A DNA stretch of 43,103 nt. Source: Caldimicrobium sp. Its GTDB lineage: Bacteria; Desulfobacterota; Thermodesulfobacteria; Thermodesulfobacteriales; Thermodesulfobacteriaceae. The notes beneath the pieces are model-generated. The model was not told where the DNA came from. It was given only the letters and a program-made list of their open reading frames with translations, and did no database searches. The position numbers and the translations under genes were made by a program. This document shows, piece after piece, positions 1 through 43,103 of the stretch. Location: NCBI GenBank assembly GCA_025059715.1, contig JANXCE010000017.1:1-43103 (forward strand). Direction: 5' to 3'. The number at the start of each line of letters is the position of its first letter. Position 1 is the stretch's first letter.

Positions 1-658
1 CCGGCATCAAAAAGGGCTTATCCACATCCCTCACAGGCTGAGGTATATACTCATCTATCGCCCTCACTAACTCCAATATACTACCACACCACGAACACTC
101 CTCCTTCCCACATCCACACTCCAAAGCCCTCAACGCACTACCCCTCACCACCGGCACATCATCCCCAGGAAATCCATACTTGCTAAGCAACTCCCTCACC
201 TCAAGCTCCACTAAATCCAATAACTCCGCATCATCTACCATATCCACCTTGTTCATAAATACCACTATCGCTGGCACATTCACCTGCCTCGCTAACAACA
301 CATGCTCCCTCGTCTGAGGCATCGGCCCATCAGTTGCTGCTACCACCAAAATCGCACCATCCATCTGCGCCGCTCCCGTTATCATATTCTTTATATAGTC
401 CGCATGCCCAGGACAATCTATATGGGCATAATGCCTCTTCTCACTCTCATACTCCACATGGGCAAGCTGTATCGTTATACCCCTTGCCTTCTCCTCCGGT
501 GCCTTGTCAATCTGATCAAAGGGCACCCACTGCGCTAATCCCCTCGCCGATAACACCCTCGTTATCGCACTGGTTAACGTCGTCTTCCCATGATCAATAT
601 GCCCTATCGTTCCCACATTCAAATGGGGCTTCTTACGCTCAAACTTCTGCTTAGCCAT
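1..658 (-). CDS. tuf: Elongation factor Tu, C-terminal half beyond window edge
   Basis: EF-Tu is the cytosolic GTPase that delivers aminoacyl-tRNA to the ribosome. The 219 visible codons cover the G domain: G1 GHIDHGKT at residues 19-26, G3 DCPGH at 81-85, G4 NKVD at 136-139 and the G5 SAL near 174. Domains 2 and 3 lie off the left edge. The ATG at 656-658 has an AGGAGG ribosome binding site about 7 bases upstream, and the gene follows fusA by 20 bases, so it is the last visible gene of the str operon. Two oddities are seen. Residues 181-191 form a cysteine-rich insert (C181, C183, C188, C191) just after the G5 region, where most EF-Tu have a short linker. Codon use is strongly G-ending (all visible Lys are AAG, all Glu are GAG), unlike fusA and rpsG on the same strand. 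Confidence 0.97.
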
Positions 659-678
659 AGCTTCTTCCTCCTAATATT

Positions 679-2760
679 TTATCCTTTAGCCTTCTTTATT
701 ATAGCCTCCGCTAAATGTGAAGGAACTTTTTCATAATGATCAAATTGCATGGTAAAGGTGCCTCTACCTTGAGTGAGAGATCTCAATGTTGTAGCATATC
801 CAAACATCTCTCCCAGGGGCACAAAAACCCTTATTACCCTCACATTTCCTCTCATATCCATTCCTTCCACTCTTCCTCTTCTGGAGGAGAGATCTCCTAA
901 GACTTCTCCCAAATATTCCTCGGGCAAAACCACTTCTACCTTCATAATAGGTTCTAATAACACAGGATTTGCTCTTTTGCAAGCATCTTTAAAGGCCAAG
1001 GATCCCGCAATGGCAAAGGCAAGATCTGAAGAATCTACTTCATGATAACTCCCATCAACAAGTCTTACCTTCACATCTAACATTGGATATCCTGCCAATA
1101 CTCCCTCCTGAGCCGCCTCTCTCACACCCTTTTCTACTGCAGGAATAAATTCCTTGGGAATTACCCCACCAACGATTTCAGAGACAAATTCAATTCCCTT
1201 TCCACTATTTGGTTCTACAATTAATTTTACATGTCCATATTGACCTCGCCCACCAGTTTGCCTAATATACTTTCCTTCTGCTTCCGCCCTCGTAGTTATA
1301 GTCTCTTTATAGGCAACCTCAGGCTTACCCACATTAACCCCTACCTTAAACTCCCTGACGAGTCTATCTACAATAATCTCCAGATGTAGCTCTCCCATGC
1401 CCCAAATAAGAGTTTGTCCGGTCTCATGATTAACAGTTACTCTAAAGGAGGGATCTTCTAAAGCTATTTTCTGTAAAGCAAGAGATAACTTTTCTTGATC
1501 CGCCTTAGTTTTTGGCTCAACAGCTACTGATATGACCGGCTCAGGAATCTCTAATTTTTCAAGCTCAATGGGATGCGCTTCATCACAAAGAGTATCTCCC
1601 GTGGTGGTAACTCTAAGACCTAAAGCAGCAACTATATCTCCAGCAAAGGCGCCGGTTATCTCCTCCCTCTGATTAGCATGCATTCTCACCAACCTACCAA
1701 TACGCTCCTTCTTTCTCTTTGTAGAATTATACACATTCATACCCGATTCTAATCTCCCGGAATAGACCCTTAAGAAGGTGAGAGTTCCCACAAAGGGATC
1801 AGTCATAATCTTAAAGGCAAGAGCGGAAAGTGGGGCATCAGGGTCAGTAGGCCTCTCTTCAATTTGATCATTATTAGGATTAATACCCTTCACTGGAGGA
1901 ATATCCAATGGAGAGGGCAAGTAATCTACGATAGCATCAAGCAAAGGTTGTACCCCTTTATTTTTAAAGGCGGCTCCACATAAAACCGGCACAATCTTTA
2001 ACTGACAGGTAGCCTCTCTTATGGCGGATCTTATTTCCTCTGGAGATATTTCTTGACCCTCCAGATACTTCTCCATAATATCATCATTTACATCTGCAAG
2101 CTTCTCCAAGAGATTTATTCTATATTCCTCAGCTAAATCCCTAAGCTTAGCTGGAATTTCCTCGTAATGAAACTTTGCTCCAAGTGTCTCCTCTTCCCAG
2201 ACTATAGCTTTCATTTCTATCAAATCAACTACGCCTACGAAACTATCTTCTGCTCCATAGGGTATTTGAATAGGCAGGGGATTAGCCCCAAGCCTAGCCT
2301 TCATCTGCTCTAAAACCCCAAAAAAGTCTGCTCCCAATCTATCCATTTTGTTTACAAAGGTTATGCGAGGCACTTTATATTTATCTGCTTGTCTCCAAAC
2401 AGTCTCTGACTGGGGCTCCACCCCACCTACGGCACAAAAGATAACCACCGCTCCATCCAGAACCCTTAAACTTCGCTCTACCTCAATAGTGAAATCCACA
2501 TGCCCTGGAGTATCGATAATATTAATTCTGTGATTGCGCCAAAAAGTGGTGGTGCAAGCAGAGGTTATGGTTATACCCCTTTCCTGCTCCTGAATCATAA
2601 AATCCATCACCGCAGTGCCTTCATGAACTTCCCCAATCTTATAGGTTTTACCAGTATAATAGAGAATTCTCTCTGTAGTTGTTGTTTTACCTGCATCAAT
2701 ATGGGCAACTATTCCAATATTCCGCGTAGTTTTTAAAATTTTAAGTTCCTCAGGTGTCAT
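679..2760 (-). CDS. fusA: Elongation factor G
   Basis: EF-G is the GTPase that drives ribosomal translocation and, with RRF, ribosome recycling. The 693-residue length is normal for the family. The G domain shows AHIDAGKTT at 19-27, DTPGH at 83-87 and NKMD at 137-140, followed by the conserved domain II-V sequence to the C-terminus, including the RGGRGQYGH-like domain IV start. The ATG at 2758-2760 is preceded by a GGTGAG-type site. It lies 89 bases downstream of rpsG and 20 bases upstream of tuf in the str operon. Codon use is A/T-ending like most genes here. Nothing suggests the specialised EF-G2 paralogue, because the operon position and motifs are those of the housekeeping copy. Confidence 0.98.
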
Positions 2761-2849
2761 ACCCTCACCCTTATATTTTAATTGTTAAAATAATAAAACA
2801 ATTCCTCCCTTTTAGTTACCAGGTAGACTTAACAGGAGGATTCTAAAAT

Positions 2850-3323
2850 TTACCAACGAAAATGGGCAAAAACTCGGTTAGACTCAGCCATACGGTGAGT
2901 ATCTTCCTTTTTCTTAATAGCAGCTCCTCTTTCATTATAGGCATCCCATAACTCACCAGCTAACCTTTCCACCATAGTTCTTTCACCGCGTGCTCTGGCT
3001 GCTTTTATAATCCATTTTATCGCCAATGAAACTTGCCTCTCAGGCCTTACCTCCACTGGCACCTGATAATTGGCACCTCCTATTCTTCTGGAACGGGTCT
3101 CCAACCAGGGCTTTACCTTTTCAATGGAGACCTCAAAAATCCTTAAGGGGTCCTCACCTCCAGACTTCTCTCTTAACAACTCCAAAGCGGAGTAAAAAAT
3201 TTTTCGCGCAGTGTTTTTCTTTCCATCTCTCATGAGGTTATTAATAAATTTTGCAACTAACACACTTCCAAATTTAGGATCTGGTGGAATTTCTCTTTTA
3301 GGCACTGGTCCTTTTCGAGGCAT
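2850..3323 (-). CDS. rpsG: 30S ribosomal protein S7
   Basis: S7 is a primary 16S rRNA-binding protein that nucleates assembly of the 30S head and contacts E-site tRNA. The 157-residue length is typical. It begins [11 protein letters not shown] and carries the family signature around [11 protein letters not shown] and the C-terminal [11 protein letters not shown]. It lies 16 bases downstream of rpsL and 89 bases upstream of fusA, the canonical str order. In many bacteria S7 autoregulates this operon by binding the rpsL-rpsG spacer; here that spacer is very short, so such control is not obvious from the sequence. Confidence 0.98.
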
Positions 3324-3339
3324 CTTTTAAGTCCCTCTC

Positions 3340-3723
3340 TTACTTTTTAGTAGTTTTAGGCCTTGGTGTTCCATATTTAGAGCGAGATTTTTTCCTATTT
3401 TGAACTCCAGCAGCATCAAGGGTTCCCCTAATAATCTTATATCTTACTCCAGGTAAATCCCTTACTCTACCCCCTCTTACTAAGACCACTGAGTGCTCCT
3501 GGAGATTGTGTCCTATACCAGGGATATACGCAGTTACCTCAATTCCATTGGTAAGTCTAACTCTGGCTACCTTGCGCAAGGCAGAATTAGGTTTTTTAGG
3601 AGTAACTGTATAAACCCTCACGCAAACTCCCCTTTTTTGGGGGTTTCCCTGCAAAGCAGGAGCCTTTGACTTCCTCACCTTTTTCTTTCTACCCAGTCTA
3701 ACTAATTGGTTAATTGTTGGCAT
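3340..3723 (-). CDS. rpsL: 30S ribosomal protein S12
   Basis: S12 sits at the decoding centre of the 30S subunit and controls accuracy. The sequence starts [15 protein letters not shown] and has the diagnostic block [18 protein letters not shown], then [17 protein letters not shown] and [17 protein letters not shown] take the ATG at 3721-3723 rather than an in-frame TTG nine bases upstream, because family members begin MPTINQ and the GGAGAGG at about 3735-3741 is properly spaced for the ATG but too close to the TTG. The residues that vary in streptomycin-resistant mutants, in the KKPNSA and KxP blocks, look ordinary. It is the first gene of the operon and is driven by the promoter at 3766-3794. 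Confidence 0.97.
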
Positions 3724-3765
3724 CGCCTTCAAACCTCTCCTTTATTACCAAAATTAACAAGCCCT

Positions 3766-3794
3766 TTATATACAACCTTTTTACAATATGTCAA
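3766..3794 (-). promoter_or_regulatory. Sigma70-type promoter of the str operon
   Basis: Read on the minus strand there is a perfect TTGACA (3789-3794), then 17 bases, then ATATAA (3766-3771), or TATATA with a 16-base spacer. It lies about 43 bases upstream of the rpsL ATG. This is the best sigma70-like match seen in the window, fitting for a highly expressed ribosomal operon. Assignment is by consensus only. Confidence 0.75.
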
Positions 3795-4021
3795 GAGGGC
3801 GAAATATTTTTGTAATTCAATAATAATAATCAACTTTTTAGAAAATGAAAGGGGCTACACATAGGATATCTTGCCTCAGAGATCCAGATAAATTCCGTTA
3901 CCTATGAATTCCCTCCAATTTTTCCACTTTAGTGCCCCCAAAATTCCTTTTCTAAGAAAGCCTCTTATAAAAATTTAAAAACATTTTTATCAAGATTTTC
4001 CCTGAGGAGAAGGGACTTAAA

Positions 4022-4055
4022 GAAAAGTGGTCTCTTATGGAAAAGTGGTCTCTTA
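4022..4055. repeat. Two direct copies of a 16-base unit
   Basis: The unit GAAAAGTGGTCTCTTA occurs at 4022-4037 and again at 4040-4055, both copies exact, with an 18-base period. It sits 48 bases upstream of the rarA start and is untranslated: an in-frame stop at 4091-4093 separates it from rarA. It could be a pair of regulator half-sites or a replication-slippage product. Confidence 0.8.
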
Positions 4056-4067
4056 AAGGAATAATTC

Positions 4068-4096
4068 TTGAAAATTTTAAAAGAAGTCTTTAATTT
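4068..4096 (+). promoter_or_regulatory. Possible promoter of a leaderless rarA mRNA
   Basis: TTGAAA (4068-4073), a 17-base spacer and TAATTT (4091-4096) end exactly six bases before the rarA ATG at 4103. No Shine-Dalgarno sequence precedes that ATG. A start site on or next to the ATG would make the transcript leaderless. The -10 is a weak match, so this is tentative. Confidence 0.35.
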
Positions 4097-4102
4097 AAAT
4101 TG

Positions 4103-5395
4103 ATGGCTACCCTGGCGGAAAGGCTGAGACCTACAAATTTAGAAGAATTTGTAGGCCAGAGTCATCTCTTCAAAGAGGGAGGCCTTCTTGACCTGCTTCT
4201 TAAAAGAGCCAAACCCTTTTCTCTAATTTTTTGGGGGCCTCCAGGCACAGGCAAAACAACCCTTGCTCACCTCTTGGCAAAAAAATTTGTTGCCCACTTT
4301 CAGGCAATTAGTGCGGTAGATTCCTCAATAAAGGAATTAAAGGAACTTATCTCTCAGGCGGAACGACTTAAAAGACTGGGACAAAGGACTATTCTCTTTA
4401 TTGATGAAATTCACCGTTTTAATAAGGCCCAACAATCCTTTTTGTTACCCTATGTGGAAAGAGAAGATATCTTTCTCTTTGGAGCAACCACTGAAAATCC
4501 CTCCTTTGAAGTGATCAGTCCTCTACTTTCGCGGGTAAAAATTATTAAGCTTCTTCCCTTGGACGAACAGGATATCCTGTCCATCTTAAAAAGAGCCTTA
4601 CAAGATAAGGAAAGAGGGTTAGGAGATCTAAACCTGAAAATTGAGGAAGAGGTTTTAAGAGTTATAGCAAGGGTTTCTTTAGGAGATGCCCGTTTTGCTC
4701 TGAATACCTTAGAAATCTTAGTAGAAGGAAGTTTGGGTAGAGGAATACGGGAAATTAAAATGGAGCATCTAAAGGAGGCTCTTCCCTTTAAACCCCTACT
4801 TTATGATAAAGGGGGAGAGGAGCACTACAATTTAATCTCTGCCTATCATAAGAGTCTTAGAGGTAGTGATCCTGACGGAGCTATTTACTGGCTTGTGCGA
4901 ATGCTTAAGGCGGGAGAAGATCCTCTATATGTAGCCAGAAGGCTTCTCATTTGTGCAGCAGAGGATGTGGGTCTTGCGGATCCCTTAGCCTTGGTGATTG
5001 CCCTTTCTGCCTTTCAGGCCTATGAAGTCTTAGGATCTCCTGAGGGGGACATAGCTTTGGCTATGGCAACTCTGTATGTGGCTTTGGCGCCAAAAAGTAA
5101 TTCTGCCTACTTAGCTTTAAAGGAAGCAGAAGAGGAGGTTGAGAGATCAGGATATCAAGAAGTGCCCCTTCATCTTCGCAACCCGGTGACCCTCCTTATG
5201 GAAAAAATGGGTTATGGAAAGGGATATCTCTATCCCCATGACTTTAAAGGAGCCTTCGTAGAACAGCTCTACTTACCTTCAAACTTAAGATACAAGCGCT
5301 TTTACCGACCTAAGACTCAGGGCTTTGAGAAGAAGCTAAAGAAACGGCTAATCAGACTTTGGAGGAATCTTAAAGACCTTGCTCAAGGAACTTAA
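4103..5395 (+). CDS. rarA: Replication-associated recombination protein RarA (MgsA)
   Basis: RarA is a clamp-loader-like AAA+ ATPase that acts at stalled replication forks, related to eukaryotic WRNIP1. The protein, 430 residues from the ATG at 4103, opens MATLAERLRPTNLEEFVGQ as the family does. Walker A GPPGTGKT is at 45-52, Walker B FIDEIHRF near 99-106, sensor 1 GATTENPSFE near 128-137 and a LLSR arginine-finger region near 141. The C-terminal tetramerisation domain follows (KALPF-like block, then NPVTLLMEKMGYGKGY). A TTG at 4100 is also possible, but MAT is the better N-terminus. There is no clear ribosome binding site. The 3' end overlaps the next gene by 17 bases, so coupling to the two-component pair is likely. 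Confidence 0.93.
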   Translation: MATLAERLRPTNLEEFVGQSHLFKEGGLLDLLLKRAKPFSLIFWGPPGTGKTTLAHLLAKKFVAHFQAISAVDSSIKELKELISQAERLKRLGQRTILFIDEIHRFNKAQQSFLLPYVEREDIFLFGATTENPSFEVISPLLSRVKIIKLLPLDEQDILSILKRALQDKERGLGDLNLKIEEEVLRVIARVSLGDARFALNTLEILVEGSLGRGIREIKMEHLKEALPFKPLLYDKGGEEHYNLISAYHKSLRGSDPDGAIYWLVRMLKAGEDPLYVARRLLICAAEDVGLADPLALVIALSAFQAYEVLGSPEGDIALAMATLYVALAPKSNSAYLALKEAEEEVERSGYQEVPLHLRNPVTLLMEKMGYGKGYLYPHDFKGAFVEQLYLPSNLRYKRFYRPKTQGFEKKLKKRLIRLWRNLKDLAQGT

Positions 5396-6656
5396 CTTCT
5401 GGAAACATAAAAAACCCCTTAAAACTCTCACTATTATCTTTCTCATAATAATAAGTTTCATAAATCTCTTTCAACTCTTGTATTTCAAATATTACTTAGA
5501 TAGAACGATTAACACTAAGGTAAATAACACTTTAAATCTCATTGAAACCAAACTCTTTGACTATGTTAAGTTTTTAGAAAACTATTACAAAATACCCTTT
5601 CTTCCTGAGTTTGCAGAACTTCCCGAGAGCAAAGGTTGGCTCTTAGATTTGGTTGACTTCTTAGAGGATATTTTTAAAAGGGAAAAATTCCTAAGCCTGG
5701 CACTCTTTTATCAAAGAGAGCTTTTTTTGTCTTGGAACTACGATGAAGATTCCTCTCCTTTTTCAAAGTGTGAAAATCGTTTAATCAGAGAGGGAACCCT
5801 ATTAAAAGCCCTTAAACTCTCTAAAGTTGAATCCAGAGAGTATTGTATTTATCTAACCTTGGATATCTCCACCTACTATCACAGTTTTATTCAATATGCC
5901 TTGATGGTTATGTTTTTGTTCACCTTAGTTTTGGTTATAGTATTATATCTCTATTACTATGCAACCAAAAGCGAAGAGCGCCAAAGGGAATTTGAAAGAA
6001 GGCTTCAAGCGGAACGAGAATTAGCCCTTTTGGGTAGAATGGCTGGAACCTTAGCCCATGAACTTAGGAATAGTCTTAATAATCTCTTTTTAATCTTGCA
6101 GACTAGTGGGCAAGAGATGATAAATTTAAAAGTTTACGAGACTCAACTTCATCAGGAGATCAAGAGAATTCTTGACTGGACTCAAGACATCCTTCTTTTC
6201 CACAAAAACATAAATCTTCAGCCCTTTTATTTTGAGGTTGATACCCTTGCCTCAGACCTAAAATTAATTTCAGCAAGTTTACAGACCAAGAAGCCCTTTA
6301 TTTTTGAGGTAAATAGTGAAGTAGATAAGCTCTGGGGTGACCCTTTTTGGATTAAAAAGGCCCTTGAAAATCTAATCAAAAATGCCCTGGATGCCATCCA
6401 TAAAGAGGGGATTATAAAAGTAACTTTTAAAAAGCTTAAAGACAATTTCGTCCTGGAGGTCTTCGACAACGGACAACCAATTGAACCTGAGATAAAGGAG
6501 AAAATTTTTGATCCCTTTTTTACTACGAAAAAGGAGGGTTTTGGTTTGGGGCTATACTTAGTCAAAAAAATCATTGAAGCCCACAACGGTAAAATAGAGA
6601 TAGAAAATATAGCTGAGGGTGGTAAAATTTTTAGACTACTTTGGAAACCGCTATGA
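5379..6656 (+). CDS. Membrane sensor histidine kinase
   Basis: This is a transmembrane histidine kinase that probably phosphorylates the NtrC-type regulator encoded next. There are two membrane segments (about 17-37 and 171-194) enclosing a roughly 130-residue extracytoplasmic sensor region that I do not recognise. No HAMP domain is evident. The HisKA H-box LGRMAGTLAHELRNSLN places the phosphorylated histidine at H227. The ATPase domain has the N-box around N331-N335, the G1 motif DNG at 363-365, the F-box near FDPFFTTK and the G2 motif GFGLGL at 387-392. The start is uncertain: the TTG at 5379 lies inside rarA, with GGAGG 13 bases upstream. The stop shares an ATGA overlap with the regulator. 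The domain order resembles AtoS/ZraS-like kinases; the signal is unknown. Confidence 0.9.
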   Translation: MLKELNFWKHKKPLKTLTIIFLIIISFINLFQLLYFKYYLDRTINTKVNNTLNLIETKLFDYVKFLENYYKIPFLPEFAELPESKGWLLDLVDFLEDIFKREKFLSLALFYQRELFLSWNYDEDSSPFSKCENRLIREGTLLKALKLSKVESREYCIYLTLDISTYYHSFIQYALMVMFLFTLVLVIVLYLYYYATKSEERQREFERRLQAERELALLGRMAGTLAHELRNSLNNLFLILQTSGQEMINLKVYETQLHQEIKRILDWTQDILLFHKNINLQPFYFEVDTLASDLKLISASLQTKKPFIFEVNSEVDKLWGDPFWIKKALENLIKNALDAIHKEGIIKVTFKKLKDNFVLEVFDNGQPIEPEIKEKIFDPFFTTKKEGFGLGLYLVKKIIEAHNGKIEIENIAEGGKIFRLLWKPL

Positions 6657-8032
6657 GGAAAGAAAATTTACTAATCGTAGAAGACGAAAGGCTACAGAGA
6701 GATGTTTTAGAGAATTTTTTATCCAAAAGAGGCTATTCCCTATATCTTGCGGAGAGTCAAGAGAGAGCCAGAGATATCCTTCAAAGTAAAGATATAAATT
6801 TAATATTACTTGATTGGCGTCTACCTGATGGCGACGGATTAAACTTTCTGGAATTTATAAGACAAAACTATCCCCACATCCCAGTCATTATGATAACTGC
6901 CTTTGCAAGTATTGAACACGCGGTTATTTCTATGAAAAAGGGGGCTTATTATTACTTAGCAAAGCCTATAAATTTGGAGGAACTACTTCTTCTCATAGAG
7001 AGAGCCCTTAAGGAATACAAACTCACACGGGAAGTCTATCTCCTAAAAGAGCGTCTAAAATATTTGGCTAAGGGAGAATTTGAGAGTATTGAAGGGGTTA
7101 TTGCGGAAAGTGAGGCCATGAAGAAGGTTTTAGCTTTAGTAAATAAAGTGGCAGATACTCAAGCTCCAGTGCTCATAACAGGAGAATCGGGCACTGGTAA
7201 GGAAGTAGTGGCCAAACTCTTACACCAATTGAGCTCTAAGAAAGAAGGGCCTTTTATAAAAATAAATTGCGCCGCTATTCCGGAAACCCTACTTGAAGCA
7301 GAACTCTTTGGTTATGAAAAAGGCGCTTTCACTGGAGCTCATCAAGCCAAACCTGGGCTATTTGAATTAGCAGAGGGGGGAACTCTTTTTCTCGATGAAA
7401 TTGGAGAGATGCCCTTTTCTCTGCAATCCAAACTTTTAAGAGTTCTGCAGGACAATACCTTCAGAAGATTAGGAAGTGTGAGGGAACTGAAGGTAAATTT
7501 CAGGCTCATTACCGCCACTAATCGTGATCTTTCTAAAATGATTGGGGAGGGTCATTTTAGGGAGGACCTATACTGGAGGCTAAATGTTATAAACATCCAC
7601 ATCCCCCCTCTTAGAGAACGACGGGAAGATATTTTACCGTTGAGCAGATATTTCATAGAAAAATTTAATCAAAAATACGGCAAAAAAGTTCGAGAACTTA
7701 CTCAGGAGGCTATTCGTGCCTTGTTGAATCACAGGTTTCCGGGAAATGTTCGGGAATTGGAAAACCGAATAGAAAGAGGTATAATCTTAGCGGAGGAGGA
7801 GGTCCTTACTCGGGAAGATCTTGGTTTTTTAGAGGAGAGTAACCGAAAGGAGAACCTGTTAGACAAGCTTCTTAAACTTCCCTTAGAGGAAGCGGTAGAA
7901 CTCTTGGAAAAGACCCGTATAGAAGAGGCCATGGAAAGGGCAAAAGGAGTTAAAGTTCGAGCTGCAGAACTCTTAGGAATTACTGAAAGGATGCTTCGTT
8001 ACAAAATTGAGAAATACCACATAGGAGGTTAG
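6653..8032 (+). CDS. Sigma54-dependent response regulator, NtrC family
   Basis: This is an enhancer-binding activator of sigma54 RNA polymerase, controlled by phosphorylation. The receiver domain (1-115) has the acidic pair E10/D11, phosphoacceptor D54, T82 and K104. The AAA+ domain has Walker A GESGTGKE at 177-184, the sigma54-contacting GAFTGA loop at 224-229 and Walker B LFLDEI at 245-250, followed by the R-finger region. A Fis-type helix-turn-helix lies at about 430-455 ([18 protein letters not shown]). I choose the ATG at 6653, which overlaps the kinase stop as ATGA, over an in-frame TTG at 6641. An intact GAFTGA loop implies sigma54 dependence. I found no convincing -24/-12 promoter in the window, so its targets probably lie elsewhere. 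Confidence 0.95.
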
Positions 8033-8033
8033 A

Positions 8034-9272
8034 ATGTCACCTCTTAGAGATATTGATCCCGAGATTGCGGAGCTCATTGTTAAAGAGACTGAGAGACAGG
8101 AATATCAATTAGAGATGATAGCTTCAGAGAACTTAGCTTCCCTTGCGGTTATGGAGGCAGAAGGATCAGCTCTTATGAACAAGTATGCAGAGGGCTATCC
8201 CTCAGCTCGCTATTATGGTGGTTGCGAATTTGTAGATGAGGTAGAAAGAATTGCCATTGAGAGATTAAAGATCCTATTTGGTGCAGAGTATGCTAATGTG
8301 CAAGCCCATTCTGGCACCCAAGCTAACATGGCTGTATTCTTTGCGGTGCTAAATCCCGGTGATACCATTTTATCCATGAATCTCTCTCATGGAGGACATC
8401 TATCCCATGGATCACCGGTAAACTTCTCCGGTAGACTCTATAAAATAGTTCACTACGGGGTTTCCCGTGAAACAGAGACCTTAGACTATGAAGAGATAAG
8501 AAGGATAGCTCAGGTAGAAAAGCCCAAACTCATTATTGCTGGAGCCAGTGCCTATCCTCGAGTGATCAATTTTGAGGCCTTTTATCAAATCGCAAAGGAA
8601 GTTAAGGCCTACTTACTTGTAGACATGGCGCACATTGCAGGCTTAGTTGCAGCTGGTATTCATCCCTCTCCTGTGCCCTTTGCGGACTTTATAACCTCTA
8701 CCACTCACAAGACTCTTAGAGGGCCCAGAGGAGGATTCATCCTTTGTAAGGAAAGATATGGAAAACTCATTGACAGAATGATTTTCCCAGGTATTCAAGG
8801 TGGCCCTCACATGAATGTTATCGCAGCTAAGGCAGTATGCTTTAAAGAAGCTTTACAAGCTGAGTTTAAAGAGTATCAACAACAGGTTGTTGCTAATGCA
8901 AAAGTCATGGCCAAGGTCTTCATAGAGAGAGGATTTAGGGTAGTTTCAGGAGGCACGGATAATCATCTTATTTTAGTAGATGTTTCCTCTAAAGGACTAA
9001 CTGGAGCTGAAGCGGAAAAAATTTTAGAGGAGGCAGGAATAACTGTAAACAAGAATGCCATCCCCTTTGATCCACTGCCTCCCAAAATTACCAGTGGCAT
9101 AAGAATAGGCACACCGGCAATTACTACTCGTGGATTGAAGGAAAGAGATGTAGAAGAGGTTGCTCATTACATGTGTGATGTGCTTTTAAGGCCTGAGGAT
9201 AGGAAGCTCAGAGAGGAAATAAGGAAAAAAGTTAAAGAGATTTGTCTAAAATTTCCCTTTTATAGAAAGTGA
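8034..9272 (+). CDS. glyA: Serine hydroxymethyltransferase
   Basis: This PLP enzyme interconverts serine and glycine with tetrahydrofolate, supplying one-carbon units. The 412-residue protein shows IASEN at 29-33, the glycine-rich [14 protein letters not shown] block at 50-63, [12 protein letters not shown] near 197 and the PLP-lysine motif [14 protein letters not shown], with K226 as the Schiff-base lysine. The ATG follows the regulator stop by one base, with GGAGG just upstream, so it is translationally coupled. No glycine riboswitch-like leader is possible in that spacing. The 3' end overlaps the dCMP deaminase start as GTGA. With the deaminase it may form a small thymidylate/one-carbon unit. 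Confidence 0.98.
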
Positions 9273-9826
9273 GTATGTTAAGACCAGATTGGCATGAGTA
9301 TTTTATGTTAATTGCTAAATTAGTAGCAATTAGGTCAGGGTGCAACTCTCGGCCGACAGGAGCAGTTATCGTAAAGGATAAACGAATTTTAGCCACGGGA
9401 TATAATGGTCCTATGCCGGGAGCCTGGCACTGCACAGACAAGGGACCGCACTACTGTTTTCGCAGGGAAAAAGGCATTCCTGATATTGATAAATACAATT
9501 TTTGTAGGGCAAGTCATGCGGAGGCAAACGCTATAGCCCAAGCTGCTCGTTTTGGCCTTTCCCTTGAAGGGGCAAGCCTATATTGCACTTTGGCACCCTG
9601 CTATGTGTGTTTAAAACTAATTGCCAGTGCAGGCATAAAAGAAATCTATTTTGAATATGACTACGAAAGTAGAGACTTTGAAAGAGATACCTTTTGGAGG
9701 GAGGCTATCAAAGAGGCAGGTATAAGGGTCTTCAAACAAATTAAAGTTTCTGACACTACTTTACTGGCAGTAGATAAAATCCTTGAGTTTCCTACTTCAC
9801 AAAGGAGGCTTCCTCCTACCAAGTAG
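9269..9826 (+). CDS. Deoxycytidylate (dCMP) deaminase family protein
   Basis: This zinc enzyme probably converts dCMP to dUMP, the precursor for thymidylate synthesis. The 185 residues carry the deaminase motif HAE at 83-85 (H83 zinc ligand, E85 proton shuttle) and the PCYVC motif with zinc ligands C111 and C114. The N-terminal [14 protein letters not shown] block and the GYNGP motif at 45-49 are typical of dCMP deaminase/ComEB proteins rather than of tRNA or cytosine deaminases. The GTG start overlaps the glyA stop (GTGA). The C-terminal 25 residues are not conserved in my recollection of the family. ComEB naming would imply a competence locus, for which there is no evidence here. Confidence 0.9.
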
Positions 9827-9830
9827 AGCT

Positions 9831-11213
9831 TCAAGGTAGCTTGATGTTAGGATTAAGCAAGCCCTTTGGATCAAAAAGGGCCTTTATCTTTCTCATAATC
9901 TCAAGTTGAAAATCATTAAGTTCCCAAACAACAAAGCTTCTCTTGGTGAAACCCACTCCATGCTCTCCTGAGAGAGTTCCTGCTAAATCTAAAACCTTAC
10001 GCAATATAGCCTCCCTTACCTGCAAGGCTACTTTCTCATGCTCTTCATCAAAAATTAGATTTACATGAAAGTTGCCATCCCCTGCATGTCCGTAAGCTGC
10101 AATGAGCACTCCTGTTTCTTTTTCTAAATTTCTTAAAAACTTTATGAACTCCAAGCTTCCCCTTCTTGGTATTACTACATCATCGGAGATTTTTTTACTC
10201 CCCAGAGTCCTCAAAGAGGGCGAAATCACTCTTCTGATTTCCCAGAGTTTCTCAATCTCAAGCTCTTCTTCCGCTTCCTGAAAAAAAAGTTCCTTGGACC
10301 CGAGAATCTCCCTTATTTTGACTCGAACTTTCTCAACTTCCTCTTTAGTGCCATCAAACTCTAAGAAGAGTAAACCCTCAATAGAGGATGTCTTAGCGTC
10401 TAATCTTTCTTTAATGACAAGTATTGAAGTTTTATCTACAAACTCCGCACAGGCGGGGGTTATACCCTGAAGTAAGATTTCACTCCCTAACTTTAAGGCT
10501 GATAATTCTTCTGGAAAATAGATTAAAAAAAGCGCTCTTTTTTCAGGTAGAGGAAGGAGTTTTAGCTGAATCTCCAAAAAGACCCCCAGAGTTCCCTCTG
10601 AACCCACAAAGAGTGGGGTAATATTATAGGGTACAACTCCCTTTAATGTCCCTGGACCTGTTCTTAGTGTTTGCCCTCCGGGGAGCCCAACTAAGAGAGA
10701 GAGCACATAATCCTTGGTTGTGCCGTATTTTAAACCTCGAGGTCCTCCCGCACCTGTAGCTACATTGCCTCCAATGGTTGAAAAGGTATAACTTGCGGGA
10801 TCTGGAGGATAAAAGAGGTTATACTTCTTTAATTCTCTTTTAAGATCTCCATTTAAAACCCCTGGTTCTACTACCGCGGTTCTCTCCTCTGAGTTGATCT
10901 CTAAGATCCTATTCATACGAGTAAAGGACACTACAAGACCTCCTCCTATAGGAAGAGCACTACCTGTAGTTGCAGTGCCACTGCCCCGTGGAGTTATAGG
11001 AAAATTATACTTGTCTGCAAGCCTTAGAATCTCTAATACTTCCTCTTTGGTTTCTGGAAGAGCAACCGCGGGAGGGAAAAAACACAAAGAGGAGGCATCA
11101 AAGGCATAGGGATGAATTTCTTCCTCTGTTACTAAAAACCTATCCCCTAAGAGATCTTGAAGGTTTTTGAGGGCTTCCTCACTTATAGTTGACGAAAAGG
11201 TCCTGGGGCTCAT
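9831..11213 (-). CDS. FAD-linked oxidase, GlcD / D-lactate dehydrogenase type
   Basis: This flavoprotein belongs to the PCMH/vanillyl-alcohol-oxidase superfamily and probably oxidises a 2-hydroxy acid such as glycolate or D-lactate. The FAD-binding PP-loop PRGSGTATTG is at 75-84, with GGNVATGAGGPRGLKYG-type flavin contacts near 148-164. The C-terminal domain has GHAGDGNFHVN and SGEHGVGFTKR, conserved in GlcD and D-LDH, with metal-binding histidines. The 460-residue length fits a single-subunit GlcD. No glcE or glcF (Fe-S partner) lies beside it, so its electron acceptor is unknown. The start lies 35 bases inside the dnaA 3' end. The stop is only 4 bases from the convergent deaminase stop, leaving no room for a terminator. 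Confidence 0.88.
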   Translation of the reverse strand: MSPRTFSSTISEEALKNLQDLLGDRFLVTEEEIHPYAFDASSLCFFPPAVALPETKEEVLEILRLADKYNFPITPRGSGTATTGSALPIGGGLVVSFTRMNRILEINSEERTAVVEPGVLNGDLKRELKKYNLFYPPDPASYTFSTIGGNVATGAGGPRGLKYGTTKDYVLSLLVGLPGGQTLRTGPGTLKGVVPYNITPLFVGSEGTLGVFLEIQLKLLPLPEKRALFLIYFPEELSALKLGSEILLQGITPACAEFVDKTSILVIKERLDAKTSSIEGLLFLEFDGTKEEVEKVRVKIREILGSKELFFQEAEEELEIEKLWEIRRVISPSLRTLGSKKISDDVVIPRRGSLEFIKFLRNLEKETGVLIAAYGHAGDGNFHVNLIFDEEHEKVALQVREAILRKVLDLAGTLSGEHGVGFTKRSFVVWELNDFQLEIMRKIKALFDPKGLLNPNIKLP

Positions 11214-12555
11214 CTTCTATATTTGAAGAGTTATTAGTTTGAGAATTGAACTCTGAGGATAAATCTCTTATCAGGAGTTCTAACTGAAACTTAAAGGCTC
11301 TGTCCTCCTCAAGTTTCCTTTCAAAACTCTTCAGGTGGTGGATTAGGGTGGAATGCTCCTTTTTAAGGAGTTGGGCAATGTCCTTTAGGCTTTTATGTGC
11401 CAGTTTTCGAAGGAGATAAATAAGGGTTTTTCGGGCTAAAGAGACATTCTTCTTTCTCGAGGAAGAGAGGATTTCCTCTTTAGTGAGACGAAAGAATCTA
11501 CATATTCCTTCCAAAATAAGCTCCAATTCAAAATTTTCTTCCCTTTGAAGGGTAATTTCCGCGAGCATCTCCTTTGCAAGTTGTAGAGAAATAGGCTCCT
11601 TTAAAAGGGTAGCTCGGGCTATTAGGCCTAAGACTATACTCTCCAATTGTCTAATATCACCTCTGATATTCTTAGCAATATAGTCTACCACTTCATAGGG
11701 GAATTTATAACCCTCCTTTTTAGCTTTAAAGCGAATGATTTTTTTTCGCGTCTCTAAGTCTGGTTGATTTAAACGCACAATAAGACTAGCGTTAAGTCTT
11801 GATCTTAGGGAACTATCTAAAGATTCCAGCTCCTGAGGTAGTTTTAAAGAGGTAAAGATCACTGTTTTACCCTGATCCAAAAGATAATCAAGGAGCAGGG
11901 CCAGCTCGGTTTGCGTAAACTCCTTTCCTGAAAGAAAGTGAAGCCCATCCAGTATTAAAAAATCACAATTATTTTGAATGTTCTTCTTGAAACTTTCTAT
12001 TTGTCCGGACTTGAGATACTTTATGAGATAATAGAGAAAGTCTTGAGCAGTAAAATAAAATACCCTCTCAAAGCCCCTTTGTAAAAGCTGGTTCCCCACT
12101 GCCTGAGTAAGATGGGTCTTTCCTAATCCATAACTTCCCCATAGATAAATAAAATAACCCGTAGGTGTTTCCTCTACCAAACGGGTGCATACCTTATAGG
12201 CTAATTCATTGCATTTTCCGATTACGAAATTTTCAAAGGTATACTTTTTTGAAAACTTTCTTCCCATCAAATCTACGGGATTATAGGGCAAGAGCATCTG
12301 TTCCGCCTTAGGCTTATCTCTTAAAGTGAATTCATAAGCTCTCAGTCCCTCCTCACTAATTAGCCTTTGCAAAAGCTGATGATAGTTCTCCTTTAACCAA
12401 GTTCTGGTAAATTCGTTAGGGACTTCAAGCCACAAAACATCACCACGAACTTCTCCTCTTAGCTCTGAGAACCAAACCTGATATATATTTTGAGGTAAAA
12501 GCTCCTTTAGTTTTTGCTTTAAATAATTCCAAGAGCAAATATCGCTTTTTGACAT
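11179..12555 (-). CDS. dnaA: Chromosomal replication initiator DnaA, divergent
   Basis: DnaA is an AAA+ initiator that binds and melts oriC. All four domains can be traced in 458 residues: an N-terminal DnaB-interaction domain (about 1-85, VPNEFTRTWLKENY), a short linker, the AAA+ core beginning KYTFENFVIGKCNELA, and a C-terminal DNA-binding domain whose signature reads KKEHSTLIHHLK. Walker A is GSYGLGKTH. Walker B reads LILDGLHFL, where most DnaA have two adjacent acids (LIDDIQFL), so the second acid is Gly. The box VII SR (LRSRL) and sensor 2 Arg (GDIRQLE) are kept. The signature H-[ST]-T is kept, but the following Ala/Ser is His. The ATG has a purine-rich ribosome binding site. It may be the only DnaA or a paralogue; no dnaN lies next to it. 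Confidence 0.9.
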   Translation of the reverse strand: MSKSDICSWNYLKQKLKELLPQNIYQVWFSELRGEVRGDVLWLEVPNEFTRTWLKENYHQLLQRLISEEGLRAYEFTLRDKPKAEQMLLPYNPVDLMGRKFSKKYTFENFVIGKCNELAYKVCTRLVEETPTGYFIYLWGSYGLGKTHLTQAVGNQLLQRGFERVFYFTAQDFLYYLIKYLKSGQIESFKKNIQNNCDFLILDGLHFLSGKEFTQTELALLLDYLLDQGKTVIFTSLKLPQELESLDSSLRSRLNASLIVRLNQPDLETRKKIIRFKAKKEGYKFPYEVVDYIAKNIRGDIRQLESIVLGLIARATLLKEPISLQLAKEMLAEITLQREENFELELILEGICRFFRLTKEEILSSSRKKNVSLARKTLIYLLRKLAHKSLKDIAQLLKKEHSTLIHHLKSFERKLEEDRAFKFQLELLIRDLSSEFNSQTNNSSNIEDEPQDLFVNYK

Positions 12556-12833
12556 AAATCAATCCCCCTCTCCTCTAAACAAAGATATATAATAGATAAC
12601 ATCAAAAAAATAAAAAGCCAACATTAACTTTTCTTTAAATAGTCTCATCCAAGATTAAAGATCCCTTTCAAAAAAAATCTCATTAACTCAATGCGATATA
12701 AGTGCTCTTCTTTTCGGAAATGGGTCTATCTTAACCTGTGAACATCACAAAGGACTACCTTTTTAATAAAATGATCACAAGTTTCAATTTTTTTTGGGAT
12801 TTCCTTTAATTTTCGTTTATTTTCTTTTTTTTG
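12556..12833. other. AT-rich gene-free region upstream of dnaA
   Basis: This is a very AT-rich spacer (total gap to oppF about 310 bases) with two T8 runs in 12782-12838. It holds one perfect short palindrome, TGTGA-ACA-TCACA at 12737-12749. I see no TTATCCACA-type DnaA box, no reading frame and no RNA gene. It may hold the dnaA promoter and possibly origin elements, but the sequence alone does not establish that. Confidence 0.5.
12737..12749. repeat. 13-base palindrome TGTGA-ACA-TCACA
   Basis: The arms TGTGA and TCACA are exact inverted repeats with a 3-base centre. Similar half-sites are used by CRP/FNR-family regulators, although those usually have a 4- to 6-base centre. It lies about 182 bases upstream of the dnaA ATG. 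A partial copy (GATCACA) lies near 12772. Confidence 0.6.
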
Positions 12834-12865
12834 AAATTAGAACATTAAATTAAAGAGTTAAAAAG

Positions 12866-13834
12866 TTATCTTTTCCAGCAGGCTATTTTGTGAAGAGGCT
12901 CTCTATCTTGGAGAAGTGGATGTTTTTTAAAACAAATCTCTGCTACTTCTGGACAGCGAGGACTAAAGTCGCAACCCACTGGTCTATTTAAAGGACTTGC
13001 TGGTTCTCCTGAAAGGTCAGAGATATCTGGTGGAGTATCCGCGAAAGGATCTGGGTAAGATTTAAAGAGAAGAAGAGTGTAGGGATGATGCCTTACTTGA
13101 TTAAACAAAGTTCGGGGAAAGGACTCTACAATCCTACCCAAATACATCACAGTTATCCTATCGGCGATTTCTAAAGCCACTGGTAAAGAGTGAGTAATTA
13201 GTAAGTAACTTAAATTGTACTGACTCTGTAACTCCTTAAGAAGTTGAAGAATTTGGCTTTGAATGGTCATATCTAAGGCAGAAGTGGGTTCATCAAGAAC
13301 AATAAGTGAAGGTTTTGTAAGGAGGGCTCTTGCAAGAGCAACTCGTTGTCTTTGACCACCACTTAACTGATGGGGATAGCGGTCTAAATAATCTTCAGAG
13401 AGGCCCACTCTATGAAGATATTCCCTAATTATCTCTGCTACCTTCTTCTTATGGTGAGGATAATTTAATAGATAAGGCTCCTGAAGAATATCTCTGATTT
13501 TAAGACGTGGGTTCAAAGAGGCATAACTATCTTGAAATACCGCCTGGATTTTTGGTCTAAGGCTTTTATAGTTTTCCTTACTTAAGTTTCTTACAGATAA
13601 CCCAAACCAACGAACATCACCCCAATCAGGTTTTTCAAGATCTAAGATTATTCTACCAAGAGTGCTCTTTCCACAGCCACTCTCTCCTAAAATTCCGTGA
13701 ATCTCACCCTCAAGGATTGCCAAGGATACCTTTAGAAGGGCATAAAAGGGGACTTTACGAAATAACCCCACCCGCACTTTATATTGTTTCGTTACCTCTT
13801 TAACTTCTACAATTGGATAGGCCGTTGAATTCAT
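12866..13834 (-). CDS. oppF: Oligopeptide/dipeptide ABC transporter ATPase, OppF/DppF type
   Basis: This is a cytoplasmic ATPase of a peptide or nickel importer. Walker A GESGCGKS is at 50-57, signature LSGGQRQR at 157-164, Walker B IVLDEPTSALD near 178-188, and an H-loop follows. The C-terminal oligo_HPY region has four cysteines (C-x5-C-x6-C-x17-C) of the kind reported to bind a 4Fe-4S cluster in some DppD proteins. I prefer the ATG at 13834, with AGGTG upstream, over a TTG at 13873; the overlap with oppD is then 35 bases. No permease gene lies nearby, so this pair must work with membrane subunits encoded elsewhere. Confidence 0.92.
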   Translation of the reverse strand: MNSTAYPIVEVKEVTKQYKVRVGLFRKVPFYALLKVSLAILEGEIHGILGESGCGKSTLGRIILDLEKPDWGDVRWFGLSVRNLSKENYKSLRPKIQAVFQDSYASLNPRLKIRDILQEPYLLNYPHHKKKVAEIIREYLHRVGLSEDYLDRYPHQLSGGQRQRVALARALLTKPSLIVLDEPTSALDMTIQSQILQLLKELQSQYNLSYLLITHSLPVALEIADRITVMYLGRIVESFPRTLFNQVRHHPYTLLLFKSYPDPFADTPPDISDLSGEPASPLNRPVGCDFSPRCPEVAEICFKKHPLLQDREPLHKIACWKR

Positions 13835-14762
13835 AGAGAAAACACCTGACCTTGTGTCCAGGTTCAACCTCAAAAAAGGGTGGGCTTTGCACTAATCCCC
13901 TTTCACAGGAGTGAACACATCTTGACCAAAAATCACACCCCCTAATAGGGTCCGCTACATCCACTCTTCTAGAAAAGGGAAGAGCTTTCTCTTTTCCAGG
14001 ATAAGAGGAAAATAAGAGTTGAGTATAGGGATGACAGGGTTTATTAAAAAGCTTCTCTGTAGAGGCAACTTCAACAATTTGTCCTTGATAGTAAACTAAT
14101 ATCCTTTTAGCTAACCAGCGCAAAACTCCTAAATCATGGGTAATAAAGAGAATGCTTAGTCCCAACTTGGAATTTAATTCTTTGAGAAGTTCTATGATTT
14201 GCATCTGAAGAGTCAGATCAAGGGCAGTGGTTGGTTCATCCGCAATAAGCAACTTAGGAGCACAAAGTATACTCATAGCAATCATAATCCGCTGTCTGAG
14301 GCCTCCGGATAACTCATGGGGATAACTCTTTAGCCTAAATTCTGGGTCGGAAATGCCTACCTCTCTTAATGTTTTTAAAATCAGAGCCTTTGCAGTATCT
14401 CCTTTGATTAAAAGGTGATGGTGAAGAACTTCTTTTAATTGTTCCTCAACTTTTAAAACGGGGTTTAAGCTGCTCAGAGGATCTTGAAAAATAATGGAAA
14501 TATCCTTTCCTCTTAAGTGTTGAAGTTCCTCCGAAGAAAGTTTTACCAAATCCTTTCCATCAAATAGGATCTCTCCTGAGAGAATCTTTAAATTTGCAGG
14601 CAATAATCTCAAAAGAGAAAGAGCAGTTAGAGATTTACCACTTCCACTTTCTCCTAAGATTCCTAAGATTTCACCTTGCTCAAGAAAAAAAGATAAGTTT
14701 TTTAGAATAACTCTACCATCCGCCGAGCCTACCGAGAGATTTTTGACTTCAAGTATTGGCAT
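13800..14762 (-). CDS. oppD: Oligopeptide/dipeptide ABC transporter ATPase, OppD/DppD type
   Basis: This is the partner ATPase of the oppF product. The 320 residues have Walker A GESGSGKS at 37-44, signature LSGGLRQR at 151-158 and Walker B LLIADEPTTALD near 171-182. The C-terminus carries a four-cysteine motif (C-x5-C-x3-C-x20-C) like that in OppF. The ATG at 14760-14762 begins MPILEVKNLS, normal for OppD. It overlaps oppF and lies about 50 bases downstream of slyD, in a minus-strand run that starts at argF. A peptide-binding protein is encoded 20 kb away at 34744-36423, but nothing links it directly to these ATPases. Confidence 0.93.
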   Translation of the reverse strand: MPILEVKNLSVGSADGRVILKNLSFFLEQGEILGILGESGSGKSLTALSLLRLLPANLKILSGEILFDGKDLVKLSSEELQHLRGKDISIIFQDPLSSLNPVLKVEEQLKEVLHHHLLIKGDTAKALILKTLREVGISDPEFRLKSYPHELSGGLRQRIMIAMSILCAPKLLIADEPTTALDLTLQMQIIELLKELNSKLGLSILFITHDLGVLRWLAKRILVYYQGQIVEVASTEKLFNKPCHPYTQLLFSSYPGKEKALPFSRRVDVADPIRGCDFWSRCVHSCERGLVQSPPFFEVEPGHKVRCFLYEFNGLSNCRS

Positions 14763-14812
14763 TCAAGTTAACTGGTAATGAGGGCTTCAACGAAGCCTTT
14801 AGCTTTCTATCT

Positions 14813-15293
14813 TCAGCCACCTCCACAGGCTCTAAGCTCAGCAGCCATAATTTCATAGGCTGTGGCAGGTCTTGCTTCAAGTATTTCGATTTTCATAAGA
14901 ATCTCTTTTCCAGCGGCTGGATGATTAAAATCCGCTTTAACTTTGCCATTTTTTACTTCAAGAATTTTAAAAAAAGGTTTTGGTTCCGTAGGGAGATACC
15001 TCTTCATACCACTCTCCAGGAATAACTTTCTCGGGGTGTTTAAGAGCTTCTAAGTCCAATTCTTTAACCAAATAAGAAAGATGGGGACCATAGGCGGATT
15101 GAGGTGGAATAGTGACTTCAATTGTGTCGCCAGCACTTCTTCCCTCTATAGCCCTTTCAAGAATGTTGGGGATTGGCTCCCTCCCCATAATGAAGGCCAC
15201 CTCAATTGGCTTAGAAAACCAAGAGGGGGTCTTTTCACCCACAATTTCCATACAATATCTGAATCTCACATAATAGTCTCTTTGCACATTCAT
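14813..15293 (-). CDS. slyD: FKBP-type peptidyl-prolyl isomerase SlyD, split by a +1 frameshift
   Basis: SlyD proteins are prolyl isomerase chaperones with an FKBP domain interrupted by an IF chaperone flap. The first frame (15293 to 14967, 108 codons) has the FKBP core with EVAFIMGREPIPNILERAIEG and TIPPQSAYGPH, enters the second half of the fold at VIPGEWYEEVSPYGTKTFF, then meets TAA. The second frame, one base on, continues directly with KILEVKNGKVKADFNHPAAGK and finishes the fold, ending in ACGGG. The join lies in seven T's (minus strand, 14969-14975) directly before the stop. Both halves keep family residues, so this is a recent lesion, an assembly error in a homopolymer, or real recoding. 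The ATG has an AGGAGG site upstream. Confidence 0.85.
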
Positions 15294-15329
15294 CTTTTTC
15301 CTCCTTTAAATAAAATATATCTCCCAAAT

Positions 15330-16241
15330 TTATCTTTGTTCTAACAAAAAATCAAGCAAAGCCATGTGAAGCCACATCTTATTTTCCGCTTGATCCCAGA
15401 CCACAGCTTGAGGGCCTTCTAAGACTTCTTCACTTATCTCTTCTCCTCGATGAGCGGGCAAACAGTGAAGCACAATGGCGGAAGGATGGGCATAGCTTAA
15501 CAATTTAGTATCTAAGGTATATCCCTTAAAGGCCCTTCTTCTCTTTTCCGTCTCTAATTCTTGTCCCATACTTATCCATACATCAGTATTAATAACCTGA
15601 GCTTCCTTTAAAGCTGTTTGGGGATCATGATTGATCTCTATTTGGGCACCAAATCTCTCTTTGGCTTCCTTAATTAGGTCTTTAGAAGGTTCAAAACCCT
15701 TTGGACAGCAGATAGTAAGAGGAAAACCAAGGATGGCGGAAGCTTCTATCCAAGATTGCGCTACATTATTGCCATCCCCTATCCATACAATCTTATCTCT
15801 ATACAGATCTTTCCCTTTCTCAATAATAGTCATTATATCTGAAAGAACCTGACAGGGATGAAATTGATTAGATAGGCCATTAATTACAGGTATAGTAGAG
15901 AATTTGGCAAACTCTTCAATGGTCTCCTGTGCATAGGTTCTTAGCACCACTACATTCACATAACGGGAAAGGACTCTGGCTGTATCCTTAAGTGGTTCTC
16001 CTCTGGCAAGTTGAAGGTCCTCTTTGGATAGAAAGAGACTATTGCCTCCTAATCTTAACATGGCAGTTTCAAAGGAAATCCTTGTCCTTGTTGAGGCCTT
16101 TTCAAAGATTAGGGCTAAAATCTTGCCCTCCCATTTGTTGAGATATTTACGGGCTCTCTTCCATTCAAGAGCCCGAGAGAGAATGACCTCAATTTCACCT
16201 TTGCTCAAATCCCAAATACGAATAAAATGCCTTACGCTCAC
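15330..16241 (-). CDS. argF: Ornithine carbamoyltransferase
   Basis: This enzyme makes citrulline from ornithine and carbamoyl phosphate in arginine synthesis. The 303-residue protein has the carbamoyl-phosphate motif STRTR at 50-54, HPCQ at 128-131, an ornithine-binding region with a D-x-W-x-SMG block (220-226) and HCLPAHRG at 259-266, which holds the catalytic cysteine C260. SMG and HCLP distinguish it from aspartate carbamoyltransferase. The GTG start has AGAGGG seven bases upstream. It is the first gene of a minus-strand run (slyD starts about 37 bases downstream). No other arg gene is in the window. Confidence 0.96.
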   Translation of the reverse strand: MSVRHFIRIWDLSKGEIEVILSRALEWKRARKYLNKWEGKILALIFEKASTRTRISFETAMLRLGGNSLFLSKEDLQLARGEPLKDTARVLSRYVNVVVLRTYAQETIEEFAKFSTIPVINGLSNQFHPCQVLSDIMTIIEKGKDLYRDKIVWIGDGNNVAQSWIEASAILGFPLTICCPKGFEPSKDLIKEAKERFGAQIEINHDPQTALKEAQVINTDVWISMGQELETEKRRRAFKGYTLDTKLLSYAHPSAIVLHCLPAHRGEEISEEVLEGPQAVVWDQAENKMWLHMALLDFLLEQR

Positions 16242-16276
16242 TTGGGAGCCCTCTAAAATTTTTTTATAAACATCTA

Positions 16277-16303
16277 ATTATACCCAAAGATTGATTTTTG
16301 CAA
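16277..16303 (-). promoter_or_regulatory. Sigma70-type promoter of argF
   Basis: On the minus strand a perfect TATAAT (16277-16282) is preceded by TTGCAA (16298-16303) with a short 15-base spacer, or TTTGCA with 16. It lies 35 bases upstream of the GTG start, leaving room for the AGAGGG ribosome binding site. The -10 is strong and the -35 weak. Confidence 0.55.
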
Positions 16304-16334
16304 ACCTATTTTAATCTTAAATTACCAGACCTAT

Positions 16335-16361
16335 TATAGTTTTTTAAAAAATTTCCGATAA
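16335..16361 (+). promoter_or_regulatory. Sigma28 (FliA) promoter of flaG-fliD
   Basis: TATAGTTT (16335-16342), exactly 11 bases, then TCCGATAA (16354-16361). This matches the flagellar sigma28 consensus TAAAGTTT-N11-GCCGATAA at 7 of 8 positions in each box with the correct spacing. The expected start site falls near 16368, only about 14 bases before the flaG ATG and just ahead of its AGGTAGG ribosome binding site. Confidence 0.85.
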
Positions 16362-16381
16362 AATAAATAAGGTAGGATACT

Positions 16382-16801
16382 ATGGATATAAGAGAAATTC
16401 TTATACCAAAGGAAAAATCCTTTGAAAGTCCCAATCTTAAATTTAATAAGACACAAAATATTTCTAAGTTAACCTCAAAGGAAGGTTCCACTATACCAGA
16501 GGAACCAAAAAAAGAGGGCCTATGGGAGAGAAAGCCAACCTCTTCCAAGCAAAATCTCGCTTTAGATATAGAAAAAATTAACAGAGTGCTGCTTAGTATT
16601 AATAAAGTCTTAGAGATTGAAGTTGACAAGGATTTAAAAATACCCATTTATAAGATAATTGACCTCACAACGAAGGAGGTGCTCAAACAAATACCACTAC
16701 AGGACATTGTAGAGCTTAAACGGGCCCTATATGAATTTATGAAAGAAAAAATTCAAAGTGAGGAACTCTTAAAGGGTATATTTATTGATTGGGAGGTCTA
16801 A
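16382..16801 (+). CDS. flaG: FlaG family flagellar protein
   Basis: FlaG proteins are small flagellar proteins, often encoded beside fliD and affecting filament length; their biochemical role is unclear. The first 65 residues of this 139-residue protein are charged and low in conservation. The C-terminal half has the FlaG domain pattern: a helix ending in LEIEVDKDLKIPIYKIID, then LTTKEVLKQIPLQDIVELK. That IPxQxxxxLK-like ending and the genomic position immediately before fliD support the call. The ATG has AGGTAGG upstream, and a sigma28 promoter drives it. The gene ends three bases before fliD. Confidence 0.82.
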   Translation: MDIREILIPKEKSFESPNLKFNKTQNISKLTSKEGSTIPEEPKKEGLWERKPTSSKQNLALDIEKINRVLLSINKVLEIEVDKDLKIPIYKIIDLTTKEVLKQIPLQDIVELKRALYEFMKEKIQSEELLKGIFIDWEV

Positions 16802-16804
16802 ATT

Positions 16805-18130
16805 ATGGCAGATATGGTCATAAGTAACATTACAGGGCTTTTAGATGTAGAGGCTTTAGTAAAAAATCTGACCGCTTCTAAACAAAGACAAATTCAGAAG
16901 CTTAATCAGAACAAAGCCCTCTTACAAGCCAAGGTTTCATCATTAAACAATTTCCTTAGCGGAATCAGGGACCTTCAGAGCTTTCTGGGTGATTTAAGAG
17001 TGGAGGATCTCTTTAGAGCTAAGAGGGCAACTGTTTCTGATCCCAGTATTTTGAGTGCTAAGGTCACCCAGGAAACTCTCAATGTAACCCTTAAAGTAAA
17101 AGTTCTTGGACTTTCTCAAGGTGAAATAAGGGCAAGTTCAGAAGGTGTAGTTAGTGCCACTGCCAATCTCCCCGCTTCAACCTTCACTTTGAGATATTGG
17201 ACCTCTCCTAACTCCTATCAGGATACCACAATAAACTTTACCGGAGGCACTTTACAGGATTTAGTTAATACCATCAATCAATCACAAAACTATGTAGAAG
17301 CAAGTATTTACTTTGATGGGAACACCTATCGACTACTCCTTGCAGAGAAAAATGTAGGTGCTTCAACCAAAGAAACTGATCCCAACATTAATAGTTTTAC
17401 CATAGAGCTATCTGCAGGGACCCTTCCCACTCCCCTTGGTAATCTCTCTATTATCTTGCAGGAGGCCAAAAATTCAAGAATTAAGATTGGTTCCGATTCT
17501 GGAGCAGAAATAACAAGTGCTACAAATACCTTCAAAGATGTAATAAGAGGCTTAGAAATCACCGCTCAAAAACCTTCTCAGGACTTTGTGCAAATCACCA
17601 TTAATGATTCCTTTGAAAGGGTGACTACCTCTCTTAATGAACTTCTTAAGAAAATTAACAGCGCCCTCAATCTTTCACAAGAATTAACCGGGAAAGGAGC
17701 TTTATTTCAAGGAAACTCCACCCTTAACCAAGTGAAAATACAAGTATTCAATTTAACTAATCCTCTGCAAAAATTAGGGTTGCTTGACATTAATGAGTCT
17801 GGTCAATATTCGCTGAATGTGAATAATTTGAACGAGCTGATAAGTAGCGGAAGAATTGAGGATCTAAAGAGAGCAATAAGAAATACCCAAGAGGGATTAA
17901 CCAAATATTTAGAAGACCTATCTAAAACTTTACAGCTTTATGTTAACACTCAAGATAGACAGATAAATACACTTAATCAAAGAGTGGAAACCTTGGCTAA
18001 GTCCATAGCGAGAGAAGAAGAAAAGCTTAGAGTTACCTTTACTAAGATTGAGGCTTTGATGTATGAAAACTCTCAACTCAGATCCAGGTTAGAAAATTTT
18101 ATGGTTTCCCTGAATGAGAACAAAAAATAA
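16805..18130 (+). CDS. fliD: Flagellar filament capping protein FliD
   Basis: FliD forms the cap at the filament tip and guides flagellin assembly outside the cell. The N-terminal D0 region (MADMVISNITGLLDVEALVKNL) is the family's hallmark: a short lead, GLLDVEALV, then a coiled-coil helix. The C-terminal half has the FliD_C pattern with the heptad helix ending DRQINTLNQRVETLAKSIAREEEKL. At 441 residues it is on the short side for FliD, so the variable D2/D3 domains are small. It is secreted through the flagellar export system, so no signal peptide is expected or seen. GGGAGG at 16791-16796 sets the ATG. It follows flaG by three bases. Confidence 0.93.
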   Translation: MADMVISNITGLLDVEALVKNLTASKQRQIQKLNQNKALLQAKVSSLNNFLSGIRDLQSFLGDLRVEDLFRAKRATVSDPSILSAKVTQETLNVTLKVKVLGLSQGEIRASSEGVVSATANLPASTFTLRYWTSPNSYQDTTINFTGGTLQDLVNTINQSQNYVEASIYFDGNTYRLLLAEKNVGASTKETDPNINSFTIELSAGTLPTPLGNLSIILQEAKNSRIKIGSDSGAEITSATNTFKDVIRGLEITAQKPSQDFVQITINDSFERVTTSLNELLKKINSALNLSQELTGKGALFQGNSTLNQVKIQVFNLTNPLQKLGLLDINESGQYSLNVNNLNELISSGRIEDLKRAIRNTQEGLTKYLEDLSKTLQLYVNTQDRQINTLNQRVETLAKSIAREEEKLRVTFTKIEALMYENSQLRSRLENFMVSLNENKK

Positions 18131-18133
18131 TTT

Positions 18134-18160
18134 TAAAGTTTTAATGCCTAAACCCGATTA
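18134..18160 (+). promoter_or_regulatory. Sigma28 (FliA) promoter of fliS
   Basis: A perfect TAAAGTTT (18134-18141), 11 bases, then CCCGATTA (18153-18160), which matches 6 of 8 positions of GCCGATAA. It begins just after the fliD stop and lies about 35 bases before the fliS ATG. This gives fliS its own late-class flagellar promoter inside the operon. Confidence 0.8.
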
Positions 18161-18194
18161 ATTATGATTAAATAAAAAGATAGGGAGGGAGAAG

Positions 18195-18632
18195 ATGCTC
18201 AAGTTAAATAATACTTACTTAGAGAAAGAGGTTCTTCAAGCTTCACCTATTGAACAAATTCTCTTGCTCTACAATAAGGCTATCACTTTACTTAAGCAGG
18301 TTAAGCTCCTTTTGGAAAAGGATTATCTCACTGCCGAGGAAGTAAAACTTAAAGCAGAGGCCCTAACCAAAGCCATAGACATACTAATTTATCTAAGGGC
18401 TACCCTTGATTTGGACAAAGGTGGAGAAATTGCCCAAAATCTGGACAAGATTTATAGTATCATTATTGATGAACTATTCAAATTAACCTTTAGTAAGGAT
18501 ATCCAAGGTCTATCAGATAGCCTTGAAATTTTAGAGAAGTTAAAACAAGCTTGGCAGGACATCAAGGGCTCTGTTACACCTCATATTCAACCTAAAAAAC
18601 ATACCTTTAATTCCCTTAATTACCATCCTTAG
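18195..18632 (+). CDS. fliS: Flagellin-specific chaperone FliS
   Basis: FliS binds unpolymerised flagellin in the cytoplasm, preventing premature assembly and guiding it to export. The 145-residue helical protein begins with a short lead containing an NxYLExEVLQASP block, followed by IEQILLLYNKAITLL, the typical FliS N-terminus. RATLDLDKGGEIAQNLDKIYSII matches the second and third helices of the family (usually LDxxxGGEIAxNLxxLY). GGGAGG lies just upstream of the ATG. It sits 64 bases after fliD with its own sigma28 promoter. Confidence 0.92.
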   Translation: MLKLNNTYLEKEVLQASPIEQILLLYNKAITLLKQVKLLLEKDYLTAEEVKLKAEALTKAIDILIYLRATLDLDKGGEIAQNLDKIYSIIIDELFKLTFSKDIQGLSDSLEILEKLKQAWQDIKGSVTPHIQPKKHTFNSLNYHP

Positions 18633-18640
18633 GAGAGTCC

Positions 18641-18898
18641 GTGCCTAAGTCTCTACCAGACACATTATTAGAGATAGAAATATCAATAAAGAATAAAGAT
18701 TGGGAGAGAGCTTACGAATTATATAAGGAAATTGAAAGGAATTGGGAAGCCCATACAAAAGATCTGTCTATGGAAGAGGCAAAGAGGGCCTTAAAAATTG
18801 CTGACTTTATTGAAAGGTTACTTCAAGAGAATTTAGAAGGATTGAAGCTCAATTCCAAATATTTAGAGCTTCTTAAAAGTTATAATAAATTCCGTTAG
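18641..18898 (+). CDS. Small helical protein, possible FliT-like chaperone
   Basis: I do not recognise a specific family. The 85 residues are almost entirely helical and charged, with heptad-like spacing (ISIKNKDWERAYELYKEIER). Position decides the suggestion: it follows fliS by eight bases, where FliT, the FliD chaperone, is commonly encoded, and FliT proteins are short, variable helical bundles. The GTG start has AGGAGAG upstream. Its stop overlaps the stop of the convergent GGDEF gene by four bases. The gene is probably real; the FliT role is inference. Confidence 0.7.
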   Translation: MPKSLPDTLLEIEISIKNKDWERAYELYKEIERNWEAHTKDLSMEEAKRALKIADFIERLLQENLEGLKLNSKYLELLKSYNKFR

Positions 18899-19827
18899 CT
18901 CCTACGATCCAAAAAATAAGCTGAGCCAGTCATCGCTTTGACAACCTTTTTTACCTGAGCAGCTCTCTCCACAATTTCACCAAGGTGTTTAAATTTACCC
19001 TTAGTCACTGGCACAATGGCTATGGAAATAGATGGCAAGGGAACCTTCGTGACCTTTCCAAGTCTGTCCTTAGTTATGAAATATCCCCTCTCTAAATCTT
19101 CCTTTGTCAAAAAGGTAGGTAAAATTAGAGAAAACTTTTTGATTACCTCCTGGGAGATATTTTCTACTAATTCAAGGGGCACTATGTAAACAAAATCATC
19201 TCCACCAACATGTCCGACGAAACCTTCTTTGGTATAGGCATTTACCGTGGTGGTTAAAATTCGAGCTACATTTTTTATCAGCTCATCTCCCTTAGTAAAA
19301 CCGTAGAGATCATTATAGGCCTTAAAATTGTCTAAATCAGCATAGGCAACTCCAAAGGGAGTATCGCTTAGCAATATTTGTTGAAGAGTTTTCTCAATGG
19401 ACACATTACCTGGCAGACCAGTTAAGGGATTGTTATCAGATATACGTTCAATTCTCATCAAACATAGCTCTGCTCTTAAGAGAACTTCTTCAGGTTTAGC
19501 AGTGGTAAGGATAATATCATCCACCGCATGTAGATACTTTTTTATAGAGAGATCAAACTCGTCTAAGATAACCACTAAGGGGAGCCTCACTAAATTAAAA
19601 TATACCTTTATGTCCTTTATTAGGACTTCAAGACCCTGAGGGGATTTCTTATAGTGATAAAAAATTAAATCGGGCGGATTAAATAGAATAGCTTCAAAAA
19701 ATTTTTCTAACTTGTTAAATACCTTAATTTTAAAGGAGCCTTTGAGACATTCTCTCCATAAGTCAAAATGATTCGCTTTCTCCAAGTAAGAAAAGATTAT
19801 TTTTTTCTTAACAGCGGCAAGCCCCAT
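18895..19827 (-). CDS. REC-like plus GGDEF domain protein (putative diguanylate cyclase)
   Basis: This is a cytoplasmic two-domain signalling protein of 310 residues. The first ~120 residues have receiver-like strand-helix spacing (PPDLIFYHY near 51-59, LPLVVILDE near 82-90), but the usual phosphoacceptor Asp position is H58, so phosphorylation is unlikely. The GGDEF domain begins NPLTGLPGN at 133 and has the substrate block DLDNFKAYND (164-173). The active-site motif is GGDDF at 208-212, with Asp replacing the usual second acidic Glu. There is no RxxD inhibitory site five residues before it. Activity is therefore uncertain. It follows the HDOD gene by two bases. The stop overlaps that of the convergent 85-residue protein gene. 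Confidence 0.85.
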   Translation of the reverse strand: MGLAAVKKKIIFSYLEKANHFDLWRECLKGSFKIKVFNKLEKFFEAILFNPPDLIFYHYKKSPQGLEVLIKDIKVYFNLVRLPLVVILDEFDLSIKKYLHAVDDIILTTAKPEEVLLRAELCLMRIERISDNNPLTGLPGNVSIEKTLQQILLSDTPFGVAYADLDNFKAYNDLYGFTKGDELIKNVARILTTTVNAYTKEGFVGHVGGDDFVYIVPLELVENISQEVIKKFSLILPTFLTKEDLERGYFITKDRLGKVTKVPLPSISIAIVPVTKGKFKHLGEIVERAAQVKKVVKAMTGSAYFLDRRS

Positions 19828-19829
19828 TT

Positions 19830-20693
19830 TTAAACGAGTTCCCTCTTGAGTTCTTCGGTAAAGAATTTGAGCTCGTAAAGTCTCGGTTCTAAATTAAATA
19901 AAATTTCCTTTATCTCTGGGAAAGAGAGTTTTAATATTTTAAAAACTTCTGAATTGAGAGGGGGAACAGATTTATAGGGAGTTTCTCCATATCCCCTTGC
20001 ATGCACGAGAAAATTTGCTAAATGGATAATTGCTGCTTCCTGTTTATATTTCTTCGTTAGCTGAAGATTATGATGAGCTAAAACAGCTTCTATTAATCTT
20101 TCTGGTATATTCCACTGGGTCATAATAAAGGCCCCAATCTCCGCATGATCAAGGCCTAAGACAGCCTTTTCTGCCTCTAAGGGATCCTTACCTTCTTGTA
20201 TTAGTTTGATTAGATTTTTATAATCCTCTGCAAAGGCTACTTTCTCAATAACCCTTCCTAAATCATGGAGCAATCCCGCAGTAGCAATTTCTTGGGTTTC
20301 CTTGATTTCCAAGCGCTCTGCTATTATCTTAGAACAGGCAGCAACTCCAATAGAGTGTTCCCATAAACCCACATCTTCTTTGTGAATTATGTCAAATATA
20401 GATGAGGTCATGATGAGAATTTTCAGAACATTTATACCTAAGAGCATCATAGCTTGAGTGACAGTAGAGACCTTCTTAGGGAACCCGTAGAAAGCGGAAT
20501 TTGCTAATCTTAATACCTTTGTGGTAATAACTTGATCTTTTTCTATCACCTCAGCAATTTGATTTAGAGAGGTCCTCTCATCCTCGACCATTAGAATGAG
20601 TTTTTGAACCACCGGAGGAAGAGTGGGAAGGCCCTCTAATTTGCGAAGTTTTTTCTTAACTTCCTTTCTTTTTTCAGCAGGATCAATTATCAT
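19830..20693 (-). CDS. HDOD domain protein
   Basis: HDOD proteins are non-catalytic relatives of HD hydrolases used in signal transduction, often with cyclic-di-GMP or chemotaxis genes. The 287 residues show the family's start LEGLPTLPPVVQKLI, the DQVITTKVLRLANSAFYGFPKKV block and the HD core ATAGLLHDLGR, followed by DHAEIGAFIMTQWNIPERL and AHHN. Several metal-ligand positions of real HD enzymes (LLHD, HxxIG, HH) are present, so catalysis cannot be ruled out by eye. It lies between a small HD-GYP-leader-like gene and the GGDEF gene, with gaps of 2-3 bases, implying one transcript and a shared pathway. Confidence 0.88.
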   Translation of the reverse strand: MIIDPAEKRKEVKKKLRKLEGLPTLPPVVQKLILMVEDERTSLNQIAEVIEKDQVITTKVLRLANSAFYGFPKKVSTVTQAMMLLGINVLKILIMTSSIFDIIHKEDVGLWEHSIGVAACSKIIAERLEIKETQEIATAGLLHDLGRVIEKVAFAEDYKNLIKLIQEGKDPLEAEKAVLGLDHAEIGAFIMTQWNIPERLIEAVLAHHNLQLTKKYKQEAAIIHLANFLVHARGYGETPYKSVPPLNSEVFKILKLSFPEIKEILFNLEPRLYELKFFTEELKRELV

Positions 20694-20696
20694 ATT

Positions 20697-21011
20697 CTAT
20701 TCTTTGATTTTAAACTTTTCAAAAAGGAGCTCTTTAATGATTTCTTTTATTTGTAAAAGAGTCTCATCTTCAACTCCTTTAAATCTTTCCTCTAATGCCT
20801 GTAACTCCTCATCTAAGCTCTTTTCCCAGGGAAGCTTAACAGGGGTGCCTTCTACAGTGATATAGCTTACTCCTAAATCTTGAAATCTCTTTAACATCTC
20901 TTCAGTTATTTCTATCCCCTTTCCACAGAGTACCCTACCCTGACTATCTAAAACCTCTTCATAGGTCCTCATACCAGGTCTAATGAAACTTAAAGGAAGT
21001 CTTTGCATCAA
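20697..21011 (-). CDS. Small protein resembling the leader region of HD-GYP proteins
   Basis: Residues 1-60 of this 104-residue protein follow the pattern RLPLSFIRPGMRTYEEVLDSQGRVL then GIEITEEMLKRFQDLGVSYITVEG, which is commonly found at the N-terminus of HD-GYP phosphodiesterases and near HDOD proteins. Here no HD-GYP domain follows; a charged helical tail ends the protein. It may be a stand-alone input or partner module for the HDOD protein encoded three bases downstream. The ATG has AGGAGAG upstream. It follows hisG by 13 bases. Function is unknown. Confidence 0.72.
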   Translation of the reverse strand: MMQRLPLSFIRPGMRTYEEVLDSQGRVLCGKGIEITEEMLKRFQDLGVSYITVEGTPVKLPWEKSLDEELQALEERFKGVEDETLLQIKEIIKELLFEKFKIKE

Positions 21012-21024
21012 TCTCTCCTGTTTT

Positions 21025-21900
21025 TCAAATTACTTTATTTAAACTATACTCTATAATACCCTCAACCTCTAACTCTAACAGTTGTGGGACTAAGTCTCTC
21101 ACTTCCTTTTCTGAAACTACTACTTCTAAGGCATACCAATCTCGGTTATAAAGTTGTGAAATAGTGGGTGCGGTTATACTTGGAAGGAGGGCTACAACTC
21201 TCTCTAAGTTTTTTGCAGGGACATTCATTTTTAGGCCCACCTTTTTATGGGAATTAAGGGCACCTTTGAGTAAAACTGCAATTTGCTTAATTTTCCTTCT
21301 CTTCCATTCGTCTTGCCAAGCCCTTTCGTTAGCTATTAACTGAGGGTAAGTGATCAGTATCTCATGGATTATTTTCAGACCATGGGCTTTAATGGTGCTC
21401 CCGGTTTCAGTAACCTCTACTATTGCATCACAAAGCCCTTGCACTACCTTGGCTTCAGTTGCTCCCCAGGAGTAACTAACCTCAACAGGTATGCCCAAGT
21501 CTTCAAAATACCTTTTAGTGTAATTTACAAGTTCGGTACTTATTTTTTTTCCTCTTAAGTCTTCAAGGGATTTTATTCCTGAGTCCTCTTTTACCGCCAC
21601 CACCCATCGAGCAGGCCTTTTACTAACTTTTGAATAGGGCAAGTCCTCTACAATAACTACCTGAGAGTTGTTGTCAAGGATCCAATCCTTACCTGTTATA
21701 CCTCCATCAAGAATACCTGCTTCTACATATCTACTCATCTCCTGAGGCCTACAGATAACTAAAGCTAATTCAGGATCATCTACTTCAGGGAAATAGCTTC
21801 GGTGGTGGACTTCAATAGTCCAACCCGCCTTTTCGAAGAGATCTATGGTTGCCTTTTCTAAACTTCCCTTGGGAATTCCAAATTTAAGAACTCTTCCCAT
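21025..21900 (-). CDS. hisG: ATP phosphoribosyltransferase, long form
   Basis: HisG catalyses the first step of histidine synthesis, joining ATP and PRPP. At 291 residues it is the long (hexameric, HisZ-independent) form with a C-terminal regulatory domain. It starts [22 protein letters not shown], has [12 protein letters not shown] in the catalytic domain, and [22 protein letters not shown] as the PRPP-binding block. The last ~75 residues ([19 protein letters not shown], then IEYSLNKVI) form the ACT-like domain that normally mediates histidine inhibition. GGAGGAGG lies upstream of the ATG. It overlaps hisI by 17 bases. Confidence 0.96.
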
Positions 21901-22279
21901 ATACCTCCTCCGGATCTACAAGTCTATTTTCGGTAATCTCTAAGGTGCCATCTCTTTTGATTTTGCGATAAAAACAAGACTCAAAGCCTTCGTGACATAT
22001 AGGTCCCTTAGGTAAGACCTTTATGAGTAAAGTATCTAAATCACAATCTATGAGAATGTCTCTAACCTCCAGAAAGTGTCCAGAGATTTCTCCCTTCAAC
22101 CAGAGTTTTTTCCTGCTTCTGCTGTAAAAATGGACTTTTCCAGTAGTTAAGGTCAAGTTAAAGGCTTCTTCGTTCATATATCCTAACATAAGAACTTTCC
22201 CTGTGCGAGCATCTTGAATAATCGCAGGAATTAACCCTTCTCCCTTTGAGAAGTCAGGCCATTCTTTTCTCATTGGCAT
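21884..22279 (-). CDS. hisI: Phosphoribosyl-AMP cyclohydrolase
   Basis: HisI opens the adenine ring of phosphoribosyl-AMP, the third histidine step. The 131-residue protein is the cyclohydrolase alone, not the HisIE fusion: no pyrophosphohydrolase domain follows. Conserved blocks include [28 protein letters not shown], the metal site around [12 protein letters not shown] and [11 protein letters not shown], with zinc-binding cysteines. The start may be at 22279 (MPMRKEW) or at the next ATG, 22273, which overlaps the trpC stop as ATGA; the latter is the more usual arrangement. The gene sits between trpC and hisG; hisE must be elsewhere. Confidence 0.95.
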
Positions 22280-23043
22280 CCCTCAACCATTTGTCTTAAA
22301 AGTTGTGAAGGATCAGGCTGTTGCACCAAAGAGGTGCCTATTAAAACTCCTTTGAAACCCGATTTTTTATAATTCCAAACTTCCATTGGTGTTCTAATCC
22401 CTGACTCAGCAATCACAGCAATATGGGAAGGTATTTTCTTTAAGAGCTTAAAACTATGCAGGGGATCAACCTTTAAGGTAGAAAGATCTCTATTATTTAT
22501 ACCCACAACTTTGGCCTCACAGGAAAGAGCCTTCTCTAAGTCTTCCTCGGTGTGAACTTCTATTAGAGCGGAGAGTCCTAATTTGTGGGCATAGGCATTC
22601 ATCTCTCTTAGTTCCTCCTTGGTTAAAATTCCTGCTATTAGAAGGATAAAGTCTGCCCCAAAGGCTTTAGCTTCTTCAATTTGAACGGGATCCAAGAGAA
22701 AATCCTTTCTTAAAAGAGGTAAAGAGGTATGCATTCTAATACCTGCCATGTATTCCAAGGAACCAAGGAAAAAAACTTCCTCGGTGATAACGGAAATAGC
22801 CTTAGCACCAGAGGCTTGATAAGTCTGGGCTAGCCAAATAGGGTCAAAATCCTTCCTCAAACTTCCCTTTAAGGGGCTTGCCCTTTTGACCTCCGCTATT
22901 ATGATAAACCCCTCCTTAAAAATATAATCCCTTAAATCAAAGGCGGGGCGATCCCAAAAGGGTCTAAAGTAAAGTCCCTTTTGTTTGCGCTTTAATACTT
23001 CAAAATACTTCTCTTTAAGTATTTCTTGTAAGATTTGATGCAT
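22270..23043 (-). CDS. trpC: Indole-3-glycerol phosphate synthase
   Basis: TrpC is a TIM-barrel enzyme that closes the indole ring in tryptophan synthesis. The 257-residue, single-function protein has [15 protein letters not shown] (catalytic Lys and substrate block), [35 protein letters not shown], and the phosphate-binding [10 protein letters not shown] and GVLIGTSLV ends. No TrpF is fused. It is the first gene of the trpC-hisI-hisG-signalling run, and other trp genes are not nearby. The ATG at 23041-23043 has no ribosome binding site and lies six bases after a strong extended -10, so the mRNA may be leaderless. Confidence 0.96.
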
Positions 23044-23049
23044 TCTGTT

Positions 23050-23058
23050 ATTTTAACA
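23050..23058 (-). promoter_or_regulatory. Extended -10 promoter directly before trpC
   Basis: On the minus strand TGTTAAAAT forms an extended -10 (TG-N-TAAAAT), followed by six bases and then the trpC ATG. There is no good -35. A start site at the normal distance would fall on or next to the ATG. This is the same spacing as seen before the gene at 39398-40474. Confidence 0.5.
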
Positions 23059-23080
23059 TGATAGAATTTTTTTTAAAAGA

Positions 23081-23089
23081 TGGTAAAAT
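23081..23089 (+). promoter_or_regulatory. Extended -10 promoter of rpmH
   Basis: TGGTAAAAT (TG-N-TAAAAT) lies about 52 bases upstream of the rpmH ATG, with no clear -35. It faces away from the trpC promoter at 23050-23058, so the two divergent promoters share a 97-base spacer. Confidence 0.45.
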
Positions 23090-23140
23090 ATCCCCTTGAG
23101 AGCCTACTAAGGAAGAATTTGTCTACTTAGGAGGACTTTT

Positions 23141-23278
23141 ATGCCTAAGAGGACCTATCAGCCAAGTAAAATTAAGATGAAAAGAACCCATGGCTTTAGA
23201 GCCAGAATGAAAACTAGATCTGGAAGAAGGATATTAAAAAACAGAAGAAAAAAGGGCAGGCATCGTCTTACTGTATAA
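23141..23278 (+). CDS. rpmH: 50S ribosomal protein L34
   Basis: L34 is a small, very basic 50S protein. The 45 residues translate as [20 protein letters not shown] followed by [20 protein letters not shown] and HRLTV, a full-length and fully typical L34. GAGG about eight bases upstream sets the ATG. It opens the rpmH-rnpA-yidD-yidC-jag-mnmE block and is only five bases from rnpA. In many bacteria this block lies beside dnaA; here dnaA is about 10.6 kb away but in the same divergent orientation. Confidence 0.97.
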
Positions 23279-23282
23279 GAAG

Positions 23283-23639
23283 GTGCTAATTAAAAAAGAG
23301 TCTCTTTCTTCTAAGGAGAGGCTCACCTTAAATAAAGATTTTAAAAGGGTATTGGAAACGGGAAAAAAGCTCTGGCTTGACCGTTATTTACTCATAATCT
23401 ATACTCCTAACCATTTGAATTATAGGAGGTTAGGTCTTATAGTTTCTAAAAAGATTGGAAAAGCTACAAAGAGAAATAAAATTAAGAGGTTACTTAGAGA
23501 GTTATTTAGAAAAAATAAAGATATCTTCCCTCAAGGTGTTGACCTTATTATGATCCCACATCCAAACATCAAAAAATTAGATTATAATGCTTTAGTTGCT
23601 CTTCTAAAAAAAGAATTAGAAACCTTTCAAGAAATTTAA
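23283..23639 (+). CDS. rnpA: Ribonuclease P protein component
   Basis: This is the protein subunit of RNase P, which helps the catalytic RNA mature tRNA 5' ends. The 118-residue protein has the family pattern: an N-terminal LxxxxDFKRVLETGK, the central RRLGLIVSKKIGKATKRNKIKRLLRE containing the RNR basic helix, and GVDLIMIPHP near the end. The GTG start sits four bases after the rpmH stop, with AGAAGG overlapping that stop region, a compact coupling found widely. The RNase P RNA gene (rnpB) is not in the window. Confidence 0.95.
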   Translation: MLIKKESLSSKERLTLNKDFKRVLETGKKLWLDRYLLIIYTPNHLNYRRLGLIVSKKIGKATKRNKIKRLLRELFRKNKDIFPQGVDLIMIPHPNIKKLDYNALVALLKKELETFQEI

Positions 23640-23647
23640 GTTTTATT

Positions 23648-23902
23648 ATGATAAAAAACCTTTTTCTGAAAAGTATAAATTTTTATCAAAGATTTCTTTC
23701 TCCTATTCTTTCCACCTATCTAAACCTACATTGTAGATATATCCCCTCTTGCAGTGAATATGCTAAAATAGCTCTACAAGAATGGGGAATATGGAGGGGA
23801 TCTCTGTTAGCATTAAAAAGATTGTTAAAGTGTAATCCCCTGTTTCCTGGTGGTTATGATTATCCTCCTTCAAAAAAACACACTGCCAAGGAGGCCTCTT
23901 GA
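23648..23902 (+). CDS. yidD: Membrane protein insertion efficiency factor YidD
   Basis: YidD is a small membrane-associated protein that assists Sec/YidC-dependent insertion. The 84 residues contain the entire family core: FYQRFLSPIL, then CRYIPSCSEYAKIAL with three conserved cysteines, then GIWRGSLLALKRLLKCNPLFPGGYD. The tail after YDYPP is short and polar. It begins eight bases after rnpA and ends three bases before yidC. Confidence 0.96.
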   Translation: MIKNLFLKSINFYQRFLSPILSTYLNLHCRYIPSCSEYAKIALQEWGIWRGSLLALKRLLKCNPLFPGGYDYPPSKKHTAKEAS

Positions 23903-23905
23903 ATT

Positions 23906-25507
23906 ATGGATAATAGAGTTTTTTGGGCCATAATTTTATCTATGGTAGTGCTCTTATTATTTCATTATCTCTATATCTCCTATTATGCTCCTCAACCTAA
24001 GCTTGAAGAAGCCTCACCAAAAGTGAACCAAACTGAGAGTATCAAAGAAGCAAAAGTTCCCATGATAGAAGAAAAAAATCTCTTGCCAGTAAAGGATCTC
24101 TCTATTAAGACTCCTCTCTTTGAGGCCATGATCACAAGTTCAGGGGCAAGATTTAAAGAATTTAAACTCCTTAAGTATTATCAAGATCTTAAAAAGCAAA
24201 ACCCTATAGATATGGTTTCCTCTCCTACGGAAGGTCTTCCCTTTGAAATATATTTAGCTTCAATGCCTCAAGTCGCTTTGTTACCCTTTGAAGTTGTTAA
24301 TCAATCCTGGGAACCTCTTTATCTAAGAGATCATGAAAGGATATCTCTCCCTTTTAAAACTTTAGCTCCTGGGCTTGAAATTGAAAAAACTTATACCTTT
24401 AAGGGTGATTCCTACTATATCGATCTTGAAGTGAAAATCACCAATACATCCAATGAAACACTTAAGGATAGACTGCTCCTGAGAGGTGTTTTTGCCCCTT
24501 TTTCTAAGGGTAGCGATTATGTTTTTAAGGGCCCCTTTTATTATACAGACCATCTCATTGAGGTTGAACTTAAAGATACTCTCACTGAATACCTTGGACC
24601 CCTTAAATATTTAGGTTATATGGATGTTTATTTTGAATCCGCTGTTATTCCCTTACAACAAGGAAATTATAAGGCAACTTTTAGAAAATTATCCAAGGAA
24701 TTGGCGGAGTTTATACTCTGGACTGAGGAATTTAGCCTTTCTCCCAAAGAAAGCCTTAGTTATTCCTATAAGATTTATTTAGGGCCTAAAAGGACCGAAG
24801 ATCTTAAAAGGGAGTTTCCCCTCTTAGCCAAATCTCTTTACTTTGGTGTATTTGACATAATAGCTAAACCCCTCCTGTATCTTTTAAAATTTTTCTATCA
24901 ATTTACCCACAATTACGGTTGGGCCATTGTAATAGTTACAATAATTATTAGAATCCTCTTCTATCCCCTTAACCACTTAAGTTTTAAAAGCATGAAGAAG
25001 ATGCAGGAACTTCAGCCAATCTTCCAAAGATTAAAGGAAAAGTATAAAGATGATCCTCAGGCTTTACAAAGAGAAATAATGAATCTTTATAAAACTCATA
25101 AGATTAATCCCTTTTCTGGGTGCCTTCCTATTTTAATACAGATCCCTGTGTTTATTGCCTTTTATAACATTTTGCTTATGGCTATTGAACTGAGACATGC
25201 CCCCTTTCTCCTGTGGATTTCTGATTTATCTTCACCTGAGAGAATTTATCTCGGCTCTTGGGAACTTCCATTAATCGGCGGGATCCCTCTTCTCACCATA
25301 CTTATGGGTGCTTCTATGTTTATTCAGCAAAAGCTCACTCCTACTACTATGGATCCCACTCAGGAAAAAATTATGCTAATTCTTCCCATAATTTTTACCA
25401 TTATATTTATAAACTTTCCCTCAGGACTTGTTCTATACTGGTTAGTGAATAATATTCTTTCTATTATACAACAGATTGTTACTTTCAAACTATTTAAATC
25501 AAGATAA
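23906..25507 (+). CDS. yidC: Membrane protein insertase YidC
   Basis: YidC inserts and folds inner-membrane proteins with or without SecYEG. The 533-residue length and plan are the Gram-negative type: one N-terminal membrane segment (about 6-27), a large periplasmic beta-sandwich domain (about 45-330), then five C-terminal segments. The cytoplasmic coiled hairpin KMQELQPIFQRLKEKYKDDP and the motif GCLPILIQIPVFIAFYNILL mark the conserved insertase core. The C-terminus lacks a long basic tail. Its neighbours yidD and jag are standard partners. Confidence 0.97.
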   Translation: MDNRVFWAIILSMVVLLLFHYLYISYYAPQPKLEEASPKVNQTESIKEAKVPMIEEKNLLPVKDLSIKTPLFEAMITSSGARFKEFKLLKYYQDLKKQNPIDMVSSPTEGLPFEIYLASMPQVALLPFEVVNQSWEPLYLRDHERISLPFKTLAPGLEIEKTYTFKGDSYYIDLEVKITNTSNETLKDRLLLRGVFAPFSKGSDYVFKGPFYYTDHLIEVELKDTLTEYLGPLKYLGYMDVYFESAVIPLQQGNYKATFRKLSKELAEFILWTEEFSLSPKESLSYSYKIYLGPKRTEDLKREFPLLAKSLYFGVFDIIAKPLLYLLKFFYQFTHNYGWAIVIVTIIIRILFYPLNHLSFKSMKKMQELQPIFQRLKEKYKDDPQALQREIMNLYKTHKINPFSGCLPILIQIPVFIAFYNILLMAIELRHAPFLLWISDLSSPERIYLGSWELPLIGGIPLLTILMGASMFIQQKLTPTTMDPTQEKIMLILPIIFTIIFINFPSGLVLYWLVNNILSIIQQIVTFKLFKSR

Positions 25508-25518
25508 AGAGGTGGGTT

Positions 25519-26160
25519 ATGGAGAAGATTTTAGAACTTGAAGGGAAAAGTTTAGATCAGTTAGTTGAAAAGGCATGTCAAGATTTGGGTTGTCTTCCAC
25601 CGGATTTAGATATTGAGATTAAAGAGTTTGAGGCAGGGGGTATGTTAGGCTCTGGAAGAAAAATCAAGGCGGTTTTTAAAATTAAACCAGAAAAACTCCT
25701 CTCCGAAAGAGCCAACCGTGCTCTTACTTTTTTAAAGGAACTTTGTTTTTACAGTGACTTCAACTTAGAGACCCAAACTCAAATTCTTAAGGATCAAAGG
25801 GAAATTGTTATAATTCTTTCAGGAGAAGATACCAAGTATCTCCTTCAAAATGGTGGAGAGGTACTTTCTGCTGTAGAGTTTTTAGTAAATAAAGTGGTAG
25901 CTAAAGCCTTAGGTGTTGGTCCTAAAATTACTTTAAAAATTAAAGGGATAGATATAGAAAGGGAGAGAAAACTTGCTCAAGCGGTAAGGAAGGCCTTAGA
26001 ACTGATCAAAAAGGATCAAAAGGAGAGAACTATAAAGATTGGTAATAAACGAGAAGAAAGACTGGTTCTAAATATTATCAAGGAAGAAGGAGACTTTGAG
26101 GCAGAGGTAGTAGAGGATCAAAAGGGCAAAAGAGTTATTCTCAGGGTGAAAAATCCCTAA
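25519..26160 (+). CDS. jag: Jag/KhpB-type RNA-binding protein
   Basis: Jag (KhpB/EloR) proteins have a Jag_N domain, a KH domain and an R3H domain and bind RNA, often affecting cell elongation. The 213 residues show Jag_N (about 1-50, ELEGKSLDQLVEKACQDLG and GGMLGSGRKIKAVF), a KH-like region ending NGGEVLSAVEFLVNKVV, and a C-terminal R3H-like region. In that last part the Arg-x3-His motif is not intact: where ERRIVH is usual the sequence reads ERLVLN, so the His is absent. The gene lies between yidC and mnmE, with its stop abutting the mnmE GTG. Confidence 0.9.
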   Translation: MEKILELEGKSLDQLVEKACQDLGCLPPDLDIEIKEFEAGGMLGSGRKIKAVFKIKPEKLLSERANRALTFLKELCFYSDFNLETQTQILKDQREIVIILSGEDTKYLLQNGGEVLSAVEFLVNKVVAKALGVGPKITLKIKGIDIERERKLAQAVRKALELIKKDQKERTIKIGNKREERLVLNIIKEEGDFEAEVVEDQKGKRVILRVKNP

Positions 26161-27555
26161 GTGAAACCCAAATTTTATCCTGAGGATACTATAGCAGCTA
26201 TTGCCACTCCTCTCGGTAGAGGAGCAATAGGTGTAATAAAGATCAGTGGAGAAAGGTCCCTTACTATACTGCAAAGAATCTTTTATCCCTTTAAAAAGCC
26301 CAAAACCTTTGAATCCCATCGCTTCTATTACGGATTCATTAAAGATCCAGAGAGTGGAGCAATAATTGATGAAGTTTTAGTAGTCTATATGAAAAAACCC
26401 TTTAGTTATACTAGGGAAGATGTGGTGGAAATTCACGCCCACAGTGGCTACTTTAACCTAAAAAAAATCTTGGACTTAGTTTTAAGAGAGGGAGCGCGTC
26501 CTGCAGAACCTGGGGAATTTACTTTTAGGGCTTACTTAAATGGAAGAATTGACTTAACTCAAGCGGAAGCTATTGAAGAGATTGTCTCAGCAAAAAGTGA
26601 GATCTCTTTAAATCTTGCTCTAAAAAATCTTTCTGGAAAACTTTCGGAAAAAATACAAAAACTTAGGGAAGATCTTCTTTTTATATTAGCTCAAGTGGAG
26701 TCCGCTATAGATTTTCCAGAGGAAGATATAGAGATTCTGAATCCTCCAGAATTAAGAGCGCTCATAGAAAAGGTAATTAGTGAAGTCTATCAACTCATAG
26801 AAAACTATAGGGAAGGAAAAATCTATCGTGAAGGAATTACTTTGGTTATTTCAGGTAAACCAAATGTAGGTAAATCTTCGCTGATGAATGCCCTTCTTCG
26901 AGAGGAAAGAGCAATAGTTACTCCTATACCTGGAACTACAAGAGACTTCTTAGAGGAAGAGGCCTACATTAAAGGACTTCCTGTAAAATTAATTGACACT
27001 GCAGGGCTCAGGGATACAGAAGATGTTGTTGAAAAAATAGGAGTAGAGAGGGCTTTACAGAAGTTAAAAGAAGCAGATTTAGTGCTCTTTCTCGTAGATG
27101 CAGGATGTAAACCCACTGAGGAAGATATAAAACTCTACAGTCTTATTAAAAATTATCCTCACCTGGTTGTGGTAAATAAAATTGATCTCCCTGAAAACTA
27201 TCTTCAAGAATGGGATGAGGTATTTAGTACCATGGAGATAGAACACCTTCCGATTTCCGTTAAAGAACATAAAAATTTAGATAAATTAGCTCAAAAAATT
27301 TTTGACAGAATTACTCAAGAAAAAGCCTTAAAGGTTCCAGAGGTAGCTCCTAATCTCCGGCAAAAAACAGCTTTAGAAAAAGCAGTAGTCCATCTTAAAT
27401 CCGCCTTAGAAGAGCTTCACAAAAAGGAACCCTTATCGGAGATTCTGGCAGTGGAGTTAAGAGAAGCCCTGGCAGACTTAGCCGAGATTATCGGAGAAGT
27501 CACCACAGAAGACCTTCTTTCTGATATTTTTTCCCGTTTTTGTATTGGAAAGTAA
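26161..27555 (+). CDS. mnmE: tRNA modification GTPase MnmE (TrmE)
   Basis: MnmE works with MnmG to add a (carboxymethyl)aminomethyl group to wobble uridine 34 of certain tRNAs. The 464-residue protein has the N-terminal tetrahydrofolate-binding domain (DTIAAIATPLGRGAIGVIKISG), a helical domain with the G domain inserted (G1 GKPNVGKS at 232-239, TTRDFLEE as switch region, DTAGLRDT, NKID), and the C-terminal C-x-GK ending with catalytic C461. The start is GTG immediately after the jag stop, with no separate ribosome binding site, implying reinitiation. mnmG is not in the window. Confidence 0.97.
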   Translation: MKPKFYPEDTIAAIATPLGRGAIGVIKISGERSLTILQRIFYPFKKPKTFESHRFYYGFIKDPESGAIIDEVLVVYMKKPFSYTREDVVEIHAHSGYFNLKKILDLVLREGARPAEPGEFTFRAYLNGRIDLTQAEAIEEIVSAKSEISLNLALKNLSGKLSEKIQKLREDLLFILAQVESAIDFPEEDIEILNPPELRALIEKVISEVYQLIENYREGKIYREGITLVISGKPNVGKSSLMNALLREERAIVTPIPGTTRDFLEEEAYIKGLPVKLIDTAGLRDTEDVVEKIGVERALQKLKEADLVLFLVDAGCKPTEEDIKLYSLIKNYPHLVVVNKIDLPENYLQEWDEVFSTMEIEHLPISVKEHKNLDKLAQKIFDRITQEKALKVPEVAPNLRQKTALEKAVVHLKSALEELHKKEPLSEILAVELREALADLAEIIGEVTTEDLLSDIFSRFCIGK

Positions 27556-27578
27556 TAGATAAAAATTTTAATAAAAAT

Positions 27579-28412
27579 TCACTTCAGAAAAAATATAAGA
27601 CTTGCCAATATGTATATTAAGAGATACAAAAACCCTCCCATATTTAACCAAAAGGCATATCGGGGTAAATAGACATAACTAAGTAAAATAAACATAGGTA
27701 AGATCAGATAGAGAAATACAAAAGGGGGCTCAAAGTATTTGAGCATCTCTTGAGCTCCTACAAAAAACCAAGGACCCCGGGGTTGAAGTGAGTTAAAGGG
27801 CACTAAGGGAAACTTTATTAAAAGGGCCATTAGAGGCAACCACAAAAAATAGATTAAATTATCCCATTTTAACAGAATCTTTATTTTTACATGCCAGATA
27901 AAAATTCCCAGTGTTAACAGGAAGGAAAGTATCAGATGCCAATGATAAATCTTTATTAGGCCTACTTTACTTGGAGCTAAGAAAATCTTATTGAGGATTT
28001 CTCCGAAAAGGGGAAAAGAATATAATAAAAGGTTTTCACCAATAGCACCTGCAAGTTCTCCAACTTCATCTCCTCTCAAAAGATAACCGGAAAAGGTTAA
28101 AAATAGAAGGACAAAGAAGGACAAAACCAAAGAAAACCAACTCAGGGGAGTCTTTAATTCATAAAGTCTTTTTATTAAGCTATCTAAGAGATGGAAAAAC
28201 ATAGAGAGGAGAGCAATTTGAGCGGAAAGATAATGAAGATTTCTTAAAAACTTTCCAAAGGGGACATAGAGTTCTATAGTAAGCACACTCATTAGTGGTT
28301 GAGAGTAAAAATAATGGAAACAGAGGGGAATTCCAGATAGGATACAAACCAGTAAAGAAGAACTGCTAATTAAGGCTAAAGGAAGATTAATAGTTCTACC
28401 GCTAAATTTCAA
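27579..28412 (-). CDS. Cytochrome b (b6-like) membrane subunit
   Basis: This is the haem b membrane subunit of a quinol-oxidising bc/b6f-type complex, with the Rieske protein encoded just upstream. The 277 residues contain about eight hydrophobic segments. Haem ligands are visible as H60-x13-H74 in one helix and H159-x14-H174 in the other; the 14-residue second spacing is the b6 type. The region resembling the end of helix F/subunit IV reads GPWFFVGAQEML where quinol-oxidising cytochromes b usually have PEWY, so the catalytic Glu is not present. It overlaps the Rieske gene by 11 bases. No cytochrome c or f gene is adjacent, so the downstream acceptor is unknown. Confidence 0.85.
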   Translation of the reverse strand: MKFSGRTINLPLALISSSSLLVCILSGIPLCFHYFYSQPLMSVLTIELYVPFGKFLRNLHYLSAQIALLSMFFHLLDSLIKRLYELKTPLSWFSLVLSFFVLLFLTFSGYLLRGDEVGELAGAIGENLLLYSFPLFGEILNKIFLAPSKVGLIKIYHWHLILSFLLTLGIFIWHVKIKILLKWDNLIYFLWLPLMALLIKFPLVPFNSLQPRGPWFFVGAQEMLKYFEPPFVFLYLILPMFILLSYVYLPRYAFWLNMGGFLYLLIYILASLIFFLK

Positions 28413-28791
28413 TCTGGAGCCCCTCTTCTTTATGGGTAAAAGTTAGCTCCTTAAGATCTTTCTTAGCTGGACCCTCTATATATTTACCTTTCAAGGTAAA
28501 TTTACTGCGATGACAGGGACAAAGAATAACCTGATTAACCGGATCGTAACTTAGCTTACATCCCAAGTGTGGGCATCTTCGAGAAAAAACCAAAAAACCT
28601 TTGTTTTCTCTAATAATAATGTATTCATCCCCAAGATATAACCTTTCAATCCTCTTTAAGTCCTCTGTGGATAAAATTATCTTTTTTGTGGGTGGTCTAC
28701 TGAGGTAGGATAAATTACGGTAGACTACATAAATCCCCGTTCCAAAGAAAAACAACCCTATAGCCTTTAAAAACTCTCTTTTAGTTAACAT
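28402..28791 (-). CDS. Rieske 2Fe-2S protein
   Basis: This protein carries electrons from quinol to a cytochrome. The 129-residue protein has an N-terminal membrane anchor (about 9-26) and the two cluster motifs C73-P-H75-L-G-C78 and C91-P-C93-H94. By family knowledge C73, H75, C91 and H94 bind the cluster and C78-C93 form a disulfide. No twin-arginine motif is seen ahead of the hydrophobic segment (the start reads MLTKREFLKAIG), which is unusual for exported Rieske proteins. It overlaps the 3' end of ruvA by seven bases and the cytochrome b gene by 11. Confidence 0.9.
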   Translation of the reverse strand: MLTKREFLKAIGLFFFGTGIYVVYRNLSYLSRPPTKKIILSTEDLKRIERLYLGDEYIIIRENKGFLVFSRRCPHLGCKLSYDPVNQVILCPCHRSKFTLKGKYIEGPAKKDLKELTFTHKEEGLQIEI

Positions 28792-29402
28792 CTTTCCTCT
28801 ATGAAAGAAGGAGCTAAGCTTTTTAAAGCCTTCTTGATAAGTTCTTCAAGAGAATCCCTCTCATCGTAGACCTTCAAGAGGACTTCCTCTGCCTCTTGTG
28901 CTTTAAAACCAAGACTTATCAAACTCGCTTTAGCTTCACTCAAAATTCTCTCTCGCTCAATGGGGAGAGTTAATCCCTTTTTACTCAATTTACTAAAAAG
29001 ACCCTTTAATTCCACATATAGTCTTTCTGCCTTTTTCACACCCACTCCAGGAATCTTAGCTAATTCCTCAATTTTTCTGTCATATATAATACCTCTTAAA
29101 GTCTCAGGTGAAAAAATAGAGAGCATGTTTAAAGCAAGTTTAGGTCCCACCTTGGAGAGAGCATTTAGTTTTAAAAAGAGTTCTCTCTCTTCCCGCTCTA
29201 AAAAACCATAAAGCTCAAGGTATTCATTTTTTCTAAGTATGGGCACCACAAAGAGCTGAATCTCCTTGCCGATAAAGTTCTCTCTCAAAATTTCTACTAA
29301 ATTGAGAGGTATAAGTATTTCCCAGGCAAGAAAATTAACCTCAAGGATAAGTTTGTTGGGAGGTAAAATTTCTCTCAAAATCCCTTTCAAAGAATATAGC
29401 AT
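28785..29402 (-). CDS. ruvA: Holliday junction helicase subunit RuvA
   Basis: RuvA binds four-way junctions and loads the RuvB motor for branch migration. The 205-residue protein has the N-terminal OB-like domain (MLYSLKGILREILPPNKLIL), the tandem helix-hairpin-helix region ending IPGVGVKKAERLYVELKG, and a C-terminal RuvB-binding helix domain (EAKASLISLGFKAQEAEEVL). It follows ruvC by 12 bases. ruvB is not adjacent: the next downstream genes are the Rieske and cytochrome b genes, an odd replacement at this position. Confidence 0.93.
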   Translation of the reverse strand: MLYSLKGILREILPPNKLILEVNFLAWEILIPLNLVEILRENFIGKEIQLFVVPILRKNEYLELYGFLEREERELFLKLNALSKVGPKLALNMLSIFSPETLRGIIYDRKIEELAKIPGVGVKKAERLYVELKGLFSKLSKKGLTLPIERERILSEAKASLISLGFKAQEAEEVLLKVYDERDSLEELIKKALKSLAPSFIEERC

Positions 29403-29414
29403 TATCTTCCCTAT

Positions 29415-29894
29415 TTAGAAGATTCCCTGTTCCAGGGCATAGGTTATGGCAAGACCCAGGGCATCGAGAATATGCTCATCCTTGATTTTAGCACCAATTT
29501 TTCCTCCTAAAAGATTTTCTAATACTTTCAATAAATCAGCCCTTTTTGCCCTTCCATTTCCACAGAGATATCTCCTCCAATGTGTGGGTGAATAGGTCTT
29601 ATAGGGAATACGATTTTCCTCTGCTAAAACCATTATTAAAGCACAAACTTGGGTGATTTGGGAGGTCTGATATGGATTGGCCTTAGGAATAGTCTCTTCA
29701 AACACAAGGAAGCTTGGGTTGTAAATTTGAAAAGTTTCTCTAAGATAAATAAAGATATTATGTAAGCGCTTAGAAGGGGATTGAGAAGAGCAAGTTTTTA
29801 AGCTAAGAGCATAAAGGATTTCCCAGCTATTTTGTTTTTCTATAATCACGACACCTAAGTGAAGAAGTCCTGGATCGATCCCTATGATTCTCAT
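29415..29894 (-). CDS. ruvC: Crossover junction endodeoxyribonuclease RuvC
   Basis: RuvC cleaves Holliday junctions symmetrically. The 159 residues carry the RNase H-fold catalytic set: D7 in GIDPGL, E66/E67 in FLVFEE, and H141/D144 in DEHILDALGLA. The ATG start is MRIIGIDPG, as in the family. The sequence is fairly divergent in the middle, including a YQTSQITQVCALI block where typical members have GQARGV-like sequence. It lies between the MBL hydrolase (six bases upstream) and ruvA. Confidence 0.9.
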   Translation of the reverse strand: MRIIGIDPGLLHLGVVIIEKQNSWEILYALSLKTCSSQSPSKRLHNIFIYLRETFQIYNPSFLVFEETIPKANPYQTSQITQVCALIMVLAEENRIPYKTYSPTHWRRYLCGNGRAKRADLLKVLENLLGGKIGAKIKDEHILDALGLAITYALEQGIF

Positions 29895-29899
29895 GACTT

Positions 29900-30652
29900 T
29901 TAGGAGAGAGATATTTTTAGTCCGTCAAAGGCAGCAATTACCTTTAGTGAGAGCTCTTCACTTAAATTTTTTGCAACTGAAGAGGGCTTGGCTTGAAGCA
30001 TCGTCATTCCAAAATGGGTAATAATTGTGAGCTTGGGCTTAAGCGTAGCCAGTAGATCTTTGGCGTCCTTAAAAGATAAATGAAGGACTCCCTCCTTAGC
30101 TTCATAACGAACTAAATTCATTATTAGAAAGTCACAACCTTCAAATTCTTTCTTTAGTTCCTCAAAGTAAGCAGTATCAGAGATTAGACCTAATTTGTTT
30201 CCAGAGGGAAGATAAAAAACTAAACCATAATTTTCTGCATTATGAACGAGAAGACAAGAAGTTCTAAATCTTAAGTTTCCTGCCATATACTCCTGATGTT
30301 CTCTTAAAATTTGGATCTCTAATAGTGAACCTTTTAGGTAGGGAAGTAAAATCCCCTCTTTAAGGGCCTCCTCCGGAAGAAAGAGCCTTCCTTTCTTTTT
30401 AAGACCTCCTTCAGTTAGGGCATCAACTAAGATGTTTAGATCAGCGGAATGATCCAAGTGTTTGTGAGTTAGGATTAAATTTTTTATTTTGTTAAGAGAT
30501 ATTTTATATTTGGAGAGATAAACTAAGGTTCCGGGACCTGGATCAAGGAGTGTAATTTCATCATTGAGGACCAAAACCAGACCACCTGAGGCTCTTAACT
30601 GCCTTGCTACCACATAACGAGCCCCTGCTGTGCCAAGAAATAATACTTCCAT
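29900..30652 (-). CDS. MBL-fold metal hydrolase, RNase Z-like
   Basis: This 250-residue metallo-beta-lactamase-fold protein has the dinuclear metal motif HKHLDH (H63, H65, D67, H68). Later candidate ligands include D179 in ISDTAYFEE and a C-terminal His in TIITHFGM. The overall form resembles RNase Z/phosphonate-type hydrolases (MEVLFLGTAGA start), but no RNase Z exosite is evident, so the substrate is unknown. The ATG has no convincing ribosome binding site. A TATAAT on the minus strand at 30677-30682 lies 24 bases upstream. It is the first gene of the run leading to ruvC-ruvA and petAB-like genes. Confidence 0.85.
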   Translation of the reverse strand: MEVLFLGTAGARYVVARQLRASGGLVLVLNDEITLLDPGPGTLVYLSKYKISLNKIKNLILTHKHLDHSADLNILVDALTEGGLKKKGRLFLPEEALKEGILLPYLKGSLLEIQILREHQEYMAGNLRFRTSCLLVHNAENYGLVFYLPSGNKLGLISDTAYFEELKKEFEGCDFLIMNLVRYEAKEGVLHLSFKDAKDLLATLKPKLTIITHFGMTMLQAKPSSVAKNLSEELSLKVIAAFDGLKISLS

Positions 30653-30676
30653 TGTTTAGTCATCTAAGTGTTCTTT

Positions 30677-30682
30677 ATTATA
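30677..30682 (-). promoter_or_regulatory. -10 element before the MBL/ruvCA operon
   Basis: A perfect TATAAT on the minus strand, preceded by GGG as in the argF promoter. No matching -35 is found at 16-18 bases. Confidence 0.4.
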
Positions 30683-30735
30683 CCCTATTAGCGTAAAATA
30701 TAAACCAGGCAAAGCCTAAAAGCACAAGGTTGTTC

Positions 30736-30763
30736 TTGAAAAAAGAGACATATTTATTATATT
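30736..30763 (+). promoter_or_regulatory. Sigma70-type promoter of yebC
   Basis: TTGAAA (30736-30741), 16 bases, then TATATT (30758-30763), each a 5 of 6 match. It lies about 39 bases before the yebC GTG, upstream of a run of A's and the ribosome binding site AGAGGTG. Confidence 0.5.
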
Positions 30764-30802
30764 TATGTGCAAAATTTAAAAAAAAAAAAGAGGTGAACAC
30801 AA

Positions 30803-31555
30803 GTGGCAGGACATTCCCACTGGGCTCAAATAAAGAGAAAAAAAGCGGTGCAAGACGCCAAAAGAGGGCAGTTATTTACTAAACTTACTCGAGAAATAAT
30901 TATTGCTGTGAAAACTGGTGGTGGAGGAGATCCTGATTTAAATCCTCGGCTGAGATCCGCTATTCAAGCTGCCCGTGCTGCTAATATGCCAAAGGATAAC
31001 ATCGAAAGGGCCATAAAGAAGGCCTTAGGCTTAGAAGAGGGCACCAATTATGAAGAGGTCTTCTTTGAAGGTTACGGGCCTGGAGGAGTTGCTATTTTAG
31101 TTAGCGCCATAACGGACAACAGAAAGAGAACCGTCTCAGAAGTAAGGCATCTTTTTAGTAAATATGGAGGAAATTTAGCGGAACCAGGAGCAGTGTCCTG
31201 GATCTTTGAACAAAAGGGTCTAATTGTAGTGCCAAAGAACCAGGAGGAAAAAGCTTTAGAGATTGCAATTGAAAAGGGCGCTGAAGATATTAAAGAGTAT
31301 GAAAGTGAATTGGAGATCATTACTTCACCCTCAGAATTCGAAACTATAAAGCAAGCCTTAGAGCAAGCAGGTATTGAAATCTTGTCTGCTAAAGTTACCA
31401 TGGTGCCCAAAAACTTAGTCCCAGTTACCGAAGAAAACGCCGCCCAAAGTTTACTCAAACTCATGGAAGCCTTAGAAGACCTTGACGATGTTCAGCAAGT
31501 CTTTGCCAACTTTGACATCCCGGAAAAAATTATGGATTCTCTTCATAAACATTAA
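30803..31555 (+). CDS. yebC: YebC/PmpR family protein
   Basis: YebC-family proteins were long annotated as transcriptional regulators; some members are now linked to translation of difficult (polyproline) sequences. The 250-residue protein has the invariant start MAGHSHWAQIKRKKAVQDAK, the FTKLTREIIIAVKTGGGGDP block, and DNRKRTVSEVRHLFSKYGGNL with GAVSWIFEQKG. The GTG start has AGAGGTG eight bases upstream. It is often encoded next to ruvC; here it is divergent from the ruvCA run. Confidence 0.96.
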   Translation: MAGHSHWAQIKRKKAVQDAKRGQLFTKLTREIIIAVKTGGGGDPDLNPRLRSAIQAARAANMPKDNIERAIKKALGLEEGTNYEEVFFEGYGPGGVAILVSAITDNRKRTVSEVRHLFSKYGGNLAEPGAVSWIFEQKGLIVVPKNQEEKALEIAIEKGAEDIKEYESELEIITSPSEFETIKQALEQAGIEILSAKVTMVPKNLVPVTEENAAQSLLKLMEALEDLDDVQQVFANFDIPEKIMDSLHKH

Positions 31556-31566
31556 AAAAAACCCTT

Positions 31567-32739
31567 GTGACTATAAAATTTAAAGTAAAACCTGAAGATT
31601 TTATTGTCTCGGAAGTAGTAAAAATAACCCCTTCCGAAAAGGGAGACTTTGCCCTGTATTTACTCAAAAAGGTCAATCTTACTACCTGGGATGCCCTGGG
31701 AAAGATCTCAAAATTCTTTCGAATTCCTCTTGAATTTTTTGGATATGGAGGCTTGAAGGACAAAAGGGCCATAACCTATCAATACATTACCATCAAACAT
31801 GGTCCCAAGAGAGATTTTCGTGGAAAAAGTTTAGAACTAACTTATTTAGGAAATGTTCCTAAAAGTTTAGACAAAAATGATCTTTTAGGCAATAACTTCG
31901 AGATTACTTTAAGAGGAATAACCATTGATGACCACAGCATCCTAAGAAATATCGAGGAAGTCAAACAATACGGAATTCCTAACTACTTTGATGAACAGCG
32001 TTTTGGGTCAGTTTATAAAGGAAAGGAATTTGCGGTAAAAGAAATAATTAAGGGCAATTATGAAAGAGCCCTGTTCCTCCTGTTAGCAGTAGGAAGCGCA
32101 GAGGACATGCGTCAATCCCGAGCACTTAGAGATTGCCTCAGAAAAAACTGGGGAAACTGGAAAGACTGTATAAAATTTGCTCGATTAACCTGGGAAAAAA
32201 ATCTATTAAACTTTCTCTCCAATCACACGCCCTCTAAGCGAACCTTTAAAAGGGCTCTCAACCTTGTAGATCAGGAGTATCTCTTTTTTTTGGGTAATGT
32301 CTATCAGAGCTATTTGTGGAATGAGGTTTTAAAGGAGTGTCTTGCCTACCTTAATTTGAATCACTTTACCATGAAGTATCCCTTAGGGGACCTTTACTTT
32401 TATAGAGAAATTTCAGAAGCGCTCTTTAAGTTTTTGCCACACCTTAAAATTCCCTATCCCTCTCCCAGATTAAAGCTTGAAAATATACCAGAGCTACCTT
32501 TGAAAGATCTTTACCAAAAGGTATTTCGGAGGGAAGGTTTAGAGGACTTACAGAATCTTAGAACCTTTATTAAAGGCTTAGTCTTTAAAAGCTATCCCCG
32601 TCCCGCTATAGTTATTCCTCAAAATTTAAATTGGAAAAGATTAGCCAAAGACAAGGTGCTTATAAATTTTTTCTTAGAAAAGGGAGCTTATGCTACTTTG
32701 GTAATAAAGAGGATCTTTTATGCTAATAAGGCTTCCTAA
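31567..32739 (+). CDS. truD: tRNA pseudouridine(13) synthase TruD
   Basis: TruD isomerises uridine 13 of tRNA (tRNA-Glu in E. coli). The 390-residue protein has the N-terminal PEDFIVSEV, the TTWDALGKISKFF block, and GYGGLKDKRAITYQY, in which D65 is the catalytic aspartate, followed by NNFEITLRG and NYFDEQRFGS. The TRUD insertion domain follows. The GTG start is 11 bases after the yebC stop with no visible ribosome binding site, so coupling is likely. The 3' end overlaps the glycosyltransferase gene by 20 bases. Confidence 0.94.
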   Translation: MTIKFKVKPEDFIVSEVVKITPSEKGDFALYLLKKVNLTTWDALGKISKFFRIPLEFFGYGGLKDKRAITYQYITIKHGPKRDFRGKSLELTYLGNVPKSLDKNDLLGNNFEITLRGITIDDHSILRNIEEVKQYGIPNYFDEQRFGSVYKGKEFAVKEIIKGNYERALFLLLAVGSAEDMRQSRALRDCLRKNWGNWKDCIKFARLTWEKNLLNFLSNHTPSKRTFKRALNLVDQEYLFFLGNVYQSYLWNEVLKECLAYLNLNHFTMKYPLGDLYFYREISEALFKFLPHLKIPYPSPRLKLENIPELPLKDLYQKVFRREGLEDLQNLRTFIKGLVFKSYPRPAIVIPQNLNWKRLAKDKVLINFFLEKGAYATLVIKRIFYANKAS

Positions 32740-33694
32740 TTGGTTAGGTGACACCCTTATGGCAACTCCAGTTTATGAGAATCTAAAAGATCAGGAAGAG
32801 CTTATTTTTTATGGTCCTCCGCCCTTTTTAACACTTCTTGAGGATTTTCCTAACACACGAACACTCCCCTTTTACCAGGGAGATCTCCAGCTAAATCTTC
32901 AAAATCTCCGCAGATTTAAAGAACAAAAGGGCCTCCTTCTTACCAACTCTTTCTCCTCTGCTTGGTTATTCTTTAGAGCAGGGCTAAAAGAGCGCTTAGG
33001 TTATGCAACCGATTTAAGGGGACTTCTCTTGACTAAAAAGGTTACTCCACCTAAAAAGAAAATGCATCAAAGAGATAAATACCTTTATCTCATAGAAAAG
33101 TTAGGGTATCCTATTAAAACCCGAGATTTAAGGCTTTATTTGAAAGAGGAAAAGCTTGTCAAGGCCCGATTTTTTCTTCAGGCCTTTTTGGATTCAAAGC
33201 GCGAAAGTTTTATTGTGCTCGCACCTGGTGCAAGCTATGGACCAGCTAAAAGATGGCCAGAGCTATATTTTAAAAGGCTTGCCGAGAAATTCAATAAGGA
33301 AGGCTTCAAAGTTTTAATCGTAGGTAGTCCAAAGGAAGCGGAGCTCGGATCACTCATCGCTGAGGGGCTATCCACAACCTATAATCTCTGTGGAAAAACT
33401 GATTTACCTCTTTTAGCTGGTATTTTACACCATACCTCCCTTCTTGTTTCTAACGACTCTGGGCTCATGCATTTGGGATCCGCATTAGGAATACCTCAAC
33501 TTGCCCTTTTTGGCTCCACTGATCCTGAATTAACGGGTCCCCTTAATCCAAAGGCCAAAGTCCTTAAATTAGACTTAGTCTGCTCACCTTGCTTCCACCG
33601 AAAGTGTCCCAAAGGACATTATAAGTGCCTTGTAGAAATAAAGCCAGAAAGTGTTTTTAAAGAGGCTATTAAACTAATAAATGGATTTTATTAA
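32720..33694 (+). CDS. waaF: Glycosyltransferase family 9, heptosyltransferase II-like
   Basis: This enzyme probably adds a heptose to the lipopolysaccharide inner core from ADP-heptose, in the cytoplasm at the inner membrane. The 324 residues begin MLIRLPNWLGDTLMATPVYEN, the RLPNWLGD start being the hallmark of WaaF. The C-terminal domain has VLAPGASYGPAKRWP, LVSNDSGLMHLGSALGIPQLALFGSTDP and a Cys-rich CSPCFHRKCP stretch typical of GT9 enzymes. The ATG lies inside truD. The stop shares TTAA with the stop of the convergent dehydrogenase gene. Confidence 0.9.
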   Translation: MLIRLPNWLGDTLMATPVYENLKDQEELIFYGPPPFLTLLEDFPNTRTLPFYQGDLQLNLQNLRRFKEQKGLLLTNSFSSAWLFFRAGLKERLGYATDLRGLLLTKKVTPPKKKMHQRDKYLYLIEKLGYPIKTRDLRLYLKEEKLVKARFFLQAFLDSKRESFIVLAPGASYGPAKRWPELYFKRLAEKFNKEGFKVLIVGSPKEAELGSLIAEGLSTTYNLCGKTDLPLLAGILHHTSLLVSNDSGLMHLGSALGIPQLALFGSTDPELTGPLNPKAKVLKLDLVCSPCFHRKCPKGHYKCLVEIKPESVFKEAIKLINGFY

Positions 33695-34731
33695 AAATAG
33701 CTTTCAAAGTGTACTCTACTAGACTTATATCTGAGATAATGATGAAGATCTTCCACTATCCATTCTACAAGCCTATTGAGAGCCTCCTCAGTAAAGTAGG
33801 CGATATGGGGAGTAAAAATTACTTGAGGATATCTTAAAAGATGGAGAGTAAGAAGTGCTCTTTGGGCAATTTCACTGGGTAAATTCTCTCTCAAATATGA
33901 AAGATCTAATAGCACTCTTTCACCCTCAAATACATCTAAGGCAACTCCTCCCTGTAGTCTACCATTCTCCAGAGCCCAAATAAGAGCATCGGTATCCACT
34001 ACTGGTCCTCTAGCGGTATTTATAAGCATGGCTTTAGGTTTAGTTAGCTTTATGTTTTCCTTATTTATCAGGTGATGAGTTTTAGCATAATAGGGGACCA
34101 TAACTGTAATCACATCTGCTTCTCTAAGAAGGGTCTCCAAAGGCACATAGTTTACCTCGTACTTTTCTATTAGTTCTCGAGAAGGGGTTATATCATAAGC
34201 AATAACTTTCATGCCAATACCATACCCTATTCTACAAAGATGACTACCAATGTTTCCTGTTCCTATAACCCCTAAGATCTTTCCATATAGATCCCACCCC
34301 AGAAGCCCCTCTCTGGAAAAATCCAGTCGCTGCATTTTTTCAAAATTGGTTCTCATCTTTCTTGCCAAGGAAAAAATTAAAGCAAAGGTGTGTTCCGCCA
34401 CAGTGACACTGGCATAATAGGGAGCATTAGATACCTGTATTCCCCTTTTTTTACAGGCAGCAATATCTATTTGATCCATACCCGTAGTTCGGGTAAGCAC
34501 ATATTTTAAATTAGGAAGAGCCTCAACTACTTTTCCGTTTACAAATGAATTTAAATATATAACAGCTATTGATGTATCCCTGTATAAAGATGCATTATCC
34601 TCTTTCAAAGGTAAGGGGACAAACTCTACTTGTAAATCTGGAAAATCTGTAAGTAGTTTTTTTTCTATTTCTTTTATAAACTTCTCTCTTTCCCAATCCC
34701 TGGCCTCAAAAAAGGTAATTTTATCTCCCAT
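33691..34731 (-). CDS. D-isomer 2-hydroxyacid dehydrogenase
   Basis: This NAD-dependent oxidoreductase resembles D-lactate or phosphoglycerate dehydrogenase. In 346 residues the Rossmann motif GVIGTGNIGSHLCRIG is near 155-170, catalytic-type residues appear in INTARGPVVDTDAL, an acidic residue in ALDVFEGE and a His in FTPHIAYFTEEAL. The SLARKMRTN and LFSYPQV-like regions are more like D-lactate dehydrogenases (LdhA) than SerA. There is no C-terminal ACT domain. It follows the peptide-binding protein gene by 12 bases and overlaps the convergent waaF stop by four bases. The exact substrate is not determined. Confidence 0.85.
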   Translation of the reverse strand: MGDKITFFEARDWEREKFIKEIEKKLLTDFPDLQVEFVPLPLKEDNASLYRDTSIAVIYLNSFVNGKVVEALPNLKYVLTRTTGMDQIDIAACKKRGIQVSNAPYYASVTVAEHTFALIFSLARKMRTNFEKMQRLDFSREGLLGWDLYGKILGVIGTGNIGSHLCRIGYGIGMKVIAYDITPSRELIEKYEVNYVPLETLLREADVITVMVPYYAKTHHLINKENIKLTKPKAMLINTARGPVVDTDALIWALENGRLQGGVALDVFEGERVLLDLSYLRENLPSEIAQRALLTLHLLRYPQVIFTPHIAYFTEEALNRLVEWIVEDLHHYLRYKSSRVHFESYF

Positions 34732-34743
34732 ATTTGTCCCTCC

Positions 34744-36423
34744 TTAAGGCACCACATATTTTTGTTCATTCTTTGGAACCCACCATCTCTCTATATTATA
34801 ATTAATCCCAATGGCAGAGGGTTTTATACCTCTAAATCTTCTATGTATAGCCTCTAAACTCATAGGAATATAGAGAAAAGTATAGGGTTGATCTTCGACG
34901 AGGATTTTTTGAAATTTATAATATATGGACTTTCTTTTCTCCCTATCTAAGGTATATCGTCCTTCTTCTAAGAGTTTATCCACTTCGGGATTTTCATAAC
35001 CAACAAAATTAAGACCTGGAGATTTGACCTTTGTAGAGTGAAAGATATCATAGAGATCGGGATCCGGTCCTGTAGTCCAGCCAAGGATCACTGCTTGAAA
35101 TCTCCTCTTATCTATGAACTGATGAATAAGGGTCGTCCACTCCATTACCCGAATATGGACCTTAATTCCGAGTTTTGATAGATCCTGCTGTATTATTTGG
35201 GCAGTGAGAAGTCTTGCTAAGTTACCTTGATTGGTTAAAATGGTAAACTCAAAGGGTTTTCCTTCCTTGCTGTATAAAAAACCGTCTTTTCCCCTTTGAT
35301 AGCCTGCCTCTTCCAACAGCTTTAAAGCCTTAATAGGATTATATTCGCAACTCTTCTCAATCTCAGGATTATAAAACCAAGCATCCGGTTTATAGGGTCC
35401 ATAAGCGGGAATACCCTGTCCCAGAAGGGCACCATTTACAATCTTTCTTTTGTCAATAGCATGACAAAGGGCCTTTCTAACCCGCTTATCTTTAAATAGT
35501 GGATCTCTGAGATTATATCCTAAATAAGTATAGGCGAAGGCAAGATAGCGATAAATCTGGAAATTCTCCCTCATCTTTGGGTCTTCTTCAAATTTTCGAT
35601 TTTGAAGGGGGGTGAGGGTTATCCAATCTACTCCAAAGGAACGAAGCTCCATAAAGAGGGTAGAGGGATCAGGAATTACTCTAAAGACGATTCTATCTAA
35701 ATAGGCCCTTCCTTCAGAATAAAGGGGGTTATATTCCAAAATTATTCTATTCTGAGTTTCCCAAGCTTTGAGCTTAAAAGGGCCATTTCCCACCGGTTTT
35801 CTACCAAAAACTCCCTGAAGATACTTTAAATCCTTACCCTGAAGTAGATGCCTTGGTAAAACTACAAGATTGCCCCATGAGGAAAGAGCCAAGGCAAAGG
35901 GCCTTTTATAAGTAACCTTAAAAACATAGGGATTTAGAACTTTAAACTCTTTGACTTCCAAAAAATCACTCGCGTAACTTGAAGGAATATCAGGACTTGT
36001 AATTAGCTTAAAGCCAAATTCCACATCGTAAGCGGTAACCTCTACTCCATCTTCCCATTTTACCCCTCTTTTTAAATAAAAGGTGATCTCCTTTTGATCC
36101 CTTGAAATTTCATAGCGTTCCGCCAAATCCCCCACTATTGAGAGATCGGGAGCATACTCTACAATACCTCTAAAAATATGACGAGCTACATTATGACTCA
36201 TGGCATCAGTGGCTAGCATGGGTATGAGAAGACTAGCATCGGCAATAGTGCCTATGATCAAAGTATCACCATAGTCTGGCTTGAGGTCCTCAGTAAGATT
36301 AAGAGTTTTTGAGGCTCTGCTCTCTGACTGTCCCTCTAAGTAAAAGTATACTACCATAAATAACACTATTAAAATAAAAAGGAACACAAAGCAAAATCTA
36401 AGGGCAAATCTTAGGGCTTTCAT
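34744..36423 (-). CDS. Extracellular peptide-binding protein of an ABC transporter
   Basis: This is a periplasmic solute-binding protein of the SBP_bac_5 family (DppA/OppA type). The 559 residues start with a hydrophobic segment (about 6-28) that has no lipobox cysteine, so it is either cleaved by ordinary signal peptidase or kept as an anchor. Family blocks include IFRGIVEYAPDLSIVGDLAERYE, FYLKRGVKWEDGVEVTAYDVEF, PVGNGPFKLKAWE, and FKDKRVRKALCHAIDKRKIV. Permease and ATPase genes are not adjacent; OppD/OppF-type ATPases are encoded at 12866-14762. The gene begins four bases before the thpR stop, an overlap. Confidence 0.9.
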   Translation of the reverse strand: MKALRFALRFCFVFLFILIVLFMVVYFYLEGQSESRASKTLNLTEDLKPDYGDTLIIGTIADASLLIPMLATDAMSHNVARHIFRGIVEYAPDLSIVGDLAERYEISRDQKEITFYLKRGVKWEDGVEVTAYDVEFGFKLITSPDIPSSYASDFLEVKEFKVLNPYVFKVTYKRPFALALSSWGNLVVLPRHLLQGKDLKYLQGVFGRKPVGNGPFKLKAWETQNRIILEYNPLYSEGRAYLDRIVFRVIPDPSTLFMELRSFGVDWITLTPLQNRKFEEDPKMRENFQIYRYLAFAYTYLGYNLRDPLFKDKRVRKALCHAIDKRKIVNGALLGQGIPAYGPYKPDAWFYNPEIEKSCEYNPIKALKLLEEAGYQRGKDGFLYSKEGKPFEFTILTNQGNLARLLTAQIIQQDLSKLGIKVHIRVMEWTTLIHQFIDKRRFQAVILGWTTGPDPDLYDIFHSTKVKSPGLNFVGYENPEVDKLLEEGRYTLDREKRKSIYYKFQKILVEDQPYTFLYIPMSLEAIHRRFRGIKPSAIGINYNIERWWVPKNEQKYVVP

Positions 36424-37001
36424 TTTTCTTCAGAAAGGGATATTCTCGCTAAAGGGGTATAAATCGGGCCCGTTGAGCGCAACTCACTCTTAAATAAAAC
36501 TACTTCCCTCACTAAAAAGCCTTTTCCCTTAAGCTTTTCAGCACTTAATCTTAATTTTTCAACAAAATCCTTTAAATTACTCTGATTTTCCACCCTTTTT
36601 ACCCTTAGGATTGTTATATGAGGATGAAATTTTTCTCTATCCCCCTCTATTTTTAGCTCCCTCCAAGCCCTTTCCAAAGGATTTAAAATCTTATGTAGTC
36701 CTCCTGAAGTATCCCTTAGCCCTATCCAAATAACCTTAGGAGTGCCTTTTTCTGGGAAAGATCCAATCTCATCTAAGAAGAGAAAAAAGCTCTCACAATC
36801 CTTTAGAACCTTTTGACAGACTTTAGAAATTCTTTCCACAAAATTTTCAGTAATGTTTCCGAAAAATTTTAGGGTAAGATGAAAGTTTTCTTCCTCAACC
36901 CATTTTAATTTCACACCCTCTGGGATAGGTAAAAAACTTAGATTATAAAGGTCTTTCTTTATATCCCTGGGCAAATCTATAGCTAAAAAAGCTCTTACCA
37001 T
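36420..37001 (-). CDS. thpR: RNA 2',3'-cyclic phosphodiesterase ThpR (2'-5' RNA ligase family)
   Basis: ThpR hydrolyses 2',3'-cyclic phosphate ends of RNA; the older 2'-5' ligase name describes a weak reverse activity. The 193 residues contain both catalytic H-x-T motifs: H41-L-T43 (NFHLTLKFFGN) and H128-I-T130 (HPHITILRV). The ATG has AGGAGG upstream (about 37007-37012) even though it lies inside the cinA 3' end. The 59-base overlap with cinA matches the widespread cinA-thpR pairing. Confidence 0.93.
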   Translation of the reverse strand: MVRAFLAIDLPRDIKKDLYNLSFLPIPEGVKLKWVEEENFHLTLKFFGNITENFVERISKVCQKVLKDCESFFLFLDEIGSFPEKGTPKVIWIGLRDTSGGLHKILNPLERAWRELKIEGDREKFHPHITILRVKRVENQSNLKDFVEKLRLSAEKLKGKGFLVREVVLFKSELRSTGPIYTPLARISLSEEK

Positions 37002-38214
37002 AAAGGATGAACCTCCTCAGTATGTCCAAGGCGGTATAGCTTACCCACTTCTGGATAGTATCTCTCTCACCCTCAAATTGAAAGCGAAGGGAATAGAGGC
37101 CCTCATGAGTTGCCAGGGCAATGAACACTGTCCCTACTGGAATTTCAGAGGTTCCACCTGTAGGACCTGCAATGCCAGTGGTGGAGAGAGCAAAATCTGA
37201 GCGCGCCAACTTTTTAGCTCCTGCGGCCATTTCCATTGCGGTTTCATGACTATAAATTCCAAATTCTCTGAGGGTCTCCTCTTTCACCCTAAGAAGCTCC
37301 CTTTTACTATCCGCAGAATAAGTAATGAATCCTCGCTCATAGTAACGGGAACTACCTGAAACAGAAGTTATAAGGCTTGCAAGCATCCCTCCTGTGCAAG
37401 ACTCCGCAGTAGAAAGCGAATAGCCCCGCTCAGTCAAGAGTTTTCCTAACACTGAGGGAAGGCTCTCTTCTCCAACAAGATTAAGGAAAAATCTTTCCCT
37501 AAGTAGAAGCATTAATCTTTCTATTTCTTCCTTTGCGCCAAAAAGAACTAACTTCACCTCGGGGATCACAGGATAATATCCAATCCTCAGATTAGTCCCT
37601 TTTGAAACCTCTTGGAGAAATTGATTCAACTCCGTTTCATTTAGATCAAAAAAAATCAAATTCTTCAGGATTCCCCTTTCTTTACACTCTTGAAAGAATG
37701 CTTTGTTTTTCAATTCACAAAGCTGAGGTAACACCCTTTTTTCTAAAAGTTCCCTAAATTGAGAGGGAACACCAGGTAAAAAGAATAACTTCTTTTCTTG
37801 ATAATTTAAGCGAAAACCAAGGATTTTAAGGTTCTCCGCTAAAACCTCTGCTCCTTCAGGAAGGAGTGCCATCCTTTTGGCCATCTCAAAGGTGTCTTTG
37901 TACTCCAAGGTGCTTCTTATAGCGGAAAGTAAAGCCTTGTTCTCTACTAAGGGCAAATTTAATGCCTTAGCTAATGCTAAAGTTGTAACATCATCATCTG
38001 TGGGACCTAAGCCACCAGATGTAATAATATAATCATATTCGGATATTAATCGTTTAATAGTCTTAATTATGATATCTTCTCTATCAGGTATAGTTATTAT
38101 CTCTTCGGGCTCAAGGCCAACCGCAGAAAGTAGTTTACCAGCAAATTCTGCATTAGTGTTTAAAATACGCCCTGCTATTAATTCATCTCCAATGAAGATT
38201 ATGGCTCCCCTCAT
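36943..38214 (-). CDS. cinA: CinA family protein (nicotinamide mononucleotide deamidase)
   Basis: CinA proteins act in pyridine-nucleotide recycling: the C-terminal domain is an NMN deamidase, and the N-terminal MoCF-like domain can act on ADP-ribose. The protein, 423 residues from the ATG at 38214, has GDELIAGRILNTNAEF at the start and TSGGLGPTDDDVTTLALA in the N-terminal domain. The deamidase domain has TAESCTGGMLASLITSVSGSS and STTGIAGPTGGTSEIPVG. An in-frame TTG at 38226 is possible but adds nothing conserved. The last ~20 residues extend into thpR. No recA is adjacent, although cinA often precedes it. Confidence 0.94.
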   Translation of the reverse strand: MRGAIIFIGDELIAGRILNTNAEFAGKLLSAVGLEPEEIITIPDREDIIIKTIKRLISEYDYIITSGGLGPTDDDVTTLALAKALNLPLVENKALLSAIRSTLEYKDTFEMAKRMALLPEGAEVLAENLKILGFRLNYQEKKLFFLPGVPSQFRELLEKRVLPQLCELKNKAFFQECKERGILKNLIFFDLNETELNQFLQEVSKGTNLRIGYYPVIPEVKLVLFGAKEEIERLMLLLRERFFLNLVGEESLPSVLGKLLTERGYSLSTAESCTGGMLASLITSVSGSSRYYERGFITYSADSKRELLRVKEETLREFGIYSHETAMEMAAGAKKLARSDFALSTTGIAGPTGGTSEIPVGTVFIALATHEGLYSLRFQFEGERDTIQKWVSYTALDILRRFILYGKSFFSYRFAQGYKERPL

Positions 38215-38374
38215 CTTAACTCTCAAGGCTTGAACATCTCATACTACTCGGGTTCAAAAACTTGACTAAAGTAACCAAAGGGTATCCAGCTCCACTAAAT
38301 TCAAATCTCTTGTTATCAACGCCTAATTTTCCTAAAAATTGGCTTTAATGTTATAAGAAGCATAAGATATTATC

Positions 38375-38860
38375 TTAACTACCCCAGGCCTTTATAAGTA
38401 AATAGACTAAAAAATTTGTGGTTATGCCGGCTATAATATCATCAAGCATTACTCCCCAGCCACCCCTTAGTTTCTCTACCTTTTTTAAAGGAAAGGGTTT
38501 AAATATATCTATTATTCTAAATACAGCTATTGAGAGCATCAAGGCCCAAAGGCTTTCCTTCCCTATACAGGCAATGTAGGAGCCTGTTATTTCATCAATG
38601 ATAACTTCATCGGGATCTCTCCTAAGCGAATCCTTTACTATAAATTCTACACTCCAAATTCCTATGAGTGTCAATCCTAAGGCTATGGTAAACTGGAATC
38701 CTATAGGGAAAGACTTTAACAACCAATAGAGGAGCACTCCTTGAAGAGCACCATAAGTGCCAGGGCAAGGGGGGATGTAGCCAATAAAGCACCCTGTAGC
38801 CAAAAAAAGAGATAGTCCCCTTTTAGAGAGGAGTCCTCTGAAGTTCTCTCTCAAATTCAT
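38375..38860 (-). CDS. pgpA: Phosphatidylglycerophosphatase A
   Basis: PgpA removes phosphate from phosphatidylglycerophosphate to give phosphatidylglycerol. The 161-residue membrane protein (ATG at 38860; a TTG 18 bases upstream is also in frame) has GYIPPCPGTYGA, the acidic motif DPDEVIIDEITG and VFRIIDIFKPFPLKKVEKL followed by GGWGVMLDDIIAGI, all diagnostic. The start overlaps the lipoprotein gene. It is followed by a 160-base gap to cinA. Confidence 0.93.
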   Translation of the reverse strand: MNLRENFRGLLSKRGLSLFLATGCFIGYIPPCPGTYGALQGVLLYWLLKSFPIGFQFTIALGLTLIGIWSVEFIVKDSLRRDPDEVIIDEITGSYIACIGKESLWALMLSIAVFRIIDIFKPFPLKKVEKLRGGWGVMLDDIIAGITTNFLVYLLIKAWGS

Positions 38861-39401
38861 CCAGTCTACCCAGCTCAATGAGATTTCTTAATTTCCAGAG
38901 ATACAACTTAATCTTTAAGCGCTCTTCCTCATTTTTAGAGAGTCTTGCCAGTAGTTCCCTCTCTTTCTCTTTGTAACGAGCCAATGCCTGTTCCTTTAAC
39001 GCCCTTTCATGGGCTTCAATCTTTTTCAAAATCTCTCCGGCATCACGGTTCACCCTTTGCAAAATTTTTTCTGAGGACTTATATAGTTTTCTATCATATT
39101 TTTCCTTAGCAGATTCCCAATTTTTCATAATTTCATTATACTCTTGGGGAAAAAGATCACTTGCTTTAGAGACCCTTAAAGTAGCTATCTTAGCCTCAGT
39201 ATCTCGGTATAATTCTTGAGGAGGTTTGGGAAGCTTAATCCATCTATTAATTACTGGAAGACTTGCCAGATAAACCTTAGTTTCTTCAATCAAATTCTCT
39301 TTTAGATCTCTAACAGACTCTGAGATGCTCTCTCTTTGAGAACATGAAAGAAGTAGTCCACAGATCCACACTAATATTAATTTTTTCAGTTGATTACTCA
39401 C
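38823..39401 (-). CDS. Putative lipoprotein with DUF4398-like helical region
   Basis: I do not know its function. The 192 residues begin with a signal peptide and lipobox (ILVWICGLLLSC, lipidated Cys about residue 20). Residues 70-130 carry an AKIATLRVSKASDLFPQEYNEI block then helices (EKYDRKLYKSSEKILQRVN), resembling the DUF4398/TolA-like lipoproteins found in Desulfobacterota. The rest is a long charged coiled-coil-like helix to about residue 175. It is probably anchored in a membrane facing the periplasm. It overlaps both the upstream transferase gene (four bases) and pgpA. Confidence 0.8.
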   Translation of the reverse strand: MSNQLKKLILVWICGLLLSCSQRESISESVRDLKENLIEETKVYLASLPVINRWIKLPKPPQELYRDTEAKIATLRVSKASDLFPQEYNEIMKNWESAKEKYDRKLYKSSEKILQRVNRDAGEILKKIEAHERALKEQALARYKEKERELLARLSKNEEERLKIKLYLWKLRNLIELGRLDEFERELQRTPL

Positions 39402-40474
39402 TTTTTCCTAATCCATGTGGGCATAAGAATCTTCCAGTATAGATAGAGGTAAATTAAGGCAAAGAAAATTGAAAAGCCAATTAGCACCAGGGGGTTATTC
39501 CAAAACATCAAGGCAGGAGCCACTCCTATCAGGCAAAGCATCCAAAGAAAAGGAGAAGTAGCCGCATTTCTTTTCAACTTATCCGCAGAGGGACCAAGGA
39601 GCCATTTAGTCAGGCGCTTATATATGAGCATATGTAAATGTAGTCCATCTGGCAAGAAGGGAGAAATTTTTCTCAAAAATTTTTTCCTATAAATTGAGAA
39701 TAAAGTCTCAAATATTGGGTATATGCATACCAAGAAAGGAAACCAGGCAGAGACTTCAGGGTGCCTTTTCACCAACAAAACAGAGATGGTCCCTATAAGG
39801 AACCCAGTCAAATAGGCTCCTCCATCTCCTAAGAAAATCAATCCGTTCGGATAATTAAAAATAAAAAACCCTGCCAGAGCACCTACCATTGTAAGACAAA
39901 CTGTAGTTATAAAATAATCTCCTACCTTATAAGAAACATATCCCAGAGCCAAAAAAATTATAATGGAAACCATGCTGGCAAGACCATTGAAACCATCAAT
40001 GATGTTTATGGCATTTGAAAGTCCTGTAAGAGCAAAAACTGTAAAGAAATAGGAAATTAAAAGCACATTAAAAACCTTATCAAAGGGCAAATCCAATCTT
40101 GTAATTTTAGCCCCCAAAAGAAAAAACACCGCTGTTCCAGAGCACCAAATTAGAAGGAATCTCAATCTGGGAGATAACTTTCCCAGGAGATCCTCCAGCA
40201 AGCCTGCTAAAAATGCTGGCAACGAGGAAAGGGAAAGAAGAAGTAACTCCCCTTTGAAGGCATCTCCCTTTAAATAGGCTAACCCTACCGCCACAAACAA
40301 AACCATAAAAATTCCTACTCCACCTAATCTTGGAGTAGGAACTGTATGAAACCTCTGCGGTCCTTCATGAAGATGATCTCTCAAAAGGAAAATAATTCCT
40401 CTCCGAGCTAAATATATTAAAATAAAGGAGGTAAAAAAAGATATAAACAAAGCCAAAAGGGCATAATGTATCAT
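39398..40474 (-). CDS. WecA/TagO/MraY-family sugar-1-phosphate transferase
   Basis: This membrane enzyme transfers a sugar-1-phosphate, probably GlcNAc-1-P, from UDP-sugar to undecaprenyl phosphate, the first step for O-antigen or other surface polymers. The 358 residues have about ten hydrophobic segments. Conserved motifs are HTVPTPRLGGVGIF at the first cytoplasmic loop, NAINIIDGFNGLA (Asp motif), NPNGLIFLGDGGAYLTGF, and the basic loop DGLHLHMLIYKRL with the HxH motif. These fit WecA/TagO better than MraY, whose loop IV differs. The ATG is six bases after an extended -10 and may head a leaderless transcript covering the lipoprotein and pgpA. Confidence 0.9.
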   Translation of the reverse strand: MIHYALLALFISFFTSFILIYLARRGIIFLLRDHLHEGPQRFHTVPTPRLGGVGIFMVLFVAVGLAYLKGDAFKGELLLLSLSSLPAFLAGLLEDLLGKLSPRLRFLLIWCSGTAVFFLLGAKITRLDLPFDKVFNVLLISYFFTVFALTGLSNAINIIDGFNGLASMVSIIIFLALGYVSYKVGDYFITTVCLTMVGALAGFFIFNYPNGLIFLGDGGAYLTGFLIGTISVLLVKRHPEVSAWFPFLVCIYPIFETLFSIYRKKFLRKISPFLPDGLHLHMLIYKRLTKWLLGPSADKLKRNAATSPFLWMLCLIGVAPALMFWNNPLVLIGFSIFFALIYLYLYWKILMPTWIRKK

Positions 40475-40480
40475 ACCTTT

Positions 40481-40489
40481 ATTATAACA
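40481..40489 (-). promoter_or_regulatory. Extended -10 promoter directly before the WecA-type gene
   Basis: On the minus strand TGTTATAAT is a perfect extended -10, then six bases (AAAGGT), then the ATG at 40472-40474. There is no -35 match. A start site at normal distance coincides with the ATG; AAAGGT resembles a ribosome binding site but would not be transcribed. Confidence 0.55.
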
Positions 40490-41087
40490 AATTTCTCGCC
40501 TTATACTACATTGTTGTTAAAAATTTTCCCTCATAAGCACTCTTCTACCAAGCTAATTCTCTTATTTTTTACGAGGACATATATTTACTAAAGAGGCTCC
40601 AAAAGTTATCCGTATTTTCAACTAAAAGAACATAAACGCCATGGAGAGAACCCAGTATCTAACGGTATGGGCTGTTAATCAAACATTTACCAATAAAAGG
40701 GACTTCCTATCAAACATTATACATACCCATAAGGAGTAGTTAGGTAAAGGTCAAGCCTTTCAAGTAAAATTTTAACTTTTTTAAAAATTTAACTTTTCTG
40801 TAGAGCTCCTTCAACCGCAAGGAGTTAACCGAAATGTTCCTAATAGAAATCATCTCTCCTATCAAAAGCTCGTAAGTAAAAACAAAACATTTTTCCTCGA
40901 GATACGAGACAAAGGTATAAGACTTAATCCAGAAATAAGAAAATTTCGACTTTGGAGAATTGCCTAAAACAATAAAAACTAAAGAGTTTAGAAGGGTAGC
41001 CATAGCTACATTCCGAAAGCAATTCTAAACCTTAAAAAAGGTGATGCCCTAATTATCCCTTGAAGAACTCTCTCAGGAGATTAAGAA
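40490..41087. other. About 600-base stretch without a confident gene
   Basis: This lies between manC and the WecA-type gene. It holds one minus-strand open frame of 87 codons (40740-41003) with an ATG, no ribosome binding site, no recognisable motif and a Leu/Ser/Phe/Lys-rich product. A small inverted repeat, CTCCTT/AAGGAG at 40806-40811 and 40819-40824, lies inside that frame. I cannot tell whether this is a short gene, a decayed gene or non-coding DNA. Confidence 0.45.
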
Positions 41088-41111
41088 GAGTAACCAAGCT
41101 CTCGGTTACTC
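41088..41111 (-). terminator. Hairpin at the end of manC
   Basis: GAGTAACC (41088-41095) and GGTTACTC (41104-41111) form a perfect 8-base stem with an 8-base loop. It overlaps the manC stop codon, and on the minus strand is followed by TTCTTAATCTCCT, a modest T-rich tail. This is the only convincing terminator-like hairpin I found. Confidence 0.55.
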
Positions 41112-42515
41112 TCGCCCGTACTTGTCCTCAAATCTTTCAATATCGTCTTCTGCAATATATTCTCCAATCTGTACCTCAATAATGTCTAAAGGAATACTTC
41201 CTGGATTCTCAAGTCTATGGATTGCTGTTTTGGGAACATATACTGACTCGTTTTCAGTGACGAAGAGTTCCCTTTCATTTAACCTTACTTTGGCAGTTCC
41301 CCTCACCACCACCCAATGTTCTGAACGATGATAGTGTCTCTGAAGACTTAATCTTTCCTTAGGGTTTATAGTTAATCGTTTAATCTTATATCGCAGTCCC
41401 TCCTCAAGAATAGTATAACTTCCCCAAGGTCTAAAAGCTGTAAGATGTTCATCCCCTTCCTTTCTCCCTAAGGCCTTAATCCTATTAACCACATCCTTTA
41501 CTCTTTGGACCTCGTTCCTTTTAGCAATGAGAAGGGCATCTTCAGTTTCTATGATTACAAGATCTTCAACACCTATAGTGGCAATAAGCCTTTTATTCCC
41601 TAAAATGATGGAATCCCTTGTGTCTAAGGTTATAACCTCTCCTTTAATGATATTTCCATCAACATCCTTCTCTAATATTTCATAAATAGCATCCCAGGAT
41701 CCAACATCGTTCCAGTATAACTTCAGGGGTAACATGGCTATTTTGGAAGATTTTTCCATAACCGCATAATCTATGGAGATGTCCGGTAAGCCCTCAAAAC
41801 TCTCTAAAAAATTACTATAGCTTAAGTTGAGTTTTTCTCCAATTTCCGGAATATGTTTAATCATTTCTTCTATCATAATATTGATCTGAAAGGCAAACAT
41901 TCCAGAATTCCAGTAATAGGAGCCCTCTGTAAGATATCTTAAAGCTCTCTCTAGATCAGGCTTTTCCACAAATTTTTCTACTCTATGAATGGGTATGTCT
42001 CCAGCGTTAAATAGTGCTTCTCCTGCTAAAATGTAACCATAGCCAGTTTTGGGAGCGGTGGGCTCAATTCCAAAGGTTACTATATATCCCTTTTGGGCAA
42101 TGAACTCTGCTTGACTAAGATACTCTACAAAGGAATCTTCGGGATGGATCACGTGGTCAGAAGGAGACACGAATACAATCTCTTCACCACTACACTTCAA
42201 TTCATCTAAACAATACTTTATAGCTAAAGCTATGGCAGGGGCTGTATTTCTACTGACGGGCTCAAAAACAAGATGAGGGTTAACCTTCTGAGTTTTTAAT
42301 CCAAGATTCTTTAACTCCTCTTGAACAAGAAATTTATAATCTTTATTGGTTATTATCACGATATCTGAGGCAGATAATTTCTTTAAAATTCTCTTAATAG
42401 TTTGTTGAAATAGGGACTCCTCTCCAGTTATTCTTAAGAACTGCTTGGGATAATTTTTCCTTGAGAGTGGCCAAAGCCTTGTTCCAGAACCCCCTGCCAA
42501 TATAATAGCCTTCAT
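41106..42515 (-). CDS. manC: Mannose-1-phosphate guanylyltransferase / mannose-6-phosphate isomerase
   Basis: This bifunctional type II enzyme makes GDP-mannose for surface polysaccharides. In 469 residues the N-terminal nucleotidyltransferase begins MKAIILAGGSGTRLWPLSRK and continues YPKQFL, with VSPSDHVI and FVEKPDLERA later. The C-terminal cupin domain (about 355-465) has FRPWGSYTILEEG, then LQRHYHRSEHWVVVRGTA with the metal-binding histidines and ENESVYVP. The ATG has GAGGGTGA upstream. It is followed by the hairpin at 41088-41111 and preceded by a transposase remnant. No other GDP-sugar gene is nearby. Confidence 0.95.
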   Translation of the reverse strand: MKAIILAGGSGTRLWPLSRKNYPKQFLRITGEESLFQQTIKRILKKLSASDIVIITNKDYKFLVQEELKNLGLKTQKVNPHLVFEPVSRNTAPAIALAIKYCLDELKCSGEEIVFVSPSDHVIHPEDSFVEYLSQAEFIAQKGYIVTFGIEPTAPKTGYGYILAGEALFNAGDIPIHRVEKFVEKPDLERALRYLTEGSYYWNSGMFAFQINIMIEEMIKHIPEIGEKLNLSYSNFLESFEGLPDISIDYAVMEKSSKIAMLPLKLYWNDVGSWDAIYEILEKDVDGNIIKGEVITLDTRDSIILGNKRLIATIGVEDLVIIETEDALLIAKRNEVQRVKDVVNRIKALGRKEGDEHLTAFRPWGSYTILEEGLRYKIKRLTINPKERLSLQRHYHRSEHWVVVRGTAKVRLNERELFVTENESVYVPKTAIHRLENPGSIPLDIIEVQIGEYIAEDDIERFEDKYGRE

Positions 42516-42551
42516 AAGTCACCCTCATTCTTTCCTCATTCCTTCTGATTG

Positions 42552-42579
42552 ATTTTATATCCTTCTTAAATTCTTTCAA
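42552..42579 (-). promoter_or_regulatory. Putative manC promoter inside the transposase end
   Basis: On the minus strand TTGAAA (42574-42579), 16 bases, then TAAAAT (42552-42557), each 5 of 6. The -35 overlaps the stop codon of the transposase remnant and the -10 is about 36 bases before the manC ATG, so manC expression may depend on the sequence at the edge of the old element. Confidence 0.45.
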
Positions 42580-43090
42580 GAAAATGTATAAGTCCATATG
42601 ATTTTAGACTGAGGGGAATTCTCGTTAAATTTATAACAAATCCACCTTAAAGGCGATACATTCCCAAGACCACTATGCACCCTCTCCGTATTATACCATA
42701 TCAAATACCTCATAAGCTCTCTATACTCAATAAACTCCTCTTCCAACGTCCTGTTAAACCTCTCTCCATACCCATTCCCTCCCTCTCAAGCTCTGTCTTC
42801 ACGCCCCTTATTTCAAAAGGAGCTACCGCCTTAAACTTAATCCAAAAGTCCCTCTCACTCCTGCTCGATGGTAGCTTTACAGATACCAGAGAAGCTTCAA
42901 CTGTGGCTTCTGTGCCAAAAGAGTTGTGAAATTCGATGGCCCTTAGCTTAAAGGCGACTTCTTTTCTTTGGGATGCATCTTTGATTGCTTCAAGTCTTTG
43001 CAGCTTTTTTAAGTCTTTGATGGGAGAAGGGGTTAGTGAGAAGCAAAACATAAAAGACTTTGAGCTTATGCAGGGGGAGAAAATATACAT
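42576..43090 (-). pseudogene. Decayed DDE transposase (integrase-core type)
   Basis: This is a remnant of an IS transposase with an rve-type catalytic domain. An intact frame from the ATG at 43090 gives an N-terminal region (KLQRLEAIKDASQRKEVAFK, then HNSFGTEATVEA) like transposases with a Fis/HTH start, but it jumps directly to part of the catalytic domain (RDFWIKFKAVAPFEIRGVKT). Most of the HTH domain and the DDE centre, including the expected DNGSEF, are missing. One frame over, the C-terminal end is intact: EGGNGYGERFNRTLEEEF, then YNTERVHSGLGNVSPLRW and the stop at 42576. At least two deletions and a frameshift therefore separate conserved blocks. I could not find terminal inverted repeats, and the element may extend past the window edge. 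Family (IS3/IS481-like) is inferred from the motif set. Confidence 0.8.
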
Positions 43091-43103
43091 TATAGAGGAG
43101 AGA

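Follow-up and report, generated by a model that had tools for sequence, protein, structure and literature searches.

A probable one-base gain at a T run interrupts an otherwise conserved SlyD-type FKBP gene in a Caldimicrobium draft genome

The window analysed here is one whole contig (JANXCE010000017.1, 43,103 bp) of the 80-contig, 1.84 Mb draft of a Caldimicrobium sp. (GCA_025059715.1). Along its minus strand lie an ornithine carbamoyltransferase gene (argF, 15330..16241), a slyD-family gene interrupted by a frame break, a gene for an OppD-like ABC transporter ATPase (13800..14762), one for a second ABC ATPase, called OppF-like from its position and its similarity to the first (12866..13873), and dnaA (11179..12555). 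The neighbours argF and oppD flank slyD in relatives too, and the order argF-slyD-oppD-oppF is common to four genus-mates (G001, G003, G005 and G006), with dnaA coming next wherever the fetched stretch reaches it; in G002, the contig begins inside slyD. Since the gene order is kept in genus-mates, the window slyD is orthologous to theirs, and a stray paralog standing in its place is ruled out. The gap between slyD and oppD varies in length, being about 1 kb in G005 (L063:4477-5514) and 2.7 kb in G004 (L064:4477-7187), while the two genes are close in the other genus-mates.

The first slyD frame, as read from the ORFs, runs from 15293 to 14967 on the minus strand, preceded by a start signal (AAAGGAGG), and has 108 codons followed by TAA, ending ACC-TTT-TTT-TAA. 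The context of the break on this strand is AAA ACC TTT TTT TAA AAT, which comprises a run of seven T's (14975..14969), the stop (14969..14967), whose first T is shared with the run, and an AAAA stretch (14968..14965). One base further on, a continuation in the +1 frame (14968..14813) provides 51 codons and a TGA and holds ADFNHPAAGK, the most conserved stretch of the family, so that a single +1 step at the break gives a protein of 159 residues. The preliminary description of this DNA had reported the T7 run directly at the stop, the short frame of 108 residues and the recovery of the C-terminal half of the FKBP by one +1 step, and the frameshift is confirmed in all these respects. When the first half was searched alone, it matched relatives with a best E=1.7e-56, and the second half alone located the same site in those genomes (best E=3.9e-29). 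Because each half by itself matches the same gene of the same relatives, their joining by a +1 step is not a matter of chance.

The assignment of the gene to the slyD type, also made in the preliminary description, agrees with our results. The first half is an FKBP_C by Pfam (PF00254, E 5.3e-5, above the cut-off), and a profile made from four relatives matches the SlyD of Thermus thermophilus (3cgm/4odm) over 149 positions with E 6.7e-21. The predicted structure of the joined 159-residue product has a mean pLDDT of 90, and its best fold match is with Thermus SlyD chains (E 3.1e-15, about 151 columns). The TM-scores by query length are moderate, ranging from 0.56 to 0.66 for the eleven best fold matches, which the presence of two mobile domains could explain. 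Judged by sequence and modelled fold, the gene read across the break would encode a SlyD-type FKBP, a putative peptidyl-prolyl isomerase, with an inserted (IF) domain.

The position of the break within this fold bears on what the first frame alone could produce. The inserted domain of SlyD is described as lying between loops 65-70 and 118-125 (PMC5034536), and in the alignment, residue 108 of the window product corresponds approximately to residue 103 of Thermus SlyD, inside the inserted domain, so the short form stops before the second half of the FKBP domain. In the model of the joined product, the elements at or after residue 108 are three strands (E105-114, E117-121 and E131-142) and one helix (H145-156); the TAA stop would cost the rest of strand 105-114, the two following strands and this last helix. 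Most ribosomes would be expected to stop at the TAA, releasing a 108-residue protein without the last FKBP strands, which is probably non-functional.

From 30 family genomes searched, a slyD match was found in 28, the window genome counted, and none in G024 and G029; the gene is therefore present in 27 of the 29 others, in all of them without an internal stop. Two of these 27 (G002 and G016) have contig ends that place their start inside slyD, yet the join is covered in both. The frame continues unbroken across the join in 29/29 relatives read. Neither the break nor a T7-TAA arrangement, for which the related slyD genes were inspected, was found in any of these 29 relatives at the join, nor in the 27 other genomes of the family in which the gene is present. 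On these sequence comparisons, the break is private to the window genome. Our search of viral contigs found no slyD copy, and a contig scan, from which near records may be omitted, gave seven relatives, none of them identical to the window. Among the papers listed by a literature search, judged by title and abstract, none describes a slyD frameshift site of this kind.

At the join, the family reads Thr-Phe-Phe-Lys, and the window gene has one base more. Genus-mates spell these codons ACC TTT TTT AAA (G002), ACT TTT TTT AAR (G001, G005), ACT TTT TTC AAG (G003), ACA TTC TTT AAA (G006) and ACC TTT TTC AAG (G004). The extra base is somewhere in CC-T7, with the frame changing either in the T run or within the CC that precedes it, since a T gained after ACC and a C gained before the T7 fit the relatives equally well. 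In 3 of the 29 relatives (G001, G005 and, at a greater distance, G026), a run of seven T's is found in frame at this place, and so its length alone is harmless. Among the 29 relatives, 26 have Lys as the codon next after Phe-Phe. Because TTT TTT AAR plus one base always becomes TTT TTT TAA, the presence of a stop right at the slip site is not a separate coincidence.

The second half of slyD shows no sign of degeneration and is constrained to the same degree as in relatives. Its amino-acid identity with six genus-mates is 76-88%, exceeding that of the first half in 6/6 pairs and lying near the range observed among the genus-mates themselves (78-98%). In an alignment of 13 sequences, one of them the window product, 18 of the columns past residue 108 do not vary. 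As dS values are near saturation, the comparisons are confined to amino-acid and nonsynonymous differences. The statement in the preliminary description that neither half has decayed is thus borne out, and it implies that the break is recent, or unreal, or that the gene is still read through.

We surveyed 443 kb of the window genome (the window and 20 further stretches) for frameshifts against the ORFs in stretches of four genus-mates. The survey comprised 394 ORFs of at least 90 aa, 220 of them covered by relatives, while frameshifts in the 174 uncovered ones would go unseen. Of the four frame-change candidates obtained, a clean single-site break was left at slyD alone, where 4/4 reference genomes support it. 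The candidate in L074 is an overlap of two neighbouring genes, presumably a nuoI/nuoJ-like pair. In L069, the candidate near 18.5 kb is a coiled-coil ORF that has decayed and contains several stops; for the one near 19 kb, the reference ORF of G003 is itself broken. The coiled-coil-repeat ORF (L069:18164-18639, in contig C1 of the window genome) is decayed relative to G001, with one reference and 40-51% identity. A gene of G003 (L147:3-760, contig C17), perhaps for a transposase, is frameshifted in that genome and has two similar copies in the window genome (L069 and L070), which are about 90% identical to L147.

In the covered coding sequence, we counted 168 A/T runs of at least 7 bases (122 of seven, 42 of eight and 4 of nine or more), and none of them other than the slyD run has a clean break. 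The draft is therefore not prone to homopolymer errors, and general poor assembly is unsupported as the cause, with slyD as the sole clean frameshift among the 220 covered ORFs. The count limits the error rate to no more than a few per cent for each run, with which one error is compatible.

We suggest that the break is probably a real, recent and lineage-private gain of one base at the T run of an otherwise conserved SlyD-type FKBP gene. The break is in none of the relatives examined and the remainder of the gene is intact, which are the features of a recent private indel. The extra base would have arisen by DNA polymerase slippage. A small amount of full-length SlyD may still be produced, either by RNA polymerase slippage on the T7 or by a ribosomal +1 slip at UUU_UAA, and such low-level synthesis is possible by analogy with other bacteria. 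For the E. coli RNA polymerase, at least seven T's are reported to be needed for productive slippage, with about 10% slippage by deletion on T8 (PMC6260861), and bacterial UUU_Y is described as prone to +1 slips (PMC5009743). Selection against A/T runs is reported to be evident mostly at nine (PMC1088944). The loss of slyD may also be buffered by a second FKBP gene (L189, G000:C11:11468-11692; 68.8 bits), which has an open frame of 178 aa, a Pfam FKBP_C match better than that of the window slyD and a counterpart in 7/7 genus genomes. It is very unlikely, in our view, that slippage at UUUUUUU before UAA, whether by polymerase deletion, by a ribosomal +1 step or by the two together, is efficient enough to supply useful amounts of full-length SlyD, which would make the gene a "pseudo-pseudogene" that one lineage tolerates or even retains.

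The main alternative to a recent lesion is a sequencing or assembly error, in which the organism has an intact slyD and the draft, when it was made, acquired one base too many in the homopolymer. A single-base error of this kind gives an identical sequence, and the undecayed second half is explained equally well by an error or by a rescued gene, although it also fits a lesion if this is very recent. The homopolymer site, the state of the draft (80 contigs) and the integrity of the gene in every relative having slyD favour an error, as does a large GeneTack survey, where homology-confirmed singleton frameshifts are expected to be errors and not true indels (PMC3711429). On the other hand, only 1 of the 168 A/T runs coincides with a clean break. 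The preliminary description had named a homopolymer error as the simplest alternative; it is a tenable but rather doubtful explanation, made less likely by the lack of any other clean break at those runs, and in our judgement the lesion is about twice as probable. A phase-variable (contingency) switch, in which reversible changes of the T tract would turn slyD on and off, is highly improbable. The tract lies inside the gene and some relatives have T6 or T7 at the site, as such a switch would have it, but T7 is common in coding sequence (94 exact sense-strand runs in the 394 ORFs of the window genome), and in the relatives, C's often break up the tract, which is in frame in every case. SlyD, moreover, is not known to have a surface or variable function.

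Programmed recoding would be a used +1 step, made by the ribosome at UUU_UAA or by RNA polymerase deletion on the T7, that deliberately yields proteins of 108 and 159 residues. With a stop in the A site, the UUU codon is able to re-pair after a +1 slip; a small minority of RF2 genes are reported to have UUU_U instead of CUU_U (PMC5009743), and seven T's are the minimum given for slippage of the E. coli RNA polymerase (PMC6260861). We nevertheless regard this reading as very unlikely. A conserved recoding is rejected because the frame is unbroken in all readable relatives. The arrangement at the break follows automatically from the Phe-Phe-Lys codons, so that its prfB-like look is a by-product and no evidence of a prfB-like design, and in the 394 ORFs sampled from the window genome, TTT-TTT-AA stands in frame at 25 sites that are read straight through. 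There is no Shine-Dalgarno-like AGGGGG or AGGAGG element at the slyD slip site, the nearest short match, a GAGG, being some 26 bases ahead of the slip codon, and the stop is TAA and not TGA. The same genome has a true site in its prfB (L210, G000:C25:16782-17831, minus strand), which reads AAGGGGGTGT CTT TGA CCC, with the RF2 frame resuming one base on; here AGGGGG, three bases and CTT TGA C follow each other, in line with the published motif, where an AGGGGG-like element stands three bases ahead of CTTT with its premature TGA (PMC12421855). Across the genus (L205-L211), prfB has the canonical +1 site, composed of AGGGGG or AGGAGG, TGT and CTT TGA, and reads CTTTGAC in 6 of the 7 genomes and CTTTGAA in G004. 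The prfB logic invoked in the preliminary description does not stand, then, beyond the presence of a stop after the slip codon. Of the three origins it had offered, a lesion is the likelier and an error the less likely, while recoding is unsupported and not conserved, the frame being unbroken in 29/29 relatives read and in 27/27 other family genomes that carry the gene, an outcome that the description had named as one part of its refuting condition. A split gene, finally, would require that an internal ATG at 15007 start a 64-residue second piece (15007..14813, out of frame with the first) complementing the product of the first frame. This frame is open and a GGAG stands six bases before the ATG, which make it a candidate start for a C-terminal fragment. 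However, the same off-frame ATG also occurs in at least 4 of 12 relatives (with the first ATG per relative scored), where it opens only 14-22 codons; it is there because of the conserved Gly-Glu-Trp-Tyr-Glu codons in which it lies. The fragment would, besides, begin with wrong-frame residues before Phe-Phe, and we give this explanation almost no credence.

The slyD break would then be an ordinary event, a lesion or an error, and programmed recoding is not supported. It matters mostly for annotation, where a frameshift label (lesion or error) is appropriate for the gene and a recoding label is not. Should reads bear out the break, slyD would become a modest natural experiment on the rescue of a broken chaperone gene at a T7 run by the polymerase or the ribosome of a thermophile.

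Compared with known systems, slyD resembles the prfB +1 frameshift in having its stop directly after a codon able to re-pair one base on (TTT TAA), but it differs by the absence of a Shine-Dalgarno-like element, by TAA instead of TGA, by UUU instead of CUU and by the lack of conservation of the site. The singleton frameshift genes of the GeneTack survey (PMC3711429) are another parallel: slyD is likewise private, confirmed by homology and outside any cluster of like sites, and we found nothing to distinguish it from them. With the rescue of frames by transcriptional slippage at homopolymers (PMC6260861; PMC1088944), it shares a T run sitting at the break and a frame that would be restored by one base fewer in the transcript; the slyD T7, however, only just reaches the smallest run reported to work with the E. 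coli polymerase, and a run of 9 is indicated for most genomes. As for the protein itself, the window gene has in common with Thermus thermophilus SlyD the FKBP halves flanking an inserted domain, at about 30% identity and with its frame broken after residue 108.
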